Assembly: GCA_020440825.1 (NCBI GenBank)
Contig: JAGRNJ010000003.1
Span: forward strand, 1-64,000
DNA: 64,000 bases
Source: Leptospiraceae bacterium
GTDB lineage: Bacteria; Spirochaetota; Leptospiria; Turneriellales; Turneriellaceae
Direction of reading: 5' to 3'
The notes below the pieces were generated by a model. It was not told where the DNA came from and ran no database searches. It worked only from the letters and a program-made list of their open reading frames with translations. A program made the position numbers and the translations under genes. Of this stretch, positions 1 to 64,000 are shown piece by piece (positions within the stretch are counted from its first letter, which is position 1; the number at the start of each line of letters is the position of its first letter).

Positions 1-218
1 CCACGATATGCATGTGATGAACCAACAAATAGAACATCAACTGTATTAAAATCCTTTACTTCTTCTAAACGAGTATATTGGAAATCACCTGTAGGGGGTT
101 TATGTAAAATAATAGTGCTATCAAAGAATTTGTATTTACCAAATACAACAATCATAAAACAATAAAAGATAGTAAAAATAATTGAAAAGACAAATATTTT
201 TATAATAAATTTTTTCAT
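1..218 (-). CDS. SGNH/AlgX-type accessory protein of an MBOAT system, N-terminal part only
   Basis: The open frame runs off the left edge of the window, so only about 72 residues are visible. It begins at an ATG with a strong Shine-Dalgarno (GGAGGG on the minus strand, 229-234) and encodes a basic start (MKKFIIK) followed by one hydrophobic segment (about residues 4-25), a signal anchor. The last visible residues, VDVLFVGSSHAYRG, match the GSSH nucleophile block seen in SGNH-like partners of MBOAT acyltransferases. It lies 33 bp downstream of the MBOAT gene on the same strand, so the two are probably co-transcribed and together O-acylate a cell-surface glycan. The family call rests on this short block plus context. 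The function of the missing part cannot be judged. Confidence 0.6.
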   Translation of the reverse strand, partial: MKKFIIKIFVFSIIFTIFYCFMIVVFGKYKFFDSTIILHKPPTGDFQYTRLEEVKDFNTVDVLFVGSSHAYR

Positions 219-251
219 AGTTATTATTCCCTCCTAATTTGAGAATGTCTT

Positions 252-1703
252 TTAGAATTGAAAATAGATAAAGGGGGAACCTTCAATATTTTGAAATAAA
301 ATTATAATAATAAATAGAATTGCATAGAATGCTTGTCGAAAAATTGTATGCTTGTTAGCAAGTAATTTTTCTATAGCATATTTTCCATGCCTACCTTGCC
401 ATTCAATTAATACAAATATCACAACAAGGACAATAGTTGATAAGGATTCTGCCCTGCCAGGGAATCTTGGAATTTCAAAAAGTGTAAATGAAAAAATTCG
501 GTCTATATAACTAAATGCATGCGTGAGACTTTCTGCCCTAAAAAATATCCAGGCAAATACAGTTAGGCTAAAAGTAGTTAGTATTGCCAGAATTTCTTTG
601 AAGCCGGGTAAGAATTTATTTTGAGCGACTACATCTAAATTGCTTCTGTTCTTGTTTGATAAAAGTAAAGGAAGGAAATAGATTGCGTTTAGTGCACCCC
701 AGAAAATAAAAGTCCAGTTAGCTCCATGCCAAAAGCCACTTACAACAAAAATTATAAAAGTGTTTCTCACTTTCATTAGAGTACTACCGCGACTGCCACC
801 TAAAGGGATATATAAATAATCTCTGAACCAGGTTGATAAGGATATATGCCATCGTCTCCAAAATTCTGCAATATCCCTTGAAAAATATGGAAAATTAAAA
901 TTTTGCATTAAATCAAAACCAAATAATTTAGATGTACCTATCGCAATATCTGAATACCCGGAAAAATCACCATAGATTTGAAAAGTGAAGAATAATGCAC
1001 CGAGCACCAAGGTGCTTCCAGAATAATCAGATGAATTATTAAAAATTAAATTTGCATATTGAGCACAATTATCGGCAATTACAATTTTCTTAAATAATCC
1101 CCATAGAATTTGTCTCATGCCATCGACTGCGATTGAGTAATCGAAAGTTCTTTTTTCATAAAATTGTGGCAATAAATGTGTAGCTCGTTCAATTGGTCCT
1201 GCTACCAATTGAGGGAAAAAACTAACAAAAGCTGCAAAAACAATAAAGTCTGTAGTTGGTTCAAGTTTTCTTCTATAAACATCTATTGTATAACTCAAAG
1301 TTTGAAATGTGTAAAAACTTATACCAACTGGTAGAATGATTTTTAAAGAGTTAGCTTTTATATCTGACCCAAAAAATGTGAAAGTTGTAATAAAATTATC
1401 TAAAAAGAAATTATAGTATTTAAAAAATCCTAGAAATCCTAAATTAACTAAAATACTTGTCCATAATAGAAACTTTCGCTTGGTATCGCTATCTTCCTTC
1501 CATAGCAAACGGCCAACAGTATAATCCACGATAGTACTGAAAGCTATTAATGAAAGGAACCTCCAGTCCCACCATCCATAAAATACATAGCTTGCTACTA
1601 CAACTAACAAGTTTTGTAGTTTAAGATTTTTATTTGTAACAAACCAATAGAATAAAAATACTATTGGTAAAAATATTGCAAAATCAATTGAATTAAATAA
1701 CAA
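252..1703 (-). CDS. MBOAT family O-acyltransferase (AlgI/DltB-like)
   Basis: A 483-residue polytopic membrane protein with about ten hydrophobic segments, the usual size for the family. It carries the MBOAT landmarks: WRRWHISLS (His286), the RDYLYIPLGGSR block (about 294-305) and the SGFWHGANW block with the presumed catalytic His326. Family members transfer acyl groups from a cytoplasmic donor to extracytoplasmic polysaccharide or teichoic acid, usually with an SGNH partner, and one follows directly downstream. Start: no ATG fits. A TTG at 1703 has GGAAGG a few bases upstream, so TTG is the likely start. The gene is clearly richer in A/T than the DNA from about 7.3 kb onward and lies in an accessory region, which suggests acquisition by transfer. 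The glycan acylated cannot be read from the sequence. Confidence 0.9.
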   Translation of the reverse strand: MLFNSIDFAIFLPIVFLFYWFVTNKNLKLQNLLVVVASYVFYGWWDWRFLSLIAFSTIVDYTVGRLLWKEDSDTKRKFLLWTSILVNLGFLGFFKYYNFFLDNFITTFTFFGSDIKANSLKIILPVGISFYTFQTLSYTIDVYRRKLEPTTDFIVFAAFVSFFPQLVAGPIERATHLLPQFYEKRTFDYSIAVDGMRQILWGLFKKIVIADNCAQYANLIFNNSSDYSGSTLVLGALFFTFQIYGDFSGYSDIAIGTSKLFGFDLMQNFNFPYFSRDIAEFWRRWHISLSTWFRDYLYIPLGGSRGSTLMKVRNTFIIFVVSGFWHGANWTFIFWGALNAIYFLPLLLSNKNRSNLDVVAQNKFLPGFKEILAILTTFSLTVFAWIFFRAESLTHAFSYIDRIFSFTLFEIPRFPGRAESLSTIVLVVIFVLIEWQGRHGKYAIEKLLANKHTIFRQAFYAILFIIIILFQNIEGSPFIYFQF

Positions 1704-2306
1704 GTACTACCTTCCGTTCTCTTCTTTTCTTCGCCCGCCACGGACGGCGGGCGTCTTGGGGGCGGGATTAAGAAATTATTTTATCAAACATATCATATTT
1801 TCAACCAAAAAATTTGGCGCGATTTTTCGTCTAACTCTTATTCTCCGTATTGCGTTAAAGAGGAGGTTCGTCAAGACAAATAAATACTCGAGATTCAGAA
1901 AAGTTCGTTTTTGCGGTGTAATGCGGGTGTTATGTGATGTAAATCATTGCGGGTAATGGTTTTCATTGGGGTGTTGTGCGTAATTTCGTTTAATATACTC
2001 AGGCGTATTCATTAAAAAATCTATGATCCTTAGTGAGTAAGTAACTGCAGCTAAAAAACAAAACCTGACCTGGTTTTTTAAGTTTTTTACCAATCTATTG
2101 GCTAATTCGTCCAGATCTACATAATGGCTAAATTCTCTCATTTTTTTTCCAAGCTTCGCCCGACGCTAAGCTTCTACCTCTTCCCGGCGTGAGCGTTGTC
2201 TAAATTGACTTTGAACGCATTATTACTGCGGTTTAGTTCTGTTCTCGCTGGTCGTTGATTTGAACAGTTTTGACTGTTTTTGTGCGAGGCTTACCAATAT
2301 TAACGG
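1704..2306. other. Gene-poor stretch with a GC-rich hairpin
   Basis: About 600 bp with no convincing gene except a doubtful 65-codon frame. It holds a perfect 8-bp inverted repeat, CGCCCGCC (1732-1739) and GGCGGGCG (1746-1753), about 30 bp upstream of the MBOAT start. There is no T-run on either side, so it need not be a terminator. Further GC-rich patches at about 2152-2195 alternate with A/T-rich DNA. Nothing else is identifiable. Confidence 0.5.
1944..2141 (-). CDS. Doubtful small ORF, 65 aa
   Basis: An ATG-started frame with a weak GGAA purine patch upstream. The product (MREFSHYVDLDELANRLV...) would be helical with a hydrophobic middle. I recognise no family. It lies on the same strand as the neighbouring 148-aa membrane protein and the MBOAT gene, and could be a short gene captured in the accessory region or chance coding. 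Nothing in composition or motif decides between these. Confidence 0.25.
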   Translation of the reverse strand: MREFSHYVDLDELANRLVKNLKNQVRFCFLAAVTYSLRIIDFLMNTPEYIKRNYAQHPNENHYPQ

Positions 2307-2753
2307 CTATTTTTTTGCCAGATGAGAGGTTAAAAATGCAAAAGCAATTGACGCGGGAATGGTAATCCACCCCAGAAAAAGCAGACTTATGCCGGTGTAA
2401 ATAAGCCCCAGATAGGTCATCTGCCAAACCGGTATCGGTGGCTCTGCAAGCGAACTCGTGCATCCCCCCGTCGTCACATAACAGATATTGAGCCCGATAT
2501 TCAGAAGCAGCCAGCACAGATAATGAGAAATACTGCCAGTCAAGAAACCGGTCAGAATAAGTTTGCCAGGGCGGATTACCTCTGCCACGCCAATAATTCT
2601 CTGCCACAGAATATAAGCGCAAAGAAATGTCGCCGCCGGCGCAGCAATGATAAACATCCAGTAGCCATTTGCAATGGCACTTACCGTGATATAGACCCCG
2701 GTGGCCAGTGCAGCCAGAGAGTTAAAGATACTGAATTTTAATGAATTACTCAT
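2307..2753 (-). CDS. Small integral membrane protein, 148 aa, unknown function
   Basis: Four hydrophobic segments are visible (about residues 10-30, 32-52, 64-88 and 112-142). The third is followed by a Cys-containing loop (CYVTTGGCTSSL). An AAAGGA element lies about 10 nt before the ATG. No catalytic motif or named family is recognised. It is transcribed away from the recombinase gene, with the large inverted repeat (2875-3094) in between, so it could be cargo of a mobile or recombinase-associated locus. The Cys pair, if extracytoplasmic, could form a disulfide. The gene is probably real, given uninterrupted hydrophobic periodicity and an ATG with a ribosome-binding site. A competing 129-codon frame on the same strand lacks these features. 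Confidence 0.6.
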   Translation of the reverse strand: MSNSLKFSIFNSLAALATGVYITVSAIANGYWMFIIAAPAATFLCAYILWQRIIGVAEVIRPGKLILTGFLTGSISHYLCWLLLNIGLNICYVTTGGCTSSLAEPPIPVWQMTYLGLIYTGISLLFLGWITIPASIAFAFLTSHLAKK

Positions 2754-2874
2754 GTAAGAGGTCCTTTGAATCTAGAAATAAGATCATCAAGCTGCCGTTT
2801 AGTAAATACAGGAAAAGAATGTCAACGGCGTCAAGCTCAATAAAGAAGCGGCAACAATCAGCGACCGATTAAAG

Positions 2875-3094
2875 GAGCCTGGGCGGGAACCTAAGCATTT
2901 TAAAAAGAGGTCAAAATATTTCATTTCAAATTTACGTTTTCAAAACATTATGAAAAAAACACAAGAATTTCGAGGCAAAATCTATGATTTTGCGTCGCAG
3001 CGAGACGAATTTTATTAAAATTCGTAGCAAATTTTTGTGTTTTAGTGAATTTGAAATGAAATATTTTGACTACCCCCGGTTCCCGCCCAGGCTC
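2875..3094. repeat. 220-bp nested inverted repeat (cruciform-forming) beside a recombinase gene
   Basis: The outer arms are a perfect 17-bp inverted repeat: GAGCCTGGGCGGGAACC at 2875-2891 and its complement at 3078-3094. A second perfect 23-bp pair lies inside (2910-2932 with 3048-3070), then a 15-bp pair with one mismatch (2956-2970 with 3029-3043). In the centre are two local hairpins: 2975-2982 with 2986-2993 (8 bp, loop TAT), and 3005-3014 with 3016-3025 (10 bp, 1-nt spacer). One strand would fold into a long imperfect stem with a branched tip. It ends about 75 bp before the ATG of the tyrosine recombinase at 3171. It could be a recombination site, a MITE-like element or a structured RNA. 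No open frame or terminator tail explains it. Confidence 0.85.
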
Positions 3095-3170
3095 AAAGGC
3101 TGCTTGAAATTCGTTTTAGGAGAAGCGAAATGTACTTTACAAATAGTGGTATTTGTTTAGTGTGGTGGGT

Positions 3171-4418
3171 ATGAGTGCGGAGGGTTATAACTCGAAGCCG
3201 GGGCGCATTGAAACACAAATTGACGCTCGGGCAATTGAAGACCACTATAACCTGAGCCTGAATTATATTTCAAATCAAAGAATTGAAGAATTTTTAATTC
3301 TACATCATGCCAACCGTCCCGATCATCCCGGTTATCAGAAACTGAAGTCGGCTTTCCGTCGCAATAATTTATACCGTCGGGTATTTGATAAGATTGAAGA
3401 AGATTTTGCCAGGTTTGGCGCCAGTCTGGTGACAAATTCACAAAATGTCTCATCTCAATTTGAAAAAGATCTGTCTGTTGGTAATGAAGATTTCAGCGAA
3501 AAAAGCCATCCGCCTGCCCCCAACATGATACAGAATGCTAAATATTCGGCAGAGAATCTCAAAATACCACGGGTACTTTTACCCACGGTGAGTGAGTCGA
3601 TTCACAATATGGTTCGCAATCTTCGCATTCGAAATTATTCGCGCGCGACGATCAAAAGCTATGAATCTTATGTTCGACAGTTTGCGTTTTATTTGCAGAG
3701 CGCCAATAAAGTTCTCTCGCCAGATATTGCAATTGGTGATATTATCGATTATCTTGATGAGCTTCTCGAACGGGAGGCTTCTTCTACTGTGATGCGCGGG
3801 TTTCGGGCGGCACTGCGGGCTTATTTTCAAAGTGCAGAGGTCGAGCGCGACATACCATTTTTCAAAGGTATGAAAAAAGAAAAATTTCTGCCGACCGTGC
3901 TCACTAAAAACGAAATTCTGCGCATCTTATCAACAATTACGAACCCGAAACACTGGTGTGCAATTTCCATTATGTATTCATCGGGCTTACGGGTTTCTGA
4001 AGCAGCAAAAATAAAGGTCGGCGATGTTGATCTGCCACAGAATGTTTTACGGGTTCGGCAAGGCAAAGGTAAAAAAGACCGGGTGACAATGCTTTCAGAT
4101 AAACAGACCGAAATTTTGCAGACCTTGATTGCCGGGCGTAAAATGGACCAGTTTGTGTTTGAAAGCGGCCAGCGCAAAGGGCGGCCTCTATCGGTACGCA
4201 GTATTCAAAAAGTCTTCGAGCGGGCTTTGAAAGCCAGCGGGGTTCAGAAATTTGCCACCTGTCACAGTTTAAGGCACTCTTTTGCCACCCATTTGTTAGA
4301 GAGTGGTACAGATATTCGCTTTATACAAAAGCTGTTAGGCCATGCTAATCTAAAGACGACTTCGGTTTACACGAAAGTAAGTCACGAAAAGATCACCCAG
4401 ATACGCTCACCGTTTTGA
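3171..4418 (+). CDS. Tyrosine recombinase (XerC/D-like) with N-terminal extension
   Basis: 415 residues from the ATG (an upstream TTG at 3153 would add six). A core-binding SAM-like domain occupies about 140-235 (RNYSRATIKSYESYVRQF) and the catalytic domain about 240-415. The full catalytic set is visible: Arg274 in SSGLRVSEA, the GKGKKDR Lys hairpin, His365 and Arg368 in HSLRHSFATH, His391 in LLGHANLKTT, and nucleophile Tyr400. The roughly 20-residue insert that marks integron integrases before the HxLRH box is absent, so this is not a classical IntI. The first 135 residues have no counterpart in about 300-residue XerC/D proteins and are of unknown function. A large inverted repeat lies just upstream and toxin-antitoxin genes follow, so it probably belongs to a mobile or plastic locus. 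Chromosome dimer resolution is less likely because of the extension and context. Confidence 0.85.
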   Translation: MSAEGYNSKPGRIETQIDARAIEDHYNLSLNYISNQRIEEFLILHHANRPDHPGYQKLKSAFRRNNLYRRVFDKIEEDFARFGASLVTNSQNVSSQFEKDLSVGNEDFSEKSHPPAPNMIQNAKYSAENLKIPRVLLPTVSESIHNMVRNLRIRNYSRATIKSYESYVRQFAFYLQSANKVLSPDIAIGDIIDYLDELLEREASSTVMRGFRAALRAYFQSAEVERDIPFFKGMKKEKFLPTVLTKNEILRILSTITNPKHWCAISIMYSSGLRVSEAAKIKVGDVDLPQNVLRVRQGKGKKDRVTMLSDKQTEILQTLIAGRKMDQFVFESGQRKGRPLSVRSIQKVFERALKASGVQKFATCHSLRHSFATHLLESGTDIRFIQKLLGHANLKTTSVYTKVSHEKITQIRSPF

Positions 4419-4560
4419 ATGGAAAATGTATGCCCAGACCCGGCCTTTGACTCAATGGCCTTACCGATTAGAGACAGAAAAAAGTCACTATTTCTGAATC
4501 TGGTTCGGATGAGAAAATTAAACTTGAATATACTTGAAACTACAATATTGTCCACTTTAT

Positions 4561-4590
4561 TTGGACGTTTTACCCTACGTCATATATAAT
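4561..4590 (+). promoter_or_regulatory. Putative vapB promoter ending 6 nt before the start codon
   Basis: TTGGAC at 4561-4566, an 18-nt spacer and a perfect TATAAT at 4585-4590. Transcription would begin about 7 nt further on, at the ATG (4597), so the message would be leaderless. The short palindrome GTCC-N9-GGAC (about 4550-4566) overlaps the -35 element and could be an antitoxin operator. Confidence 0.6.
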
Positions 4591-4596
4591 TACAAA

Positions 4597-4827
4597 ATGA
4601 ACCATTTGAACGTATCAGAATTCAAACAAAAATGCCTTGATTTGCTCGACCCGGACAAGTTGGCCATTGAACCTATTTTATTAACCCGGCATAACCGGCC
4701 GGTTGCAATGGTGGTTGAACCAAAAGGGTACTTCAAAGAAAGTAAGCTCCGGGGTTCTGTTACCTATTGTCTCGCTCCCGGGGAAAAACTTGAAAATATT
4801 ACTTTTGCAGAAGAATGGGGTAACTAA
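4597..4827 (+). CDS. Phd/YefM-like antitoxin (VapB role)
   Basis: A 76-residue protein starting MNHLNVSEFKQKCLDLL, the Phd/YefM N-terminal pattern (short strand, then helix). It also has the ILLTRHNRPVAMVV strand pair typical of this DNA-binding fold, followed by a C-terminal tail (about 48-76) likely to wrap the toxin. An in-frame upstream start at 4534 is unlikely, because the promoter and operator-like palindrome lie between it and 4597. No Shine-Dalgarno precedes the ATG. The PIN toxin follows after 11 bp, so the pair forms one operon. The antitoxin should neutralise the toxin and repress the shared promoter. Symbols are withheld because subfamily assignment needs comparison. Confidence 0.8.
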   Translation: MNHLNVSEFKQKCLDLLDPDKLAIEPILLTRHNRPVAMVVEPKGYFKESKLRGSVTYCLAPGEKLENITFAEEWGN

Positions 4828-4838
4828 GAAACATCAAC

Positions 4839-5222
4839 ATGATTTTAGACACGCATATTCTATTATGGCTGGTCAATGGAGACCCTATTCCCCCCAAAAC
4901 AAAAAAAGCAATTCATACTTCTGCCTATCTGGCAATCTCTGCCATTACTGCCTGGGAGATTTTTATGCTTGAAAAACGCGGCAAGGTGAATTTCAATATT
5001 CCATCTGCTGCATGGCTCGGTCAAGCTTTGCGAACACATAATATCGACACTATCCCACTGGGCATTTCAATTTGCCACCGCTCAAACAGACTGGCATGGG
5101 AACACCGCGACCCTGCCGATCGTTTTATCGTTGCGACCGCGATAGAGACCGATTTACCACTGGCTACCTGTGACGACCAGATTATTCAAAGCCGGGTCGT
5201 GCCGGTAGCCGGTTATACTTGA
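4839..5222 (+). CDS. PIN-domain ribonuclease toxin (VapC family)
   Basis: 127 residues beginning MILDTHILLWLVNG with the first PIN aspartate (Asp4). Other acidic positions are Glu40 in ITAWEIFML and the HRDPADRFIVATA block (the conserved Asp pair), then LATCDDQII. This is the type often paired with Phd/YefM-like antitoxins. VapC toxins are Mg-dependent endoribonucleases that cut tRNA or rRNA when freed from the antitoxin. All catalytic acids appear intact, unlike the second PIN toxin of this window at 15735. The gene is translated just after the antitoxin stop, which suggests coupling. The target RNA cannot be predicted. Confidence 0.88.
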   Translation: MILDTHILLWLVNGDPIPPKTKKAIHTSAYLAISAITAWEIFMLEKRGKVNFNIPSAAWLGQALRTHNIDTIPLGISICHRSNRLAWEHRDPADRFIVATAIETDLPLATCDDQIIQSRVVPVAGYT

Positions 5223-5326
5223 GAAAAAGTCTCAGAGTTCACCCCGACTTACAATCTCAAAACAAAATTTCTTTTTAAGCAGAGATTGCGCGATCGCAAA
5301 TAAGTATTTTTCATTACCTCTACCCT

Positions 5327-6568
5327 TTATGATATTTTTTTTCCTGATAAATACACTGCTTCAATAGAACCGGGAAAAGTAAAATCTTCAAACGGAGACC
5401 ACCCGCTTTTGCTTTGAATCATCTCTTTGCGAAAGGTGGTTTCTTTTTTAAGATTCAAGACCGAAAAATTGGCTGCATAACCGGGTTCAATTTTACCGAA
5501 CCCTTTGCCATATTTTTCAGGCAGATACTCATTTACAAATAGCCCCGGCTTGTAAGAGCATACTTCGGCAATTCTTTGCAGCGATACGTTTTTCTCGAGA
5601 ATGAGCCAGGTCACAAACAGAGCATAGGTATCTAATTGAGAAATTCCACTGGTTCCTTTTTGCTTCTCTTCAATTGAGTGCGGGGCATGATCGGTTGCCA
5701 GATAATCGATATTGCCGTTGATTAGTTCTTCTAACAGTATTTTTTTATCTTGCGGCCCTCGTAAAGGCGGGTTCATCTGAAACCAGTGGCGATTTTCATC
5801 TGTCAGCATTGTGGTATCAAACATCAGATGTGTGGGGGTTACCTCGCAGGTTACTTTTACTCCCCGATTTTTTGCAGCTATAATTTTTTTAAGACCGTCA
5901 CCGGTAGAATAATGGCAAAGCTTGCCTTTCAGGTTATATTTCTCAATGAGATTCAAAGCAAATTCTGTAGCTGTAATTTCTGCGACGGCAGGTCGTCTGT
6001 CTTCATGCAGGGGTTTGTCTTTATTTTCTTCGAGCAGAATGGGGTCTTCGCAGTGAAAACTCACATTCTGGCCTGTATAATTTTGAATAACCTGTTCAAG
6101 CTCTTCATTCGTTTTGAAATACAGGTCTCCGACCGAAGGCCCCATGAAAACCTTGTAGGGTACATTTCGTTTCAGGGGGTTGGTGCCGGGGCCAATGCCG
6201 GCATAGAGTGTAATATGCAGGGGAGATTTTAAGGTCAGCTTTTCTTTCTGCTCATAGAGAGTATCGTTTATCGGTGCAATCGGGTTGTTGGGCATATCGG
6301 CTAGGTGGGTTACTCCGCCATTTAAGCCTGCAAGTCCTGCGCTTTTAAAATCTTCTTTATAGGTATGCTTACCCGAGGCATCTTCCCGCGCATGAATATG
6401 TATATCGCCAAACCCGGGAAAAATAACACATTCGGCCGGTGAATACTGTATCTGGCCGGTCATTCCCGGCTGAACTTCGAGTATCAAACCGGTCTGGTCA
6501 TCAAAATAGATGGTTCCTTCAAATTCATTTTCATGGGTAACAATTCTGCCTGCAATGGATGTTTTCAT
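5327..6568 (-). CDS. pyrC: Dihydroorotase
   Basis: 413 residues of the amidohydrolase superfamily. Zinc ligands are visible: DIHIHARED (His57, His59), a Lys in PYKVFMGPS that would be carboxylated, FHCEDP, LCHYSTGD and the metal-binding Asp in ATDHAPHS. These fit dihydroorotase, which closes carbamoyl-aspartate to dihydroorotate in pyrimidine synthesis. The HARED and DHAPH blocks favour dihydroorotase over allantoinase or hydantoinase. A CGGA element precedes the ATG. It stands alone between two toxin-antitoxin modules and has no other pyrimidine genes nearby. A short hairpin (TTGCG-CGAT-CGCAA, about 5286-5300) lies beyond its stop. Confidence 0.85.
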   Translation of the reverse strand: MKTSIAGRIVTHENEFEGTIYFDDQTGLILEVQPGMTGQIQYSPAECVIFPGFGDIHIHAREDASGKHTYKEDFKSAGLAGLNGGVTHLADMPNNPIAPINDTLYEQKEKLTLKSPLHITLYAGIGPGTNPLKRNVPYKVFMGPSVGDLYFKTNEELEQVIQNYTGQNVSFHCEDPILLEENKDKPLHEDRRPAVAEITATEFALNLIEKYNLKGKLCHYSTGDGLKKIIAAKNRGVKVTCEVTPTHLMFDTTMLTDENRHWFQMNPPLRGPQDKKILLEELINGNIDYLATDHAPHSIEEKQKGTSGISQLDTYALFVTWLILEKNVSLQRIAEVCSYKPGLFVNEYLPEKYGKGFGKIEPGYAANFSVLNLKKETTFRKEMIQSKSGWSPFEDFTFPGSIEAVYLSGKKIS

Positions 6569-6688
6569 TATTTAAATTCCGTAGTTTACTTTTTTGAGAG
6601 AACGCCGGGCAGCAAGTAGAAAATTCCCTCTATTTTTATTTGAGCTTCCGTTGTTTTTTGACCACAGCATTGAAAGACATATAAATGG

Positions 6689-6717
6689 TTGACAACAGTA
6701 TCGTAGTGTAATATTAT
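6689..6717 (+). promoter_or_regulatory. Putative higB promoter with consensus -35, 6 nt before the start codon
   Basis: Perfect TTGACA at 6689-6694, a 17-nt spacer and TATTAT at 6712-6717. The GTG start of higB is at 6724, where transcription would be expected to begin, and no Shine-Dalgarno can fit between. This suggests a leaderless toxin transcript. Confidence 0.65.
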
Positions 6718-6723
6718 AACTTT

Positions 6724-7008
6724 GTGATATTATCGTTCGGCGATACAGAGACCGAGAAAATATGGAATCAAACTTTGTCAAAAAAGTTGCCAAAAGATAT
6801 TCAACCAGTTATGTTACGAAAACTCATCATAATCAATCGATCCCAAAACTTGAATGACCTGAAGATACCACCGGGAAACAAACTGGAAAAGATGAAAGGA
6901 AATCTCAAAAATATGTATAGTATCCGTATAAATGATCAGTGGCGCATCTTATTTAAGTGGGAACATAATAATGCACACGAAGTCATCATTACAGATTATC
7001 ATAAATAG
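6724..7008 (+). CDS. higB: HigB-type RelE-superfamily toxin
   Basis: 94 residues from a GTG start. The pattern LPKDIQPVMLRKLIIINRSQNLNDLKIPPGNKLEKMKG...YSIRINDQWRILFKW is typical of the HigB (plasmid maintenance killer) group, with basic residues and the QWRI block near the C-terminus that contact mRNA in the ribosome. HigB cleaves mRNA during translation. The antitoxin gene follows after 10 bp, in the toxin-first order characteristic of higBA and opposite to most toxin-antitoxin operons. Translation of the toxin may begin at the very 5' end of its mRNA, while the antitoxin has a proper ribosome-binding site. That could favour the antitoxin. Confidence 0.88.
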   Translation: MILSFGDTETEKIWNQTLSKKLPKDIQPVMLRKLIIINRSQNLNDLKIPPGNKLEKMKGNLKNMYSIRINDQWRILFKWEHNNAHEVIITDYHK

Positions 7009-7018
7009 GGAGTAATTT

Positions 7019-7312
7019 ATGAAAAGATTAAAAAATATTCACCCCGGCGAAATCCTTAGAGAAGAATTTATGATTCCTTTGCAAATTACTTCATATCGAC
7101 TTGCGAAAGAGACGAATATACAGGCTACAAGAATAAGCCAGATATTGCACGAGAAAAGATCTATTTCGCCAGACACTGCTTTGAGACTTTCAAAGTTTTT
7201 CGGAAACTCTCCCGATTTTTGGCTGGGAATACAGATGGAATATGAATTAAGAGAGCAAAAAAGTAAAATTGAAAAAGAATTAAACGAAATAAAAACTCTG
7301 GATATAGCCTGA
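7019..7312 (+). CDS. higA: HigA-type helix-turn-helix antitoxin
   Basis: 97 residues opening with IHPGEILREEFMIPLQITSYRLAKETNIQATRI, the XRE/HigA helix-turn-helix (about 8-62), and FFGNSPDFWLGIQMEYEL, a HigA hallmark. The C-terminal helix (about 75-93) is charged. It has a clear Shine-Dalgarno (GGGAG) before the ATG. It neutralises HigB and represses the operon, probably at the promoter overlapping 6689-6724. It is the second gene of the higBA pair. Confidence 0.9.
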   Translation: MKRLKNIHPGEILREEFMIPLQITSYRLAKETNIQATRISQILHEKRSISPDTALRLSKFFGNSPDFWLGIQMEYELREQKSKIEKELNEIKTLDIA

Positions 7313-7367
7313 AAGTTTTCAAATTATATTGTTTTGACATTGAAGCATTCAAATAGTTTTTATCCTA

Positions 7368-7967
7368 ATGGAAAATGCCAGTGAGGTACTTCTTTTATTT
7401 GCCCACCCTGCCTTTCAAAAGTCGAGAGTAAACCGGGCATTGCTGCAGGCTGCCGGTCAGATACCCGGAATCTATATTCATGATTTGTATGAGCTGTATC
7501 CCGATATGCTCATCGATGTACAGGCAGAGCAGAGTCTGTTGAGCCGTTATTCTCGAATTGTCTGGCAGCATCCGTTCTACTGGTACTCTGCCCCTGCTCT
7601 TCTCAAACAGTGGTTCGATCTTGTGCTGCAGCATGGCTGGGCATACGGGCATTCGGGCAATGCTCTCGCCGGCAAGAAAGTGATGCATGTTTTGACTGCA
7701 GGGGGTCCGCAGACATCCTACTCACGGGAAGGCGGCAATCGCTATAGTATTCCCGAACTCACATTACCTTTTCGCCAGACGGCTGCTCTCTGCCAGATGG
7801 AATATCTTGAACCTTATGTAGTATATGGCGCTCACAAACTGAACCGGGAAGAGATGACAGACAAGACAAATCAATACCGTTTGGTGTTAGAAGAGTTTCA
7901 AAGCACGGGGGCCTACAACTCTGCTCAAAGTAAAATGAACGAAGCGGGTGAAAACAATGCACGGTGA
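7368..7967 (+). CDS. kefF: KefF-like NAD(P)H flavin oxidoreductase, ancillary to KefC
   Basis: 199 residues of the flavodoxin-like fold (Flavodoxin_2 family). Visible blocks are LLLFAHPAFQKSRVNRAL (phosphate loop), IVWQHPFYWYSAPALLKQWFD and the long GHSGNALAGKKVMHVLTAGG, all typical of KefF/MdaB-type quinone reductases. KefF binds KefC, is required for full activity and reduces electrophilic quinones. The gene overlaps kefC by 11 bp, which strengthens the call. The start at 7368 has no Shine-Dalgarno, but TTGACA occurs at 7334-7339 at promoter distance, so a leaderless start is possible with a poor -10. The C-terminal 20 residues are extra compared with about 176-residue enterobacterial KefF. 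Confidence 0.85.
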   Translation: MENASEVLLLFAHPAFQKSRVNRALLQAAGQIPGIYIHDLYELYPDMLIDVQAEQSLLSRYSRIVWQHPFYWYSAPALLKQWFDLVLQHGWAYGHSGNALAGKKVMHVLTAGGPQTSYSREGGNRYSIPELTLPFRQTAALCQMEYLEPYVVYGAHKLNREEMTDKTNQYRLVLEEFQSTGAYNSAQSKMNEAGENNAR

Positions 7968-9843
7968 ACAGTATTTTCTATCGGCTTTTATTTATCTGAC
8001 AGCGGCGGTTATTGCTGTACCCGTGGCCAAAAAGCTTGGCCTGGGCTCGGTGTTAGGCTACCTTTTGGCCGGTATGATTATAGGACCTTTTGTCTTAGGG
8101 CTGGTCGGTAAAGAAGGCCAGGATGTAATGCACTTTGCCGAGTTTGGTGTAGTGATGATGCTGTTTCTGGTTGGTCTTGAATTAAAACCTTCTTTACTGT
8201 GGTCTTTACGCGGGCCTATTCTTGGTCTTGGCGGCTCCCAGGTTCTATTGACAACTATTGTATTTTTTGGTGCCGGCCTTTTGTATTTTGCACACTGGCA
8301 GAACAGTCTGGCGATAGGTCTTATCTTTGCCATGTCATCGACAGCCATTGTTCTGCAAAGTCTCAGTGAAAAAAACCTCACCCATACTGTTGCAGGCAAG
8401 AATGCATTCGCTGTACTTCTTTTTCAGGATATTGCGGTAATTCCCATTCTGGTGGTATTGCCATTACTGGCGGTGGTTTCAAATACTGAAACATCAAGCC
8501 ATGATTCTCACGGCCCGGCTTTTCTCGACAATCTGCCCGATTGGGCCCAGCCGTTTGTCGTTTTGGCCGTGATTGCCTTGATCGTGGTGGTGGCCCTTTA
8601 TTTGAGCCGGCCAATTTTCAGGGTGATTGCCCGCACCCGTATGCGGGAGCTGTTTACCGCTATCTCGTTACTGGTTGTAATCGGTATTGCATTGTTAATG
8701 ACAAAAGTCGGATTGAGCCCGGCTCTGGGAACTTTTCTGGCCGGTGTTGTACTCGCCAACAGTGAATACCGTCATGAACTCGAAAGTGATATTGAACCCT
8801 TCAAAGGTTTACTGTTAGGGGTTTTCTTTATTTCAGTCGGGGCTTCGATCAATTTTGAGTTAATTATTCAGGATCCCATTAGAATTTTTTCTCTGGTGGT
8901 TGCTCTGATTTTCATTAAAATGATCGTGCTGTTTATTCTGGGTAGAATATTCAAAATGAACATAGACCATAATCTGCTTTTTACCTTTTCTCTGGCCCAG
9001 GGTGGCGAGTTTGCCTTTGTTCTGTTTTCTTTTGCCAACCAGAACGGCGTAATAGAAAAAACAGTCTCTGAACCATTGGTAGCAGCAGTGGCTTTATCAA
9101 TGGCAATGGCACCATTGTTGATGACGTTTAATGAAAAACTGCTCTTACCGCGAATTGGTACGAAAGAAAAAACTGAACCTGAAGCAGACGCCATCGACGA
9201 AGAGAACCCGGTTATTGTTGCAGGGTTTGGCCGGTTTGGCAGTATCGTTGGCCGGCTATTGATGGCAAATGGTGTTCGCGCAACATTTCTCGACCAGGAT
9301 GCAGATCATGTTGAAATCTTGCGTAAACTGGGTTTCACAGTATTTTACGGAGATGCCTCTCGTCCTGATCTGCTCGAATCGGCAGGGGCGTCGAAAGCTA
9401 AAATTCTTATCATTGCGATTGATGATACTGAAAAAATTACCCAGATCATTGAATATTGCCAGAAAAATTTTCCTGATCTCAAAATTTTTGCCCGCGCCCG
9501 AGGACGTACCGAGGCATATGATCTGGTCAACATTGGCATTCAGAATGTGTATCGGGAAACTTTTGATACTGCAGTACGCATGGGCAGCGATGTATTGCAC
9601 GCGCTGGGTTTTCGTGCTCATTTTGCCAGAAATGCGGGCAGCCTGTTCAAGAGGCATGACGAAAAATACCTGCAAAAGCTGGCCGCCTTACGGCATGACA
9701 ACAAAAACTATATGAATGTTGTGCGGCAAAGCCGAGACGACCTCGACTCTCTTTTATCCCGCGAAATTCATGAGGTCAATGACCTTGAAGATCACAACTG
9801 GGATGTTGAAGCTTTACGCAAACCAGTTGACGAAGAACATTAA
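7957..9843 (+). CDS. kefC: Glutathione-regulated potassium-efflux antiporter KefC
   Basis: 628 residues. About twelve membrane segments of the CPA2 cation:proton antiporter fold occupy residues 1-395 (VAKKLGLGSVLGYLLAGMI, FLVGLELKP, SSTAIVLQSL, FLAGVVLANSEYRHELESDIEPF). They are followed by an RCK/TrkA-N domain (about 412-530) with the nucleotide motif VAGFGRFGSIVGRLL and acidic FLDQDADH. In the known system, glutathione adducts open K+ efflux and acidify the cytoplasm to protect against electrophiles. The ATG at 7957 is preferred: GGGTGA lies 6 nt upstream, inside kefF, whose stop is at 7965-7967. The upstream GTG (7948) lacks this. The gene ends facing the UDP-glucose enzyme gene with only 35 bp between. 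Confidence 0.9.
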   Translation: MHGEQYFLSAFIYLTAAVIAVPVAKKLGLGSVLGYLLAGMIIGPFVLGLVGKEGQDVMHFAEFGVVMMLFLVGLELKPSLLWSLRGPILGLGGSQVLLTTIVFFGAGLLYFAHWQNSLAIGLIFAMSSTAIVLQSLSEKNLTHTVAGKNAFAVLLFQDIAVIPILVVLPLLAVVSNTETSSHDSHGPAFLDNLPDWAQPFVVLAVIALIVVVALYLSRPIFRVIARTRMRELFTAISLLVVIGIALLMTKVGLSPALGTFLAGVVLANSEYRHELESDIEPFKGLLLGVFFISVGASINFELIIQDPIRIFSLVVALIFIKMIVLFILGRIFKMNIDHNLLFTFSLAQGGEFAFVLFSFANQNGVIEKTVSEPLVAAVALSMAMAPLLMTFNEKLLLPRIGTKEKTEPEADAIDEENPVIVAGFGRFGSIVGRLLMANGVRATFLDQDADHVEILRKLGFTVFYGDASRPDLLESAGASKAKILIIAIDDTEKITQIIEYCQKNFPDLKIFARARGRTEAYDLVNIGIQNVYRETFDTAVRMGSDVLHALGFRAHFARNAGSLFKRHDEKYLQKLAALRHDNKNYMNVVRQSRDDLDSLLSREIHEVNDLEDHNWDVEALRKPVDEEH

Positions 9844-9878
9844 CTTTCGGTATCTCTACAGTTCTCAATCACCGCATT

Positions 9879-11270
9879 TTAGAGCTGCAGCGTTTCATTT
9901 TCGAAGCTGGTCTTACCAAGTTTTGAAATTTTTGCAGTACCATTTTGGGCAATAAACTTGACTTTCCCTTTGAGTGTTACAGGAATGTCAAAAAGAACCG
10001 GGCCTTCAACGACCAGTTCTTCGAGTTCCAGAATCGAAGGTACCTCCTGTACCAGTCTTTCAAAATCTGCTACTTTCTTATAATCATCACTTAGCTTTAC
10101 GACAGGTTCTACCCCTCTGCCCTGCGGGTTCTTTACCAGTGCCTTATTCTCATCCAGAATGTATGCATCACTGCGGCGCACCAGCAGATCGTCACATTTT
10201 TTAACCGGAGCAAACCGGGAGCGGGGAACTTCAATCACTTTGGTTTTATCGAATTGCCCAATGCCTGAGCCCATGGCACATTCGAGCTGCAGAACTTTTT
10301 TGCCACCTACTTCTTTCGGGTTGACAATCAGCGAGAGTGAGAGCGGCCCTTGTCGTAAGCGTTCTTTCAATGCCGGCAACCTTACCCATAAATTGTTGAT
10401 CGAGAAAAACTCAAAACGGTTGATGTCTTCAAAGTCTGGCATATGGCCTTCGGGTACCTGGGCGGTTTCGAGCAGTTGAATTCTTTGGGCACCGTTCTTT
10501 TCCCGGTAGAGCACTCCGCCTTTGATATCTGCCTTTGTCTTTGGGGTCACTTCCATTGCGAAATCAATGGACTGCCTTGCCATCATCGTGATTATACGGC
10601 CATCGACAACAGCCCCAAGGTTGTCACCATTTGAGAGAAATGCATATTCATAACCCTGCTCAATCAGTTTGTCGAGTAACCCGGTTTCTTTTAGAGAGAG
10701 AAAAATATCCCCATGCCCGGGCGGGCACCAGAGATCTGGGTGAGAGGTGTCTTCAATCCCATTGATTTCCAGTGGTTCGAGAGTGCCTGCATCAAGACGC
10801 GGAACCATATTTTGCAAAAAGTCACTGGGTAGGTCATCATTTAACTTTGCGATACCGCGATAGTTTAAGGTATCGGCCTGGGTATTAAAAGAATTCATGA
10901 ACAACAACGGAATCTTCTTGCCGGTTCGTTCCCGTATCACCTGCAATTGCTCTAAAATAACATCAAAGAAAGTTTTGTCTTTTCGAATACCGATCAGAGA
11001 TTTTGCCTTCGAAAGTCCCATCGATGTCCCAAGACCGCCATTGAGTTTAACCAGTACCAGTTTCGAGTAGAGAGCTTGATCTGTCTCTGTAAGGTCGGCA
11101 AGCTTTACCTGGTCATCTTCGCGCAGGTCGCCAATATTGGCCCAATCCGCTTTGCCGGTTGCGCCCGCATGAACCAGTTTTGCTTTTTCTGTAAAGTCTT
11201 CAATTATACCGGCCGGTTGCCCTGCCATTCTTGTTTTGATCGCATTTTCTATTTTACTGAATTCCTGCAT
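9879..11270 (-). CDS. UTP-glucose-1-phosphate uridylyltransferase, eukaryotic (UGP2) type
   Basis: 463 residues from the preferred ATG at 11270. An in-frame start at 11360 would overlap the divergent OMP gene and adds an unlike 30-residue head. The UDPGP signature is clear: VKLNGGLGTSMGLSKAKSLI, LLFMNSFNT, CPPGHGDIF, AFLSNGDNLGA and the RSRFAPVKKCDDLL block. It makes UDP-glucose, a precursor for lipopolysaccharide or exopolysaccharide. This family is typical of eukaryotes and unrelated to bacterial GalU, but is found in some bacteria. The C-terminal left-handed beta-helix region (GPVLFDIPVTLKGKVKFIAQNG) is complete. There is no clear Shine-Dalgarno at either start. Confidence 0.88.
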   Translation of the reverse strand: MQEFSKIENAIKTRMAGQPAGIIEDFTEKAKLVHAGATGKADWANIGDLREDDQVKLADLTETDQALYSKLVLVKLNGGLGTSMGLSKAKSLIGIRKDKTFFDVILEQLQVIRERTGKKIPLLFMNSFNTQADTLNYRGIAKLNDDLPSDFLQNMVPRLDAGTLEPLEINGIEDTSHPDLWCPPGHGDIFLSLKETGLLDKLIEQGYEYAFLSNGDNLGAVVDGRIITMMARQSIDFAMEVTPKTKADIKGGVLYREKNGAQRIQLLETAQVPEGHMPDFEDINRFEFFSINNLWVRLPALKERLRQGPLSLSLIVNPKEVGGKKVLQLECAMGSGIGQFDKTKVIEVPRSRFAPVKKCDDLLVRRSDAYILDENKALVKNPQGRGVEPVVKLSDDYKKVADFERLVQEVPSILELEELVVEGPVLFDIPVTLKGKVKFIAQNGTAKISKLGKTSFENETLQL

Positions 11271-11349
11271 GCGCTTTGTGTAAAAGCTTTCTCTATGTTG
11301 TAAAGGCTTTTGTACTTTACCACATGAATCAGAAACAGAATCATATGAA

Positions 11350-12117
11350 ATGCAAGTCAAGTCATCATTTCTTATTTCAATTATTTTGGCATTTGGTTTT
11401 GTCGTGCCTTTAACAGCTGCAAAAAAAGCTGAGAATCTTCTATGGGTAGAAGGCGGCGGAGGGATCGTCTTTCAAAGCCGTAACGACGTACAGATACCCG
11501 CAAATCAGGGTACCCGGTTTTCACTCTCAGAGGGCGCAAACGGTCCTTTTCCTGCTTATCGGGTGTATGCCGGTTTTCGGTTTTTCGAGAAGCATGAGAT
11601 AATGGGTCTTTGGGCTCCGTTGCAGGTTGAAGGTCAAAAAAGATTTACCCAGAATATCAGTTTCCAGGGTTCAACGTTTCCCAACACACTCAACACAGAC
11701 TTTCTCTATAAATTTAATTCTTATCGACTGACCTACCGCTATTCATTTCTCGAAAATGAAAACTGGACCCTACAGGGCGGCTTTACCGGTAAAATTCGCG
11801 ATGCGCGCATACAATTGCAACAGGGTGCACAGCTTGCAGCAAAAGATGACCTTGGTTTTGTACCATTGCTGCACTTTTATGTCGGCTATCATATCAACCC
11901 GGTCTGGACGGTAGAGTTTTACGGCGATGCCCTTGTTTCACCATTTGGCCGGGCCGAAGATATCGCACTTAAACTGGCATATACTATTGATGATAACTGG
12001 TCTGTCTCAGGCGGTTACCGTACGGTAGAAGGCGGTTCAGAGGGCGGCGGCAGTGTGTACACATTTGCCTGGTTGCATTACTTTGAAGCCACAGTGAAGT
12101 ACCAGCTTGATATCTAA
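11350..12117 (+). CDS. Outer-membrane beta-barrel protein, 255 aa
   Basis: A signal peptide (MQVKSSFLISIILAFGFVVPLTAA, cleavage near residue 24) is followed by alternating hydrophobic/polar strands rich in aromatic residues and glycine (YRVYAGFRFFEKHEIMGLW, YRYSFLENENWTLQGGF, FYVGYHINPVWTVEFYGD, WSVSGGYRTV). This is the pattern of a small 8-10 strand barrel, so the product is probably an outer-membrane protein. No enzyme motif or named family is recognised. It is transcribed divergently from the UDP-glucose enzyme. Its stop codon lies inside the loop of a strong terminator hairpin (12101-12134), so the gene is monocistronic. Confidence 0.75.
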   Translation: MQVKSSFLISIILAFGFVVPLTAAKKAENLLWVEGGGGIVFQSRNDVQIPANQGTRFSLSEGANGPFPAYRVYAGFRFFEKHEIMGLWAPLQVEGQKRFTQNISFQGSTFPNTLNTDFLYKFNSYRLTYRYSFLENENWTLQGGFTGKIRDARIQLQQGAQLAAKDDLGFVPLLHFYVGYHINPVWTVEFYGDALVSPFGRAEDIALKLAYTIDDNWSVSGGYRTVEGGSEGGGSVYTFAWLHYFEATVKYQLDI

Positions 12118-12134
12118 ACGTCAAGCTGGTTTTC
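12101..12134 (+). terminator. Rho-independent terminator overlapping the OMP stop codon
   Basis: Perfect 10-bp arms ACCAGCTTGA (12101-12110) and TCAAGCTGGT (12121-12130) with a 10-nt loop, then TTTCC. The left arm encodes the last OMP residues and the TAA (12115-12117) lies in the loop. Confidence 0.7.
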
Positions 12135-12175
12135 CATAACAAATTGCTTTTACCTTTGGTATTACTGGTCAAATC

Positions 12176-13276
12176 TCACCAACCATCAAACATCGTACCA
12201 TAAAAAAACTGAATTGTAGAAGTACGCGACTCAAGGGCGAATTCCTGAATCGCAATACGATTCACATCAACCAATAGCATCCCGCCAAAGAAATGATCTT
12301 GAAATTCAAACCAGGCAGAAAAACGAATTCGGGCACTGATTTCCATGCGAGTTCTGCGGTTTGACCCTGAAACAGTACGGTTTAACTGGTGCTGTAGATT
12401 CGGCCCTAATGAAAAAATCCCTCCGACCGTCATACGTCTATATACAAAATTGTAACCATAACCGGGACGTAACACCCAGAGCACATATTCACCACCCCGA
12501 TAATCAGCCAGATCGGGATACAGACTTATCTGTGATGCCGGGACAATATTTTCATTATTTGAGATTCGGGTAAAAGAAACGGAACTATCGAGTACAAAAG
12601 AACCTGCCGAAGTAAGCTGACGTTCGCCCTGTGAGAATGCTGCATTGGCCGAATATTTTTCATTAAAGTTATAGAACCCTCCCACACCAATATTAAAGAT
12701 TCTCAGATCATTATACTGCGGATGCACCTGCCCTTCTGTGAAACTTGCATCAAAATTACCCGGCTCTTTGAGATAAAAACCAGAATAATTCTGATAGAAA
12801 AAGTCTGCGCCCCAGTGCCGTGAAACAAAATAAAATTGAAAATCGAAATAGTTTGTGTCACCATAGATGCGGGTATCTTTGTTAGTATTGGGCAATGGCA
12901 AAGAACCCGAAATTCCATAGCCCTTGTACGATAGACCCAGGCCTATGTTCGAACTGACATTTGGCTCAAAATCTATATCTTTGCCGGCTACAGCTGTACT
13001 TGATTTATCGGGAGATGTATCTTCAAATGTAAAGTTGTAAATCGGAACTTCTAGAAACAGACGCAAGACAAAGAGATCATCATAATTGCGAAAATTACCG
13101 CCATCACAGCGACCAGAGTATTGAAATTGTATATCCGTTGCATCTCCTGTAGGACATTCAGGCAGTTTTATTGGCCCGGAATCTGTTTTTTGAGCAATCA
13201 GCTGAAAGCACAGGCTTGCAAAAATTGCTGTAAAAAACAATTTTTTCACATTCCTACAAACAACGGTCAAGAACAA
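12176..13276 (-). CDS. DUF4421-like outer-membrane protein
   Basis: 366 residues with a signal peptide (VKKLFFTAIFASLCFQLIAQ, cleavage after the AQ). The mature part has repeated beta strands: FEPNVSSNIGLGLSYKGYGISGSLPLP, FDFQFYFVSRHWGADFFYQNYSGFYL, FNIGVGGFYNFNEKYSANAAFSQGERQ. The order 'SYKG...SLPLP...HWGADFFYQNYSGFY' resembles DUF4421 proteins, which are predicted outer-membrane barrels of unknown function. The frame opens with TTG at 13276. A GTG at 13249 would place the start directly at the signal peptide, with AGGA very close to it, so either is possible. It converges with the other OMP gene. The next gene upstream on this strand is 53 bp away. Confidence 0.75.
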   Translation of the reverse strand: MFLTVVCRNVKKLFFTAIFASLCFQLIAQKTDSGPIKLPECPTGDATDIQFQYSGRCDGGNFRNYDDLFVLRLFLEVPIYNFTFEDTSPDKSSTAVAGKDIDFEPNVSSNIGLGLSYKGYGISGSLPLPNTNKDTRIYGDTNYFDFQFYFVSRHWGADFFYQNYSGFYLKEPGNFDASFTEGQVHPQYNDLRIFNIGVGGFYNFNEKYSANAAFSQGERQLTSAGSFVLDSSVSFTRISNNENIVPASQISLYPDLADYRGGEYVLWVLRPGYGYNFVYRRMTVGGIFSLGPNLQHQLNRTVSGSNRRTRMEISARIRFSAWFEFQDHFFGGMLLVDVNRIAIQEFALESRTSTIQFFYGTMFDGW

Positions 13277-13329
13277 CAGTCAATGAAAATATTATGAAAC
13301 TGGCGGATGGACTTATTCTGCAAAAATCT

Positions 13330-14082
13330 TTATACGCTCCCTGGTTTACAACCATACACCACAGATGCACATCCGAAAAATAATGATTTGAACTCGGCTG
13401 CCAAACCCTGCTCTCGCAACATTGAAGTAAAACCATATGCATTCTGAAATTTTTCACAGTAGATGCCAAGCATTCGATAGTCATTCGAGTTGCCATTGAA
13501 GATTCTACCAATTACAGGTATCAGCCATTTAAGATAAAAATGAAAAGGAATTCTTAGCCAGCGGGAAGATGGCGAGGATATTTCAACAAATGAAAATGTT
13601 CCGCCGGGTCTCAGTAAATTACAGGTAACCTCTGCCAGGTTTTGTAATTGTTCATGGTTAAAAGTTTTAAGCCCGAACGAGCTGACGATAAAATCAGCGC
13701 TTTCATAAACGAGTGTCAGCTGTAAAATATCTGCCTGAAGGGTTTCTATATGAAAAGAATATCTCTCTTTTTTCTTCGTTGCTTCTCTATGCATTATCTC
13801 AGAAAGATCAATTGCTATAACTTTTGCTTTTTTAGAAAGCCGTTTGTTCAGTGAATGCCATAATTCACCCATACCGCTCATTAGATCATAGCCGCTTAAC
13901 ATTTGGCCGGTTTCTGGAAGATACGCAATGCACTGATGTCGCCATCGTTCAGTAAAACCAAACGATGAGATGTAATTGACTAAGCCATAGGTTTTTGACA
14001 TACTATTGAACAGGTTACTGATATACCTTGTTTCATAAATAGTCTCTGTTTCTATTTTTACTGAATTTCTCGAATCTTTCAT
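13330..14082 (-). CDS. UbiE/COQ5-like SAM-dependent methyltransferase
   Basis: 250 residues. The N-terminus YISNLFNSMSKTYGLVNYISSFGFTERWR matches the UbiE/MenG pattern. Motif I is DLMSGMGELW, followed by VIAIDLSEIM (motif II), ADFIVSSFGLKTF and FVEISSPSS. The second block of UbiE (GLxNxxD) is altered to FGLKTFN, so the substrate may not be a standard quinone precursor. Menaquinone or another lipid methylation is possible. The gene begins 11 bp after a 62-aa frame on the same strand, a likely small operon. No other quinone genes are close, although the UbiB-like kinase lies 24 kb away. Confidence 0.75.
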   Translation of the reverse strand: MKDSRNSVKIETETIYETRYISNLFNSMSKTYGLVNYISSFGFTERWRHQCIAYLPETGQMLSGYDLMSGMGELWHSLNKRLSKKAKVIAIDLSEIMHREATKKKERYSFHIETLQADILQLTLVYESADFIVSSFGLKTFNHEQLQNLAEVTCNLLRPGGTFSFVEISSPSSRWLRIPFHFYLKWLIPVIGRIFNGNSNDYRMLGIYCEKFQNAYGFTSMLREQGLAAEFKSLFFGCASVVYGCKPGSV

Positions 14083-14093
14083 TCTTGAGCAAT

Positions 14094-14282
14094 CTAAAGA
14101 ATCATTGTGATTAGAAAAGAAATACCGCGTTTGGTTAATATTCCTTCGGGCTTCATGAAGCCGCTCAAGACAGCATTTTCAGTTGCCACATAATCAGCAT
14201 CGAGCAAATCATGTTCGACCATAATTTTCTGCAGGGCACCTAATTCTAAATCAAGCATTTCAGCTGCATCTGCAATCGTCAT
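14094..14282 (-). CDS. Small helical protein, 62 aa, possible HTH
   Basis: The product MTIADAAEMLDLELGALQKIM... has the rhythm of a helix-turn-helix followed by LTKRGISFL, resembling winged-helix fragments of phage antirepressor-type proteins, but the match is loose. It starts at an ATG after CGAAG, and the next gene (UbiE-like methyltransferase) begins 11 bp after its stop, which suggests co-expression. No function is assigned. It may be a small regulator of the methyltransferase gene. Confidence 0.5.
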   Translation of the reverse strand: MTIADAAEMLDLELGALQKIMVEHDLLDADYVATENAVLSGFMKPEGILTKRGISFLITMIL

Positions 14283-14374
14283 CTTCGATAGATGTTATAA
14301 TTGCTTTTACCCTGTCGAATAAAAAATTCAATCAAATATGTTGTTCGAAAATCTCACCAATCTGCATACAGATT

Positions 14375-14746
14375 TTACTGAATTTTGAATAAAATATAAC
14401 CAAAGAGCAGAACCAGTATGCCGATTACATCGATTTTTACAACTTTAAGCAATTTAGAATTTATTTTCCCATCTACCAGCTTCCAGAGAATTAGAAAAGA
14501 TACCATGCTAACAAGCCCGATTATTGCAGCCAGATCATAAACAGTTCGAGAAATAAATGAGTAAACCATAACCCCGCCAATGATTGCGAACAGAACTGCC
14601 CTGTGTCTGAGCAATAATTCATAATTAGCATCTGGCACTTCAACCCCGTAAGAGGTTGAAATTTTCTTTGGCAAAAAAGCCAGAATAGCAGGAAGTAAAT
14701 TTATAATCGCTGCAATCGCCAGGCATATTCTGAAGGTAGTTTCCAT
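14375..14746 (-). CDS. Four-helix membrane protein, 123 aa
   Basis: Four hydrophobic segments (about residues 5-26, 48-66, 72-90 and 102-121) with a conserved-looking polar loop YGVEVPDANYELLLRHRAVLF between the first two. The loop resembles a family of small bacterial membrane proteins often mislabelled as phosphopantetheine adenylyltransferase. True function is unknown. No Shine-Dalgarno is seen before the ATG. TTGACA-like elements lie 30-45 nt upstream, so it may have its own promoter. It is separated by 92 bp from the 62-aa frame downstream. Confidence 0.65.
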   Translation of the reverse strand: METTFRICLAIAAIINLLPAILAFLPKKISTSYGVEVPDANYELLLRHRAVLFAIIGGVMVYSFISRTVYDLAAIIGLVSMVSFLILWKLVDGKINSKLLKVVKIDVIGILVLLFGYILFKIQ

Positions 14747-14829
14747 GGCGTTCGGTATTGCATTTTAGATAGCTTTAGTCAATAATATTTGTCAATAATG
14801 CTGGCACTAACATCAAATTAATTTACTTT

Positions 14830-15660
14830 TTAAATAAAACGAATTGATTGAACTTCGGCCTTAAAAAAAGTAAATTCATCTTCGGTACCATACATATTGC
14901 CGGCTTCAACTTTGAAAGGTACTGTGAATCCCTGAACTTCTCTGAAATCTGACAGTTTACCGCCAAAAGGCTGGTACTTAAATTTTTTCTCAGGGTTTGC
15001 ATTTGTCCAGCGCTGAAAGACAACTTCAAGCGGACGGCCATCCGCATCAACATGTACATCGACTGCCTGGGCAAGCTTCTGCTTACGAATAATAACCCGG
15101 GCAGAGTTTTTCCCAAGTGACTGCCACTCAATATTTGGCCCGGGCAACACGGCAGCCGGGGTCCAGAACACAGATTCAGCGACCATACGCCCATAGGCAG
15201 AACGGGCATGATTGGCATCCCCTCCCATTCGCGCCACAGGGACAAGACCAAGTACTCGAAATCGCGTCCAACCGGCAGAATCTGAACCTGAAACAGGTAT
15301 AGCCCCTGGCAAATTGAGACTCCAGACAAAGCCGAATGGAGATGCCAGTATCTGCCTTGCTTCCATTTCCTGGTATGCGGGATTTTCCCGGGAACCGAGA
15401 CTGAATTTCCCGCCCATATTTATTTCAGCTACCTTGAATAACGGTGTACCCGGTTGAATACTGAAAGCTAGAAAACGACGGGCAGGCTCCGGCAGATTTT
15501 CTATTTGCGCAGGTGAGAATAATGCAGGGCGTTCAGGCTGTAACTGGATCAATCGTTCCCATTCAGCCTGATCAGAATAAAAGTCAAACATTCGAATTGC
15601 GAGTAATATTAAAATTAAAATTGCAGCAAATGTCAATAATATTCGCAATGTCTTTTTCAT
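14830..15660 (-). CDS. DUF6544-like membrane-anchored protein
   Basis: 276 residues with an N-terminal membrane anchor (KKTLRILLTFAAILILILLAIRMF). The body contains LPEPARRFLAFSIQPGTPLFKVAEINMGGKF, ARQILASPFGFVWSLNL, RFRVLGLVPVARMGGDA, GRMVAESVFWTPAAVLPG and FTVPFKVEAGNMYG. These are the conserved blocks of proteins now named DUF6544, whose function is unknown. The fold is probably beta-rich and extracytoplasmic. No Shine-Dalgarno precedes the ATG. TTGGCA with a 17-nt spacer and TTAAAA lies immediately upstream, again suggesting a very short leader. Confidence 0.7.
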   Translation of the reverse strand: MKKTLRILLTFAAILILILLAIRMFDFYSDQAEWERLIQLQPERPALFSPAQIENLPEPARRFLAFSIQPGTPLFKVAEINMGGKFSLGSRENPAYQEMEARQILASPFGFVWSLNLPGAIPVSGSDSAGWTRFRVLGLVPVARMGGDANHARSAYGRMVAESVFWTPAAVLPGPNIEWQSLGKNSARVIIRKQKLAQAVDVHVDADGRPLEVVFQRWTNANPEKKFKYQPFGGKLSDFREVQGFTVPFKVEAGNMYGTEDEFTFFKAEVQSIRFI

Positions 15661-15734
15661 AGGTATTTTTTAAGATTTAACGTATACCTCTGCCAAAGTA
15701 AAGCGTAAAAGATACTTTCATTTAAAACATGTGT

Positions 15735-16133
15735 CTACCATGCCTCAATTTTGAGAGATTCAAGGCGGTTGAATTCTCCCAAATTTCGAGTAGCCAAGGT
15801 GCCTTCATTAGTGAGAACCGTTGACGCTAAAATTAAATTATTCGGGCCTATTATATTTCCATTATTTTTTAATTCAAAGCGAATCTCATCATAGACTTCA
15901 GCTGCATGTGAATCAAAGGGTACTATTTCAAAGGGCTCTAAGAACTGAGATAATTTCAGATGGTTTTCTTTTCTCCTATGGCTATTTTGAACCCCAAATA
16001 AAAGCTCAGCTTTGACAATGGCTGCAATTTTTATTTCGTCGGGTGTATATTTCTTAAATTTCTCAACGATAGCCTTATCTTTCCCATTGAGAAAATGTAT
16101 GCAGATATCTGAGTCGAGAAAAACTAGTCCCAT
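15735..16133 (-). CDS. PIN-domain toxin (VapC family) with Asp-to-Asn change at a conserved site
   Basis: 132 residues with FLDSDICIHFL (Asp7), VKAELLFGV (Glu43) and the C-terminal block IIGPNNLILAST...LATRNLGEFNRLESLKIEAW. In this VapC group the block normally reads IGPND; here the codons are AAT AAT, giving Asn99 where the third metal-binding Asp is expected. VapC needs these acids for Mg-dependent RNA cleavage, so the toxin may be weak or inactive. The gene overlaps its antitoxin by 10 bp (16124-16133), so the operon layout is intact. An alternative is that a nearby acid substitutes; only an activity test would decide. Confidence 0.85.
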   Translation of the reverse strand: MGLVFLDSDICIHFLNGKDKAIVEKFKKYTPDEIKIAAIVKAELLFGVQNSHRRKENHLKLSQFLEPFEIVPFDSHAAEVYDEIRFELKNNGNIIGPNNLILASTVLTNEGTLATRNLGEFNRLESLKIEAW

Positions 16134-16357
16134 GATTGCGGCGTTCTATCATCATTAAAATTTAATTGATCAGGCAAAGTAAAGGTGGAATCTTTAATAG
16201 ACCCGAATAAATCAAAAAATCCCACCGGCCAGTCAGTGCTTACGTCTTTGCGAATTGCCTCTTGTACATATTTTGAAAGTGAAAGATTTTTCTGCTTCGC
16301 TTTGGTCTCTACTGCCTTCATGGTGTCGGCATCTAAATATAAAGACAACTGCGGCAT
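16124..16357 (-). CDS. Ribbon-helix-helix antitoxin (VapB/CopG-like)
   Basis: 77 residues from the ATG at 16357. MPQLSLYLDADTMKAVETKAKQ is a ribbon strand plus first helix, and LSLSKYVQEAIRK is the second helix of the RHH fold. The remainder (about 35-77) is an acidic, aromatic tail likely to block the toxin. The frame is open back to an ATG at 16393, but that head (MDEVESMLQHTC) would place a perfect 9-bp operator palindrome inside the coding region, so the internal start is preferred. The VapC gene overlaps its 3' end. Confidence 0.78.
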   Translation of the reverse strand: MPQLSLYLDADTMKAVETKAKQKNLSLSKYVQEAIRKDVSTDWPVGFFDLFGSIKDSTFTLPDQLNFNDDRTPQSWD

Positions 16358-16359
16358 AC

Positions 16360-16379
16360 AAGTATGTTGTAACATACTT
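16360..16379 (-). promoter_or_regulatory. Palindromic operator of the RHH antitoxin operon
   Basis: AAGTATGTT (16360-16368) and AACATACTT (16371-16379) form perfect 9-bp arms around a 2-nt spacer. The site sits immediately upstream of the preferred antitoxin ATG at 16357, where an RHH autorepressor would bind. The assignment is by position and symmetry only. Confidence 0.6.
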
Positions 16380-16399
16380 TCCACTTCGTCCATAAAAAA

Positions 16400-17107
16400 T
16401 TACAGCTTATAAGGCAATATATCTAAAATCTCTCTCGAAAAACCCATTCCCAAATGAGAACTCTGTACTTCAATATGCTCAACATCTTTAGACCAATGGT
16501 CAATGCAAGCCTGCCATGAGACTACCCCATCGGTTTTTGCATAGAAGGCTACAATGGGTACCTCTAAAGGTTTTTCAAAGCGTTCTATTGTTGCTTTTTC
16601 AATCTCATCCAGGCTTTCGCCCTTACGTTCGTAAAACTTTGCCGCTGCAGTATACCGGGGCCCACCAATAACCGGAGTACCCATCGTAATTACCTTTTCC
16701 ACTATTTCGGGAAAATCCCGGGCAGTCTCACGCGCGATATAGCCGCCTAAGCTCCAGCCTACTAAAGTAATCTTTTTTTGACTTTCCTGAAATCGCTTTT
16801 GTATTACTTCGGCGAATTGCTCTGCAAGTACAGGCACATCCCCATGATTAAACCCAACCCCCCAATCTTCTACATTATGACCTAGAGACTCGAGTTCGTA
16901 CTTTAATAGAAACATATAGCGGGTATTGGTGCCAAAGCCGGGTAAGATTAAAATATCTTTAGGGTTGGTTTTGGCGGATGCCTTAAAATAATTGCGACTG
17001 AAAATTCCGCCGAAAAAATCGGCAATAACCGAAAGCTCTCTAAACTTAAGTTTGTGATCGGGTTCACTGAGATCATCATATACCCTGGTTTTTCCATACA
17101 AATCCAT
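16400..17107 (-). CDS. Alpha/beta hydrolase, 235 aa
   Basis: The oxyanion-hole region LPGFGTNTRYMFLL (about 55-68) and nucleophile elbow VGWSLGGYIARE (Ser119) identify the alpha/beta-hydrolase fold. Probable Asp is in FYAKTDGVVSW and His near SSHLGMGFS. It most resembles esterases/lipases acting on hydrophobic substrates. The actual substrate is unknown. A strong Shine-Dalgarno (AAGGGGGAAG) precedes the ATG. It ends 6 bp before the longest antitoxin reading frame, so it could be co-transcribed with the toxin-antitoxin pair downstream. That is fortuitous rather than functional. Confidence 0.85.
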   Translation of the reverse strand: MDLYGKTRVYDDLSEPDHKLKFRELSVIADFFGGIFSRNYFKASAKTNPKDILILPGFGTNTRYMFLLKYELESLGHNVEDWGVGFNHGDVPVLAEQFAEVIQKRFQESQKKITLVGWSLGGYIARETARDFPEIVEKVITMGTPVIGGPRYTAAAKFYERKGESLDEIEKATIERFEKPLEVPIVAFYAKTDGVVSWQACIDHWSKDVEHIEVQSSHLGMGFSREILDILPYKL

Positions 17108-17546
17108 AACTTCCCCCTTTGCATTTGCGGTTAATAGTTCACTCTTTACAAAAATCTCAAAAAGGCGTTAGTTTTAACTGAGATATCGCAGAAGCAAAAT
17201 ATTTGTTAAATAATATCTTACTTTAAGATAACACACAAGCTTAAAAAATTCTGACTTTTTTTAAAAAAATGCTACAGCTTTTTCCTCACTTACCGATGAT
17301 AAGATAAGGAAAAAAAGTGAATTTTTTATTAAACCACCCTTCTGGCGCTATAAATGGCTATAAATTAGTATATCCGACCCTAACCTCTCATAACCTATTG
17401 TAACTGATTTCAGGTTCATAGGTTGCTCACTCCGACATTGAACTAAGAACAAAAAAACCCGCGATTCGCAACGGGCTTGAGAAATCGGCCCGCGGAACAT
17501 GAGGTTCCGGCGATTTCGTCAAGTTCTGAGATTCAAGGAGGAATCA
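17108..17546 (+). promoter_or_regulatory. Long A/T-rich leader region of flaB, with hairpin next to the ribosome-binding site
   Basis: About 440 bp with no gene. It holds an imperfect palindrome (about 17277-17316, TTTTTCCT...AGGAAAAA), a repeated CTATAAAT motif (about 17345-17367) and a hairpin directly before the start: GAAATCG (17481-17487) with CGATTTC (17511-17517), and inside it CGGAAC (17493-17498) with GTTCCG (17504-17509). The Shine-Dalgarno AAGGAGGA follows at about 17535-17542. A long structured leader suggests post-transcriptional control. I could not find a well-spaced sigma-28 promoter. Confidence 0.55.
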
Positions 17547-18392
17547 ATGATAATCAACCATAACATGAGCGCGATTAATTCTAATCGTGTTTTGAAATTC
17601 CAGCACTGGGAAACCGACAAAAGCATGGAAAAACTTTCCAGTGGTATGCGAATCAACCGTGCCGGTGATGATGCTTCAGGTCTTGCCGTATCTGAAAAAA
17701 TGCGCACCCAGGTACAGGGTTTGCGCCAGGCAGAAAGAAACGCAGAAGATGGCATGAGTCTAATACAGACCTCTGAAGGTTATCTCAATGAAATGAGTGA
17801 ACTGGTACAGAGAATGCGGGTACTTGCGGTGCAAAGCGCCAACGGTATCTACACTGCTGAAGACCGCCAGATGATGCAGGTTGAAATTTCTGCACTGGTA
17901 GACGAAGTAGATCGAATTGCTTCACAGGCAGAGTTCAATACCATGAAACTGTTTCAAGGTGATTTTGCCCGGGGTTCACGTTCAACTTCTATGTGGCTGC
18001 ACATTGGTGCCAATATGCACCAGCGTGAAAGAGTACATATTCAAACCATGACCACTGCTTCTTTGAATATGCGAGCTGCAGATTCTTCTATTGTGAGCCT
18101 CTCTACAGCAGGCAAAGCAAATATGGCGATCGGCCTGATGGATGAAGCACTTTACAAAATCAGTAAAGAGCGCGCTAATCTGGGAGCTTATTACAATCGT
18201 CTCGAACACGCAAGTAAAGGTCTCATGAATGCCTATGAAAATATTCAGGCATCTGAGTCGCGTATTCGTGATACAGATATGGCAGAAGAGATGATGAACT
18301 TCACAAAAAGTTCCATCTTGACCCAGAGCGGTACGGCAATGCTTGCTCAGGCCAATATGCGGCCTCAGAATATTTTAACCCTGTTGCGTTAA
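17547..18392 (+). CDS. flaB: Periplasmic flagellin FlaB (first copy)
   Basis: 281 residues from the ATG after a perfect AAGGAGG; the frame opens 48 bp earlier but without this signal. The N-terminal D0/D1 block ([32 protein letters not shown] split at usual positions, then [20 protein letters not shown]) and C-terminal block ([45 protein letters not shown]) frame a short central part, as in spirochaete core flagellins. The [11 protein letters not shown]-like centre is characteristic of FlaB. It forms the core of the periplasmic flagellar filament and is exported without a signal peptide. Next to a second copy, as in several Leptospirales. Confidence 0.96.
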
Positions 18393-18870
18393 ATTGCGGG
18401 TCCCCGGGGTGCCTTGAAAGTGCTTCTTAAAGCACGAAAGGTCCCCGGGATTTAAGAAGTTTAAAGGCAGTAAATTACTGCCATGAATTTCTAAAATCCG
18501 CGCCGAGCGCATTTCTCAGGACGCGTTCGGCGTTTGAAAACCAGAAGATTGCAGATAATTTCTGAATCTTCGAAAGATAGCTTGTCTTATGCCGGTAACT
18601 TTACCGGGCATCGGGGATCGCATCGCAGAGTATTTACCGTACCAGTATTACCAGATTGCGGTTCGACCCCGGGTGCCCGGTACACCGGGAGCTTGAATGT
18701 GAAAATATTTGAGTTCTTCCCGTTAGCCGGCCCCGAAAAGTCAATGCGAGAATCTTCCGTACTTGCCGGTGAAAATCGAAACTCTTGAGAGTATGGTTTT
18801 GACGGCTTCACTCACGGATGAGTGGGAATACCCGGATTTATCCGGATTCTCGCCAGACAAAGGAGGGTCG
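18393..18870 (+). promoter_or_regulatory. Region between flaB genes with several strong hairpins
   Basis: 478 bp without a gene. Three structures stand out. First, a long hairpin directly after the first flaB (18402-18449; CCCGGGG/CCCCGGG ends, then CCTT/AAGG, then GTGCTT/AAGCAC), without a T-run. Second, a GC-rich pair at about 18500-18533 (GCCGAGCGC with GCGTTCGGC). Third, just upstream of the second flaB, CACTCA-CGGA-TGAGTG (18809-18824) and CCGGA-TTTA-TCCGG (18832-18845), then the ribosome-binding site AAAGGAGGG. The CACGGATG loop fits the CsrA recognition pattern (GGA in a hairpin loop). Confidence 0.6.
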
Positions 18871-19719
18871 ATGATTATCAATAACAATATCAGTGCGATC
18901 AATTCGCACAGGGTGTTGAAGTTCAACCATTGGGATGTCGACAAGACAATGGCAAAATTGTCGAGCGGTGAGAGAATCACCAATGCCGGCGATGACGCGT
19001 CGGGGTTAGCAGTTTCAGAAAAAATGCGAACCCAGGTGCGGGGCTTAAGACAAGCTGAACGAAACACAGAAGACGGGCTAAGCCTGGTACAGACGGCCGA
19101 TGGCTATCTGAATCAGGTAACCGATGTTCTGCAAAGAATGCGTGTACTGGCAGTGCAGGCTTCAAACGGTATTTATACCGCTGAAGACCGCCAGCTCATG
19201 CAGGTTGAGGTTTCACAATTGGTCGATGAAATTGACCGGGTGGCTTCTCAGGCAGAATTCAATACCATGAAACTGCTGCAGGGTGATTTTGCCATGGCGA
19301 GCAAAACATCTTCGATGTGGTTTCACATGGGTCCGAACATGCACCAGCGCGAAAGAGTGTTTGTGCGCACAATGACTGCAGATTCTTTGAGCCTGCGGAC
19401 AAATGCGATCACAGTAACTCTCTCAACCGCCGGTCGAGCGAACATGATGATTGGTTCGTTAGATAACGCCTTACAGCAGGTCTTGAAACAAAGAGCTGAC
19501 TTAGGCGCCTATTCTAACCGCCTTGAATCAACTGCTCGGGGCTTAATGAGCGCGTATGAGAATGTTCAGGCCAGTGAGAGTCGCATTCGCGATGCAGACA
19601 TGGCAGAAGAGATGGTCCGTTTTACAACCGGTCAGATACTTGTTCAGAGTGGTACGGCGATGCTTGCTCAGGCAAATATGCAACCCCAGTCAGTTTTGAA
19701 ACTTCTGGGATCTGGCTAA
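18871..19719 (+). CDS. flaB: Periplasmic flagellin FlaB (second copy)
   Basis: 282 residues from the ATG directly after AAAGGAGGGTCG. It shares the conserved ends of the first copy ([61 protein letters not shown]) but differs in the surface-exposed centre ([30 protein letters not shown]). Tandem flaB paralogues co-assemble in spirochaete filaments. A strong terminator lies 140 bp downstream (19861-19900). The frame upstream of 18871 is open for 36 codons but contains the leader hairpins, so it is not coding. Confidence 0.96.
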
Positions 19720-19860
19720 AACAGTTAGACGAGAAACCCGAAAAGGGACATAACCGTCGGTAAACCTGTTCAATGAGGTTTGCTTATAATTTTTTATTTT
19801 TAAAGGAAATTCTGGTTGGTACCCATGATTTTCTTTGAAGATACGGTTGATGACCATTGG

Positions 19861-19900
19861 GGGCAATGTAAAGGGAGACCTTTCATTGCCCTTTTTTTTT
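19861..19900 (+). terminator. Rho-independent terminator after the flaB pair
   Basis: GGGCAATG (19861-19868), a 1-nt bulge, AAAGG, loop, CCTTT and CATTGCCC (to 19891), then nine T residues (19892-19900). A textbook terminator. Confidence 0.85.
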
Positions 19901-20022
19901 ATGACTGAGTTTTAAAAAGGACATTTAAGTTCTATAATGAAACCGAATCGATTCACGCTCAAGAATTGATATTTTCCCTAACCTGCTCGACAGAGTATAT
20001 GCTTCTTAAGATTATTGATAAT

Positions 20023-21555
20023 ATGTCTGAATCTGCATCCCAAAAAATAAACTTTCGTGCATGGGCAACGGGGTTCACTCTGCTCACTGGTCTTGCCCTT
20101 TCGTTCTGGGCAGGCTGGCAGGTAGATCCATCCACCCCCCAACTTCACTATGGCGCTGCTTCTCTGTTGCCTGCAATCCTGGCATTAGCCCTGGCATGGA
20201 TTTCACGGGAGCCTTTACTGGCATTGATTACCGGCACCGTTTCTGGCGCACTGGTCATGCATAAATACAATTATTTTTCAGATATACTTTTGCCTTCTTT
20301 TGCCTCTGATGCTTCAGCATCTGTACTGCTGCTTTACCTCGTTTTACTGGGAGCATTAATGGGCGTCTGGAATAAGACAGGGGCAACTCTCGCATTTGCA
20401 GAATATGCAACACAAAAATTTGTCATAGGACCTCGCAGCGCAAAAATTGTGGCATGGCTGCTGGGCTTTCTTTTTTTCCAGGGGGGCACCGTAAGCTCTG
20501 TACTGGTTGGTACCTCGGTAAGACCGGTTGCCGATAAACAGAATGTTTCCCATGAAGAGCTCTCTTGCATTGTTGATGCCACCTCTTCACCGGTCGCCAT
20601 ATTATTGGCTTTTAATGCATGGCCGGTTTATGTTTCTGCATTTCTGTTTGTTCCGGGGGTTGCCTTTCTCGCTGATGAAGCCGGTCGGCTGGGGTTCTTC
20701 TTCTCTTCGATACACCTGAGTTTCTACGCCTTGTTTTCTGTGATTGGCACCCTGCTGCTGGCTATGGATTTCCATAGCGTAGGCGGGAAGAGAATGAAAG
20801 ACGCCACCCACAGAGCCCGTTCTACAGGAAAACTCGATGCAGATGGGGCAAAACCTCTGCATTCTCACTCTTCAGAAGATCGGCATCTGGAGCATCTGCA
20901 GTCTCACGCTGTTGATTTTCTGATTCCCCTTATACTGTTAATTACTGTCGCCCTCACCTCTTTTTTTATAACCGGCTCACCAAATGTAAATGCAGCTTTC
21001 TCTGTTGCAGTGATTACCGCGATCGGTATTGCCCTTTTGCGAGGGGCATCAATGCATGATCTGTTTACTGGTATTGCTGCAGGTTTCAAAAGTGTAGTAT
21101 TTGGTGCGGTTATTCTATTGCTGGCAATCGCAATCGGCAAAGTAAGCCAGACTGCCGGGGCAGGTCAATACCTGGTTTCATTTCTGGGCGATGCCATACC
21201 CTGGTATGTTTTACCCTATCTTTTGCTGCTGCTCAGTATGGGCATCGCTTTTTCTACCGGCACCAGCTGGGCAACTTTTGCAGTAGTTTTCCCGATTGCC
21301 ATGCCATTGGGCTGGGAGTTTGCCCAACATGCAGAACTTGCAAACCCTGAGTTATTTCTCTCGATTGTTTTTGCAGTGGTCTTGAACGGTAGTGTGTTTG
21401 GCGATCAATGCTCTCCCATTTCAGATACTTCTGTTTTAAGCTCCATGTCGACAGGCTGCGACCTTATGGATCATGTTAAGTCTCAGTTTCCATTGGCGAT
21501 TAAAGCCATGTTACTTGCCATTTGCTGCTGGAGTGTTGTTTTGTTTTTCGTATAA
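20023..21555 (+). CDS. nhaC: NhaC-family Na+/H+ antiporter
   Basis: 510 residues from the ATG at 20023; in-frame ATG at 19999 and TTG at 19966 are alternatives, none with a good Shine-Dalgarno. About eleven membrane segments. Diagnostic blocks are FFQGGTVSSVLVGTSVRPVADK, the STGTSWATFAVVFPIAMPLGW segment and NGSVFGDQCSPISDTSVLSSMSTGCDLMDHV, all characteristic of the NhaC group. A cytoplasmic His-rich loop (HSHSSEDRHLEHLQSH, about residues 283-298 from 20023) may sense pH or metal. A TATAAT lies at 19933-19938 with a poor -35, after the flaB terminator, so the gene has its own promoter. Sodium or malate exchange cannot be told apart from sequence. Confidence 0.85.
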   Translation: MSESASQKINFRAWATGFTLLTGLALSFWAGWQVDPSTPQLHYGAASLLPAILALALAWISREPLLALITGTVSGALVMHKYNYFSDILLPSFASDASASVLLLYLVLLGALMGVWNKTGATLAFAEYATQKFVIGPRSAKIVAWLLGFLFFQGGTVSSVLVGTSVRPVADKQNVSHEELSCIVDATSSPVAILLAFNAWPVYVSAFLFVPGVAFLADEAGRLGFFFSSIHLSFYALFSVIGTLLLAMDFHSVGGKRMKDATHRARSTGKLDADGAKPLHSHSSEDRHLEHLQSHAVDFLIPLILLITVALTSFFITGSPNVNAAFSVAVITAIGIALLRGASMHDLFTGIAAGFKSVVFGAVILLLAIAIGKVSQTAGAGQYLVSFLGDAIPWYVLPYLLLLLSMGIAFSTGTSWATFAVVFPIAMPLGWEFAQHAELANPELFLSIVFAVVLNGSVFGDQCSPISDTSVLSSMSTGCDLMDHVKSQFPLAIKAMLLAICCWSVVLFFV

Positions 21556-21618
21556 CTATTTTCAGATTATAACATTAGAATTCGATATAAAGAGTTATTA
21601 TTTTTTGCCATTTATTTA

Positions 21619-21646
21619 TTGACATTCTGTCTTTTGTAATTATTTC
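21619..21646 (+). promoter_or_regulatory. Putative promoter of the OMP gene, 5 nt before its start
   Basis: Perfect TTGACA at 21619-21624, a 16-nt spacer and TATTTC at 21641-21646; the ATG is at 21652. There is no Shine-Dalgarno. The arrangement repeats that of vapB, higB and the DUF2339 gene. The -10 is weak. Confidence 0.45.
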
Positions 21647-21651
21647 AACCC

Positions 21652-22401
21652 ATGAATTTTCGTAACTTCTATTTGTCAGTCTGTCTTATTTTATTGACTA
21701 CGGCGATTCAAGCTAACGAAGAACATACTGCTGAGAAGCCTTCAGAGCAAGCTCAACAATTGGAAAATACTTCGTCTGCAAGTTTTGGCCAAGAACCGGT
21801 TTTTCTAATTGGGGTAAACCTCGGGTATGACTTTGTTGTCGCTGGTTATCAGCTCGATTATGCGAAAGCGGGTTTTGCAACCGATGATGTGCTGATGTCA
21901 AGCTTGTCGGGCGGTATTGCAGCAGAATTTAGACCATGGCAACGATTGGGACTTCAGGCCGGCTACACGTTTGGTTCAACAAGTGCAACGGCCACAAGCG
22001 GAGCTGTCACAACAAATATTTCGATGTATTCTTGGCAAGATGTTCAATTAGGCGCAATTATTCCCATTTATCGAACTTCAGTCGGCAGTGAAAATCAGAA
22101 TACTTTTGAAATTTATGCGGGCGGTGGTGTCGTTTTTACGAGCCTTGATTTTACCAGCGACTTCAAAGATCTCCTGTCAAGATCGGCAACTTCACAGGGA
22201 ATACTGCTAATCTTTAGAAACGAATCTGCTACTGGTACAGGCTTCTACTTCAAAACCGGCGCCAATGTGTTTATTCATGAATTCTTATATCTTCAAGCGG
22301 ATATTGAGTTAAAATTTCAAAAAGCGATTTTCCCGGGTGCGACTCAGGACTTAAATGGCACACATTTAGGCTGGAGACTCGGAGCAGGATTTTATTTTTA
22401 A
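21652..22401 (+). CDS. Outer-membrane beta-barrel protein, 249 aa
   Basis: Signal peptide MNFRNFYLSVCLILLTTAIQANE (cleavage near residue 21), an acidic/Gln linker (to about residue 45) and then repeated beta strands: FLIGVNLGYDFVVAGYQLDY, LSGGIAAEFRPWQRLGLQAGYTFG, NTFEIYAGGGVVF, GFYFKTGANVFIHEFLYLQADIELKF, ending LGWRLGAGFYF. The terminal Phe preceded by alternating aromatic residues is the outer-membrane insertion signal. An 8-strand OmpA/OmpX-like barrel is likely. Function unknown. Confidence 0.8.
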   Translation: MNFRNFYLSVCLILLTTAIQANEEHTAEKPSEQAQQLENTSSASFGQEPVFLIGVNLGYDFVVAGYQLDYAKAGFATDDVLMSSLSGGIAAEFRPWQRLGLQAGYTFGSTSATATSGAVTTNISMYSWQDVQLGAIIPIYRTSVGSENQNTFEIYAGGGVVFTSLDFTSDFKDLLSRSATSQGILLIFRNESATGTGFYFKTGANVFIHEFLYLQADIELKFQKAIFPGATQDLNGTHLGWRLGAGFYF

Positions 22402-22444
22402 AAAGCCTATGCGCCTGAAATACATCATTCCCGTTAAAGGAAAA

Positions 22445-24391
22445 CTACCGGCCACTGTTTACAGGAAATACCTTACCTTCACGGCGCAAGTCTGCTGCTC
22501 CCCAAAGAATTCCAGTCTTCGGGTCACGCAAAATTGCCTGCACCCCGCCTAATGAAATATTCCATTGAGAAGGTTCTGCGAAACTATGGCCCAGAGCTTG
22601 CAGCTCTTGCAAAAGTTTTTTATTTTGCCAGTAAGGCCACTCTGCATCGGCATATTTTCCGTTTCTGTGCAGCATTCGCGGAGCATTGACGGCCGACTGA
22701 ATATCTTCATTATCATCTAATACTCTTAACAAAACGGAGGTTATTGCCCCCGGAATTTGACTGCCTCCCGGAGAGCCTAATGTTAAATAGAATTTCTTAT
22801 TCTTGAAAACAATTACCGGTGACATACTGCTGCGGGGCCGTTTGCCACCAAGACCGCTTGCCTCTGCATTCAGTGCCGATGTTCGGCGACGCAGCTCCGG
22901 CGAGGGAGCATTCGCGGCTCCCGGTATAAAAGTAAAATCAGTCAATTCATTATTGAGGTAGAAACCCCGACCGGGAACAAGAATAGCACTGCCAAAACTG
23001 TGTTCGATAGTTGAAGTCATACTGGCGACATTACCCTGGGAATCAACAATTACAACATGGGTTGTCTGCTCTGATGTATCACTCGCTTCTACGGAAGGTT
23101 CCGCTCCGTAACCTTTTGGAACCCCCGCCTCAACAGGAACATTCATAGCCGATGTTTGAACAATTTTTGCACAGCGGGCAAAAATATATTCTGGCGATAA
23201 AAAAGATGCTGGCCGAAAAACAGAGAAATCAGGATCTGCAAAATACTGATCCCGGTCGGCAAAAGCAAGTTTTTCAGTTTCCAGTTTCAGATGCAGTCCC
23301 AAAGAAGTATTCAATGATATAGGATTTCCAGAGTTATGCAACACTGCAAACTGCTCGCGCATTGCCAGAGACTGTAGAATCACCATTCCTGATGAAGGGG
23401 CAGGCATGGTAAAAATCTCATAACCGCGATAGATTGACGAAACAGCCTCGCGCTCTACAGTCTGGTAACGTTTTAAATCGCTCTCACTCATGCGGGATTT
23501 TCCCGATGAGACTTCTTTGAGTCGCGTTACAATATCCCTGCCAATTTCACCCTGATAAAAAACCTGTGGTCCCTTTTGCGCAAGCAGTCTTAATGTATTA
23601 CCGAGATCTTTTTGGCGGATGACCTGCCCTGCCTGCATTGGTTTTCCGTCAGGAAAAAAAGAACCGGTCGAATTACTTTGCCTCATGCGAGCATGATTTG
23701 CCTCTAATGCATTGGCAAATCTTACCGGGAGACGAAATCCGTTTTCAGCCAGGCGAATTGCGCGCTCAAATGTTTTAGCCCAGGTAACTTTTTTCTGCGA
23801 AAATCTGTTATGCACATGGGCCATCATCGATACCGTACCCGGGACACCAACAGACATGGGCGATGAAACCCGTTCCGGATAAAATGAAATTAGATTACCA
23901 TTAGAATCGTTGAAATCAGAAATATTCAGGCCAGCCGGAGACTCTTCCCGTCCGTCGATGGCGTGTACTTTACCGGCACTGGCATCATAGTACAGAATAA
24001 ATCCGCCGCCGCCAATTCCCGATGACTGGGGCTCTACCACATTCAATGCCCATTGCACTGCGAGCAGTGCGTCTATCGCATTCCCCCCGGCTCGTAAAAT
24101 TTCAAGCCCGGCTGCCGACGCATAGGGATTCGCCGCTGCAACCATTCCGCCTGTGCCGGTCACACTCCAGTGAGGCGGCAGCTTCATAACTTCGGGGCCA
24201 ATCGGGTTTACCTGTGCCCAAAGTACAGAACTCTTGAATATCAACCCAATGCAAAACAGGCGTATAACAGTAATAAAGAGGAATTTATTTCTGGTGCAGG
24301 TGATACAAGTCTGCAGCCTGTGAAATTTAGTCGATGGGAAACTGATTTTAATTTCAGAAAAAATATGAAACAAGGTGTTGTTGATTGGCAT
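22445..24391 (-). CDS. ggt: Gamma-glutamyltransferase
   Basis: 648 residues of the Ntn-hydrolase family. The large-subunit blocks GMVAAANPYASAAGLEILRAGGNAIDALLAVQWALNVVEPQSSGIGGGGF and the autocleavage site TTHVVIVDSQGNVASMTSTIEHSFGS (nucleophile Thr at the first residues) are clear. The C-terminal substrate block LTLGSPGGSQIP is also present. It hydrolyses or transfers gamma-glutamyl groups, mainly of glutathione, in the periplasm. The hydrophobic signal stretch (FLFITVIRLFCIGLIFKSSVLWAQ) begins only at about residue 37. The ATG at 24391 has AGGAT at good distance, so the long basic n-region seems real rather than a start error. Confidence 0.92.
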   Translation of the reverse strand: MPINNTLFHIFSEIKISFPSTKFHRLQTCITCTRNKFLFITVIRLFCIGLIFKSSVLWAQVNPIGPEVMKLPPHWSVTGTGGMVAAANPYASAAGLEILRAGGNAIDALLAVQWALNVVEPQSSGIGGGGFILYYDASAGKVHAIDGREESPAGLNISDFNDSNGNLISFYPERVSSPMSVGVPGTVSMMAHVHNRFSQKKVTWAKTFERAIRLAENGFRLPVRFANALEANHARMRQSNSTGSFFPDGKPMQAGQVIRQKDLGNTLRLLAQKGPQVFYQGEIGRDIVTRLKEVSSGKSRMSESDLKRYQTVEREAVSSIYRGYEIFTMPAPSSGMVILQSLAMREQFAVLHNSGNPISLNTSLGLHLKLETEKLAFADRDQYFADPDFSVFRPASFLSPEYIFARCAKIVQTSAMNVPVEAGVPKGYGAEPSVEASDTSEQTTHVVIVDSQGNVASMTSTIEHSFGSAILVPGRGFYLNNELTDFTFIPGAANAPSPELRRRTSALNAEASGLGGKRPRSSMSPVIVFKNKKFYLTLGSPGGSQIPGAITSVLLRVLDDNEDIQSAVNAPRMLHRNGKYADAEWPYWQNKKLLQELQALGHSFAEPSQWNISLGGVQAILRDPKTGILWGAADLRREGKVFPVNSGR

Positions 24392-24471
24392 TTGATAATC
24401 CTATAACATAAAGCCGCAGGTTGTCCGGTCTGCCAAGAAAAAAAGTTCTTATGAACTTTTCCAGAGATTCC

Positions 24472-25464
24472 CTATGAAATTTCACCGCCACAACTTGAAC
24501 CATTGCCCGCTGTGCAGCCAAAACAATGATTTGCCAGGGCTATATTTCGATTCTTGAATGTTGTGGTTTGCCAGTCTCGAATATGCTGAAAAGGTGTCGA
24601 AGGCATTTCAAGCATTTGATTGAAATCACAGTCATAGATTGCACCATCCCAGCCTATACTGACCTGGTGTCGGCACATGAGCCCTTCTACAGTAGCCGGG
24701 TTATATGCATTGGCCAGTACTTCCATGTAATCTGTAAACCGGTCTGCCCGCAAGAGACTCTGCAAAAATCGATTGATTGGCATATTGTTAATGCAATACA
24801 GAGAATTGAATATAATCCCAAAATCATTCGCGAGCTTCTCTTTATATTCCCTTTCGAGCTGGGTCTGCACAGGACTTAAAAACAATCCGGTCGGATTATA
24901 CACCAGATTCAGTTTCAGATCGGGATTTTTGGCATAACCGAGTTCATTCAGTTTTTTGAGAGATAGAACCGATTTTTCAAAAACCCCTGCCCCGCGCTGC
25001 TGGTTCGTACGGGCAGCTGCAAAATGCGGTAAAGATGCCACAATCTCTACCTTGTTTTCAGCCAGAAAAATGGCCATGTCTTCATACCCGGGTTCCTGCA
25101 AAATTGTCAAATTACAACGGTCAATTATATGCAACTTACGCTGTTTGATTTCACCAACGAACCAGCGAAAATCAGGATTCATTTCAGGGGCGCCACCTGT
25201 CAGATCAACAGTCGTAACTTCCGGGGTTGAATCAATAGCATGTAGAATCTCTACCATTGTCTGCCGGCTCATAATTTCAGTACGTTTGGGACCGGCATCC
25301 ACATGACAGTGTCTGCAGGTCTGGTTACAAAGTTTGCCTACATTCACTTGAAAGGTCGTGACACTCAGGGCAGGCAAGATGCTGCTTCCGCTCGATTCCT
25401 GCAAAGAGGCTGTAAAACTCCAGGGAGATTTTTCCAGACTTTCTAACTGTTCAGAAATCAACAT
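24472..25464 (-). CDS. arsS: Arsenosugar biosynthesis radical SAM protein ArsS
   Basis: 330 residues. The radical-SAM cluster motif is CNQTCRHC (Cys46, Cys50, Cys53), followed by TVDLTGGAPEMNPDFRWFV, IIDRCNLTIL, NLVYNPTG, INNMPINRFL and GWDGAIYDCDFNQMLEMP. The C-terminus CFGCTAGNGSSCGGEIS is Cys-rich, as in ArsS. In the known pathway ArsS adenosylates dimethylarsenite, yielding dimethylarsinoyl-deoxyadenosine-type products and oxo-arsenosugars. It is translated 2 bp after the AhpD-like gene, a common pairing. No arsenic methyltransferase (ArsM) is adjacent, so the dimethylated substrate must come from elsewhere. Confidence 0.9.
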   Translation of the reverse strand: MLISEQLESLEKSPWSFTASLQESSGSSILPALSVTTFQVNVGKLCNQTCRHCHVDAGPKRTEIMSRQTMVEILHAIDSTPEVTTVDLTGGAPEMNPDFRWFVGEIKQRKLHIIDRCNLTILQEPGYEDMAIFLAENKVEIVASLPHFAAARTNQQRGAGVFEKSVLSLKKLNELGYAKNPDLKLNLVYNPTGLFLSPVQTQLEREYKEKLANDFGIIFNSLYCINNMPINRFLQSLLRADRFTDYMEVLANAYNPATVEGLMCRHQVSIGWDGAIYDCDFNQMLEMPSTPFQHIRDWQTTTFKNRNIALANHCFGCTAGNGSSCGGEIS

Positions 25465-25466
25465 AT

Positions 25467-25811
25467 TTATACGGTAAGGTCATCTACCTTATTCATCATC
25501 TGCACGGAATGCACCAGGGTTATACCAGCCGCCATTGCTGCCGCGACATGCACTGCTTCGTTCATCTGCGCTTCATCGGCACCTTTCTCAAGGCAGGCAG
25601 AGGAATATGCATCAATACAATAAGGACATTTGAGCGCATGGGCTACTGCCAGTGCAATTAGTGCTTTCTCGCGCTCGCTGAGGGCACCGGCGCCCATCGC
25701 CAGCCCGTAATACTTGAAATAGCTGTCTGCCAGCTCTTTATTCACTCGCCCTATATCGCCAAACTTTGCAAGATCTTGAGCGTCATAATAATGTGGTCTT
25801 TTTGTTTTCAT
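25467..25811 (-). CDS. AhpD/carboxymuconolactone-decarboxylase-like partner of ArsS
   Basis: 114 residues, all-helical. The redox motif KCPYCIDAYS (Cys62, Cys65) followed by HVAAAMAAGITLVHSVQM is that of AhpD-like proteins. Members of this group are annotated as arsenosugar biosynthesis-associated peroxidase-like proteins because they occur beside arsS. The two genes are separated by 2 bp here, so they form one operon. The role is inferred to be redox support or protection in arsenic metabolism. Enzyme activity is not established. An intergenic region of 73 bp separates it from the divergent sigma-factor gene. Confidence 0.85.
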   Translation of the reverse strand: MKTKRPHYYDAQDLAKFGDIGRVNKELADSYFKYYGLAMGAGALSEREKALIALAVAHALKCPYCIDAYSSACLEKGADEAQMNEAVHVAAAMAAGITLVHSVQMMNKVDDLTV

Positions 25812-25884
25812 ATATATACTACGATCATTGTTTAAAAAAGGTTACAACCTGTCGGTTTTTTTTTACTTTAGCACTCAGGCAGGT

Positions 25885-26457
25885 ATGAGAATAGAGCAGG
25901 AAACTTCTGAATTGAATCGACTGGCGAGCCTCGCCGGGCAGAATCATAAGAACTATGTCGATTTCCTGAACCTGGCAGCAGGTTATTTTAGAAAGCGCCT
26001 GCAAAGCTCTTTGCAAGCCGATGATGTCGAAGATCTTGTACAGGAAACCTTAATCAAAATCCATTTGAATTTCAAGAATTATAATGCCTCTCTTGAATTT
26101 GTACCCTGGGCATATCGGGTCTTGAAAAACAGTCTGTATGATTATTACCGAAAAGAAAAACGAAAACGACAAATGTTAGAGCAACTGGCAGACACCATAT
26201 TGGTTTCGTATTCGAAGGTTGACGATTCAAATCGACATACCTCTCAAATAGAAGAACTTGAATTCTGGGTTAAAGGTTTACCCTCAATGCAAAGAAAGCT
26301 GGTGCACCTGGTGTATCAGGAGGGTTTACGAATTAAAGAAGCTGCTCAAAAACTGGGATTATCAGAATCGAATGCAAAAGTAAGCATACATCGAGCCAGA
26401 AAACTGCTGAGAGAGAAAATGCTGCAAACGAGAATGCATGATGAACAGCCAGCATAA
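25885..26457 (+). CDS. ECF-type RNA polymerase sigma factor
   Basis: 190 residues from the ATG at 25885 (an upstream TTG frame at 25828 adds an unlike head with the promoter-like elements TTACAA-N16-TACTTT inside). Region 2 is DDVEDLVQETLIKIHLNFKNYNASLEFVPWAYRVLKNSLYDYYRKEKRKR; region 4 is LPSMQRKLVHLVYQEGLRIKEAAQKLGLSESNAKVSIHRARKLLRE, a clear helix-turn-helix. The last 20 bp overlap the NrsF gene, so it is co-translated with its probable anti-sigma factor. The stimulus is unknown. NrsF-controlled sigma factors in other bacteria respond to metal or oxidative stress. Confidence 0.92.
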   Translation: MRIEQETSELNRLASLAGQNHKNYVDFLNLAAGYFRKRLQSSLQADDVEDLVQETLIKIHLNFKNYNASLEFVPWAYRVLKNSLYDYYRKEKRKRQMLEQLADTILVSYSKVDDSNRHTSQIEELEFWVKGLPSMQRKLVHLVYQEGLRIKEAAQKLGLSESNAKVSIHRARKLLREKMLQTRMHDEQPA

Positions 26458-27127
26458 AACATCTGCACTCATCGATCGCCTGAGCAGAGACCCGGTCAAA
26501 GAAAAACGGTTCTGGGTTTATGTTGCTGCATGGTTGATTACGATAGCAACCATCTTCGTGATCGGTTTTTTGTACAGCAAATCCGGTTTGCCATTCACGG
26601 TCAGCATTTCCTTTACTCTGCTGGCCGTCGCCGGTTTCATTTTACTAAAGCAATCCCGAACAGTTATCAAGGCTGGTCGGGTACTGCCGAGTTTGCTTAT
26701 TCTCATCGGCTGTGCCGTTAGTTTCGAAAGCATTTACTACAGCATGAAATTTTCAACCTCTATCTTTACTTCTACTCTGGGCAGTAAAACAAGCACCAAT
26801 TTGAATCTTCGTTGTGCACTGGAAATCATGGTCATTGCTTTGGTGCCGAATCTGATTTTATTTATGGGCGTCCTGCGCCAGCTACCGGTTGCCTCGGGAA
26901 TCTTTTTTTTACAGATTGCCTTCACAGCCTCTGCTCCCGGTGCACTGGTTCTGAATCTGCTTTGTGAGAACCATACCTCGCTTCACCAGAGTCTGTCTCA
27001 CTGGTTGCCGGTTGTGATAATCGCATTGCCTGCCAGTTTGATAAGTGTTGCCGCTGTCAGGTTTTATCGAAGACGACAAATTCATCAGCTGAAGGTAAAT
27101 CTGGACGGCGGGGTCTCAAGGCAATAA
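26438..27127 (+). CDS. NrsF-like (DUF1109) membrane anti-sigma factor
   Basis: 229 residues with six hydrophobic segments (about 27-46, 49-68, 79-98, 126-147, 150-176, 189-209) and a short polar cytoplasmic head (SALIDRLSRDPVKEKRFW). This topology, together with NLLCENHTSLHQSLSHWLP late in the protein, fits NrsF/DUF1109 proteins, which hold a sigma factor at the membrane and release it on sensing a signal such as chromate, cadmium or zinc. The gene starts within the sigma-factor frame. Its last 71 bp overlap the 3' end of the convergent neuB gene. Confidence 0.75.
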   Translation: MMNSQHKTSALIDRLSRDPVKEKRFWVYVAAWLITIATIFVIGFLYSKSGLPFTVSISFTLLAVAGFILLKQSRTVIKAGRVLPSLLILIGCAVSFESIYYSMKFSTSIFTSTLGSKTSTNLNLRCALEIMVIALVPNLILFMGVLRQLPVASGIFFLQIAFTASAPGALVLNLLCENHTSLHQSLSHWLPVVIIALPASLISVAAVRFYRRRQIHQLKVNLDGGVSRQ

Positions 27128-28001
27128 TTTCACCCTCTAATTTGTATAAACTGCGCTTACCATAGAAATCGCTTTCAAATTCTTTTGGCCAGGCATCACT
27201 CTGCCCCTGCATAATGGTAAAAGCCAGGTCGATTTTTTCTCTCACTTCTCGCAGTAAGGACGGGTCACAACTTAAACTCTGGTCGGGCCCCGGCATTTGT
27301 CGGTCAAGAGTAAAATGTTTTTCTATAATCTGCGCTCCCAGCAATACGGCCCCAAAGGCTGCTTCACTACCCAGAGTGTGATCAGAAAAACCAAATACGG
27401 GGCAAATCTCTTTACCGATTCTGGCCATCCGCCCCAGATTTATTTTGTCAAGCTCAGTAGGATACAACGAGACGCAGTGTAAAAACGCCGCCTGCTCGAC
27501 AGAATGTTTAATGAGAAAATCCCGGGTAGATACAATTTCATGCCACTTGGCTGCGCCTGTTGAGATTATTAAAGGCAAACCGGTCTCGACCAGCGCACCC
27601 AATAACTGTAAATTTCGCAAATCGCCCGAAGCAAGCTTGAACGCCGGAACTCCCATCTGCTGCAGATGACGAACCCAATCGAGAGAAAGGGGGGTTGAAA
27701 AAAACTGAATGCCCTCATTTGCTGCAACCCGGGAAAGCTGCTGGGTTATTTCGAGAGAGAGCTCCAATTCTTTAAATATATCATACAGAACTTTTACATC
27801 GGGATCATGCGGATGGATGAATTTTTCAGTGGTGTAAGACTGCAGTTTCACTGCATCGGCGCCGCAGGCAGCTGCAGTTGCGATCATTTTTTTACCAATC
27901 TCGATATCAGAATTGTGGTTTAGACCGAGTTCTGCAATGAGAAAAGGTTTGTGCCGGGCCGATATCTTGGCCGGCCCAAAATTCATTTCAGATTGAAACA
28001 T
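27057..28001 (-). CDS. neuB: NeuB-type nonulosonic acid (sialic acid-like) synthase
   Basis: 314 residues. The NeuB barrel is clear: FLIAELGLNHNSDIEIGKKMIATAAACGADAVKLQSYTTEKF, FFSTPLSLDWVRHL, FKLASGDLRNLQLL, PLIISTGAA, LHCVSLYPTE, FGFSDHTLG, GAQIIEKHFTLDRQMPGPDQSLS. These condense PEP with a hexosamine derivative (N-acetylmannosamine, or legionaminic/pseudaminic precursors). The usual C-terminal SAF (antifreeze-like) domain, about 60 residues that cap the neighbour's active site, is shortened to about 30 residues (GKRSLYKLEGEIIALRPRRP...). It starts 1 nt after the stop of the M23 peptidase gene. No other nonulosonate genes are in the window, so the exact product is unknown. Confidence 0.88.
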   Translation of the reverse strand: MFQSEMNFGPAKISARHKPFLIAELGLNHNSDIEIGKKMIATAAACGADAVKLQSYTTEKFIHPHDPDVKVLYDIFKELELSLEITQQLSRVAANEGIQFFSTPLSLDWVRHLQQMGVPAFKLASGDLRNLQLLGALVETGLPLIISTGAAKWHEIVSTRDFLIKHSVEQAAFLHCVSLYPTELDKINLGRMARIGKEICPVFGFSDHTLGSEAAFGAVLLGAQIIEKHFTLDRQMPGPDQSLSCDPSLLREVREKIDLAFTIMQGQSDAWPKEFESDFYGKRSLYKLEGEIIALRPRRPDLPSADEFVVFDKT

Positions 28002-28002
28002 T

Positions 28003-29049
28003 TTATTTTCTGCGATAACGAAGGCCGCGCAGAACTTTAGCCGGGTTTAATGGTTTCCCGTTTTTGGTGATTTCGAAATGCAGGTGAGCACCAAATGAAT
28101 AGCCTGTATTGCCAGAACGCCCGATAACTGCACCTCGAGAGACAAATTTTCCTTTTGAAGTGTACAGCTTGCTCATATGGGCATACAATGTCTTGTACTC
28201 GCCATCATGCTTGATGACAATCGCATTTCCATAGCCGCCCAGCCAGCCGGCAAAGATAACTTCCCCACCCCGGGCTGCGCGCACTGCTACATATTGTGCT
28301 TTTAGGTCCACACCTTTATGAAATGCATTGCGCGGCCAGGTGCGGTGGCCATATGGACTCGTGATAAGCCGGCTCTGTACAGGTACAATCCAGTAACTGC
28401 GGATAATATTTTTGGGCTTTGCTCCCGGTAGAAAAATTTCTTCTCCCTTGCCCAGAATATCCGGGTTTACATCAGGATTTTCAGATAAAAACTTTTCGAG
28501 ACTGACATTATGCTTTTGCAGTATTTTGGCGAGTCTCTCACCATTGCGAACAGAATAGAAAAAGCCGTTTTTAGTGGGGATGTACAACACAGTTCCGGGG
28601 TATACTTCGTCAATAATGCGAATTCCACTGCTGCCGGCAATTGCTTCCTGGCTTATATTGTAGCGTTTGGCAACCTGCGCTAACGTTTCGCCTCGTTTCA
28701 GTTTGTATTTGATCTTGCCCGGTTCTTGCCATTCTTCCTGAGCCGTTTTCGCTTCTTCTTTCGGAATTTTGGGGGCCTCTGGGTCTGCTCCTAAAAGCTG
28801 GTCTTTGAATGCTTCATCGGCTTCGCTTGCCGCATGAGGATTCATCATCACCAGACCAATCCCTCCGACCCCGGGCTCGCCTTTTGTGTTTTCAGAAATT
28901 TCTATGAGAGTAGATTGAGATGAAGACGGAATTTTTTCAAATGCAACAAATAAAAACGGTAACGTGAATAACAGAGCCGGCCCAAAACGTAAAACGAACG
29001 GGCTTGAAAAAAAATCAGAAAGTAGATTCTTATACCGGATAACGTTCAT
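28003..29049 (-). CDS. LysM-domain M23 peptidoglycan endopeptidase
   Basis: 348 residues. An N-terminal membrane segment (VLRFGPALLFTLPFLFVAF) is followed by a linker, a LysM-type repeat YKLKRGETLAQVAKRYNISQEAI (about 112-155), a second, more divergent one (YSVRNGERLAKILQKHNVSLEKFL) and the M23 domain. Zinc ligands are HKGVDL and HLHFE, with SPYGHRTWPRNAFHKGVDL and GGYGNAIVIKHDGEYKTLYAHM intact, so the peptidase should be active. It cuts peptidoglycan cross-links in the periplasm. It lies between bactofilin upstream and neuB downstream, on the same strand. Confidence 0.92.
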   Translation of the reverse strand: MNVIRYKNLLSDFFSSPFVLRFGPALLFTLPFLFVAFEKIPSSSQSTLIEISENTKGEPGVGGIGLVMMNPHAASEADEAFKDQLLGADPEAPKIPKEEAKTAQEEWQEPGKIKYKLKRGETLAQVAKRYNISQEAIAGSSGIRIIDEVYPGTVLYIPTKNGFFYSVRNGERLAKILQKHNVSLEKFLSENPDVNPDILGKGEEIFLPGAKPKNIIRSYWIVPVQSRLITSPYGHRTWPRNAFHKGVDLKAQYVAVRAARGGEVIFAGWLGGYGNAIVIKHDGEYKTLYAHMSKLYTSKGKFVSRGAVIGRSGNTGYSFGAHLHFEITKNGKPLNPAKVLRGLRYRRK

Positions 29050-29102
29050 AAGCCTATCAAGTTATCTTTCGACAACCTTAGAGTATTTTTGCAGAAAAAA
29101 AA

Positions 29103-29513
29103 TTATCCGGGAATACCTTTTCTATCAAGCTCTTTGGCTAGACCAAAGGCTTCTTCGACAATTTTTTTAGGATCTTTTTTCTGGCCGCCGGTTATGTTGA
29201 CATTGCCCTTCAAGACCACACCTTTCGAAAGATTCAATACCGGAGTTGTGATATCGCCCAGCATTCTGCCAGATTCACTGAGTCGAACTTCTTCTTTCGC
29301 CTCGATATCACCGATCAAGGTGCCAGAGAGATGAACTTCTTTGGCATTGATATTGGTTTTTACTTTACCAGTTTCACCAACGACCAGAGCCTCTTCTGTT
29401 CGAATGTCCCCTTCAAATTTGCCATCGACACGCAAACTGCCCGCAATATAGAATTTTCCTTCAAAAATTGAACCTTCACCTATCACTGAATTTGCATTTT
29501 CATATCTGGCCAT
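29103..29513 (-). CDS. Bactofilin
   Basis: 136 residues. The bactofilin domain (about 10-115) is a regular right-handed beta-helix of short repeated strands (FEGKFYIAGSLRVDGKFEGDI, LVVGETGKVKTNINAKEVHLSGTLIGDI, EVRLSESGRMLGDITTPVLNLSKGVVLKG). It polymerises without nucleotide to form cytoskeletal filaments that localise cell-wall enzymes. A good Shine-Dalgarno (GAGGAG) precedes the ATG. An M23 peptidase gene follows 53 bp downstream, the classical bactofilin partnership that shapes the cell or its curvature. In spirochaetes this is relevant to helical shape. Confidence 0.93.
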   Translation of the reverse strand: MARYENANSVIGEGSIFEGKFYIAGSLRVDGKFEGDIRTEEALVVGETGKVKTNINAKEVHLSGTLIGDIEAKEEVRLSESGRMLGDITTPVLNLSKGVVLKGNVNITGGQKKDPKKIVEEAFGLAKELDRKGIPG

Positions 29514-29718
29514 ATTACTCCTCGTTTCGCCAGACTAGTGGTTGCCATTGGCACGGCAAGTCTTTTCAGAATACAGAAAGGCTGTAAATCTGAGAGCTGG
29601 TTTTAATATGCTTGGGTTAATTTTCAAGTTTCTACGAACAGCTTAATAGTTTAATCTCTTTACAAGTGAACAAATAGCTGTAAACTGCCATTATCGATTC
29701 TTTTATCCCGAGGTTCAA

Positions 29719-30495
29719 ATGAAACTGACATCTATACTCATACTGACTTTTTTACTGGCAAATACTGCTGTGTCTTCCGCAGAGTCTGAAACTTCCGTTC
29801 AGGAAATAACTGTTGAAAAGGGCGAGACACTTTCAAAGATTTCTAAAAAATATCTGGATGACCCCAGCCGCTGGAAAGATCTGTTGAAATACAACAAAAT
29901 TTCAAATCCGAATTTAATCTACCCCGGGCAGAAACTGAAGGTCCCAGGTTTTCTGCAGAAAAAAGCATTAGCATCCGTAATTTTAAAACTGGGACCATCG
30001 AAATACCTAACCGAAAGCGAGAAAACCTGGAAAGAAACTTTTGTCTCACTAAAACTGTTCCGCAAAGACCAGGTGAGAACAGAAGCAAAAGGCCGCCTGC
30101 AGCTGCAGCTCAATTCACAGAGTGTTTTGAAGATAGAACCAGATTCTCTGGTTGTCATTGATGATGGCAACGCCAGCAATGCCTCTACTGCACTCAACCT
30201 TCGCCAGGGGGCTGTAATGGCAATCATTCGTAACGGCGGCCAGCCTTCCAATTTTCGTATTCGAACCCCGGCAACGGTGATGGCGGTACGTGGCACACAG
30301 TTTTTTGCTTCAACCGACGCAGCAGAATCTCTTATGGGGGTTCATGAAGGTAAGGTCAATGTTTCTGCGCAAGGCAAAGATGTTCTGGTCCCGGAAGGTT
30401 ATGGCACCAGGGTTGAAACGGGGAAAGCTCCTGAAGAACCATTCAAACTGATCGATGCCCCGATTATACTGGAACCTTCAGCTTCGAATGAATAA
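29719..30495 (+). CDS. LysM-FecR domain periplasmic protein
   Basis: 258 residues with a signal peptide (LTSILILTFLLANTAVSSAE), a LysM domain (ITVEKGETLSKISKKYLDDPSRWKDLLKYNKISNPNLIYPGQKLKVPG split, about 28-77) and a FecR-type domain (LQLQLNSQSVLKIEPDSLVVIDD...MAIIRNGGQPSNFRIRTPATVMAVRGTQFFASTD, about 120-205). This combination occurs repeatedly in Leptospira and is predicted to bind peptidoglycan and sense or scaffold in the periplasm; its role is not established. A GAGG element precedes the ATG. The next gene starts 8 bp inside its end, and the pair lies upstream of a degenerate sensor kinase. Confidence 0.85.
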   Translation: MKLTSILILTFLLANTAVSSAESETSVQEITVEKGETLSKISKKYLDDPSRWKDLLKYNKISNPNLIYPGQKLKVPGFLQKKALASVILKLGPSKYLTESEKTWKETFVSLKLFRKDQVRTEAKGRLQLQLNSQSVLKIEPDSLVVIDDGNASNASTALNLRQGAVMAIIRNGGQPSNFRIRTPATVMAVRGTQFFASTDAAESLMGVHEGKVNVSAQGKDVLVPEGYGTRVETGKAPEEPFKLIDAPIILEPSASNE

Positions 30496-31438
30496 ATTCA
30501 GAAATTTAATCTCCTGTTCATTTAGTCGAAGAGTACTGAAAAAAAATGTCCTCATTTTTTTATTTCTTGGCACTTCGCAGATAATCCCGCAGAATGCATA
30601 TGTTGAAATCACCTTTCAAGCAGCAAATGATGCCAGTTTAACAGAAATTGAATGGCGAAATGAACCTGTAATCGACGAAGGTACCACAGGAAGGCTACAG
30701 GCAGTCACAGGCAGTCCGGTAAAGATAGAGCCTGTACCGTCGGAACCTTATTTTCGCATGCGGTCTTATGATAAATATAATATACCCGGTCTCTGGAGCA
30801 AGGTCTACAAAACAGAGTTGTTTGTCGTCTCGCCACAGAAACCGAAACCAGTATTTCGAGAGCCAGAGACACCGCTTGTCTCGGTAGTTGATTCAACCCA
30901 GCAGGAAAAATGGTACCTGCGGGGCAATGTATTTAAGGTCGAGTTTCCGCCCCAGCTGGCAGATTCAGTGTATTATAAATTGAACAATTCTGCTATCACA
31001 AAATATACTCAACCCCTGGTGTTTGAAAAACCCGGTGCCTATACTCTTGAGATGAAGGCAGTGCCTGGTGCTTCAGCCTGGGATTCTGAACAGGTTCTGT
31101 GGCAGAAAAAATTTGAATTCAATGTCGACTTGAAACCTCCGCATATAGAAATTTTTATCTTCCCGCCGTTTACCTGGCAAAAACGTAAACTCTTTCTCGA
31201 AAGCGGTACGAGAATTGAATTTCGAGTTGATGACAATGACGCAGGTCTAGAATCGGTGTTTGGCCGAATTCTGTGCGATGAAAATCAGAGCGAACCAGAG
31301 TATTCCCAATGGCCATTGCAATATGACCTGCCTCGAAATTTTGAATGTGAAAATGCTAAACTGGAATACTTTTCTCAAGATAAAGCAGGAAACAAATCCA
31401 GAGCTTACTCTTTGCCAGTTGCCATTCATACCCGTTAA
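30488..31438 (+). CDS. Periplasmic Ig-like protein of unknown function
   Basis: 316 residues from the ATG overlapping the LysM-FecR stop by 8 bp (an in-frame ATG at 30455 would lie inside the LysM-FecR gene). The N-terminus has an export signal (RVLKKNVLIFLFLGTSQIIPQ). The rest is beta-rich with two or more Ig-like units: VEITFQAANDASLTEIEWR..., FKVEFPPQLADSVYYKLN, and a C-terminal unit with YFSQDKAGNKSRAYSLP, resembling leptospiral OmpL47-type repeats. A pair of Cys residues (ILCDENQ, FECENAK) may form a disulfide. It is probably the middle gene of a three-gene envelope/signalling operon. Confidence 0.65.
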   Translation: MNKFRNLISCSFSRRVLKKNVLIFLFLGTSQIIPQNAYVEITFQAANDASLTEIEWRNEPVIDEGTTGRLQAVTGSPVKIEPVPSEPYFRMRSYDKYNIPGLWSKVYKTELFVVSPQKPKPVFREPETPLVSVVDSTQQEKWYLRGNVFKVEFPPQLADSVYYKLNNSAITKYTQPLVFEKPGAYTLEMKAVPGASAWDSEQVLWQKKFEFNVDLKPPHIEIFIFPPFTWQKRKLFLESGTRIEFRVDDNDAGLESVFGRILCDENQSEPEYSQWPLQYDLPRNFECENAKLEYFSQDKAGNKSRAYSLPVAIHTR

Positions 31439-31444
31439 TTCCTG

Positions 31445-33439
31445 ATGCGGAAAATTATTTATTACATTTTGCGGATTCCCTTACGCTGGAAATTTTTTAT
31501 TCGTCTTACAGCAATTGTTTTTGTACCGCTCATTATCTCAAATTATTTCTTCTTGCAGAGACAAAAAAAAGAAGCAGAATACTCTGCCTATGAGAAACAG
31601 TTATTAAAGCTCAAATTATTTGGTACAGAAGTAGAAAAAATATTCAATGCCGAGTCAAAACTTAAACCGGTCATATATCCCGAAATTGCAAACCTGCCCC
31701 TATCCACACAGCTGAAAAATCGTATACACCAGTATTCTGCATCACAAACCGAAGACAAAACAGATTATTATCTCATCTTTCATGAACGGGAATCTTTGAA
31801 TCTTGCGAAAGTTACCATTGGGCAGTCAATCGAGTATACGACAATACCCGCTGAAGATCTCGAAAACCTTGTCTTAAACTCAACAAACATCAGTGCAGAT
31901 GAAACTCTTTTGCTGTACACAAGTGATGGGGAACCTGTTTTTTCAAATATCCTCGAGGTAAACTTTAAGGTCCCTCTTTTGTGGCAGAAAACTATTCTCA
32001 ATTCTGAACAGAGAATATCGCCTTTCGATTCTGTAAAACGTATCAGACTGCAAGAAAAAGAACTTTTAATCGTACAGTCACGACTAAGCGCGCTGGGGTT
32101 TATTGCAGTTCTGGCAACACCCGCTGAGATTGTCTTTGCCGGAATTCAAGAACAGATACAAGAACAGTTGGTGCTTTCTGCTACAATCCTGCTACTGGTA
32201 CTTTTGATGGCATTTCTGTTATCCCGAAATGAACTGCAGTTTTTTCAGGCCTTAAAAGAGACAACCCAGGCTTTACAAAAGGCAGACTTCTCAAAAAGAT
32301 TAAAGAACACATTTTTAGACGAAAGAAGAGAAATATCGCGCAGTATCAATCAATTGCGTACCCGCCTGCAAAAAAATCATGCAGTAAACCTTGATGAGCT
32401 GCTGCAGAGTCGAACTCGCATCAATCTGATTCTCGATCTTATTGAAGAAGCAGTGATCATCTTTGATAAAAAGTATAATGTATCTGATTCTAATGCCAGA
32501 TTCAAAACGCTGATCACGACAGCATTTCAACGTGAAAATTTCAGTTCAAACATAGAAGCTTTTTTCAAAAAAATGTTTCCCGAACAACCATGGAACTCGA
32601 CCGACAGTGTCGATTTCTGCTGGATTCACCAGCCGAATTCGCGTAAAGAAGTAAAGTTCTACAGAGTCTCTGCCCGCAAAGTGACTTTTTCAAATGCTCT
32701 TGGCGATTACACTATGATGATTTTTTCTGATATCACAACGAGTGTGATGTCTGAAAAAAACCTGACAAGAGCCTCACGCATTACCGTCGAATCTAATCGA
32801 CAGAAATCTGATTTTCTCAAAAGACTGGAAAACGATATCTATCCGCCTGTTGGTAAAATAAAGAACCAGATCGAAGAAATACTAACAGCAGCAAACCACG
32901 AACAAATTCTAAAGACTGCTCATGAGATTCACGCCTCGACAGAATTGCTGCAATTCATGTTGAGAGATATTTTAGAGCTGACTAATCTCGAAGCAGGCAA
33001 ATTGCTCATTCAAAGACAACCTTTCTCATTTAGCGAAATGATTCACGAGCTTAACAATGCGGCTGTATCGATTATGACTGGCAGCCAAAGCAGACTTGAA
33101 TTGACCTTAGATTCGAAAATCCCCGACTCTCTGATTGGCGATAAAGAAACGGTAATCAATGTGCTGCTCAAGGTTCTGCAGAACCTGTATTTTTTAACCG
33201 ATCGAGGTCGCTTGAAAATCGAGATTCAGCTTGTGAATATTTCTGCCAGTTTTTGTGAAATTCTTTTCCAGATTCAAACGGTAGACCCGGTAAGAGAAGA
33301 AAGTCTCAAAAAACTCAATAACCAGTTCAATATGTCATTAACCGCAATTGAACAAATTATCGATCTCATGGGTGCTTCAATGGAAAAATCTAAAAGCGGT
33401 ATAGTCTCGCTTAAAATCAAATTTACGCTGATTGGTTAA
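31445..33439 (+). CDS. Histidine-kinase-like membrane protein lacking the phospho-acceptor His
   Basis: 664 residues. Transmembrane segment 1 (about 18-35), extracytoplasmic sensor (36-240), transmembrane segment 2 (241-259), HAMP-like linker (260-310), PAS-like domain (about 320-435), then a HisKA-like helix pair SDFLKRLENDIYPPVGKIKN and an ATPase-like region. At the position of the canonical His of SHEIRTP-type H-boxes stands Asn463 (codon AAC). The ATP lid is also eroded: the G1 motif DxGxG is missing and GLGLAI is replaced by MSLTAIEQI, although the N-box Asn may remain. Such proteins are pseudokinases that bind or modulate rather than autophosphorylate. It is 6 bp after the Ig-like gene and overlaps the convergent EAL gene by 17 bp. 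Confidence 0.8.
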   Translation: MRKIIYYILRIPLRWKFFIRLTAIVFVPLIISNYFFLQRQKKEAEYSAYEKQLLKLKLFGTEVEKIFNAESKLKPVIYPEIANLPLSTQLKNRIHQYSASQTEDKTDYYLIFHERESLNLAKVTIGQSIEYTTIPAEDLENLVLNSTNISADETLLLYTSDGEPVFSNILEVNFKVPLLWQKTILNSEQRISPFDSVKRIRLQEKELLIVQSRLSALGFIAVLATPAEIVFAGIQEQIQEQLVLSATILLLVLLMAFLLSRNELQFFQALKETTQALQKADFSKRLKNTFLDERREISRSINQLRTRLQKNHAVNLDELLQSRTRINLILDLIEEAVIIFDKKYNVSDSNARFKTLITTAFQRENFSSNIEAFFKKMFPEQPWNSTDSVDFCWIHQPNSRKEVKFYRVSARKVTFSNALGDYTMMIFSDITTSVMSEKNLTRASRITVESNRQKSDFLKRLENDIYPPVGKIKNQIEEILTAANHEQILKTAHEIHASTELLQFMLRDILELTNLEAGKLLIQRQPFSFSEMIHELNNAAVSIMTGSQSRLELTLDSKIPDSLIGDKETVINVLLKVLQNLYFLTDRGRLKIEIQLVNISASFCEILFQIQTVDPVREESLKKLNNQFNMSLTAIEQIIDLMGASMEKSKSGIVSLKIKFTLIG

Positions 33440-34715
33440 GTTCTTCTTGATTTTCTTCGGCCAGACTTTTAAGTCTGAAAAAGTCTGAATACACCGATAT
33501 ATCCGCCGGTGATGACAGGCAAAACCCTTGCAGCAACTGGGTTCCACTGCGTTGTGCGATCGCCAGGTCGTCTGATGTTTCTACCCCGTTTACAATTGTA
33601 TGAATACCAAGTACTTGTACTTCGTGAATCATCTTGTTTAATATCTCTATACCTTTCGTACTTTTGCGAACCCGGCGAATCACAGAACGACTGAACTTTA
33701 CAAATTCTGGTTGAACAAGTTTTATTTTCTGAAGTGAAACTATACTGGGCGAGTATCCATCCAACCCAAATCGAATTCCCGATGCTCGTAGTTTATCAAA
33801 CTCACTGGCGATTTTTTCTCTGCTCAAAACAGCTTTATAATCATAGAGCTCAAAGCGAATAATATTTATATCAACTTTGAATTTCTCAAAGATCGACAGT
33901 ATTTTCAGCTGAAATTCATGGTCTAAGAGCACAACAGCAGGAATATTGAGAATGAAAAATAAATTTTCAATATGCAAAGCATTATACTGTTGCAGTTTTT
34001 TCAATAAAGAAGTTATCAGTTTTTCTGTGAATTCTGACATATACCCTTCTTTTTGAATAGAAGGAATATAATGGTGAGGCAATTCTTTGTTCCCGTTGAT
34101 TCTTACCCTGCGTGAGAGTATTTCACCGGCACACATTTTCAAATCCATAGAAGAGAAAATCGGTTGAAAATAAATTCGAAAATCTGATTCAAGAAGCTGT
34201 CTTGCATCTTCTCTGGAATATGTTGTAACAGGTCTTCCAGGGTTTACACTTTCGCGATTGTGCCTTGAATTTCGATAGCGGCGAAAATAAGTTCTCACCT
34301 GCCTTATTTTTCTGGCAGATATATCAGAATCTTTCAGAGAATGTATGTAATCAATCCAGGCCCACAGGTTTTCAAAGTAAACTGAAGCCTTGGTATTCTT
34401 ACCTTCGAAAGAGAGCATTGCATCGAGTTCATTTACATAGAAAGCTGAAAGTGCTTTCTTCTGTTCTGCTACTGAAATCTGATACATTCGCTGCCGGGTA
34501 TCCAGTTTACAGAGCTCACGAATCGACTGTCTTAAAATGAATGGAATGTTTGTACCGATTCCATAAATTATGAGATCAGGCTTGATCAACAATGCCATTT
34601 CTGTGTTGAAAATGTCTAGCGGAATACTGACAATCTCAACATTCAAGCCAGAAAAACCATCTTTACAGATGCGCAGCACAGATCGGTTTGCATAAGCAAT
34701 CAGTACCTTTCTCAT
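33423..34715 (-). CDS. Degenerate EAL-domain protein with pseudo-receiver head
   Basis: 430 residues. The N-terminus MRKVLIAYANRSVLRICKDGF resembles a receiver fold but lacks the acidic pocket. Residues about 175-415 are EAL-like: QPIFSSMDLKMCAGEILSR (E198-I-L at the EAL site), ILNIP (Asn257), FELYD (Glu289), LLDGYSPS where DDFGTG is expected (only Asp319 kept), KFSRS where KIDRS is expected, and IVNGVET where AEGVET is expected (Glu to Asn376). Loss of several metal/catalytic residues indicates no c-di-GMP phosphodiesterase activity. It could still bind c-di-GMP or act by protein contact. It is followed upstream by a NarL regulator on the same strand (94-bp gap), so it may be its output. Confidence 0.8.
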   Translation of the reverse strand: MRKVLIAYANRSVLRICKDGFSGLNVEIVSIPLDIFNTEMALLIKPDLIIYGIGTNIPFILRQSIRELCKLDTRQRMYQISVAEQKKALSAFYVNELDAMLSFEGKNTKASVYFENLWAWIDYIHSLKDSDISARKIRQVRTYFRRYRNSRHNRESVNPGRPVTTYSREDARQLLESDFRIYFQPIFSSMDLKMCAGEILSRRVRINGNKELPHHYIPSIQKEGYMSEFTEKLITSLLKKLQQYNALHIENLFFILNIPAVVLLDHEFQLKILSIFEKFKVDINIIRFELYDYKAVLSREKIASEFDKLRASGIRFGLDGYSPSIVSLQKIKLVQPEFVKFSRSVIRRVRKSTKGIEILNKMIHEVQVLGIHTIVNGVETSDDLAIAQRSGTQLLQGFCLSSPADISVYSDFFRLKSLAEENQEELNQSA

Positions 34716-34809
34716 GCTGTTTCATAGCCGGTAATTTAGAAAATGTCAATCGCTCAAGATCGCATCATTTTCTCACAGACACCATTAGTTTTTCTAGTGG
34801 AATACGCTA

Positions 34810-35475
34810 TCAGTTATTTTGAGAACTCAAAACCCATTGCACGGCATTTTTTGTGAGTTCCCTTGCATTTTTAAGACCAAGTTTTTCTTTTATATTCTGA
34901 CTGTGGGTTTCTATGGTGCTCACACTCAGCAGCAGCTTTTCTGCTATCTCTCTGGTCGAAAGCCCGCGACCAATCATTTCATATACCTGCAGTTCACGAG
35001 AGGTTAACAGTGAAACCGTATCTTCAGCTTCATCGACACCCATCACAAATATTTTATTCAAGATCTGGGAAGCCAGTTCTTCTTTGAGATACAGTTTTCC
35101 GGCCAGTATGGTTTCAATTGCAGAAATTATTTTCTCACCGGCCTCATCTTTCATAAGATAACCCCGTGCCCCTGCTTTCAAGGCCCTTTCTGCATAAATA
35201 TTTTCTTCATAGCGTGACATGACAAGCATCAGTGGCGGATTGCTTTCATTCTTGAGAGTTTTCACCAAATCAAGACCAGATTCATTCTTTTTGAGAGAGA
35301 TATCAATGATAACAAGATGTATGTTTTTATCTCTGATCTGCTCAACGCTTGAATTGATCGTTTCAGCAGAGCCTGTAACCTCAAATCTTGGGTCTGCATT
35401 GATGATGCTTGCCAGACCTGCAATCACAACAGGATGATCGTCGACAATAAATACCTTTATTTTTTCAGTACTCAT
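34810..35475 (-). CDS. NarL/FixJ-family response regulator
   Basis: 221 residues. Receiver domain (1-120) with acidic pocket FIVDDHP (Asp12, Asp13), phosphorylation site Asp58 (LVIIDISL) and Lys in GYLMKDEAG. A LuxR-type HTH follows (about 150-212): LTSRELQVYEMIGRGLSTREIAEKLLLSVSTIETHSQNIKEKLG. It overlaps the kinase gene by 4 bp (ATGA), so the two are translationally coupled and very probably cognate. The kinase is of the HisKA_3 type that normally pairs with NarL regulators. Confidence 0.94.
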   Translation of the reverse strand: MSTEKIKVFIVDDHPVVIAGLASIINADPRFEVTGSAETINSSVEQIRDKNIHLVIIDISLKKNESGLDLVKTLKNESNPPLMLVMSRYEENIYAERALKAGARGYLMKDEAGEKIISAIETILAGKLYLKEELASQILNKIFVMGVDEAEDTVSLLTSRELQVYEMIGRGLSTREIAEKLLLSVSTIETHSQNIKEKLGLKNARELTKNAVQWVLSSQNN

Positions 35476-38276
35476 TGAACCTCTACCTTCTCTGAAATTG
35501 GTATGGTCATAAAATCGGGAGCATACCCGATAGCAAGCCGGCCACCTTTTTCGCCAAAAGATAATTCAAAAGAGGCCCCAATCTGCTGTGCCCGATACTT
35601 CATTGTTCGAATGCCAATACCGCCGGCCGAGGCCATTGTATCTTCAGATTTTCCATTGTCATACAGCACTATATTTAGACGACCCTGTTCAAAGAAAAGT
35701 TCGCAGTATATAAATGTAGCTTTACCATGCTTTACTGAGTTTGTCAAAAACTCCTGTATGATATAAAACAGGTGCTTTGTATGCGCTACAGGGAGCTTGA
35801 TTTCACCTGCCCGATTGCGCATTTGAGTTTCGATGCCCAATAGACGCTCAGCGTCAATAAAATTTTGTGTTATCACTTCGTTTAAAGTAATACTCTGTAA
35901 ATGCAGCGGAGTTAAACCTCTGGCAAAGCGCCGCATCTTGAAATTAGTTTCATTTACCAGCTCAATCAAATTACGAATATCTTCCCCGAATTTGGTTTCA
36001 TCGCCTTCTGTTTGAACCTTCTTAAGTAGAGAGTTTAAAAACATCGACACACCTACCAACTGTTGGCCAAGACCGTCGTGCAGGTCCTGGCCTATCTGGT
36101 TGCGCTCATTATCTGCAACTTCCAGCAGATCTCGCTCGAGAGACCGGGTTTCTGTGATATCTTCTCCTAAAATTCCTATTTTACCGTCTTTCTTCAAGAA
36201 ACCGACTAGAGATACGTAACGTGTCTGCTGCTCTGTTTCAAATGAAAACTCAAGCCGGGTTTCAGCCTGTTCTTCATTTACAGTTTCAACCAGTTTTTGA
36301 AGAGAACTGCCTGTGCTTAAACCATTCCCGAACCTCAAATCTTGCAAATTGCTGCCAATCGCATTTTCAACGTTCAATTCAAGAATTCGCTTTGCAGAAT
36401 TATTATAATCTGCGAGAATAAACCCTGAATCATATTTTTCAAAAATCATGAGTGCCGATGGCATTCGCTGAAAAGTTTCTGCCAGCTCATCGGTCACTTT
36501 TTTCTGTACTGAAATGTCTTCAACGAGCAATACCGCACGGTTGCCCGAATCTGAAATTTCTGGCATTTGGGAAATATACAGCATAACCCAGATTTCTCGA
36601 TCTCGTTCATTCGAAATTCTCAGACTGATACGGGTTTTGCCAATATTATGTCGGGTATTCGCAAATAAGATGCTGTCAAATTCTTCGAGATCTTCCTTTA
36701 CAATTAAATCCCGTAACGGTTTGTCATGAATATCATGCAAATCATGACCGGTGAGTTCAAGAAATTTTTTATTCGCGATTTGCACATTGCCTGTCTCGAG
36801 TGAAATCACAATAATGCCAAATGCAGTGTTGTCAAAAATTTCTCTGAGTAAGGTTTCACTTTCTCTCAATTCAAGACTTGAGATTTTTCTTTCGGTAATG
36901 TCATACAAGATACATTCAAAACGCGGAGCCCCGAATCCGCTTCTCACATTGGGAAAACCCGTAAACTCAAACCAGCGAATTTCGCCGGTCCGGGTATGCC
37001 CCAATAATTCAAGACTGAATTCACTTTTATTTCCCGCAATTGCGGCATCGAGCTTTTCTTGAAAACGCGGAATTTCTGTGGCATCGAATAATGCTGAGAG
37101 ACTGTTTCCCTTGAGAAAGAAGTCATCCGTCTGCCAGCCTATACTTGCAACATTGTCAGATACAAAGTCAACCGGCCACGGCCTCAAAGTAGAGCAGCGA
37201 AATAGAACAATCGGTGAGTGTAAAATTATTTTTTCTGTCTGCTCGAGTTTTAACTGTAATTCTTTAAAACTCGAAATGTCCTGAAATCCGTAAATTATTT
37301 TATGCGGTTCACCGGTAGTCGTAGTTGAAAAAACCTTGCGCACCAATCTCAAATGTACCCATTTTTTCTCTGGATGTTTGAAGCGAAGTTGATAGTTGGT
37401 TGGCGATTCTTCAGATTCATTTTTAACCAGTTCTCGAAACTTTACCAGATCATCAGGGTGTACCAGCTCATCTGGTAAATGAAAACTGTTTAATTTTTCC
37501 AGAGTGTAACCGAGAATTGATTCACCCCTGGGATTCATAGAGGCGAACTTCAGGGTCTGGGTATCAAACAGACCAAGACCAACTGGGGCAGAGTCATATA
37601 TTTTCTGATCCTGTTCACTCTGCAATTGCCGACGCGATTCCAGAGTCAAAATTGCATGAAATAAAACCCCGAATGCAAACAGGATTGTTAAAATCAGATT
37701 CAATGCAAAGCCGGGAGCCATAGCCCAGGCCAAATGCTGCACAAACGGAAAATCAAGACGGTGAAGACCATGAATTATCAATACTATTGCAATTGTCCGT
37801 TGCACAATTGTAACAATATTTGCGACCATAGGCCAACGCCATATAACAATACCCGAAATAATGTTCATGATTCCGGCAAGAACCATGGAGACTGACTGCA
37901 GTGCATTGTCTCGAAAGAAAAAATGCAGAGCTGCTGAAAAAATAAAATAGCCAAAAAACAGCAAAGAAATATCAGAATTTGAAAACCTTTGCTTAACATG
38001 ATCGAGAGCGGCAACAAATACCAGCATCGCACTCATGGTGGTGGTAATGTCCCAGATAAAATCTGTCCATGGAAATGCAGTACCCGGTAGAATCAGTAAA
38101 TTCAGAAATCGTGCCGATGACACAAAAAAGCTGAGAGAAATAAAGAAATTGAAACGGGTCGACAGAATTCGGCGATATGCATAGAGAGTAATGATGCCGA
38201 GCACTATGTTTATAGAAAACGTAATAATAAACAGCAGGCGTATCGGGAAAATCAGCTCTGGTGCAGTGGCAAGCAT
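35472..38276 (-). CDS. Multi-PAS membrane sensor histidine kinase (HisKA_3 type)
   Basis: 934 residues. An N-terminal membrane module of seven hydrophobic segments (about 8-215), then at least four PAS domains (about 225-345, 350-465, 470-585, 590-705; note repeated WVHLRL, GEIRWFEFTG, DREIWVMLYIS strands), a DHp helix with His733 in DNERNQIGQDLHDGLGQQL, and an HATPase domain (QEFLTNSVKHG N-box, GGIGIRTMKYRAQQIGA). The lid is shorter than usual, as in the NarX/LiaS class. Substrate or signal cannot be read. The number of PAS modules suggests redox or ligand sensing. It is the first gene of the three-gene unit with the NarL regulator and probably the EAL protein. Confidence 0.92.
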   Translation of the reverse strand: MLATAPELIFPIRLLFIITFSINIVLGIITLYAYRRILSTRFNFFISLSFFVSSARFLNLLILPGTAFPWTDFIWDITTTMSAMLVFVAALDHVKQRFSNSDISLLFFGYFIFSAALHFFFRDNALQSVSMVLAGIMNIISGIVIWRWPMVANIVTIVQRTIAIVLIIHGLHRLDFPFVQHLAWAMAPGFALNLILTILFAFGVLFHAILTLESRRQLQSEQDQKIYDSAPVGLGLFDTQTLKFASMNPRGESILGYTLEKLNSFHLPDELVHPDDLVKFRELVKNESEESPTNYQLRFKHPEKKWVHLRLVRKVFSTTTTGEPHKIIYGFQDISSFKELQLKLEQTEKIILHSPIVLFRCSTLRPWPVDFVSDNVASIGWQTDDFFLKGNSLSALFDATEIPRFQEKLDAAIAGNKSEFSLELLGHTRTGEIRWFEFTGFPNVRSGFGAPRFECILYDITERKISSLELRESETLLREIFDNTAFGIIVISLETGNVQIANKKFLELTGHDLHDIHDKPLRDLIVKEDLEEFDSILFANTRHNIGKTRISLRISNERDREIWVMLYISQMPEISDSGNRAVLLVEDISVQKKVTDELAETFQRMPSALMIFEKYDSGFILADYNNSAKRILELNVENAIGSNLQDLRFGNGLSTGSSLQKLVETVNEEQAETRLEFSFETEQQTRYVSLVGFLKKDGKIGILGEDITETRSLERDLLEVADNERNQIGQDLHDGLGQQLVGVSMFLNSLLKKVQTEGDETKFGEDIRNLIELVNETNFKMRRFARGLTPLHLQSITLNEVITQNFIDAERLLGIETQMRNRAGEIKLPVAHTKHLFYIIQEFLTNSVKHGKATFIYCELFFEQGRLNIVLYDNGKSEDTMASAGGIGIRTMKYRAQQIGASFELSFGEKGGRLAIGYAPDFMTIPISEKVEVQ

Positions 38277-38350
38277 TGGCTCAGTGGACGATTAAATCGC
38301 ACTTCGTACAGCAAAAATAATTATTTTTATGTTGACGACTCAAATTTTGC

Positions 38351-40060
38351 ATGGTCGTTGCCAATATGGCCATATTTCGGGCGTATACTGAGTTTAGACG
38401 GGCTTTACAGGTTCAATCTGTGGTGATTGACCTTGGTATTGATGTTTTTATCTCCCGTTTATACCAGCCACAAGGCTTAAAGCGCAGATCCTGGGGTCGC
38501 CGGTTATTTGCCAGTATTGTACGTCGAACCCTCGGCCGGCAGAAAATCAAAGGCTCATTTCCTGCACAATTTAGAAGAACTCTTGAGAGATTAGGCCCCA
38601 CATATGTTAAACTCGGGCAAATTCTGTCTTTGCGCGACGATATGCTGCCTGAACGCATTACCAAAGAATTGCGAAAACTGCAAAGCCAGGTTCCTCCCAT
38701 TTCATTTGCAGCTGTCAAGAATGTGATCGAAACAGAATTCAATATGCCCCTGCATATGATCTACGAGAGTTTCGATGAAGAACCGATCGCCGCTGCATCT
38801 CTTGCCCAGGCCCATATGGCAAAACTGCGCGGTGGCCAGAAAGTGGTAGTAAAGGTTCAAAGACCCGCCATACTCAAACTGATTACAGATGATATCAATA
38901 TCATGCGCAGACTTGCATTGATAATGGAAAAAATTCCAGGCCTGCGAGATTACCGTCCTGCACACTTTGTTGAAGAATTTGCCGATTACACAATGCGTGA
39001 ACTTGATTTTAATCAGGAAGGCAAACATGCAGACCAGTTTCGGGTAAATTTTGCAGATGACCCGTTGATCATATTTCCTGAAATCTACTGGGATTATACA
39101 TCCCGGCGTGTATTGACCATGGAGTACATTGACGGAATTAAACCAGATGACCGTCAAAAAATAAAATCCATGGGTATTGATGGTAAAAAACTGGCTGCGA
39201 TGGGTGCTGGTGCTGTAATGAAAATGCTGTTTGTGGATGGCTTCTTTCACGGAGACCCCCATCCCGGCAATATGCTGATCGTAGGCAGAAACCGCATCTG
39301 CCTCATTGACTTGGGTATGATCGGTTCGTTTTCCGAAGAGACTCGCAGTAACATGTTTCTGTATTACTACTACATGGTCATCAAAGAATTTGAGCACGCA
39401 ACCCGATATCTGGTAAATTTAACGTATCCCGGCCCGAAAGCAGATATTGTCGGTTTTCGCAAAGAATTGGCCGAAGCCATCAAAGGCTGGTCAGGTGCCG
39501 GGTTTAAAGACTACAGCCTGGGTAAACTTATATTCCAGACAATGTATATTGGGGCCCGACACCAGCTCTACTTTCACGGTGACCTGGTTTTATCTTCAAA
39601 AGCAATTATCACCATTGAGGCAGTTGGTGCGATTCTCGATCCCGAGATGGATCTCTCTGAGGTTTCGCGACCCTTTATGCAGAAAGTATTTCAAGAACAA
39701 TTCTCGCCTCTGCGCATAGGAAAATCCATTGTAAAATCATTCCCAGAGTATATGGATTTTCTCGAAGCTCTGCCCAACAGTATCTTGAATACTGTAAATA
39801 TGCTCACTTCAGGCAAGCTGCAGGTTGAACTGGCCGAGCCTGAGAAAGAAAAAATTAAAAGACCATCATATGTTGTTCCCGCATTGGCATCTTTTTCCTT
39901 TTTGAGCGGGATATTCTTGCTGGTCTCAGATTCGGCCCCCGGGCCTGTGGTAACATCCATTTCTTCACTGGCAGGTTTACCGGTGCTTGGCCTGGCTGCT
40001 TTAGGGGCATCTGCTTTTTTCATGGCATTTTCATGGTTTAAGAACAGAACTTCCGAATAA
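38351..40060 (+). CDS. ABC1/UbiB-family atypical kinase (AarF-like)
   Basis: 569 residues. Hallmarks are the KxGQ motif (YVKLGQILSLRDDMLP), the Ala-rich loop EPIAAASLAQAHMAKL, KVQRP, the catalytic loop FFHGDPHPGNMLI and the DLGMIG metal loop. The C-terminus has two membrane helices (about 512-532 and 541-560), as in UbiB. The family acts as an ATPase or kinase in quinone biosynthesis or lipid handling. It is read divergently from the sensor kinase and lies upstream of the SOD gene; quinone support near redox genes would make sense, but this is context only. Confidence 0.93.
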   Translation: MVVANMAIFRAYTEFRRALQVQSVVIDLGIDVFISRLYQPQGLKRRSWGRRLFASIVRRTLGRQKIKGSFPAQFRRTLERLGPTYVKLGQILSLRDDMLPERITKELRKLQSQVPPISFAAVKNVIETEFNMPLHMIYESFDEEPIAAASLAQAHMAKLRGGQKVVVKVQRPAILKLITDDINIMRRLALIMEKIPGLRDYRPAHFVEEFADYTMRELDFNQEGKHADQFRVNFADDPLIIFPEIYWDYTSRRVLTMEYIDGIKPDDRQKIKSMGIDGKKLAAMGAGAVMKMLFVDGFFHGDPHPGNMLIVGRNRICLIDLGMIGSFSEETRSNMFLYYYYMVIKEFEHATRYLVNLTYPGPKADIVGFRKELAEAIKGWSGAGFKDYSLGKLIFQTMYIGARHQLYFHGDLVLSSKAIITIEAVGAILDPEMDLSEVSRPFMQKVFQEQFSPLRIGKSIVKSFPEYMDFLEALPNSILNTVNMLTSGKLQVELAEPEKEKIKRPSYVVPALASFSFLSGIFLLVSDSAPGPVVTSISSLAGLPVLGLAALGASAFFMAFSWFKNRTSE

Positions 40061-40163
40061 TCCCTTGAATTTCGTTAATTTTTGCCAGATCGCGTCGAAT
40101 TGCATAGTTTAAAAAAATAAGATCGCTACAGCGAAAAACTGACAAACAAAAGAGGAGAATTTA

Positions 40164-40778
40164 ATGTCTACAGCAAATCAATCTAAAGCGCCGTTTACTT
40201 TACCGGCCCTTCCCTATGAATCAAATGCCCTGGAACCACATATCACGGCAAATACACTTTCATTCCATCACGGAAAGCATCACAATGCGTATGTGACAAA
40301 CCTGAATAAACTGGTCGAAGGTACCGATCTTGCTTCTTTGTCACTCGAAGATATCATGAAAAAAACCGCCGGGGTGGCAGACAAAGCAGGCATCTTTAAC
40401 AATGCTGCACAAATCTGGAACCATACATTCTACTGGCACAGTATGAAACCGAATGGTGGTGGGGCACCGACCGGAGCCATTGCCGAGAAAATCAATGCAG
40501 CCTTTGGCAGCTATGACAAATTTAAAGAGGCTTTTGCCAGCGCAGCAGCAACCCAATTCGGCAGCGGCTGGGCATGGCTGGTTTCTGATAACGGAACACT
40601 TAAAATCGTAAAAACCGGTAATGCTGAATGCCCACTAACCACCGGTGTTAAACCAATTCTGACGATCGATGTCTGGGAGCATGCATACTATCTTGATTTC
40701 CAAAATCGTCGTCCCGATTATATTGCCACTTTTCTTGACAAACTGGTAAACTGGGATTTTGCCAATTCGAATCTTTAA
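40164..40778 (+). CDS. sodB: Superoxide dismutase [Fe]
   Basis: 204 residues. Metal ligands are in [12 protein letters not shown] (His35), IWNHTFYW (His86), [11 protein letters not shown] (Asp169, His173), with the iron-type pattern [10 protein letters not shown] and [11 protein letters not shown]. It converts superoxide to oxygen and peroxide in the cytoplasm. Iron rather than manganese is supported by AAATQFGSG (Gln position in the first part). A strong Shine-Dalgarno (AGAGGAGA) precedes the ATG. A promoter candidate is TTGCCA (40082-40087), 17-nt spacer, TAGTTT (40105-40110). No stem-loop of T-rich type follows directly; hairpins follow at 40885-40947. Confidence 0.96.
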
Positions 40779-40884
40779 ACTTTCCTCAAGAAAAACGGGT
40801 TAGTAACCATGGGCCCTTTTCAATTCTAAGGAATCTCTGAAAAACTGAACGTTTTGAAGATATTCCAGAAAACATGGTGTTTTC

Positions 40885-40947
40885 CCGCGCGTTTAGCGCG
40901 GAATTACCTCTGAAAAAGTGCATCTAGGGGCTTTTTCAGAGGTAATT
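40885..40947. repeat. Two hairpins between sodB and the methyltransferase gene
   Basis: A 6-bp GC hairpin, CCGCGC (40885-40890) and GCGCGG (40896-40901), is followed directly by a perfect 17-bp inverted repeat, AATTACCTCTGAAAAAG (40902-40918) and its complement (40931-40947), with a 12-nt loop. The second lacks a clear T-run but ends TTTAAAATTCG. It may terminate sodB or mark a repeat element. It ends 12 bp before the next start codon. Confidence 0.8.
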
Positions 40948-40959
40948 TAAAATTCGAAA

Positions 40960-41883
40960 ATGGCCCCACTTCTTTTCTGCTGCGCAATTATCGCTTTAAA
41001 CCAGATCTTCCAAAGCTGGTTTGGTGCCTTGTTGTCTGAAATAGTAAAAAGAATCTCAGGCAGAACAGAACTTTTTGATAACTCTCATTTATTATTGCAT
41101 CAATGGGATCTAGATGGGAAGCCCCTCAATCAACACCAATCATGGTTCAACCTTGGCTTCTGGGAGACAACCAGACAATACCCGCAGGCCTGTGAAGCGC
41201 TGGCCATCCGATTTGCAGAGTTCGGGCAATTGGCAGGCGGGCAAAATGTATTTGATATTGGTTTTGGCTGCGGAGACCAGCTTCTGCTCTGGAAAAAGCA
41301 TTTTCATGTATCTGTTATTCATGGCCAGAATATTTCTAAAAGCCAGACAGAAATGGCTAAAGAAAAAACCGTCGGTCTTGAAAACCTGATTATTAAAAAT
41401 GCAGATCTTGATTCTCTTGCCGATTGGCCAGCACAATTTTATGATAGAGTATTGGCATTAGATTGTGCATACCATTTTGACAAAAAACTAAATTTTTTCT
41501 GTGAGGCAAACCGTATGTTGCGCACCTCAGGAAAAATTGTTCTGGCCGATATTCTCTTGCATAAAGAGGCTAAAAACTTTCTTTGGAAAAAATTTCTAAT
41601 CTGGGCAATAGCAAAATCAAGCTCTATCCCCATCGAGAATCTAGTCACTATTGAAGAATACACTGTGCAGCTTGAAAAAGCAGGCTTTCAACATGTTCAA
41701 TATCAATTCATTGATCGTCAGGTTTTTATGGGATATGCGAATTTTATAAAAATCTACCATTATCAAAATCAAGGCAAGGCACATCCCCACCGCTGGTTGA
41801 AATTTACCGGGGTGGGCAGAATTCTGGAGACAGCCGTGAAAAAGAAGTTATTCCATTTTTCGCTTATCTCTGCTTCAAAATGA
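40960..41883 (+). CDS. Class I SAM-dependent methyltransferase
   Basis: 307 residues. Motif I is VFDIGFGCGDQLLLW; VIHGQNISKSQTEMA is motif II, IIKNADLDSLADWPAQFYDRVLALDCAYHF is motif IV, and LRTSGKIVLADIL the post-core. The upstream DGKPLNQHQSWFNLGFWETTRQYPQACEALA stretch occurs in sugar/lipid methyltransferases of the EryG/tocopherol type. An N-terminal hydrophobic start (MAPLLFCCAIIAL) suggests membrane association. Its end overlaps the convergent FAD oxidoreductase by 9 bp. The substrate is not predictable. No Shine-Dalgarno is evident; the inverted repeat stops 12 bp upstream. Confidence 0.8.
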   Translation: MAPLLFCCAIIALNQIFQSWFGALLSEIVKRISGRTELFDNSHLLLHQWDLDGKPLNQHQSWFNLGFWETTRQYPQACEALAIRFAEFGQLAGGQNVFDIGFGCGDQLLLWKKHFHVSVIHGQNISKSQTEMAKEKTVGLENLIIKNADLDSLADWPAQFYDRVLALDCAYHFDKKLNFFCEANRMLRTSGKIVLADILLHKEAKNFLWKKFLIWAIAKSSSIPIENLVTIEEYTVQLEKAGFQHVQYQFIDRQVFMGYANFIKIYHYQNQGKAHPHRWLKFTGVGRILETAVKKKLFHFSLISASK

Positions 41884-43140
41884 AATAGATTGAATACGGC
41901 GGGCAATATCTTTTGCCGAGACTACCCCCGCTTCGAGCAAAGGTACTCCCGCCCGCATGTAAGAACCGCACAGCCAGATTTTTCGATTGGCTCGTGCATG
42001 CAGGGTTTTAAGATCTTCAATTGCTGAAACAGCATCAAAGTTCATTACCGGACGTTCAAAACGGGCTGTATTGACTATATTGCTTTCTTCGGTTTCGAAT
42101 AAGGGGTTCCAGCTTTGAAACAGGTCGGGAGCATCTGCCAGTTTCGGTTCTAATGCATTGAGCCAGAGAGAACCGGCCGGTTTATCAAACTTTTCTGAGA
42201 CAATAAAACTCGCAGGTTCCCAGTGCTTGCGGTCTCTGGGCATATATCGTTTATCTGTGTGCGTATAAATAACACTTGGTTCATAACGTATTTTCTCTAA
42301 TGCTTTTTTTTCTGCAAGATTTTCTGCATCAAGGAACTTTGCCGCCTGATTGGCCTGCGACGCAATTACAACATGGTCATACTCAATTTCAGATTTATCT
42401 GTAATAACTTTTGCACCTTTGGCAGTGGGCACTACCTTGACAGCCGGTTCAGAGTACCTTATTTTCTGGGCTTTGGCTGACAATTTTTGCGCAACATCAA
42501 TAGTTCCGTGGGAAGTGTGGTACACCCCCGCAACCCCTGTTCCTGAAGTATGGTACTCGATATATGAGGCTGCAGGGTAACTGCCTGCAGATTTGTAAGA
42601 GCAGGTGTTGATGGTGGCATAAATAGGATATAAAAACTTGTCGCGAAATTCATTTGAGAATTTATGTTGATCGAGAAATTCATCCATCGTTAACCGGCCG
42701 GGATTCTGGCGCAGGCCGTGCCTGTAAAAGCGTAACATTTCAAATGTCATTTTACGATTATATGAATTTGCTAAGGAAACCATTTTTAGGGTTGAGACAT
42801 ATTTCCCAAAAATAGATAAATTTTTATACCCAAAATAGGTCTCTCCGTCTTCTTTACTCATTGTGAAAGCATAGTCAATTCGACGCAAAGGAATTTTTGC
42901 CTCTTTATAGAGTTGCATGAGTGTCAGATAAAAGTCGCCCTTTACTACCCTGTAAGGCAAATCGATACGAAAACTCTGGTCTCCGATTCTGAAATCTGTC
43001 GAGAAGGCATCCATACCAATAGAAGCATGTTTCTCGTATAAGGTAACATCAAATTGATCTCCCAGATACCAGGTGGCTGCCAGACCGGCGATACCTGAGC
43101 CTACAATTCCTATCTTACCAAGACGGCGATTTGAGCTCAT
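41875..43140 (-). CDS. FAD-dependent amine-oxidase-like oxidoreductase
   Basis: 421 residues. The dinucleotide-binding start IGIVGSGIAGLAATWYLG (GxGxxG) and YEKHASIGMDAF are followed by a typical C-terminal FAD block (IWLCGSYMRAGVPLLEAGVVSAKDIA). It is of the group annotated as predicted NAD/FAD-binding protein (COG2907-like), whose genes often sit by cyclopropane-fatty-acid or other lipid-modifying enzymes. A methyltransferase gene converges here. A role in lipid modification is therefore plausible but not shown. Only the first Gly-box and C-terminal box were checked by eye. Confidence 0.8.
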   Translation of the reverse strand: MSSNRRLGKIGIVGSGIAGLAATWYLGDQFDVTLYEKHASIGMDAFSTDFRIGDQSFRIDLPYRVVKGDFYLTLMQLYKEAKIPLRRIDYAFTMSKEDGETYFGYKNLSIFGKYVSTLKMVSLANSYNRKMTFEMLRFYRHGLRQNPGRLTMDEFLDQHKFSNEFRDKFLYPIYATINTCSYKSAGSYPAASYIEYHTSGTGVAGVYHTSHGTIDVAQKLSAKAQKIRYSEPAVKVVPTAKGAKVITDKSEIEYDHVVIASQANQAAKFLDAENLAEKKALEKIRYEPSVIYTHTDKRYMPRDRKHWEPASFIVSEKFDKPAGSLWLNALEPKLADAPDLFQSWNPLFETEESNIVNTARFERPVMNFDAVSAIEDLKTLHARANRKIWLCGSYMRAGVPLLEAGVVSAKDIARRIQSISF

Positions 43141-43214
43141 GGGATAGTTTTTCGTACGTAAACACAGGCTCCATAAATTTTAAATAGAGATTAACGATCT
43201 TATCAAAAAAAGAA

Positions 43215-43243
43215 TTGCCAAAACGGATGGCTAAACGTCTAAT
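43215..43243 (+). promoter_or_regulatory. Putative promoter of the DUF2339 operon, 5 nt before its start
   Basis: TTGCCA at 43215-43220, a 17-nt spacer and TCTAAT at 43238-43243, then TCAAC and the ATG at 43249. No Shine-Dalgarno is present. It fits the same leaderless pattern as vapB and higB. Confidence 0.5.
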
Positions 43244-43248
43244 TCAAC

Positions 43249-44970
43249 ATGTCATCAGCTTTTGATGCGCTTGAACGACGTCTCGAAAATCTTGAGAGCG
43301 AAGCGGCCAGTATTCGACATGAACTGAAAAACCTGCAGAACAAATCTGAAACTTCATCTGAGTCTTCACCACTTCCGGTTTCAAGGGCCCCGGCAGTTAC
43401 ATCCCGAAAGAAGGGCCCGGTAGATCACTTTTTTGATAACCTGCGGATTTCTTTTACCAGAGATTTTGAAACGATGGTAGGTGGCAACATTCTCAGCAAG
43501 CTGGGAATTTTTGCAATGCTGCTGGCAGTTGCCTGGCTTATTAAACTGGCCATTGATAACCAGTGGTTGAACCAGTCAGTTAGAATCTGGCTCAGTATAG
43601 GTTCAGGTACTGCATTTATGGCCTGGGGTATATTTTTACATAAAAAGAAACTGAAATTTATTCCGCCGGCAGTAATCGGCGGTGGGGCGGGAATCATTTT
43701 TATTGCTCTATTTTCAGGCTACTATTTTTATTCTTTGATGAGCGCGAGCGAAACATTTATTTCTTTATTGGCGATAACCACTTTATTATCTTTTTTATCT
43801 GTACAGATAAACCGGCAGAGTCTCTATATCTTCGGCTTTACAGGAGCGATCATTTTGCCGCTGGCAATGAGCACCGGAGAAAATTCTTATCGTTTTCTCT
43901 TGTCGTATCTTGTACTGCTCAATCTGGCTTACTATGGCGTATCTCGTTTGAGAGATTGGCGGTTTGCTTCTTTTTACACCTTGACGATCAGCTATTCTGT
44001 TTTTTTTGGATGGTCACCGGCACTGTCCAAATCAAGTTTTCTAATCCCGTTCCTGTCGATCACGGCAATTTATCTGATTCATGCAATTCGAGATTTGGCA
44101 CCTGATCGAAAAAGCTTAAGTTTACCGGCAAGTATCGGTGGCCTTTTGAATCACCTTTTATATTTTATTTCTCTGGCAGTCCTTTTTGATTTTTTTCACT
44201 TTGACTGGTTGCCGGTGGGAAGATTGATAATCGTTGGTATGATTCTGCTGCAGCTCAAAAATCTGCAAGCCCGCGAAAACAAAGGCTACCAGACCTTCAA
44301 AATGGGTGCACAACTATTTGCAGCATTTATTCTGTTCATCGGAATCGAAGCCACAACGACCGGCAATGCAACCGGAGTACTCTATACAATTTTCTGTGCT
44401 GTATTGGCTATTTTTGCTGTACAACACCGATTACCGGCGTTGCAGATTTCAGCAGCCCTACTATGGCTGGTAACTATTTCTGAAATTTTATTTACTATGC
44501 AGCGAGATCCCTCCGTCTTACTGCTCAACATTCGATTCTTGACCGGTTTGATTGCAGCTTCAGCTCTCATCTACACCGGCTTCATTGCCACAAGTGAAAA
44601 CCGAAAGCAAAAATTTGCAAGGGGCGGATGGCTGATTGCCGGTCTGGTTGTATTGCTCGGCAGTTCTTTTGCAGAAATTTCTGACTTTATTCTCAATGAA
44701 CATCACCAGAACCTGGGTTATTCATATGTGTTAACGTTATATGGCGCAGTACTGGTCTATTTGGGATTTCGATGGGACAGTAAAGAGACCCGAATTGCAG
44801 GGCTTGCCTTACTTTCAATAATGGTTCTGAAACTGTATTTGTATGATATCTGGACAATGTCCAAAACCGTTCGAATTATTGCAGGGTTTTCACTGGGCCT
44901 GGCATTGTTGAGTGCGGGTATCTGGTTTGAACGCAGAAGAAAAAAAGGTGAACATCAAAATGAAAATTAA
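43249..44970 (+). CDS. DUF2339 polytopic membrane protein
   Basis: 573 residues. An N-terminal coiled coil (FDALERRLENLESEAASIRHELKNLQ, about 4-30) and proline-rich linker precede about 13 membrane segments. GGNILSKLGIFAMLLAVAWLIKLAIDNQWL is the recognisable DUF2339 opening; WSKT-like and RWDSKETRIAGLALLS segments follow. DUF2339 genes commonly precede a DUF3999 gene, as here, where they overlap by 11 bp. The function is unknown but is thought to be an envelope process. The next gene is read into from its own ribosome-binding site inside this frame. Confidence 0.88.
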   Translation: MSSAFDALERRLENLESEAASIRHELKNLQNKSETSSESSPLPVSRAPAVTSRKKGPVDHFFDNLRISFTRDFETMVGGNILSKLGIFAMLLAVAWLIKLAIDNQWLNQSVRIWLSIGSGTAFMAWGIFLHKKKLKFIPPAVIGGGAGIIFIALFSGYYFYSLMSASETFISLLAITTLLSFLSVQINRQSLYIFGFTGAIILPLAMSTGENSYRFLLSYLVLLNLAYYGVSRLRDWRFASFYTLTISYSVFFGWSPALSKSSFLIPFLSITAIYLIHAIRDLAPDRKSLSLPASIGGLLNHLLYFISLAVLFDFFHFDWLPVGRLIIVGMILLQLKNLQARENKGYQTFKMGAQLFAAFILFIGIEATTTGNATGVLYTIFCAVLAIFAVQHRLPALQISAALLWLVTISEILFTMQRDPSVLLLNIRFLTGLIAASALIYTGFIATSENRKQKFARGGWLIAGLVVLLGSSFAEISDFILNEHHQNLGYSYVLTLYGAVLVYLGFRWDSKETRIAGLALLSIMVLKLYLYDIWTMSKTVRIIAGFSLGLALLSAGIWFERRRKKGEHQNEN

Positions 44971-46183
44971 ATTACTGTGTATTTCTATTTTGTTTACGCT
45001 ACTGCCTGCCAGCCTTTGGGCGCAGAATCTTAGAACCCGATCTTACCAGCATTTTAAAGCGATAGAGGGATTTAAAGGAACTCCCGGATACTATGCCGTC
45101 AAACTGGACGCCGAGGTCTCTCGTATGGCAGGTGCATATGATGTGCGGATTACCGACGGCGAAGAAAAGGCAATCCCTTTTTTCAGACGAGAATCTGTGT
45201 CCCTGAAAGGAACACAAGGGCAGGCCGCACCAAAAGTTATATTTTCTGAGAGAAAGAAAGACTACTCGATTTATATTTTACAACTTCCCAGACTGCTCGA
45301 TGGCTCCCGCTACAATACACTTTTAGTAGATGCCGATAAAGAAGCCGAAATAACAATTCAAATCTCAACAGGTAGAGAAGTGGATGTCTGGCAGTCAAGT
45401 GATGAGGTGCAAGTCTACTTTTACCGAAATCAGAAAAAGAACTCCATAAACCTGAGTGGTGATGATTTACAATATATTCGCCTGAAAACGACTGGTGCAC
45501 ATAATCTGTCTTTTCCCGCTGTCACCTATCAGCCTGTATTGCGTTCTGATGAAATTATTCAAACACTTCAGCAAGATAAGATTTCCTGTGAGCAGGATTC
45601 TGATACCGGTAATACAGTTTGTATTTTTGAAAATGAAAATCTGAGCTCGGTTAAAAAGTTGAATATTCAGTTTGAAAAATCAAAATTCAGCCGCATGGTA
45701 ATACTGCAGGCCTTTGATAATGAAACTAAGTCTTTCCATGATTTACTTTCTACAGATATACTGAATCAAAAAGAACAAGAGGCCGAATATTCATTCGGTT
45801 TCAGAGTTACCAATTCACCCCGTTACAAATTTATTATTGAAAATGGCGATAATTCACCGTTAATAATAAAAGAGGTACAATTCATAATTTCTGTAGAAGA
45901 ACTTGTTTTTGACCTGACCGGGTCTGAGAGTGATTTACGCATCTATTTTGGCAATCGGTATGCATTTGCACCAGATTTTGATCTCAGGGAAGTCTTCCCA
46001 GAAGAGACCAAATTGCAGTACCTGACCCTCGGTGGTATTCAGACAAACCAGAGTTTTTCATATTCCCTACTCGAACCACCTCTTTCGGTATGGGTAATTC
46101 GGGTTTTATTTTATCTGGGTTTACTCACCATTGCATTTTTCACCTATAAAATTACAAAACAGAACAAAGTGGAGAAACCATGA
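44960..46183 (+). CDS. DUF3999-like periplasmic protein with C-terminal membrane anchor
   Basis: 407 residues from the ATG at 44960, with AGGTGA about 8 nt upstream. An in-frame ATG (44912) would lie deeper inside the DUF2339 gene. It has a signal peptide (KIKLLCISILFTLLPASLWAQ), a beta-rich periplasmic body and a single C-terminal helix (VWVIRVLFYLGLLTIAFFTYKI). Pairing with DUF2339 supports DUF3999 membership. It has no catalytic motif that I can see. It overlaps the following gene by 4 bp (ATGA). Probably a complex with the DUF2339 protein. Confidence 0.75.
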   Translation: MKIKLLCISILFTLLPASLWAQNLRTRSYQHFKAIEGFKGTPGYYAVKLDAEVSRMAGAYDVRITDGEEKAIPFFRRESVSLKGTQGQAAPKVIFSERKKDYSIYILQLPRLLDGSRYNTLLVDADKEAEITIQISTGREVDVWQSSDEVQVYFYRNQKKNSINLSGDDLQYIRLKTTGAHNLSFPAVTYQPVLRSDEIIQTLQQDKISCEQDSDTGNTVCIFENENLSSVKKLNIQFEKSKFSRMVILQAFDNETKSFHDLLSTDILNQKEQEAEYSFGFRVTNSPRYKFIIENGDNSPLIIKEVQFIISVEELVFDLTGSESDLRIYFGNRYAFAPDFDLREVFPEETKLQYLTLGGIQTNQSFSYSLLEPPLSVWVIRVLFYLGLLTIAFFTYKITKQNKVEKP

Positions 46184-47466
46184 ATAATCTTAAACCAAAC
46201 TTGCTGAAAATACTCTTTCTGAGTACCATTCTTATTATTCTCAATATTAACGCCCAGGAGCCAGGCACGAAACTCTATATTATAAAAACTGAATCTCTGC
46301 GCGCAAAACCCTCAGATCTCGGGTCAGATACAGTCGAATCACTCATTCCGGGCGATGAAGTTACCGTGGTCTATGTCGAAGAATCATTAACAGGAAAAGA
46401 CAGAGACGCCCTGGTCAGAATTAAAACTGCAGAAGGGAAAGAAGGTTATATACCATTTTTATCATTGTCTAAGAAGAAACCCAAAATTACCACTCCCGTC
46501 ATCCGTTCGATTATTGTTCCCAAAAAATTATATGTCACAGCAGATGTACTGAATGTAAGATCAGGCCCTGGTACAGACTCTGAAATTGTCGGGGTTGTAC
46601 GAAGAAATGATCTGGTAGAGATTGTCTATTACAGCGATAAAACAGAATTTATCAATGGAATTTCAGACCGCTGGGCTTTTGTAAGATTCGGCACCCAGGG
46701 AAATGGCTATGTCTTTGGCGGCTTTCTCTCAGAAAATGAATCTGTACCTCCCGAACCGGGTTATGATGACAGTATTGTCGAACCAGAAACCCCGGCGATA
46801 GGCAGCGAATTCTACGTGCGACCTGCAAAACTGCAGCTGAGAAAAGAACCAGGCTCGAAAGGCAAAGTGATCGATTCTGTCTCTCAAAATACAAAAGTAA
46901 AAGTAATCGAACACAGTGAAAAGAAAGAGCTGATTGCCGGTTCATTTAATCTATGGGTTAAGATCGAAGCCGGTTCTGACAAAGGCTGGGTCTTTGGTGG
47001 TTTTCTGAGTATAAGCTCAGAAAAACCTCTCGCCAGCGACCGCCTTGACAAAGTATTTATAAATCCCTTACGGGATGGCACTTACCGGCGCAGCAGTGAT
47101 TATGGCGAACGAGTGCACCCGGTTTTGAAGACCCGAAGATTTCACAGTGGGGTTGACTTTGCGGCCCCGTCAGGCACCCCGATCTATGCAGCAGCCGATG
47201 GTGTCGTAGATCGCACAATGAAATCAAACGGGTATGGTAATTTGACGATTGTCAAGCACCCGAATGGATTATTTACCTACTATGCGCATCAAGTAAAATT
47301 CGGCACGAAATCAGGTGCAAAAGTAAGAGCAGGCGAGCAGATCGGGTATGTCGGAACAACCGGAATGTCAACCGGCAATCATCTGCATCTCGAAGTGCGG
47401 GATGGCTTTGGTGGTTCACATTTCAATCCCGATAACTATATTTACTTTCCTGAAAAAAATAATTGA
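46180..47466 (+). CDS. SH3-domain M23 peptidoglycan endopeptidase
   Basis: 428 residues. Signal peptide (LLKILFLSTILIILNINAQ), then three bacterial SH3 domains (about 30-95, 115-190 with LNVRSGPGTDSEIVGVVRRNDLVEI, 205-282 with LQLRKEPGSKGKVIDSVSQNTKVKV) and an M23 domain (about 300-425). Zinc ligands are intact: SDYGERVHPVLKTRRFHSGVDFAAP, YAHQVKFG and GNHLHLEVRD. It should bind and cleave cross-linked peptidoglycan. It is co-translated with the DUF3999 gene, so the operon appears to couple two membrane proteins of unknown role with a wall hydrolase. Confidence 0.9.
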   Translation: MNNLKPNLLKILFLSTILIILNINAQEPGTKLYIIKTESLRAKPSDLGSDTVESLIPGDEVTVVYVEESLTGKDRDALVRIKTAEGKEGYIPFLSLSKKKPKITTPVIRSIIVPKKLYVTADVLNVRSGPGTDSEIVGVVRRNDLVEIVYYSDKTEFINGISDRWAFVRFGTQGNGYVFGGFLSENESVPPEPGYDDSIVEPETPAIGSEFYVRPAKLQLRKEPGSKGKVIDSVSQNTKVKVIEHSEKKELIAGSFNLWVKIEAGSDKGWVFGGFLSISSEKPLASDRLDKVFINPLRDGTYRRSSDYGERVHPVLKTRRFHSGVDFAAPSGTPIYAAADGVVDRTMKSNGYGNLTIVKHPNGLFTYYAHQVKFGTKSGAKVRAGEQIGYVGTTGMSTGNHLHLEVRDGFGGSHFNPDNYIYFPEKNN

Positions 47467-47644
47467 GTAATCTGCTCAAAAAAGGAACTCAACTTGAAGA
47501 CATATTATAAAATTGTTTTCAAGTTGAAGGGCGTTAAGGGTAGTTAAAATATTGACGCATTGTTCATTTACTTTAAGGTGGATTTCATTGGGACTATGAA
47601 TGCCGGGATATCAAAATAAAAAATAAATTCATTGGGAGAAAACA

Positions 47645-49141
47645 ATGCAACAGGAAACAAAATCAAATAGTGCAAGTAAAAACCAGGTTCAAACCCCTCA
47701 ATATGAGGTGGCCATAGTTGGGGCCGGCTTCAGCGGCGTGGGAATGGCAATAGCACTGAAAAAATCTGGTATTGAAAACTTTATTCTCGTAGAGGGAGGC
47801 AATGACTTTGGTGGCACCTGGCGGGACAATGTATATCCCGGGGCAGCTTGCGATGTACCCTCTCATCTGTATTCATATTCTTTTGAACAAAATCCGCATT
47901 GGACAAAGATGTTCGCACAATCAGGAGAAATTCAAAGTTACCTGCTCAGAATTGTTGATAAATGGAAACTTCGTCCCAAAGCAAAATTTAATTCTCGAAT
48001 TGAACATGCACAATATGATGAGATCAATTCTTATTGGCGGGTTGCTACCCAAAACGGAGAGACAGTTACTGCAAAATTTGTAGTTTCTGCATGTGGAGCT
48101 CTCGCCAATCCCCAGATTCCTGAAATTCCCGGCAAAGAATTGTTTAAAGGTAAAATGGTACACTCGGCGCGCTGGCCGAAAAACTTAGATCTCAAAGGTA
48201 AAAAAGTAGCAGTGGTAGGAGCGGGGGCAACAGCCATCCAACTTGTACCTGCAATCGCAGATATCGTGCACACTCAATATGTATTTCAACGTACTCCCTC
48301 TTGGGTGGTTCCGAAGGCAGATTATGACATAGGGGCGGTAGAGCAAAAGTTATATGAACTTTTCCCGTTCTTGCAGCAGATACGCCGCACGACAATTTTT
48401 GCAATTACAGAACTATTGGCCACGGCAATTGTTTTTGACAGCCCAATGACCAGCCTGCTCGAAGAGGCTTCAAAATGGCATATGCGGCGCTATATCGATA
48501 ACCCTGAGCTTCTAAGAAAAGTAACCCCGAATTATCGTCTGGGCTGTAAACGTATGCTGATCTCAAATGACTGGTACCCTGCCCTGGCGAAACCAAATGT
48601 ACATCTCATCGATCATGAGGTAGACTCAATAACAGAAAAAGGCGTTGTTTCCCGGGGTAAAGAATATGAAGTTGACCTTATCATATTTGCCACTGGCTTT
48701 GCTGTGCCATCTGCTGGCGCTCCGTTCCCCATTATTGGCAGGGGCGGACGCGACCTCAACACCGACTGGCAGGGCGGAGCGGAAGCGTATAAGGGCGTGG
48801 CGATAACCGGCTATCCCAACATGTTTCTGCTGATGGGTCCGAATACCGGCCCCGGACATACCTCGGTACTGGTGTATGTTGAAGCACAGATTGAATACAT
48901 CCGCCAGATTGTTGAATCTTTCAATCGATCGCACCAAAAAGAAATAGAGGTTAAAAAGAACAAACAGGCCGAATTTATTCAGTTTATTGAAGAGCGCATG
49001 AAATCGACCACCTGGACCACCGGCTGCCAAAGCTGGTATTTAACCAAATCGGGGCGCAACACGACTCTATACCCCGGTTTTGCATCTGAATATGTGCTGA
49101 GCATGCGAAAATTTGACAAAGATGACTATCACATAAGATAA
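47645..49141 (+). CDS. FAD-dependent Baeyer-Villiger-type monooxygenase
   Basis: 498 residues. The FAD motif VAIVGAGFSGVGMAIALKKSG (GxGxxG), the NADPH site KKVAVVGAGATAIQLVP and the diagnostic FKGKMVHSARWP (FxGxxxHxxxWP) identify the type I Baeyer-Villiger monooxygenase fold. GGTWRDNVYPGAACDVPSHLYSYSF is also present. It inserts an oxygen atom into ketones or oxidises heteroatoms; the natural substrate is unknown. A Shine-Dalgarno-like GGGAGA lies before the ATG. A 9-bp hairpin (47490-47498 with 47518-47526) and a TTGACG element occur upstream; the gene stands alone and is followed by a GC hairpin (49150-49175). Confidence 0.92.
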   Translation: MQQETKSNSASKNQVQTPQYEVAIVGAGFSGVGMAIALKKSGIENFILVEGGNDFGGTWRDNVYPGAACDVPSHLYSYSFEQNPHWTKMFAQSGEIQSYLLRIVDKWKLRPKAKFNSRIEHAQYDEINSYWRVATQNGETVTAKFVVSACGALANPQIPEIPGKELFKGKMVHSARWPKNLDLKGKKVAVVGAGATAIQLVPAIADIVHTQYVFQRTPSWVVPKADYDIGAVEQKLYELFPFLQQIRRTTIFAITELLATAIVFDSPMTSLLEEASKWHMRRYIDNPELLRKVTPNYRLGCKRMLISNDWYPALAKPNVHLIDHEVDSITEKGVVSRGKEYEVDLIIFATGFAVPSAGAPFPIIGRGGRDLNTDWQGGAEAYKGVAITGYPNMFLLMGPNTGPGHTSVLVYVEAQIEYIRQIVESFNRSHQKEIEVKKNKQAEFIQFIEERMKSTTWTTGCQSWYLTKSGRNTTLYPGFASEYVLSMRKFDKDDYHIR

Positions 49142-49149
49142 TTATCTCA

Positions 49150-49175
49150 GCCGGGTTATTGAAGAATTACCCGGC
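49150..49175 (+). terminator. Possible terminator hairpin after the monooxygenase gene
   Basis: Perfect 7-bp arms GCCGGGT (49150-49156) and ACCCGGC (49169-49175), but no T-run follows (GGATTGCC). It may be a weak or Rho-dependent end. Confidence 0.4.
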
Positions 49176-49329
49176 GGATTGCCTCTGCTTCGTTGAATTT
49201 GACTGCCGAAAAATCTTAATAGCGTTTGGGACAGCATTTCTGTGGCCCCCGATCGTGAAATGAATAGAGCAACGCAACTTCTCGATGTTTTTTCTCGACA
49301 GTTCAGCTAGAATATACTATCTTCTGCCC

Positions 49330-49692
49330 ATGTTAATTTCAATGGTAGTAAACTTTTTTGTGATTGCCGGAATGCTGTTTGCGCTGGCACATCTGTTTCC
49401 CAAAGATTTCGAGCTTAAAAAAGAAGGCTGGATCATTGCAACAGTTGCCCTAACCCTGACACAATGGCTTATGGGTTATCTGCTGGGAATACCCAAGTTT
49501 ATCATGAATGTCATTACTTTAGGCCTGTTGACAATTGTGATCAACTGGCTGGCCAACAGTTTTATTTTTTGGGTAGCTGACAAATTCAGTGATAACATCA
49601 CTGCAAAATCGACAAAGATGATTTTTATTGGCGGTGCTGCGTTGTCGTTTGCAAACTGGCTGGCTACCTATATAGTTGCCAAAATAGTTTAA
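49330..49692 (+). CDS. Phage_holin_4_2-like small membrane protein
   Basis: 120 residues from the ATG at 49330 (upstream TTG-type frames are possible). Four hydrophobic segments: LISMVVNFFVIAGMLFALAHL, EGWIIATVALTLTQWLMGYLL, FIMNVITLGLLTIVINWLANSFIFWVAD, MIFIGGAALSFANWLATYIV. The pattern matches the membrane-protein family named after phage holins (superfamily IV). It is common in bacterial chromosomes, and no other phage genes are nearby, so a holin function is not implied. A TATACT (49313-49318) lies just upstream with a poor -35. Confidence 0.65.
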   Translation: MLISMVVNFFVIAGMLFALAHLFPKDFELKKEGWIIATVALTLTQWLMGYLLGIPKFIMNVITLGLLTIVINWLANSFIFWVADKFSDNITAKSTKMIFIGGAALSFANWLATYIVAKIV

Positions 49693-49756
49693 GGTACATC
49701 TGAATACTGCGCGAAGGGCAGAGAATACCAAATTTTAGAGTTGCCTTTAAAATAAA

Positions 49757-49790
49757 AAAGGGTCGCTGGTAAACATTACCACGACCCTTT
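49757..49790 (-). terminator. Terminator for the phasin-like gene
   Basis: On the minus strand AAAGGGTCG-TGGTAA/TTACCA-CGACCCTTT (plus-strand arms 49757-49765 and 49782-49790, with one bulged base), followed by TTTATTTT. The symmetrical base may also stop plus-strand transcription of the holin-like gene. Confidence 0.8.
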
Positions 49791-49801
49791 GCAGCTTGTG
49801 C

Positions 49802-50113
49802 TTATTGAGCAGCAGAGCTGTCTTTTTTTCCGCCTCGAATAGATTCAACAGCTTCGTTGATTTTATCCTGAGTGGTACCCGCAATATCTTTGATACTGTT
49901 GGTAGAGTTGTCAACTACGTCACGGATCTTTGTCGAAGCATCATCGATAAAACTACGAATTTTCGCCGCATTCTCATCATTCTGAGCAGCACCTTTGGCG
50001 ATCAGCTCATCAACTTCTTTCTGTAAACGGTTCAATACTTCATCAGCAGTTTCCTGTACCGATTTAACAGCACCTAAACCCAAGTTTACAATTTTTTTTA
50101 ACGTTTCTTCCAT
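49802..50113 (-). CDS. Phasin-like coiled-coil protein, 103 aa
   Basis: Residues 1-60 and about 60-85 are amphipathic helices with heptad spacing (LKKIVNLGLGAVKSVQETADEVLNRLQKEVDELIAKGAAQNDENAAKIRSFIDDASTKI...). The pattern resembles phasin-like proteins that coat polyhydroxyalkanoate granules and related stress coiled coils. No PHA synthase is in the window, so the granule link is unproved. The C-terminus is Lys-rich and disordered. A strong terminator follows on the same strand. The product may equally be a general membrane- or lipid-binding helix. Confidence 0.6.
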   Translation of the reverse strand: MEETLKKIVNLGLGAVKSVQETADEVLNRLQKEVDELIAKGAAQNDENAAKIRSFIDDASTKIRDVVDNSTNSIKDIAGTTQDKINEAVESIRGGKKDSSAAQ

Positions 50114-50254
50114 ACTATAGTCCCCTATTTTATAATCCCCCGGGCTGGGGATCGGTCTACAATTCTGCCCGGGTTTTGACCATTATTTGTGCACTGCACA
50201 ACTTGTCCAGTATTTTTAAATTGTCGTGCAATAGACCACTTAATTTTTGAACAA

Positions 50255-51376
50255 ATGTCAAAGCTTTCAATTGAAGAAATATCCCATACAAAAAAAGAGG
50301 TCTCCAAATTTATCCATTTTGCACGCAAAGTGTATGGAAAAAATCATCCCTATTATGTAGACCCTATTTATTCAGAGCAGATAAAATTCATTCTCAAAGG
50401 ACCCTTTAATCGAATTGGCGAAAAAATACTTTTGATGGTGTACAGAGACGGATCGCCTGTCGCTCGTGCATCGTTTCACCGCAGCTTTGCGCATAATGAA
50501 CACTACAATACCAACCAAGGATTCTGGGGCTGGTTTGAAGCGTTTAACGACCCCGAGGCAGTAAAATTATTGTTTGAAACCGGTTTTCAATGGCTCAAAG
50601 AAAAAGGCTGCCAATCGTCGGTAGGGCCAATGAATTTCACAATCTATGATGAAATAGGAATGTTGATTGAGAGTTTTGATTCTATTCCTGCCATTCTATG
50701 TACATATAATCCGGAATACTATCCTCAGTTAATAGGTGACCTGGGATTTCAAAAAGAAATCGACTGGTATGCCTACTGGCGACCGGCCGATACCCCGATA
50801 CCACCGCTGATGGATAAGCTGGCCAAACGACTCGAGCGGAATTCACATGTTCGAATACGGGAAGCGAACATGAAAGACTGGAATAACGAAATTAAAGCTG
50901 TGCACAGTATTTTTAATCATGCATGGTCAGAAAACTGGGGTCATGTGCCTCTCAATGACGAACAATGGGATGTAATCATTCATGAATTAAAACAGATTGT
51001 ACGAAAAGACCTGGCCTTGATTCTCGAAGCCGACGGTAAAACCGTCGGGTTTTGCATCACAATTCCTGATGCGAATGCTGCGGTCAAAAAAGCAAAAGGA
51101 AGCTTGTGGCCTTTTGGAGTCTTCAAAATTCTCTGGAATCTTAGAAAAATAAATACCGTTCGCACAATTATCATGGGCATTGAAGAAGACTATCGCCGGC
51201 ACGGCTATGATTTTGCGCTCGTACATCGCACAATCAAAAACGGAGTTGCTGTAGGTATGACCGGCTCAGATTGTTCCCTTCTGGCAGAAACCAATACCAG
51301 AATTATTGAAGGTGTAACCGCGATGGGGGCCTATAAATACAAAACGTATCGTATTTACAAAAAGGAAATTGAATGA
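50255..51376 (+). CDS. GNAT-like N-acetyltransferase, two-domain
   Basis: 373 residues from the ATG at 50255 (an upstream frame from 50189 is unsupported). The C-terminal half has the acyl-CoA fold rhythm: LALILEADGKTVGFCITIPDANAA (strand-turn-strand), RTIIMGIEEDYRRHGYDFALVHRTI (motif A region, R-x-x-G/A), VGMTGSDCSLLAETNTRIIEGVTAMGAYKYKTYRIY. The N-terminal half resembles another GNAT fold (KILLMVYRDGSPVARASFHRSF) and ends YNPEYYPQLIGDLGFQKEIDWYAYW. The substrate is unknown. It resembles conserved bacterial proteins annotated only as GNAT. It is a single-gene unit. Confidence 0.7.
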   Translation: MSKLSIEEISHTKKEVSKFIHFARKVYGKNHPYYVDPIYSEQIKFILKGPFNRIGEKILLMVYRDGSPVARASFHRSFAHNEHYNTNQGFWGWFEAFNDPEAVKLLFETGFQWLKEKGCQSSVGPMNFTIYDEIGMLIESFDSIPAILCTYNPEYYPQLIGDLGFQKEIDWYAYWRPADTPIPPLMDKLAKRLERNSHVRIREANMKDWNNEIKAVHSIFNHAWSENWGHVPLNDEQWDVIIHELKQIVRKDLALILEADGKTVGFCITIPDANAAVKKAKGSLWPFGVFKILWNLRKINTVRTIIMGIEEDYRRHGYDFALVHRTIKNGVAVGMTGSDCSLLAETNTRIIEGVTAMGAYKYKTYRIYKKEIE

Positions 51377-51862
51377 GAAAAACGTATTGGGCATAATTTG
51401 CGGGTACCCAGCTATCGACTTAAATTCACTGCCAGATTAACAGATGGGTGTCAGTTGCTTTAATACATGGGTATATCATTTGACGATTGCTTCAGCCATC
51501 TATCTTAAAAAAGAACATGGCGGTTGGGTTACCCCCCAAACTTAAGGGTATCGAACGAGTTTGCTATTATGGAATTCCACAACGACCATTAAAACGCGAC
51601 ATAATCCGGAGTTTTCTGGTATTTACCAGAAAAGACAAGCAGCTTGCCCATTCTCTGATGTAGATTTCAAGAACTCCTCTTCACTGACCTTGCCCAGAAT
51701 AATACTTGCCCAACGGGGGTCGACCAGGAACGGGCCGACGCAGTTCGGCGCGGTCTCGGTCGAGGGGGTATCGACCCCCTGCACTATACAGAATATTGCT
51801 TGACATTGTCATAGCTCAATCAACTTTTGGTGCGGAGTCTTAACAGAATAATATTTATAATT
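51377..51862. other. Non-coding stretch before carD, with hairpins and a GC-rich structured block
   Basis: 486 bp with no convincing gene. It holds a 9-bp hairpin (TTTTCTGGT 51612-51620 with ACCAGAAAA 51625-51633), the structured block at 51715-51779 described separately, TTGACA at 51800-51805 without a good -10, and TATAAT at 51856-51861 which is only 1 nt from the carD start and too close to be its -10. How carD is expressed is not clear. Confidence 0.6.
51715..51779. ncRNA. Candidate structured GC-rich RNA or element upstream of carD
   Basis: Within 65 bp three stems can form: TCGACC (51720-51725) with GGTCGA (51758-51763), inside it GCCGA (51734-51738) with TCGGC (51745-51749), and separately GGGGGT (51764-51769) with ACCCCC (51774-51779). 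Alternatively GGGGGTCGA (51715-51723) pairs perfectly with TCGACCCCC (51771-51779), excluding two of those. Mutually exclusive pairings like this are seen in regulatory RNA, but also in palindromic DNA elements. The block is far more G+C-rich than its surroundings. Confidence 0.45.
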
Positions 51863-52351
51863 ATGGCGACGGCATTCAAAGTCGAGGAACACGTGGTATA
51901 CCCCATGCATGGGGTAGGGAAAATTGCAGACATTGCTACTAAATTAGTACTGGGCAAAAAAAAGAAATATTATGTCGTAGATTTAATCAATTCAAAGATG
52001 ACCGCTTTTCTACCTGTTGATCAGGCAGACAAAATCGGCTTACGACATATTATCCAGAAAAAAGATGTTCAAAAGGTATTGAAACTGCTCAAGGAAGAGT
52101 ATGTAGAAGTCGACGAAGACTGGAAAATCAGATACCAGAACAACATGCTCAAAGTAAAATCAGGATCTATTCAAAGTGTTGCAGAAGTAACCCGCAATCT
52201 TTATAAAAGAGCGCGCGATAAAGAACTATCCATCATGGAACGAAAGCTGTATGAATTGGCATACAGTCTGGTGATCAATGAAGTAGCCCTTGCGAAAGGG
52301 GTAGATCTCGAAGAAGCAAGCAGTCTGATATCCGATATTCTTTCCAAGTAA
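51863..52351 (+). CDS. carD: CarD-family RNA polymerase-binding transcription factor
   Basis: 162 residues from the ATG at 51863. FKVEEHVVYPMHGVGKIADI...GKKKKYYVVDL is the RNA polymerase-interaction (RID, Tudor-like) domain (about 4-62); the rest is the helical DNA-binding part with RARDKELSIMERKLYELAYSLVINEVALAKG. CarD stabilises open promoter complexes and is essential in several bacteria. The upstream in-frame ORF (51827) adds a basic head without a ribosome-binding site. The next gene (PIN/TRAM) has its own ribosome-binding site 30 bp downstream. Confidence 0.93.
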   Translation: MATAFKVEEHVVYPMHGVGKIADIATKLVLGKKKKYYVVDLINSKMTAFLPVDQADKIGLRHIIQKKDVQKVLKLLKEEYVEVDEDWKIRYQNNMLKVKSGSIQSVAEVTRNLYKRARDKELSIMERKLYELAYSLVINEVALAKGVDLEEASSLISDILSK

Positions 52352-52383
52352 CCTCCTTAGCTAAGCCATGAAAAGGAGTTTTT

Positions 52384-53379
52384 ATGAAATATTTATTAAC
52401 CGTATTGCCGGTTCTTGCGGCAACGGGTGTTGTCTTATCGACAGACCAGTCTCTTTGGGCAATTCTTTCAATGATCACGTCGATCATTGTTTCTCTCGCA
52501 GGTCTTTTTCTATGGGAAAAGTTTTCAGATTCTCAGCAAAGTAGAAAACTGGCAGCTGCTTTGGCAGCTTTGGCGATAGCTTTAGCAGTCGGAGGGCTCT
52601 CGACCCCTCTTTTTGCCAGCCTTCCCCCGTTTTCACCCTGGATTCTGGTTTCCGTTCTGGGGGGCTGGGGTATGTATGCAGGGGTAAACTCTGTCGCAAA
52701 ACCCGAACGAATGTTGAGCCCCTTGCCTTTACAGGCGGTCTTGCCCGATACAGATAAACTGCCATTGCCAGAAGGTAAGACGAAAGTTCTCGATACCAGC
52801 ATTGTAATCGATGGCCGAATCATTGATATTGCCAGCACCGGTTTTATCGAGGGTCCATTTGTTGTGCCCAACTTTGTGTTGCGTGAGATTCAATTGATTT
52901 CAGACTCTTCTGACCCGATAAAACGCAATCGCGGTCGTCGTGGTCTCGATATGCTGAACCAGCTGCAAAAGCGCGAAGATCTGGAAGTAAAAATCGACTA
53001 TAAAGATTATTCTGAAACCAGAGAAGTAGATGCCAAACTGATTCGTCTTGCGAAAGACAGAAATGCAGTACTCGTTACAAATGACTTCAATCTCAATAAA
53101 GTGGCCGAATTCCAGGGCATCAAAGTACTGAATCTCAATAACCTGGCAAATGCCCTGAAACCGGTTGTTCTCCCGGGTGAAGAACTTGAGCTGCAGGTTG
53201 TCAAAGAAGGCAAAGATGAAAACCAGGGCATTGGCTATCTGGATGATGGTACAATGGTGGTAATTGAGAATGGCAGTAAATTACTGGGTAAAAAAGTCAA
53301 AGTAAATGTGACCAGTGTAATTCAGACCAATTCTGGAAAAATGTTTTTCACCCGTATAGTTACCGGTAAGGGAAACTGA
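52384..53379 (+). CDS. PIN/TRAM-domain membrane protein (YacL-like)
   Basis: 331 residues. Three or four N-terminal membrane helices (about 4-22, 25-46, 57-75, 82-105), then a PIN domain ([18 protein letters not shown], Asp140 of the first block; [35 protein letters not shown]) and a C-terminal TRAM domain ([33 protein letters not shown]). PIN-TRAM proteins of this type are typical of the Bacillus YacL family, encoded next to ispD, as here. A strong Shine-Dalgarno AAAAGGAG precedes the ATG. The function is unclear, possibly RNA cleavage tied to the membrane. Confidence 0.92.
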
Positions 53380-53411
53380 GCTTAAACCAGAACACAGACT
53401 CCCGTTTTGCA

Positions 53412-54086
53412 ATGCTGCTGCTCTTGGGCGGCAGCGGAATGCGCTTTGGCTCTAATCTTCCTAAACAGTTCCATCTAGTGGCAAATGAGCCACTTTTCAA
53501 AGCAACCTGCAGAAGTTTGTGTGCTCTGCCATTTCGATATATTGTTCTAGTCGTTAACGAGAACTATATTGCAGAGAAGATTTTTACAAATGCGCTTCAA
53601 GAGTTGACTTTAGAATTTCCTTCTTCTCAGTTTATCGCGACAACTGGCGGGAACACCAGACACCTGAGTTTTCTCAATGGCCTGAAAGAACTGAAGAAAA
53701 TAACTGGCACATCATCGCACATCGCAGTTCATGATGCCAATAGACCCTTCATTTCTGAATCATTTATAGAAAATATTCGAATTGCCTTCAATGAACTGGG
53801 TGAAACCGCACATGCTGCAGTTCCTGTCATACCGGTAACAGATTCTATATTGCAAAAATACGAAAACGAAGAGGTACAATATCCCGACCGTAGTTCATTG
53901 TTCGCGGTACAGACTCCGCAACTTTTATTTCTTCCCGCCTTTGAAAATCGGCTACAGACTTTAAATGAAGATAATTATACCGATGAGGGAAGCATGGCCT
54001 TAGCATTGGGTTTGAAAGTATTTACATTTGAAGGTGATCCCGGGAACGTAAAAATAACATACCCCAGTGACCTTAAACCTTCCTGA
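53412..54086 (+). CDS. ispD: 2-C-methyl-D-erythritol 4-phosphate cytidylyltransferase
   Basis: 224 residues from the first ATG. The CDP-transferase motifs are LLGGSGMRFGSNLPKQF (Gly-rich nucleotide site with Lys), TGGNTRHLSFLNGL, IAVHDANRPFIS, VPVIPVTDSI and FAVQTPQLLFL, ending YTDEGSMALALGLKVFTFEGDPGNVKIT. It makes CDP-methylerythritol in the MEP isoprenoid pathway. The first beta strand of the family begins a few residues before the ATG (FAMLLLL in-frame), and a CTG at 53376, overlapping the PIN stop, is a possible upstream start with AAGGG nearby. The order carD-PIN/TRAM-ispD is conserved in many bacteria; ispF is not adjacent. Confidence 0.9.
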   Translation: MLLLLGGSGMRFGSNLPKQFHLVANEPLFKATCRSLCALPFRYIVLVVNENYIAEKIFTNALQELTLEFPSSQFIATTGGNTRHLSFLNGLKELKKITGTSSHIAVHDANRPFISESFIENIRIAFNELGETAHAAVPVIPVTDSILQKYENEEVQYPDRSSLFAVQTPQLLFLPAFENRLQTLNEDNYTDEGSMALALGLKVFTFEGDPGNVKITYPSDLKPS

Positions 54087-54129
54087 TCTAGAATGATCGC
54101 AGTTTTCTTTTTTTGACCGATTACAATTT

Positions 54130-55086
54130 CTATATTTTAAAGCGAGCACCCTCTCTCGCTATGTGCAAGCGCGGCCAACTCTTACCCATCGAGTTTCTGT
54201 GTTTTACTGCTTCCCGATAATTTTCCATAAGTGTTTCATCTGAATAAGCCGGTTCATGATGTGTAAGAACCATATGCCGGGTACGCCATTTTAATGCACA
54301 GTTTACCGCCATTGTAAAGCTGGTATGACCCCAATCAAATTTTTGAAATGATTCATCGAGGGTATACTGTGCATCAAGCACAATAAGATCTGCATCATTG
54401 AAGAAATCTGTACTGGTATTGAGGTCTTCCAGATAATCACCGGTGAATTCAACATCTGTTGCAAAGATAAAAGAACCCCTTTCATTGGTGAACCGGTAGG
54501 CAACACACCCCCCCGGATGTTTCAAAGGTATTGTGCGTACACTCAGACCCGGTTCAAGTTCATAAGATTTATCGATTTCAAGCTTAATAAAATTTTTAGT
54601 AGAAGCGGTGTCATTAAACGGTGCAGGAAAGAACCTGAAATCTGTCTGGTATGCAAGTCTCTCTTGCAGATCATCTAAAATTGAATAGAAATGTACTTTA
54701 TTCCCGGGAATATAGACTGGCTTAAAGAACGGCAATCCGTGAATATGATCCCAATGGGTATGGGTAAAAAATAGAGAGATTTCACCTTGGCCTTTGCCGA
54801 ACTCTGAGGCCATAAGCTCATCACCCAGGGCACGAATACCGGTACCTGCATCGAGTATGTATATTTTACCTGAATCTGATTGTACTTCGACACAGGTCGT
54901 GTTGCCCCCGATATTGTATTTCAGGTTCTTGGGCAGGGTACGTATAAACGCAGGAATATCAAAGTTATCTTCTTTTTTTGATTTTTCCAGTGCTGTAGCA
55001 ATAATAGTTGCCAATTTCTGCTGGTATTCATCGGACCCCATAGGGGAGGGCAAAGAACCCCGTACTCCGCGCAAGGTAATTCTCAT
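54130..55086 (-). CDS. MBL-fold metallo-hydrolase
   Basis: 318 residues. The metallo-beta-lactamase site THTHWDHIHGLPFF (HxHxDH), HPGGCVAYRF and the late Asp/His residues (FATDVEFTGDY, FDWGHTSF, THHEPAYSD) are intact. It starts MRITLRGVRGSLPSPMGSDEYQQ, typical of the CNPase/phosphodiesterase-like MBL group with a phosphate-binding GVRGS head. It is the last gene of the CHAT operon and overlaps the previous gene by 4 bp. The substrate (nucleotide or phosphodiester) is unknown. Confidence 0.88.
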   Translation of the reverse strand: MRITLRGVRGSLPSPMGSDEYQQKLATIIATALEKSKKEDNFDIPAFIRTLPKNLKYNIGGNTTCVEVQSDSGKIYILDAGTGIRALGDELMASEFGKGQGEISLFFTHTHWDHIHGLPFFKPVYIPGNKVHFYSILDDLQERLAYQTDFRFFPAPFNDTASTKNFIKLEIDKSYELEPGLSVRTIPLKHPGGCVAYRFTNERGSFIFATDVEFTGDYLEDLNTSTDFFNDADLIVLDAQYTLDESFQKFDWGHTSFTMAVNCALKWRTRHMVLTHHEPAYSDETLMENYREAVKHRNSMGKSWPRLHIAREGARFKI

Positions 55087-56255
55087 TGAATTGCCCCCGC
55101 TTCTTGTATCATTCTGTTTATTGGTCTTTTCTTATGAAACGGCGAAAAAACCGGGTCATAAAAATTAATCAAACCAATCTGACGTTTTCCCTGCTCAATT
55201 TCATGAATTATTTCGGTGACCCGTTTATTGACGGGAACCCGAATTTTTTTCTTTTCGGCCAATCTGGCAATATACCCATTCAAATAATCAATTTCGGTTG
55301 GTAACCCGCGTTCTAATGACTGTAAACTGGAAGATTTGAGTTTCCGGTATTTGAAGCCAACCATTCGTATCAAGATATGTCTTTTGAGTTCACTAAACCA
55401 GGATTGGCTCTTTGTAAATTCATAAAAATCAAGTCGTTTATTTACACTTTCAACTTTGATTGCGTATGCGTTGGCCACTTGCATGGCCTCAAACATTATC
55501 TCTATGAAGAGATTCCGCATCAGCTTTTTTGACAGCATATCACCAAGATAGAGTCCACAAATTGCACCGAGAGAGGTTATACAGGAGTTAATAATTATTT
55601 TTCCGTACAGATGACCTTCAATATTGTCAGTGATTTCGCAGGGTAAGGTGCAGTTCAGCATTTGCTGAACTGCAAGCAAAGCAGGTTCATTTACATTTTC
55701 CCGCATTCCAATGAAGAAATCGCCACCAGAAGTCACTTCGATTCTGTTATCGCTCTGCATGGTTGAACCCCAGCCGACCACGCATCCCGCGACACGATGT
55801 GACGAGAATTTTTTATCGAGCAAGTCAAGTACATTGCCATTTTGCAGTGAGACAATAATTCCATCTTTTTTCAACAGAGTTTTTAATTGAGCGGGCAATT
55901 TTTCAATTTCTGTAACTTTGGTTGCCAGAAACAATATATCAAACGGCCCCTTGAATTGTTGAATACTGGATTTCGGCTTCGCTACAACACTAAACTCTCG
56001 ATCAGGATTTATGATGATCAAGTTTTCATTTTCAATTTTCTTTTGCTGTTCTTTGCGTCGAACGAGAATTTGTACATCATACCCGGCCTCAATCATTGAT
56101 GCAGCCACCGGCCCACCAATCGCCCCTGCCCCGATTAGACCAATTCGTGAATTTTTCCCGAACTGAGCAGGTTTGTTTGAAGTGCTCAGCTTTTTTGGGC
56201 TACTCTCAACTTGTCTGATGTCATGCTTTTGACGCTGTGGCATAGTGTTTTTCAC
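55083..56255 (-). CDS. Ketopantoate reductase-like protein (ApbA/PanE fold)
   Basis: 390 residues. The NADP motif IGLIGAGAIGGPVAASMIEAGYDVQILVRR (about 37-66) and the C-terminal helical ApbA domain with KIIINSCITSLGAICGL are recognisable. PLAPSN is not visible and the size exceeds the usual about 300 residues, with an extra head (about 35 residues) and tail, so a function outside pantothenate synthesis is possible. It overlaps the ABC-F gene by 35 bp, and the MBL gene by 4 bp, so it belongs to the same operon. The role in the operon is unclear. Confidence 0.75.
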   Translation of the reverse strand: MKNTMPQRQKHDIRQVESSPKKLSTSNKPAQFGKNSRIGLIGAGAIGGPVAASMIEAGYDVQILVRRKEQQKKIENENLIIINPDREFSVVAKPKSSIQQFKGPFDILFLATKVTEIEKLPAQLKTLLKKDGIIVSLQNGNVLDLLDKKFSSHRVAGCVVGWGSTMQSDNRIEVTSGGDFFIGMRENVNEPALLAVQQMLNCTLPCEITDNIEGHLYGKIIINSCITSLGAICGLYLGDMLSKKLMRNLFIEIMFEAMQVANAYAIKVESVNKRLDFYEFTKSQSWFSELKRHILIRMVGFKYRKLKSSSLQSLERGLPTEIDYLNGYIARLAEKKKIRVPVNKRVTEIIHEIEQGKRQIGLINFYDPVFSPFHKKRPINRMIQEAGAIQ

Positions 56256-57849
56256 GAAGCTGCTTTATTTCGGGTGATACGATGTAATCATCAAAACTCA
56301 TCATTTTATCGATGCATCCAGATGGGGTTAATTCAAGTATTCGATTGGCCACTGATTCATTAAACTCATGATCTTTCGAGGCAAGAATCAGAGCCTGGTT
56401 GAATTTGATAAGCCCGTTATTGAGAGCGGTAATCGATTCCAGGTCAAGATGGTTTGTTGGCTCATCAAACATCAGAAAGTTTGCACCCGAGAGCATCATT
56501 CTCGCCAATAAACAGCGAACTTTTTCACCACCCGAGAGAACTCCTGATTTTTTATGCACCTCATCTCCGGAAAACAGCATTCGCCCAAGGAAACCTCGTA
56601 TAAAGTTTTCTTCCTGGTCTTCACTATACTGTCGCAACCAGTCAATGAGGTTTAAGTCGTCATTGAAATCTTTGTCATGATCTTGAGAGAAGTAGCCCAT
56701 AGTGACAGTCTCACCCCACACAATACTGCCTGAGTCCGGTGTTTCTTCACCAGAGAGAAGTTTAAATAGAAGAGTCTTGGCATTTTCATCTTGCCCGAAT
56801 AAACTGATCTTGTCTCCCTGATTAACTGTAAACGAAACATTACTGACGAGCTCTACCCCATCTAATTTTTTAGACAGGTTTTTGACTTCCAGAATATTCT
56901 TCCCGAGTTCGCGAGCGGGCTTGAAATCTACATAAGGATATTTTCTAGTCGAAGGTTTAATCTCATCGAGGGAAATTTTATCAAGCAATTTCTTTCGGGA
57001 GGTCGCCTGCTTTGCTTTTGAGGCATTCGATGCAAAGCGTGCAATAAAATCTTGCAGCTCTTTCATTTTCTCTTCTTTTTTCTTATTGGCATCTTTCATC
57101 TGTTTATAGGCTAATTGACTTGACTGATACCAGAAATCATAATTGCCCATATAGATGCTGATCTTACCAAAATCGATGTCAGCAATATGAGTACATACAT
57201 TATTCAGGAAGTGTCGATCATGGGAAACAACGATTACAGTGTTTGAAAAATTGATCAGAAATTCTTCGAGCCACATGATCGATTCTAAATCAAGGTGGTT
57301 GGTAGGCTCATCGAGTAAAAGAATTTCAGGATTTCCGAACAAGGCCTGGGCAAGCAACACCCTTACTTTCTGTGAGCCGTCCAGAGATTTCATTGATTTT
57401 TGATGCAGGTCATCTGAAATTCCCAGCCCTTTCAGCAAGGTGGCAGCTTCTGCTTCTGAACTCCATCCGTCTAATTCTTCAAACTTCTCTTCAAGTTCAG
57501 AAATTCGAATACCGTCTGCATCTGAAAAATCAGGTTTGGCATATAATTGCTCTTTTTCTGCCATTATTTTATACAGTTCGGGATAACCCATGATAACAGT
57601 GGGCAACACATCAAATTCATCATATTCAAAATGGTTCTGTCTTAAAACCGCAATTCTTGCCGATTGCGGTTTGATAACTTCGCCTGAACTTGGTTCAACC
57701 TCACCCTGCAAAATCTTGAGAAAAGTAGATTTACCAGCCCCGTTTGCACCGATCATACCATAACAATTGCCCGGTGTGAATTTTATATTCACATCTTCGA
57801 ACAGTACCCTTTTCCCGAATTTTAATGTTAATACGCTGGTTTGAATCAT
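56221..57849 (-). CDS. ABC-F family ATPase (YbiT/YkpA-like)
   Basis: 542 residues without membrane segments. Two ABC domains: Walker A GANGAGKSTF, signature SLDGSQKVRV, Walker B ILLLDEPTNHLD, and in the second GQDENAKTLL (degenerate Walker A), SGGEKVRC, LMFDEPTNHLD. The linker between is charged and helical (AYKQMKDANKKKEEKMKELQDFIAR). The signature 'DGSQ' in domain 1 is typical of the YbiT subgroup. ABC-F proteins act on the ribosome in translation or antibiotic protection. It is translated by an ATGA overlap after the CHAT protease gene, an uncommon association. Confidence 0.9.
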   Translation of the reverse strand: MIQTSVLTLKFGKRVLFEDVNIKFTPGNCYGMIGANGAGKSTFLKILQGEVEPSSGEVIKPQSARIAVLRQNHFEYDEFDVLPTVIMGYPELYKIMAEKEQLYAKPDFSDADGIRISELEEKFEELDGWSSEAEAATLLKGLGISDDLHQKSMKSLDGSQKVRVLLAQALFGNPEILLLDEPTNHLDLESIMWLEEFLINFSNTVIVVSHDRHFLNNVCTHIADIDFGKISIYMGNYDFWYQSSQLAYKQMKDANKKKEEKMKELQDFIARFASNASKAKQATSRKKLLDKISLDEIKPSTRKYPYVDFKPARELGKNILEVKNLSKKLDGVELVSNVSFTVNQGDKISLFGQDENAKTLLFKLLSGEETPDSGSIVWGETVTMGYFSQDHDKDFNDDLNLIDWLRQYSEDQEENFIRGFLGRMLFSGDEVHKKSGVLSGGEKVRCLLARMMLSGANFLMFDEPTNHLDLESITALNNGLIKFNQALILASKDHEFNESVANRILELTPSGCIDKMMSFDDYIVSPEIKQLREKHYATASKA

Positions 57850-59717
57850 AAGCTCAGAGTGCCTTCTGCCCGGGTATAAAGAATCTCATATAAATTGCCT
57901 TGGTGCTCAATCTTTAAATTCATATAGGGAGAGAGGTCTAAAAATATCCTTTTGATCGGATTAAAAAACACACACTTGCCGACAAGCGAAGTTGTTTTCT
58001 CTGTAATTTCATTAAATACAGTGACATTGGCCTGGGTGGGCAAAATAATATCGCGCATACCATGGTACTCTGTTGTACCTTGCAGACTCAATTGTCTGTA
58101 TCCCGGTTCCATAATACGGTAGAAACCATAATTTCTTACTGCATCAAAATCGAGTAGAATTGTCTCTAGCAGGTATTGCATTGTGATTTCATAACTTTCA
58201 AATTCTTCTTTCGAAAGTTTTGTCTCTTCAATTTTTTTGCTCCATGCTGCGAACTTCAATAGACTGTCTTTATGTACATAAAGTATTTCCATGAGATTTG
58301 GCATAACCGGATGTGTGCGCAAAGCCTTTATTTTTGCCAGTGAACTATATAAAGTCTCTAAAGTTCCAGGTATATTTAAAGGGTCAAAAACCCCGCTATA
58401 CTGCACTTTCAATGTATCGAGGTTGGCCAGAATAACCGAAGTAACAAACAGAATAAACTGTTTGGCCAGATTCGATAAAGCCAGAACAATCTGTACCGGT
58501 TTTTCACGCGCTTCAGAAACACGATGAAATACGGAATATGCCTCTGCCACACCAAACGGAAATTTTTCCATTACATGTCGGGGATCAAGCAGGTTATTTT
58601 CAAGATCTGGAACAGTCGCTCCACTTCTCAGTATTCGTGAATCGGGATTTCCAATTAAAAGATAGCTTGCCCAGGTAAGGTCATTCAAGTTAAAATTGTC
58701 CCGCGCAAATTTCCTGCTCAGTTGCAGTGCTTCACCTATCGAAGAACCCGAAAAAAGATTACTGTAAAAATGCTGAATAAACTGCAGCGTAGAGTTTGAA
58801 TCAGGCATTTGCCAATTTGTACCAATATAGTTACTTTCAGTAGTGCTCAAAAATGAACTGGCAAATTGACCATACCATTCTGCATTTTCATCCAGTTGTT
58901 TGGCCCTGCCACTGGCGCAGGAATTTGAAAATATCAAAGAAGGTTTTGCACCTGATTTTGTTATCTCTCTTGAGTGAAGAATCTTTTGATCGTAAAGAAT
59001 CCACCCATTCTCATCAATACGTTCATTGTGGTGTAAATGCCCTGCATAATGAATAATGTCGCGACCTTGAATCGCATTGAGCAGAGTCAGTTTTGTCGCA
59101 CCCCGCCCGCCCAAAAGTTCAATACTTATTTTTTTTTCAGGCAATGCAACACTCAATTGTTCGAGCAAGGTCTCTCCCTCAATACGAGCCCATTCAAGAT
59201 CTTCAGTCGGGTCTGCAATGATCAGCATGTTGATGCTTTCAGCGGGTTCTGAGTCATGAAACATACCCTGTCTACCCTTGACCGTTTTACCCACTCTGAA
59301 TTTTTCCCAGAGAAAAGAATGGCCATCAAATAAAATCTCGAATGGAATGGATGCAAGCTGCTGGTCTATATGAAAGAACAGCGATCCGCCCGGAATATCT
59401 GAAATATAACTTTGTAATGGAACCGGTATCAGTTGCCGGTACAGAGTTTCACCAACTTGTTTCAGCTTTTCATACAGGTTCAAGTGCTCAAAAATGAATG
59501 CAGTTTTATGCTCATTCTCTTGTGAAAGACCGCTAAGCGATCGTGCGACATTGCTCACCCGATTGAGTTCATGCAGATATTCAGCGATCAGGTCATCATC
59601 AATGATAGAAATAAGCTGTTCATTTTTAGTCAGCACAGGATTGTTTATTCGGGAATCCTGAATTATGTTATACACATTCGTGTTGCCGATACGATCGATT
59701 ATTATACTGATTTGCAT
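57846..59717 (-). CDS. CHAT-domain cysteine protease-like protein
   Basis: 623 residues. A first region of unknown fold (1-90) precedes the CHAT (caspase-like) domain (about 91-365). The presumed dyad is His227 in IIHYAGHLHHN and Cys267 in LIFSNSCASG. Other CHAT features are DIPGGSLFFHIDQQLASIPFEILFDG, YIGTNWQMPDSN and SSIGEALQLSRKFARDNFNLNDLTWASYLLIGNP. The C-terminal 250 residues are helical and not recognised. CHAT proteases act in bacterial programmed responses and some defence systems, usually with a sensor partner. Here it starts a four-gene overlapping operon. There is no clear Shine-Dalgarno at the ATG. Confidence 0.85.
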   Translation of the reverse strand: MQISIIIDRIGNTNVYNIIQDSRINNPVLTKNEQLISIIDDDLIAEYLHELNRVSNVARSLSGLSQENEHKTAFIFEHLNLYEKLKQVGETLYRQLIPVPLQSYISDIPGGSLFFHIDQQLASIPFEILFDGHSFLWEKFRVGKTVKGRQGMFHDSEPAESINMLIIADPTEDLEWARIEGETLLEQLSVALPEKKISIELLGGRGATKLTLLNAIQGRDIIHYAGHLHHNERIDENGWILYDQKILHSREITKSGAKPSLIFSNSCASGRAKQLDENAEWYGQFASSFLSTTESNYIGTNWQMPDSNSTLQFIQHFYSNLFSGSSIGEALQLSRKFARDNFNLNDLTWASYLLIGNPDSRILRSGATVPDLENNLLDPRHVMEKFPFGVAEAYSVFHRVSEAREKPVQIVLALSNLAKQFILFVTSVILANLDTLKVQYSGVFDPLNIPGTLETLYSSLAKIKALRTHPVMPNLMEILYVHKDSLLKFAAWSKKIEETKLSKEEFESYEITMQYLLETILLDFDAVRNYGFYRIMEPGYRQLSLQGTTEYHGMRDIILPTQANVTVFNEITEKTTSLVGKCVFFNPIKRIFLDLSPYMNLKIEHQGNLYEILYTRAEGTLSL

Positions 59718-59907
59718 GTATATGTACGCTAATTTAACTTTCGGCTCAAAGATTGTATCAGTATATGAATTTTTAACAACTCTCGTAGAATCAAACTGGA
59801 AAAGTGAGAATTTATAGAGAATAAGAACTGCAGGTACCTGCTTTACTTCACAAAGTACAATTTCCTATGGTCGGCAAAAGACTGATTAATGTGAAAAGGG
59901 AAAAGCA

Positions 59908-59945
59908 AAATGGCCGGTTCGTTTACAGAAAACTACCGGCCATTT
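59908..59945 (-). terminator. Terminator after the acyl-CoA synthetase gene
   Basis: Perfect 11-bp arms AAATGGCCGGT (59908-59918) and ACCGGCCATTT (59935-59945), 16-nt loop; on the minus strand it is followed by TGCTTTTCCCTTTT. It lies 15 bp past the stop codon and before the CHAT operon. Confidence 0.65.
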
Positions 59946-59960
59946 GTTTTTGTACAGCGA

Positions 59961-61868
59961 CTAAGCGTACATGCTTTTGATTAGACTGTCATATTTATCT
60001 GTGACAACATGACGCTTGATCTTCAGAGTATTGTTCAGTTCATCACCCTGCTCAAAAGGCTTTTCGAGCAGTCTGAATACAGTTACTCGCTCAAAACTTT
60101 TGAAGCCGGTATCTGCAGAAACCAGTCTTGAGATTTCCTTTTTGAATAAATCATTCACCTTGGGATCTTTGATCCAGTCTGCAAGAGAATCACCGGGAAT
60201 ACCATTGCTGCCTACCCAGGTTTTCAATTCTTCCTGGTTCGGAACAATCAGAGCACCAATTGTCTTCTGGTCCTGGCCAACACACATTACATGGTCAACA
60301 AAGGCAGATTCTTTGATTTTCTCTTCAATAGGGGTTGGTTCGACATTTTCACCACCTACCAGTACGATTGTGTCTTTAGAACGGCCAACAATAGATACCT
60401 CGCCCGAATTGGTAAACATGACAAGGTCACCTGTATTGAACCAGCCATCATTGGTTAGAACTTCATCTGTTTTTTTCTGGTTTTTATAGTAGCCTTTCAT
60501 TACCTGTGGCCCACGAACGTGCAGCGTACCTTTTGCACCGCGTACATCCGTCACATCTTTTCCTTCCAGGTCAATCAGCTTGGCTTCGGTCTGTTCAACC
60601 AGCGGACCTACCGTCCCGGGTATCACACGTCCCGGTAAGCGAACCGAGAGTACAGGACAGGTTTCTGTAAGACCATAGCCTTCCAGAATTTTGATGCCAA
60701 TTGCTGCAAAAAAGTCATCAATATAACCGGGCAATGCTCCGCCGCCTGATATCGAACCCTTCATTTTGCCGCCAGTGGCAGCCAGTACCTTTTTAAATAC
60801 CAGAATGTCTCCCAGCTTTTTCGGTAAGAACAGAAGAATAACAAACAATAACCCTTTAATGCTTGAGAAAAATGCAACCAGTGGGTTTCTTGGGGTAAAG
60901 ACCCGCAACTTACCACTCATCAGATTTTTGTTGTGGCGAAAGGCCAGTGAAATCTTTTTGAAAAAATTAAAAATTCCCTCTTTGCCAGATTTTTTAACAA
61001 CACCAATAATTTTATTGTATACACCTTCCCAGATTCTGGGTACAGCAGGTACATAAGTAGGCTGAATTTTGCGCATATCTTCGCCAATGTGCTTGATGTC
61101 GGTGTAAGTGATGCTGGTACCCGAAGCAAAGAACAGGTATTCTGCAATACGCCCGAAAATATGCCATGGGGGCAGAAGGGTTAAACCGCGGTCATCGGGA
61201 CCGACATCCACCAGCTTCGGCAGAACATTTAACTGGTGAGCAAAGTTCGAGTGAGAAAGCATCACCCCTTTTGGTTCGCCGGTTGTTCCCGAAGTGTACA
61301 CAATCGTAGCCAGATCATCTGATTCAATCGCAGGACCTCGTTTATCAAACTCTGCTGATTCAGACGCATTTGAGGTAATCAGCTGACGACCCTTTTCAAT
61401 AATTTCTGTCATTGTAAAAACATTAGAATGGGCACTTGATTTCTGATCATTCAGTACAATGTATGTTTTTACCTGTTGTTTGTATTTTGAGAGACCCTTC
61501 TCAATTTTTTCGATTTGTGCAGCATTGTGAACCAGTACAATTTCACAGCCTGAGTGATCGACGATATAAGCGATTTCATCGCCAGTTGAGTCGGTTCCTC
61601 GCGGAACATCTACCCCTGCAATAAACTGGATTGCTAAATCAGATATAAGCCAATAATGGGAAACATCTGCAATCAATGCAATATGGGCTTTTGGTTTCAC
61701 GCCCAAATGTATCAAGCCGACGCCGAAAGCTTTGACGACTTCGTGTAATTCAGAATAAGTTTTTGTATGAAAATCTTCACCGCTCAACCGGTAGCGTACT
61801 GCCAATCGATCAGGAAATAGTGTGAACGTGCTTTGAAACGCGTCATAAAGTGTTTTGTATTTTGCCAT
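59961..61868 (-). CDS. Long-chain acyl-CoA synthetase (FadD15-like)
   Basis: 635 residues from the ATG at 61868, preceded by GGGGGAAC; the frame is open to 61961 without such a signal. The AMP-binding motif IVYTSGTTGEPKGVMLSHSN, GYGLTETCPVLSV and NTGDLVMFTNSGEVSIVGRSKDTIVL are intact, and the last Lys region (KIKRHVVTDKY) is present. It activates fatty acids as acyl-CoA. The insertion RIWEGVYNKIIGVVKKSG is as in the long-chain FadD15 group. It lies divergent from feoA and upstream of the CHAT operon with a terminator between them. Confidence 0.93.
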   Translation of the reverse strand: MAKYKTLYDAFQSTFTLFPDRLAVRYRLSGEDFHTKTYSELHEVVKAFGVGLIHLGVKPKAHIALIADVSHYWLISDLAIQFIAGVDVPRGTDSTGDEIAYIVDHSGCEIVLVHNAAQIEKIEKGLSKYKQQVKTYIVLNDQKSSAHSNVFTMTEIIEKGRQLITSNASESAEFDKRGPAIESDDLATIVYTSGTTGEPKGVMLSHSNFAHQLNVLPKLVDVGPDDRGLTLLPPWHIFGRIAEYLFFASGTSITYTDIKHIGEDMRKIQPTYVPAVPRIWEGVYNKIIGVVKKSGKEGIFNFFKKISLAFRHNKNLMSGKLRVFTPRNPLVAFFSSIKGLLFVILLFLPKKLGDILVFKKVLAATGGKMKGSISGGGALPGYIDDFFAAIGIKILEGYGLTETCPVLSVRLPGRVIPGTVGPLVEQTEAKLIDLEGKDVTDVRGAKGTLHVRGPQVMKGYYKNQKKTDEVLTNDGWFNTGDLVMFTNSGEVSIVGRSKDTIVLVGGENVEPTPIEEKIKESAFVDHVMCVGQDQKTIGALIVPNQEELKTWVGSNGIPGDSLADWIKDPKVNDLFKKEISRLVSADTGFKSFERVTVFRLLEKPFEQGDELNNTLKIKRHVVTDKYDSLIKSMYA

Positions 61869-62154
61869 AGTTCCCCCAGAGTTCTTGTATGGAAATGTCT
61901 GAAAAACGAACCTTTCAGATTTAACCGAATTCCTCGTGGTATGTGAAACCAATCCGGTCAAGTAAAAAAAAGAAAACGTCGTCTTATCGACTGAAACTCG
62001 AAATGATTCGATTTATCGCCTGAATTCTGGTCGAATGCAACGAGCATATATAGATTCGAACTATGGAAGCTGTGGTCGTGATGGTTATGTGTTTTTTTTC
62101 AGGCACCTTTCTTCTTTACCGCGCATACTCCCATCGCAGAACGGCTTGCATCCG

Positions 62155-62418
62155 ATGCCAAACTCTCGACAAGAAACCCTGACTCTCGACCAGCTTCAAC
62201 CTGCGCAGATTGGCGTGATCGTCGATCTCGACTCTGACAATACCCACTTAAAATACCGGCTGCAATCGATTGGCTTTATTCCCGGTGAAACCCTGCAGAT
62301 GCTTCGAACCTCACCATTTGGTGACCCGATTGAAGTCGAAATCATGGGTACCCGTTTCTGCTTAAGAAAATCAAGTGCCAGACACATTAGGGTAAGGCGG
62401 ATGAACGACGATGCCTGA
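62155..62418 (+). CDS. feoA: FeoA ferrous iron transport accessory protein
   Basis: 87 residues from the ATG at 62155 (an upstream open frame from 62035 has no ribosome-binding site and an unlike head). The SH3-like FeoA fold is visible: IGVIVDLDSDN, YRLQSIGFIPGETLQMLRTSPFGDPIEVEIMGTRFCLRKSSARHIRVR. It supports the FeoB iron permease. It overlaps feoB by 8 bp, so the genes are co-translated. I see no convincing Fur box in the 286 bp to the divergent gene, which does not exclude iron control. Confidence 0.9.
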   Translation: MPNSRQETLTLDQLQPAQIGVIVDLDSDNTHLKYRLQSIGFIPGETLQMLRTSPFGDPIEVEIMGTRFCLRKSSARHIRVRRMNDDA

Positions 62419-64000
62419 TGTTTTGCGACTGGCATTGGTTGGGAACCCGAATACGGGTAAATCGAGTCTGTTCAACTCATTGAGCGGCTCATCTCAAAAA
62501 GTCGGCAATTACCCCGGGGTCACGGTTGAAAAGAAAACCGGATTCCTCACCCAGAAAGATATTACCATTGAGTTAGTCGACCTGCCGGGCCTGTATTCTT
62601 TGAATGCTTCTTCACCCGATGAGCAGATCTCTGTAGATTCTATCACCGGTAAATTAAAATCAGAAGAAAAACCAAATGCTGTTCTTTTCATACTCGATGC
62701 TGCCCATGTGAAACGCAACCTGTATCTGTTTTCCCAAATTGCAGCCTTGAAAATACCGCTCATAATGGCTGTGACGATGAGCGATCTGCAGGCTGAATCT
62801 GGTACCAGCCTCAATCTCGAAATCTTGCGCCGCAAATTAACAATTCCCGTACTGGAAGTTGATCCGCGTAATCTGGCCAATGTTGAAAACCTGAAACAAA
62901 AGATCTTTAAACAAGAATGGCAAATTCCCGACATAGTTAAACTGCCATCCGCAGAGGCAGATGCAGTCGATCGTTATTCCTGGGCAGATAAGATTCTCAA
63001 GAACTGCCTCAGTAGAACCCCTATTGTGAGAAATCGCTGGCAGCAGAAACTCGATATTTTTTTCACCAACAAGATCACCGGGCCGCTTGCCTTCCTGGGT
63101 ATCATGTTTGCTGTTTTTCAGTCAATTTATACGTGGGCAGAACCTCTCATGGACGGTATTGACCAGATTTTTATAAACCTGGGTGCATACACAAACAGTT
63201 TTTTAAGCGGGTACCCCATGCTCGCCTCGCTATTGGCAGATGGAATCATAGGCGGGGTTGGCTTTGCTCTGGTATTTATTCCACAAATCGCAATACTCTT
63301 TTTATTTATATCAATACTCGAAGAAAGCGGCTACCTCTCACGAGCTGCCTTCATTATGGACCGCGCTCTCGGCTGGAGCGGGCTTTCGGGCAGATCATTT
63401 GTACCCATGCTCTCGAGTTTCGCCTGTGCAATTCCCGGCATTATGGCGGCGAGGGTCATCCCGGATGAAAAATCAAGACTCTCAACAATTTTTATCGCAC
63501 CCTTTATGTCCTGCTCGGCCAGGTTACCAGTCTATGTTCTAATGATCGGTGCAGTGCTGGCGCCGATTGTCGGGAATTTCTATGCCGCACTGATTTTACT
63601 TGGCATGCATTTTCTGGGAATTGTATACGCTCTGCCCACTGCCTTTATTCTCAATCGCGGTGTTTTAAAAACAGATGAATCTGTGTTCCTCCTTGAAATG
63701 CCAAAATACCGTATGCCAATCTGGCGCAATGTTTATTTTCGGGTTCGAACCTCGGTATGGAAGTTTGTGAAAACTGCGGGAAGTGTAATACTTGCCTTCT
63801 CAATTCTTATCTGGGCGGCAAGTTACTTTCCGCGTAGCGATGCACTGGTGCAAAAATATACATTGCAGGTAACAGAACAACTGCAGAAAAAAGAAACGAC
63901 CCCAAATACAATGAGTTCAGATGCCGTTGAGCGAGGGGTCAGTGCCATGCTGCTCGAAAACAGTTATCTCGGTACTTTCGGCAAAATGGTAGAACCGGTG
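62411..64000 (+). CDS. feoB: FeoB ferrous iron transporter, C-terminus beyond window
   Basis: The frame is open from the ATG at 62411 to the last base (530 codons), so the gene continues past the window. The G domain shows GNPNTGKSSLFN (G1), VGNYPGVTVEKK (switch I), DLPGLYSLN (G3) and MAVTMSDL where FeoB usually has N-x-x-D (G4). Gate helices follow: GVGFALVFIPQIAILFLFISILEESGYLSRAAFIMDR and SGRSFVPMLSSFACAIPGIMAARVI, typical FeoB core motifs. It takes up Fe2+ across the inner membrane. The Thr in place of the G4 Asn is noteworthy. The last visible residues are KMVEPV. Confidence 0.95.
   Translation, partial: MPDVLRLALVGNPNTGKSSLFNSLSGSSQKVGNYPGVTVEKKTGFLTQKDITIELVDLPGLYSLNASSPDEQISVDSITGKLKSEEKPNAVLFILDAAHVKRNLYLFSQIAALKIPLIMAVTMSDLQAESGTSLNLEILRRKLTIPVLEVDPRNLANVENLKQKIFKQEWQIPDIVKLPSAEADAVDRYSWADKILKNCLSRTPIVRNRWQQKLDIFFTNKITGPLAFLGIMFAVFQSIYTWAEPLMDGIDQIFINLGAYTNSFLSGYPMLASLLADGIIGGVGFALVFIPQIAILFLFISILEESGYLSRAAFIMDRALGWSGLSGRSFVPMLSSFACAIPGIMAARVIPDEKSRLSTIFIAPFMSCSARLPVYVLMIGAVLAPIVGNFYAALILLGMHFLGIVYALPTAFILNRGVLKTDESVFLLEMPKYRMPIWRNVYFRVRTSVWKFVKTAGSVILAFSILIWAASYFPRSDALVQKYTLQVTEQLQKKETTPNTMSSDAVERGVSAMLLENSYLGTFGKMVEPV

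Follow-up and report, generated by a model that had tools for sequence, protein, structure and literature searches.

A nested 220-bp palindrome beside an integron-type tyrosine recombinase in a Leptospiraceae bacterium: a possible MITE-like repeat

The window is a stretch of 64,000 nucleotides (positions 1 to 64,000 of contig JAGRNJ010000003.1) from a Leptospiraceae bacterium. A tyrosine recombinase gene (3171..4418, + strand) and an ORF at 2307-2753 diverge from an intergenic region that holds a non-coding palindrome of 220 bp (2875-3094). The ORF has the orientation of a cassette gene, directed away from the recombinase, and is an orphan with no match in 17 other genomes of its order (E <= 0.001). 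A Phd-like antitoxin, which scores below the Pfam cut-off, and a PIN-domain toxin lie directly downstream of the recombinase (4597-5222), with no attC site. From the right end of the palindrome to the ATG of the recombinase at 3171 there are 76 bp, in line with the distance of about 75 bp given in a first-pass annotation, and a TTG at 3153 is an alternative start. The start codon of the ORF is 121 bp from the palindrome, and the arms face outward to both divergent starts.

A mechanical inverted-repeat search resolves the palindrome into three concentric arm pairs and two central hairpins, at exactly the coordinates first proposed for a nested repeat. The outer left arm GAGCCTGGGCGGGAACC (2875..2891) is complementary at 17/17 positions (100%) to the outer right arm GGTTCCCGCCCAGGCTC (3078..3094), the second left arm GTCAAAATATTTCATTTCAAATTTAC (2910..2935) at 25/26 positions (96%) to the second right arm (3045..3070), and the third left arm (2956..2970) at 14/15 positions (93%) to the third right arm (3029..3043). 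The arm lengths first read were 17, 23 and 15 bp; the first and last stand, and the 23 bp are a subset of the 26-bp arm. Fold and sequence define central hairpin 1 (2975..2993; stems GCAAAATC/GATTTTGC at 2975-2982/2986-2993) and central hairpin 2 (3005..3025; stems ACGAATTTT/AAAATTCGT at 3005-3013/3017-3025). The tetranucleotide AAAG, read directly, flanks the palindrome on the left (2871..2874) and right (3095..3098) and is a possible target-site duplication; none of these features is assigned a strand. As single-stranded DNA the palindrome folds with -69.7 kcal/mol compared with -24.8 ± 3.5 kcal/mol for dinucleotide shuffles (z = -13), and 0/200 shuffles fold as well. It is the strongest nested palindrome, and the sole one at such strength, in a scan of ~1.3 Mb of its own genome, which is about a third of the genome taken in pieces, some of them masked. 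A transcript terminator was rejected: no terminator-like site was found within the palindrome and both neighbouring genes begin, rather than end, at it. The initial view that it has neither a coding nor a terminator role holds. An Rfam match to MIR403 (E = 0.036; 25 bits compared with a gathering score of 70) is a sub-threshold hairpin that we judge to be due to chance.

Profiles, alignments and locus comparisons identify the recombinase as an orthologue of array-linked integron-type integrases without the IntI additional domain. It carries catalytic and SAM-like domains, and its best scores, XerA-like and integron-integrase-like, both fall under curated cut-offs. The I2 additional domain of integron integrases is absent: the KxR-to-RH spacing is 64 aa, compared with alignment-based counts of 105 in IntI4 and 70 in XerD, and the match to the IntI profile is broken into two pieces. 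No IntI match above the curated cut-off occurs in the ten genomes searched, which include its own. Its nearest orthologues in relatives have 45-49% identity. The recombinase is regarded as integron-related because orthologues in related genomes adjoin genuine attC cassette arrays, and the first-pass annotation was right on both the missing insert and the integron affinity. In its own genome the neighbour is an integron-type recombinase without an adjoining array; none was found beside it in window positions 1-5600.

The arrays of relatives were identified with an attC scanner that gives few matches in shuffled sequence. Sites with CGTT context occur in 9/20 relatives' loci, with one additional weaker case, and most are 133-254 bp long. 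A lineage consensus was drawn from 17 attC sites of relatives, to which AAC, GCTNCG, CGTC-type and CGTT elements are common, with CGTT being a selection criterion for those sites and, thus, not independent evidence. Tyrosine recombinases of the clade without I2 lie near attC arrays at nine loci (L046, L048, L052, L053, L058, L060, L062, L063 and L065), and the enzyme at window positions 3171-4418 belongs to this clade. The cassette array of genome G004 (L053:9430-14200) has near-identical repeats 459 bp apart and begins ~165 bp upstream of the integrase ORF. Two attC candidates in the window's own genome were set aside: one site lies on contig C5 (L080:465-3784), a probable contaminant that shares 99.7% identity with G004 over 3.3 kb, and one site with cassette-like genes lies on C38 (L113:42-260), a contig whose membership in the organism is uncertain. 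By published description the I2 helix is exclusive to integron integrases, for which it serves as a filter (PMC9176274), and a further paper sees in it the innovation behind single-strand recombination (PMC7790495). Treponema was the sole spirochete clade known to have integrons as of a 2013 paper (PMC3607928), and searches of the open-access literature gave no title or abstract with a report of integrons in Leptospira or Turneriella. Here, a recombinase clade without this reportedly exclusive domain nevertheless lies beside attC cassette arrays. If these arrays are served by I2-less enzymes, the origin of single-strand attC recombination could be tested on natural enzymes.

The palindrome was first suggested to be a recombination site of its neighbour. 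An unlikely reading of this kind is a folded single-strand (attC-like) site, or a substrate in the attI region, for the integron-type enzyme next to it. The palindrome resembles an integron attC in being a foldable single strand with nested stems and an internal loop, of a length similar to that of most relatives' sites, adjacent to an integron-type recombinase whose orthologues adjoin attC arrays. As in attC, an AAC/GTT close to the inner end of the outer arm precedes an asymmetric internal loop, beyond which comes a second stem. The idea stays alive, at low probability, because of this layout. Unlike attC, however, the palindrome shows neither the R nor the L box consensus: instead of RYYYAAC...GTTRRRY boxes with a CGTT cleavage context it reads GGGAAC/GTTCCC, the base preceding GTT being G on each strand, and its L stem is 26 bp long compared with ~10 bp and lacks the lineage flanks GCTNCG and CGTC/CTTC at its ends. 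An attC scan of window positions 1-5600 gives nothing, even at a low threshold. Two partial copies of the palindrome (on contigs C66 and C147, below) also lie outside cassette arrays, in stretches that have no attC sites and no adjacent integron genes. It is very doubtful that the palindrome serves an I2-less integron-type recombinase as a folded single-strand substrate that is lineage-specific and outside the attC consensus; if it did, the integrase using this recombination site would have the build presumed for the ancestor of integron integrases.

Comparison with relatives also speaks against a site that belongs to the recombinase. The palindrome sequence has no match in 47 other genomes of the class (E <= 1e-5), and the one exact pattern tried in IMG/VR has none there. 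In the 18 relatives whose integrase upstream region was long enough to fold, inverted-repeat arms there reach 13 bp at most, compared with 23 bp in the window by the same measure. Only the G004 upstream region is comparably stable, and its stable region is its attC array. With no lineage attC signature, and with the repeat missing both upstream of orthologues and from the 47 genomes, the recombination-site claim was not borne out. The first-pass annotation had reasoned that it would fail if relatives with the recombinase lacked the repeat and the repeat occurred nowhere else; relatives do lack it, but two partial copies exist in its own genome. The right-arm 12-mer GTTCCCGCCCAG recurs in G017 (L048), ~83 bp upstream of its orthologue and thus at a similar distance as in the window, and the whole-region alignment of the two is not significant (z = 2.4). 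A region shared upstream of orthologues was rejected, with alignments mostly at shuffle level; that of G032 reaches z = 4.8, but it is long, gapped and AT-rich.

Whole-genome searches for copies, made on an assembly that is 88% complete, returned one complete palindrome and two partial, diverged copies. The copy at C66:39535-39651 has 81% identity over 117 bp and resembles the right half (local score 144 compared with 71 for the left half); it keeps the second right arm and has one mismatch in the outer right arm. The copy at C147:15753-15786, near a contig end, resembles the left half (68 compared with 46 for the right). Half-specific spacer and loop sequences are matched as well, those of the right half by C66 and those of the left half by C147. 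The C66 copy consists of one end only, without its complementary half, and the C147 copy runs off its contig. No other convincing match to the outer arm occurs elsewhere in the genome: matches with 3 mismatches are mostly inside coding ORFs and look like chance, and a match at C66:15733 looks coding. In the C66 copy, 40/43 positions of the arm sequences are conserved compared with 57/84 of the remainder (Fisher p = 0.0016). With no pairing half in this copy, the better conservation of its arms suggests that they count as sequence, beyond pairing alone.

Such conservation without pairing would also suit a bidirectional regulatory dyad, in which two inverted binding or promoter-proximal sequences serve the divergent recombinase and ORF 2307-2753. 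This divergent-promoter arrangement, which we consider unlikely, is the main rival to a MITE-like reading. The outward-facing arms and the start codons at 76 and 121 bp fit it, as does the C66 half, which has an RND-efflux-like gene (identified by eye) starting ~100 bp downstream of it in the same orientation. Against it, what the C147 copy faces is the 3' end of a gene, conservation runs through the inner part, beyond a motif, and the spacing between the two conserved blocks varies among copies (7 or 18 nt). Promoter-like matches are near chance (4 compared with 1.7 expected) and the Leptospira-type SOS box TTTGN5CAAA is absent. An ECF-type promoter in the arms was rejected for its inconsistent spacing among copies. 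Quite unlikely, too, is a functionless inverted duplication, by replication template switching, of an intergenic repeat of ~110 bp whose arms would stay similar through quasi-palindrome correction. Such an origin is in keeping with the single half-unit seen in each of C66 and C147, and with the near identity of the arms of the window palindrome (42/43) beside a poor alignment of the loops from its two halves. The halves differ in subtype, however, one C66-like and one C147-like, which means that neither is a simple copy of the other, and the AAAG flanks are not predicted.

The best explanation, which we hold with middling confidence, is that the palindrome may be a small non-autonomous, lineage-specific MITE-like repeat inserted upstream of the recombinase; the initial proposal of a MITE-like, self-complementary element is plausible. 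Two transposon-type ends, each with a 17-bp terminal arm and a conserved 26-bp subterminal block, would have been fused around a short core, and the product would have entered the interval between the orphan ORF and the recombinase gene at an AAAG target of 4 bp. Movement would have been by transposition, the arms would be transposase-recognition sequences, and the position beside the recombinase would then be incidental. The MITE-like reading is favoured because terminal arms and half-specific ends are found singly elsewhere (C66 and C147), because the C66 arms are conserved without their pairing half, as expected of end sequences, because AAAG abuts both ends, and because the element is absent from the 47 class genomes and no such inverted repeat lies upstream of orthologues. 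Terminal inverted repeats, which are expected of MITEs, are present (17 bp perfect, plus the 26-bp arms), and the AAAG match is of 4 bp only, with a chance of ~1 in 256. That only one copy is complete, and that no transposase with such ends turned up in the searches with the outer arm, counts against the MITE-like reading. The 12-mer GTTCCCGCCCAG upstream of the G017 orthologue would also count against insertion if it reflects homology rather than chance, since the right arm would then predate any insertion.

Like MITEs and palindromic intergenic repeats, the element is short, non-coding and self-complementary, with partial copies elsewhere in the genome and AAAG directly repeated at its ends as a possible target-site duplication; it differs from them in having one complete copy and no known parent transposon, and in being lineage-restricted. 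The repeat alone is a modest, new lineage-restricted palindromic element, and its neighbourhood matters more. The same ~1.3 Mb scan of the genome also picked out an internally repetitive palindromic stretch with strong folding at a contig end (L095:6377-6600).

Follow-up and report, generated by a model that had tools for sequence, protein, structure and literature searches.

The question raised by this locus is how a membrane sensor may pass on a signal when its kinase-like end has lost the phospho-acceptor histidine. The window analyzed here is a stretch of 64,000 nucleotides from a Leptospiraceae bacterium (contig JAGRNJ010000003.1 of assembly GCA_020440825.1), whose draft genome comprises 3.78 Mb in 173 contigs with a completeness of 88 %. 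It holds an operon-like unit of three consecutive genes on the plus strand, encoding a LysM-FecR protein, an Ig-like protein and a membrane histidine-kinase-like protein. A preliminary description of this DNA had taken the unit for an envelope-sensing module that signals without phosphotransfer. Our best reading, to which we give an even chance, is that of an envelope sensor whose dead kinase end may exert control over a partner, either a kinase or a regulator, through protein contact.

Gene layout and protein architecture

The features of the unit are collected in Table 1. The stop codon of the LysM-FecR gene ends at 30495 and the ATG of the Ig gene lies at 30488, giving an overlap of 8 bp, and a gap of 6 bp separates the end of the Ig gene (31438) from the start of the sensor gene (31445); the tight linkage given in the preliminary description is thus exact on the coordinates. 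An alternative longer reading frame of the Ig gene, from 30455, is likewise open. The sensor gene meets a convergent EAL-domain gene (33423-34715, minus strand) tail-to-tail with an overlap of 17 bp. The response regulator gene closest to the unit (34810-35475, minus strand) overlaps its own HisKA_3 kinase gene. A scan for promoters and terminators returned 20 promoter-like sites against a mean of 8.2 in shuffled sequences, scattered across both strands.

Table 1. Coordinates in the window of the genes of the unit and of the parts of the sensor protein
Feature	Position	Strand	Basis
LysM-FecR protein, 258 aa	29719..30495	+	probable signal peptide, peptidoglycan-binding LysM, FecR domain
Ig-like protein, 316 aa, OmpL47/LBF_2017-like	30488..31438	+	NCBIfam and AlphaFold2
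Membrane sensor, predicted pseudo-histidine kinase, 664 aa	31445..33439	+	NCBIfam, alignment, AlphaFold2, fold search
First transmembrane helix, residues 19-37	31499..31555	+	hydropathy
Second transmembrane helix, residues 242-260	32168..32224	+	hydropathy
HAMP-like linker, residues 268-309	32246..32371	+	Pfam HAMP E 0.0025, below cut-off
DHp-like helical hairpin, residues 430-516	32732..32992	+	AlphaFold2 helices 430-482 and 486-516; hmmsearch match 448-618
Asn463 codon in place of phospho-acceptor His	32831..32833	+	His in 28/28 controls with a residue there
Degenerate CA (ATPase) domain, residues 521-664	33005..33436	+	N-box, G1 and G2/lid lost; ETR1 CA fold match

The identity of the LysM-FecR protein was confirmed by the Pfam matches to LysM (4.5e-14) and FecR (9.3e-18). 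The Ig-like protein has no Pfam family above the cut-off, and in NCBIfam it comes near the Leptospira OmpL47 (1.5e-9) and LBF_2017 (1.2e-7) domains, both below threshold; the families NF047446 and NF047607 are sub-threshold in the window protein and above the cut-off in its homologue of genome G020. Its AlphaFold2 model is all-beta (pLDDT 86.6) and the Foldseek matches of this model are of the Ig/fibronectin-III type, for example SiiE. It had been described as a secreted Ig-like protein, and the Ig-like character is upheld by the model, whereas its N-terminus passed no hydropathy threshold and leaves secretion plausible.

The third protein likewise has no Pfam family above the cut-off, its only match being the sub-threshold HAMP, and its NCBIfam matches to the BarA, TorS and PnpS kinases (1e-14 to 1e-10) fall far short of the cut-offs. 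The stretch separating its two transmembrane helices is the periplasmic sensor. A third, weaker stretch over the hydropathy threshold was seen at residues 216-234. When the sensor profile was searched against PDB sequences the matches were weak, the best one (E 0.0019) being a CovS/VicK-like kinase in the HAMP/PAS region. CHASE2 gave no Pfam match at E 1 in the window sensor and none at E 0.01 in six relatives.

Loss of the catalytic residues

A kinase profile was built from the intact kinases of three genomes (G026, G019 and G025), and the kinase domains gathered from the source genome and its relatives were aligned with the window protein. The alignment has 30 rows, the window protein and 29 controls, which were picked by kinase similarity and are therefore biased to intact kinases; collected domains below 30 bits and duplicates were left out. 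In the H-box the window protein reads LEND-IYPP against MSHE-IRTP in kinases, and position 463 is Asn against His in 28/28 controls with a residue there, so the missing acceptor reported in the preliminary description is borne out. The source genome itself has 18 HisKA places, and the 16 that exceed the Pfam cut-off were included as controls, each of them with the His; the remaining two are L236, absent from the alignment, and L237, which has no residue at the acceptor column. A substitute acceptor in DHp helix 1 (residues 430-482 of the AlphaFold2 model) is ruled out by the lack of any His there. An intact His elsewhere in the DHp helix had been named beforehand as counterevidence; His 485, 493 and 496 are situated in the turn and at the start of the second helix.

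The ATP-binding motifs are lost too, a point not contained in the preliminary description. The first Asn of the N-box is Lys (Asn in 27/27 controls), the G1 motif (DxGxG), whose Asp is found in 28/28 controls, is absent, G2 (GxGxG) is without its glycines and a deletion has removed the ATP lid. Two features are retained, the second Asn of the N-box and the acidic residue beside the acceptor position. Over the 15 near-invariant columns of catalytic type (polar, Gly, Pro or Phe) the window protein keeps 4 and the controls 11 to 15. A sequencing error or frameshift is ruled out, as the frame of 664 codons is open without stops and its codon-position GC is alike in both halves. Judged by its sequence, the third protein is without the requirements of canonical histidine phosphotransfer.

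Distribution of the unit and its outputs

The distribution was surveyed in 48 genomes of the class, including the source genome (G000), and the surroundings of all 25 LysM-FecR places were inspected. Full-length LysM-FecR homologues occur at these 25 places in 21 of the genomes. An Ig gene follows in 11 of them (G000, G003, G005, G018, G019, G020, G025, G026, G035, G040 and G047); the Ig protein of G026 is divergent and was recovered at E 1.7e-25 with a profile built without its own member, and the protein following LysM-FecR in G037 has a weak Ig-profile match (1.9e-10) and was left out of this count. The complete series of LysM-FecR gene, Ig gene and same-strand membrane sensor gene was found in 7/48 genomes, namely the source genome and G040, G020, G019, G025, G035 and G047, and these six share the gene order with gaps of -4 to +45 bp. 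Two more are compatible with the unit: in G026 the sensor gene adjoins in convergent orientation, and in G013 the genes lie at contig ends. Second LysM-FecR copies outside the unit are present in G019, G025, G035 and G047.

Other arrangements were also recorded. In G003, G005 and G018 the LysM-FecR and Ig genes stand without a sensor gene, and in G039 the LysM-FecR gene adjoins a REC-SpoIIE protein. In the g5 genomes (G004 and G007-G012) no Ig gene comes after LysM-FecR; in G007 some 2 kb separate the two, which are on opposite strands, and in the others they are on different contigs or distant. Near the G003 operon there is an EAL gene which appears intact and is no orthologue of the EAL gene of the window. 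The 12 further genomes of the family to which the window belongs gave no match to the third gene at E 1e-15, and the unit is therefore not a fixed one. Separate occurrence of the genes in relatives, which had been named as evidence against a common module, is therefore found in part, by the lack of the sensor in these 12 genomes and by the separation of LysM-FecR and Ig in the g5 genomes. The proposal of an envelope-sensing module is favoured by the presence of the unit in other families of the class and by the envelope and membrane nature of its proteins, but the missing sensor in the 12 family genomes counts against it.

By BLAST the relatives of the window sensor are those of G040 (5e-28), G026 (2e-21) and G013 (5e-17), and the G020 sensor joins this family via G040 and G026. 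The outputs have been exchanged within the family, as its sequences indicate: a SpoIIE phosphatase in G040, G013 and G020, a hybrid kinase with REC in G026, which is intact and aligns with residues 13-588 of the window protein, and the dead kinase in the source genome. The sensors of G019 and G025 are hybrid kinases, and G035 and G047 have close homologues of them that are truncated where the contigs end; all four genomes have a regulator gene nearby upstream, of LuxR type by Pfam in G035, the sole one checked. Homology of the periplasmic domain of these four with that of the window sensor was unsupported by hhalign (G019-type domain, probability 0.9 %, E 0.059).

The outputs of the relatives, SpoIIE phosphatase and hybrid kinase with REC, are apparently live by their sequences. 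As live outputs occur elsewhere in the class, phosphate-free signalling would belong to the version of the source genome and not to the module as such, and the earlier claim of signalling without phosphotransfer is thereby narrowed to this one third protein. The source genome has 33 SpoIIE matches, so the absent phosphatase output is not due to a shortage of such enzymes.

Apparent retention of the fold and possible mode of action

Retention of the hydrophobic core was scored over 76 columns in 28 rows (the window protein and 27 controls, the partial L228 and L237 being left out). The window protein retains 57 of the 64 core columns that it fills, and the controls, scored leave-one-out, range from 0.83 upwards with a median of 0.97. 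A shuffle of the core is a generous test, the alignment itself favouring core matches, and the leave-one-out scores and drift simulations are the fairer ones. Neutral-drift simulations matched to the number of lost catalytic columns gained about 10 stops per run; 0/900 runs were stop-free (minimum 2 stops), again 0/900 with the lid deletion counted as free, and 57/64 core columns were reached in 5/900 and 15/900 runs of two simulation sets, each time with stops.

The AlphaFold2 model of the sensor protein (mean pLDDT 74, CA part mostly 75-95) shows the DHp part as a hairpin and the CA part as a lidless CA-type fold, which is partly imposed by the intact kinases in the input alignment. In the fold search the DHp-CA part matched GacS (Z 18.7 over 241 residues), DivL (Z 17.2) and RetS (Z 16.5), and the CA domain matched that of ETR1 with an rmsd of 2.6 over 137 residues; families missing from these lists are not thereby excluded. 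From sequence and model, the kinase fold appears to be kept despite the catalytic loss. Because the frame is stop-free and the core columns are kept, the C-terminal end would have been under fold selection during at least much of the loss of catalysis, which supports a selected function of the third protein and is compatible with recent decay as well.

Such decay is the claim of a reading that we consider rather unlikely, in which the third gene is what remains of a hybrid sensor kinase and is in the course of being lost altogether, its His, ATP site and REC having gone already. The absence of the sensor from the remaining 12 family genomes, the alignable intact hybrid kinase of G026 and the long tree branch of the kinase domain (8.27 against a median of 1.6) speak for it, and a long branch is also what relaxed constraint would be expected to give. 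Against it stand the open frame, the loss of catalytic-type columns alongside a core score inside the range of live kinases, and the stops produced by simulated drift. The origin or place of the dead kinase domain did not come out of the tree, and the dead version has zero orthologues in the other genomes searched. A reading in which function resides solely in the sensor, HAMP and PAS-like parts, the protein being a scaffold from periplasm to cytoplasm with the kinase-like end as its structural cap, agrees with the sensor part being what homologues with different outputs have in common; it is improbable, however, as the kept DHp-CA core suggests that this end itself is selected.

A cyclic-nucleotide link, raised in the preliminary description, was not found. 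The sensor protein and the convergent EAL protein might form a pair that reads c-di-GMP, being overlapping neighbours, with the EAL domain degenerate by three acidic residues relative to YahA; yet their genes are on opposite strands, the EAL gene comes after an HK-RR pair of the same orientation as itself, and no counterpart of the EAL protein was found at E 1e-20 in the 47 further genomes of the class. A conserved partnership is ruled out at this threshold, and the pair as a whole is quite improbable. An active kinase with unusual acceptor and nucleotide site is very improbable indeed: His 493 and 496 of the second DHp helix and the retained polar and acidic residues could be invoked for it, but helix 1 is without His, and the first N-box Asn, the Asp and Gly of G1 and the G2 lid are all gone.

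For contact control by the dead kinase end, the following course may be proposed. The LysM-FecR protein would sit on peptidoglycan with the Ig-like protein beside it, and the sensor with its two transmembrane helices would read their state via its periplasmic domain. The signal would pass the HAMP and PAS-like region to the DHp-CA module, which would be unable to bind ATP normally or accept phosphate but would still fold as a dimer with a CA domain. Its most likely action is docking on a histidine kinase or a response regulator as its partner, whose activity would thereby change. The periplasmic contacts of the three proteins, the dimerisation and the partner are what we infer here. The cytoplasmic end of the sensor would have been replaced during evolution. 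The fuller version of this proposal, in which a conserved periplasmic unit has a lineage-exchangeable output and the dead kinase here feeds the phosphorelay of another kinase by contact, is tentative and given somewhat less than an even chance.

Several known proteins can be compared with the third protein. RetS of Pseudomonas, compared by fold alone, is a kinase-like module regulating the kinase GacS and differs in being a hybrid kinase. RetS carries REC domains. RocA of group A Streptococcus is, in the account drawn on here, a membrane pseudokinase with a CA domain short of kinase residues, as in the window protein, and acts via the true kinase CovS (PMC7028121); it differs by the His kept in its DHp, six putative transmembrane helices and a known partner, against Asn463 and two helices. 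DivL of Caulobacter, as far as its source describes it, functions without kinase activity and has Tyr in place of the acceptor His, but it keeps the N, G1, F and G2 boxes, most of which the window protein has lost (PMC4211667). Control of a partner by contact was reported for an evolved ChrS variant, and in the same account a two-hybrid assay saw no contact of the truncated form (PMC9491836). By analogy with these four, a dead kinase end with a dimer fold fits partner control by contact. To our knowledge RocA has no LysM-FecR/Ig operon.

The BiofilmReg operon of Burkholderiales contains a response regulator, a LysM-FecR protein (COG4254), a CHASE2-PAS histidine kinase and DUF4136 (PMC5192318), and since a LysM-FecR/sensor-kinase operon is already known there, the association itself is not new. 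Tight linkage of the LysM-FecR gene to a membrane sensor kinase gene is common to both, with the Ig gene standing between in the window, and the regulator gene nearby upstream is a further likeness to G019, G025, G035 and G047. The account of BiofilmReg drawn on here names no Ig protein and describes the kinase as such, with a CHASE2 sensor (PMC5192318), whereas the window unit has the Ig protein, a different sensor, no response regulator and the dead kinase end. A search by titles and abstract starts, with few subscription journals covered, found no publication describing a LysM-FecR/Ig/sensor unit of spirochaetes.

Pseudo-histidine kinases have so far come from a few model systems. Here one envelope unit can be compared across phosphatase, live kinase and dead kinase outputs, and it can be asked what the input is and how outputs change in evolution. 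The unit also suggests OmpL47/LBF_2017-like Ig proteins as partners of sensors.

The EAL-domain gene convergent with the pseudokinase

The EAL-domain protein encoded beside the pseudokinase was compared with YahA, and three motif positions were found to be substituted: it carries Gly for the second Asp of the DD motif, Ser for the Asp of KxD and Asn for the Glu of AEGVE. By these replacements the protein looks catalytically dead, like the pseudokinase itself. It had no match at E 1e-20 among the 47 other genomes of the class. Its gene follows those of a response regulator and a kinase on the same strand, and the three genes likely form a single unit.

Features of the window and of the variant locus
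Feature	Position	Strand	Arrangement
EAL-domain protein	33423-34715	-	convergent with the pseudokinase gene
LuxR-type response regulator and PAS-rich HisKA_3 kinase	34810-38276	-	genes overlap by 4 bp
LysM-FecR locus of G039 (a genome of the class)	L084:7457-9518		LysM-FecR gene, then REC-SpoIIE phosphatase

LysM-FecR homologues and the Ig-like protein

In G039 the phosphatase gene stands in place of the Ig protein. LysM-FecR homologues also exist outside the spirochaetes, on Elusimicrobia and Caldiserica contigs (L131-L136; 28-33 % identity, almost full-length).

The domain common to the Ig-like protein (30488-31438) and its homologues is named 'OmpL47-type beta-barrel domain' by NCBIfam; the barrel name may be misleading, since the structure predicted for the window protein resembles Ig/fibronectin-III domains.
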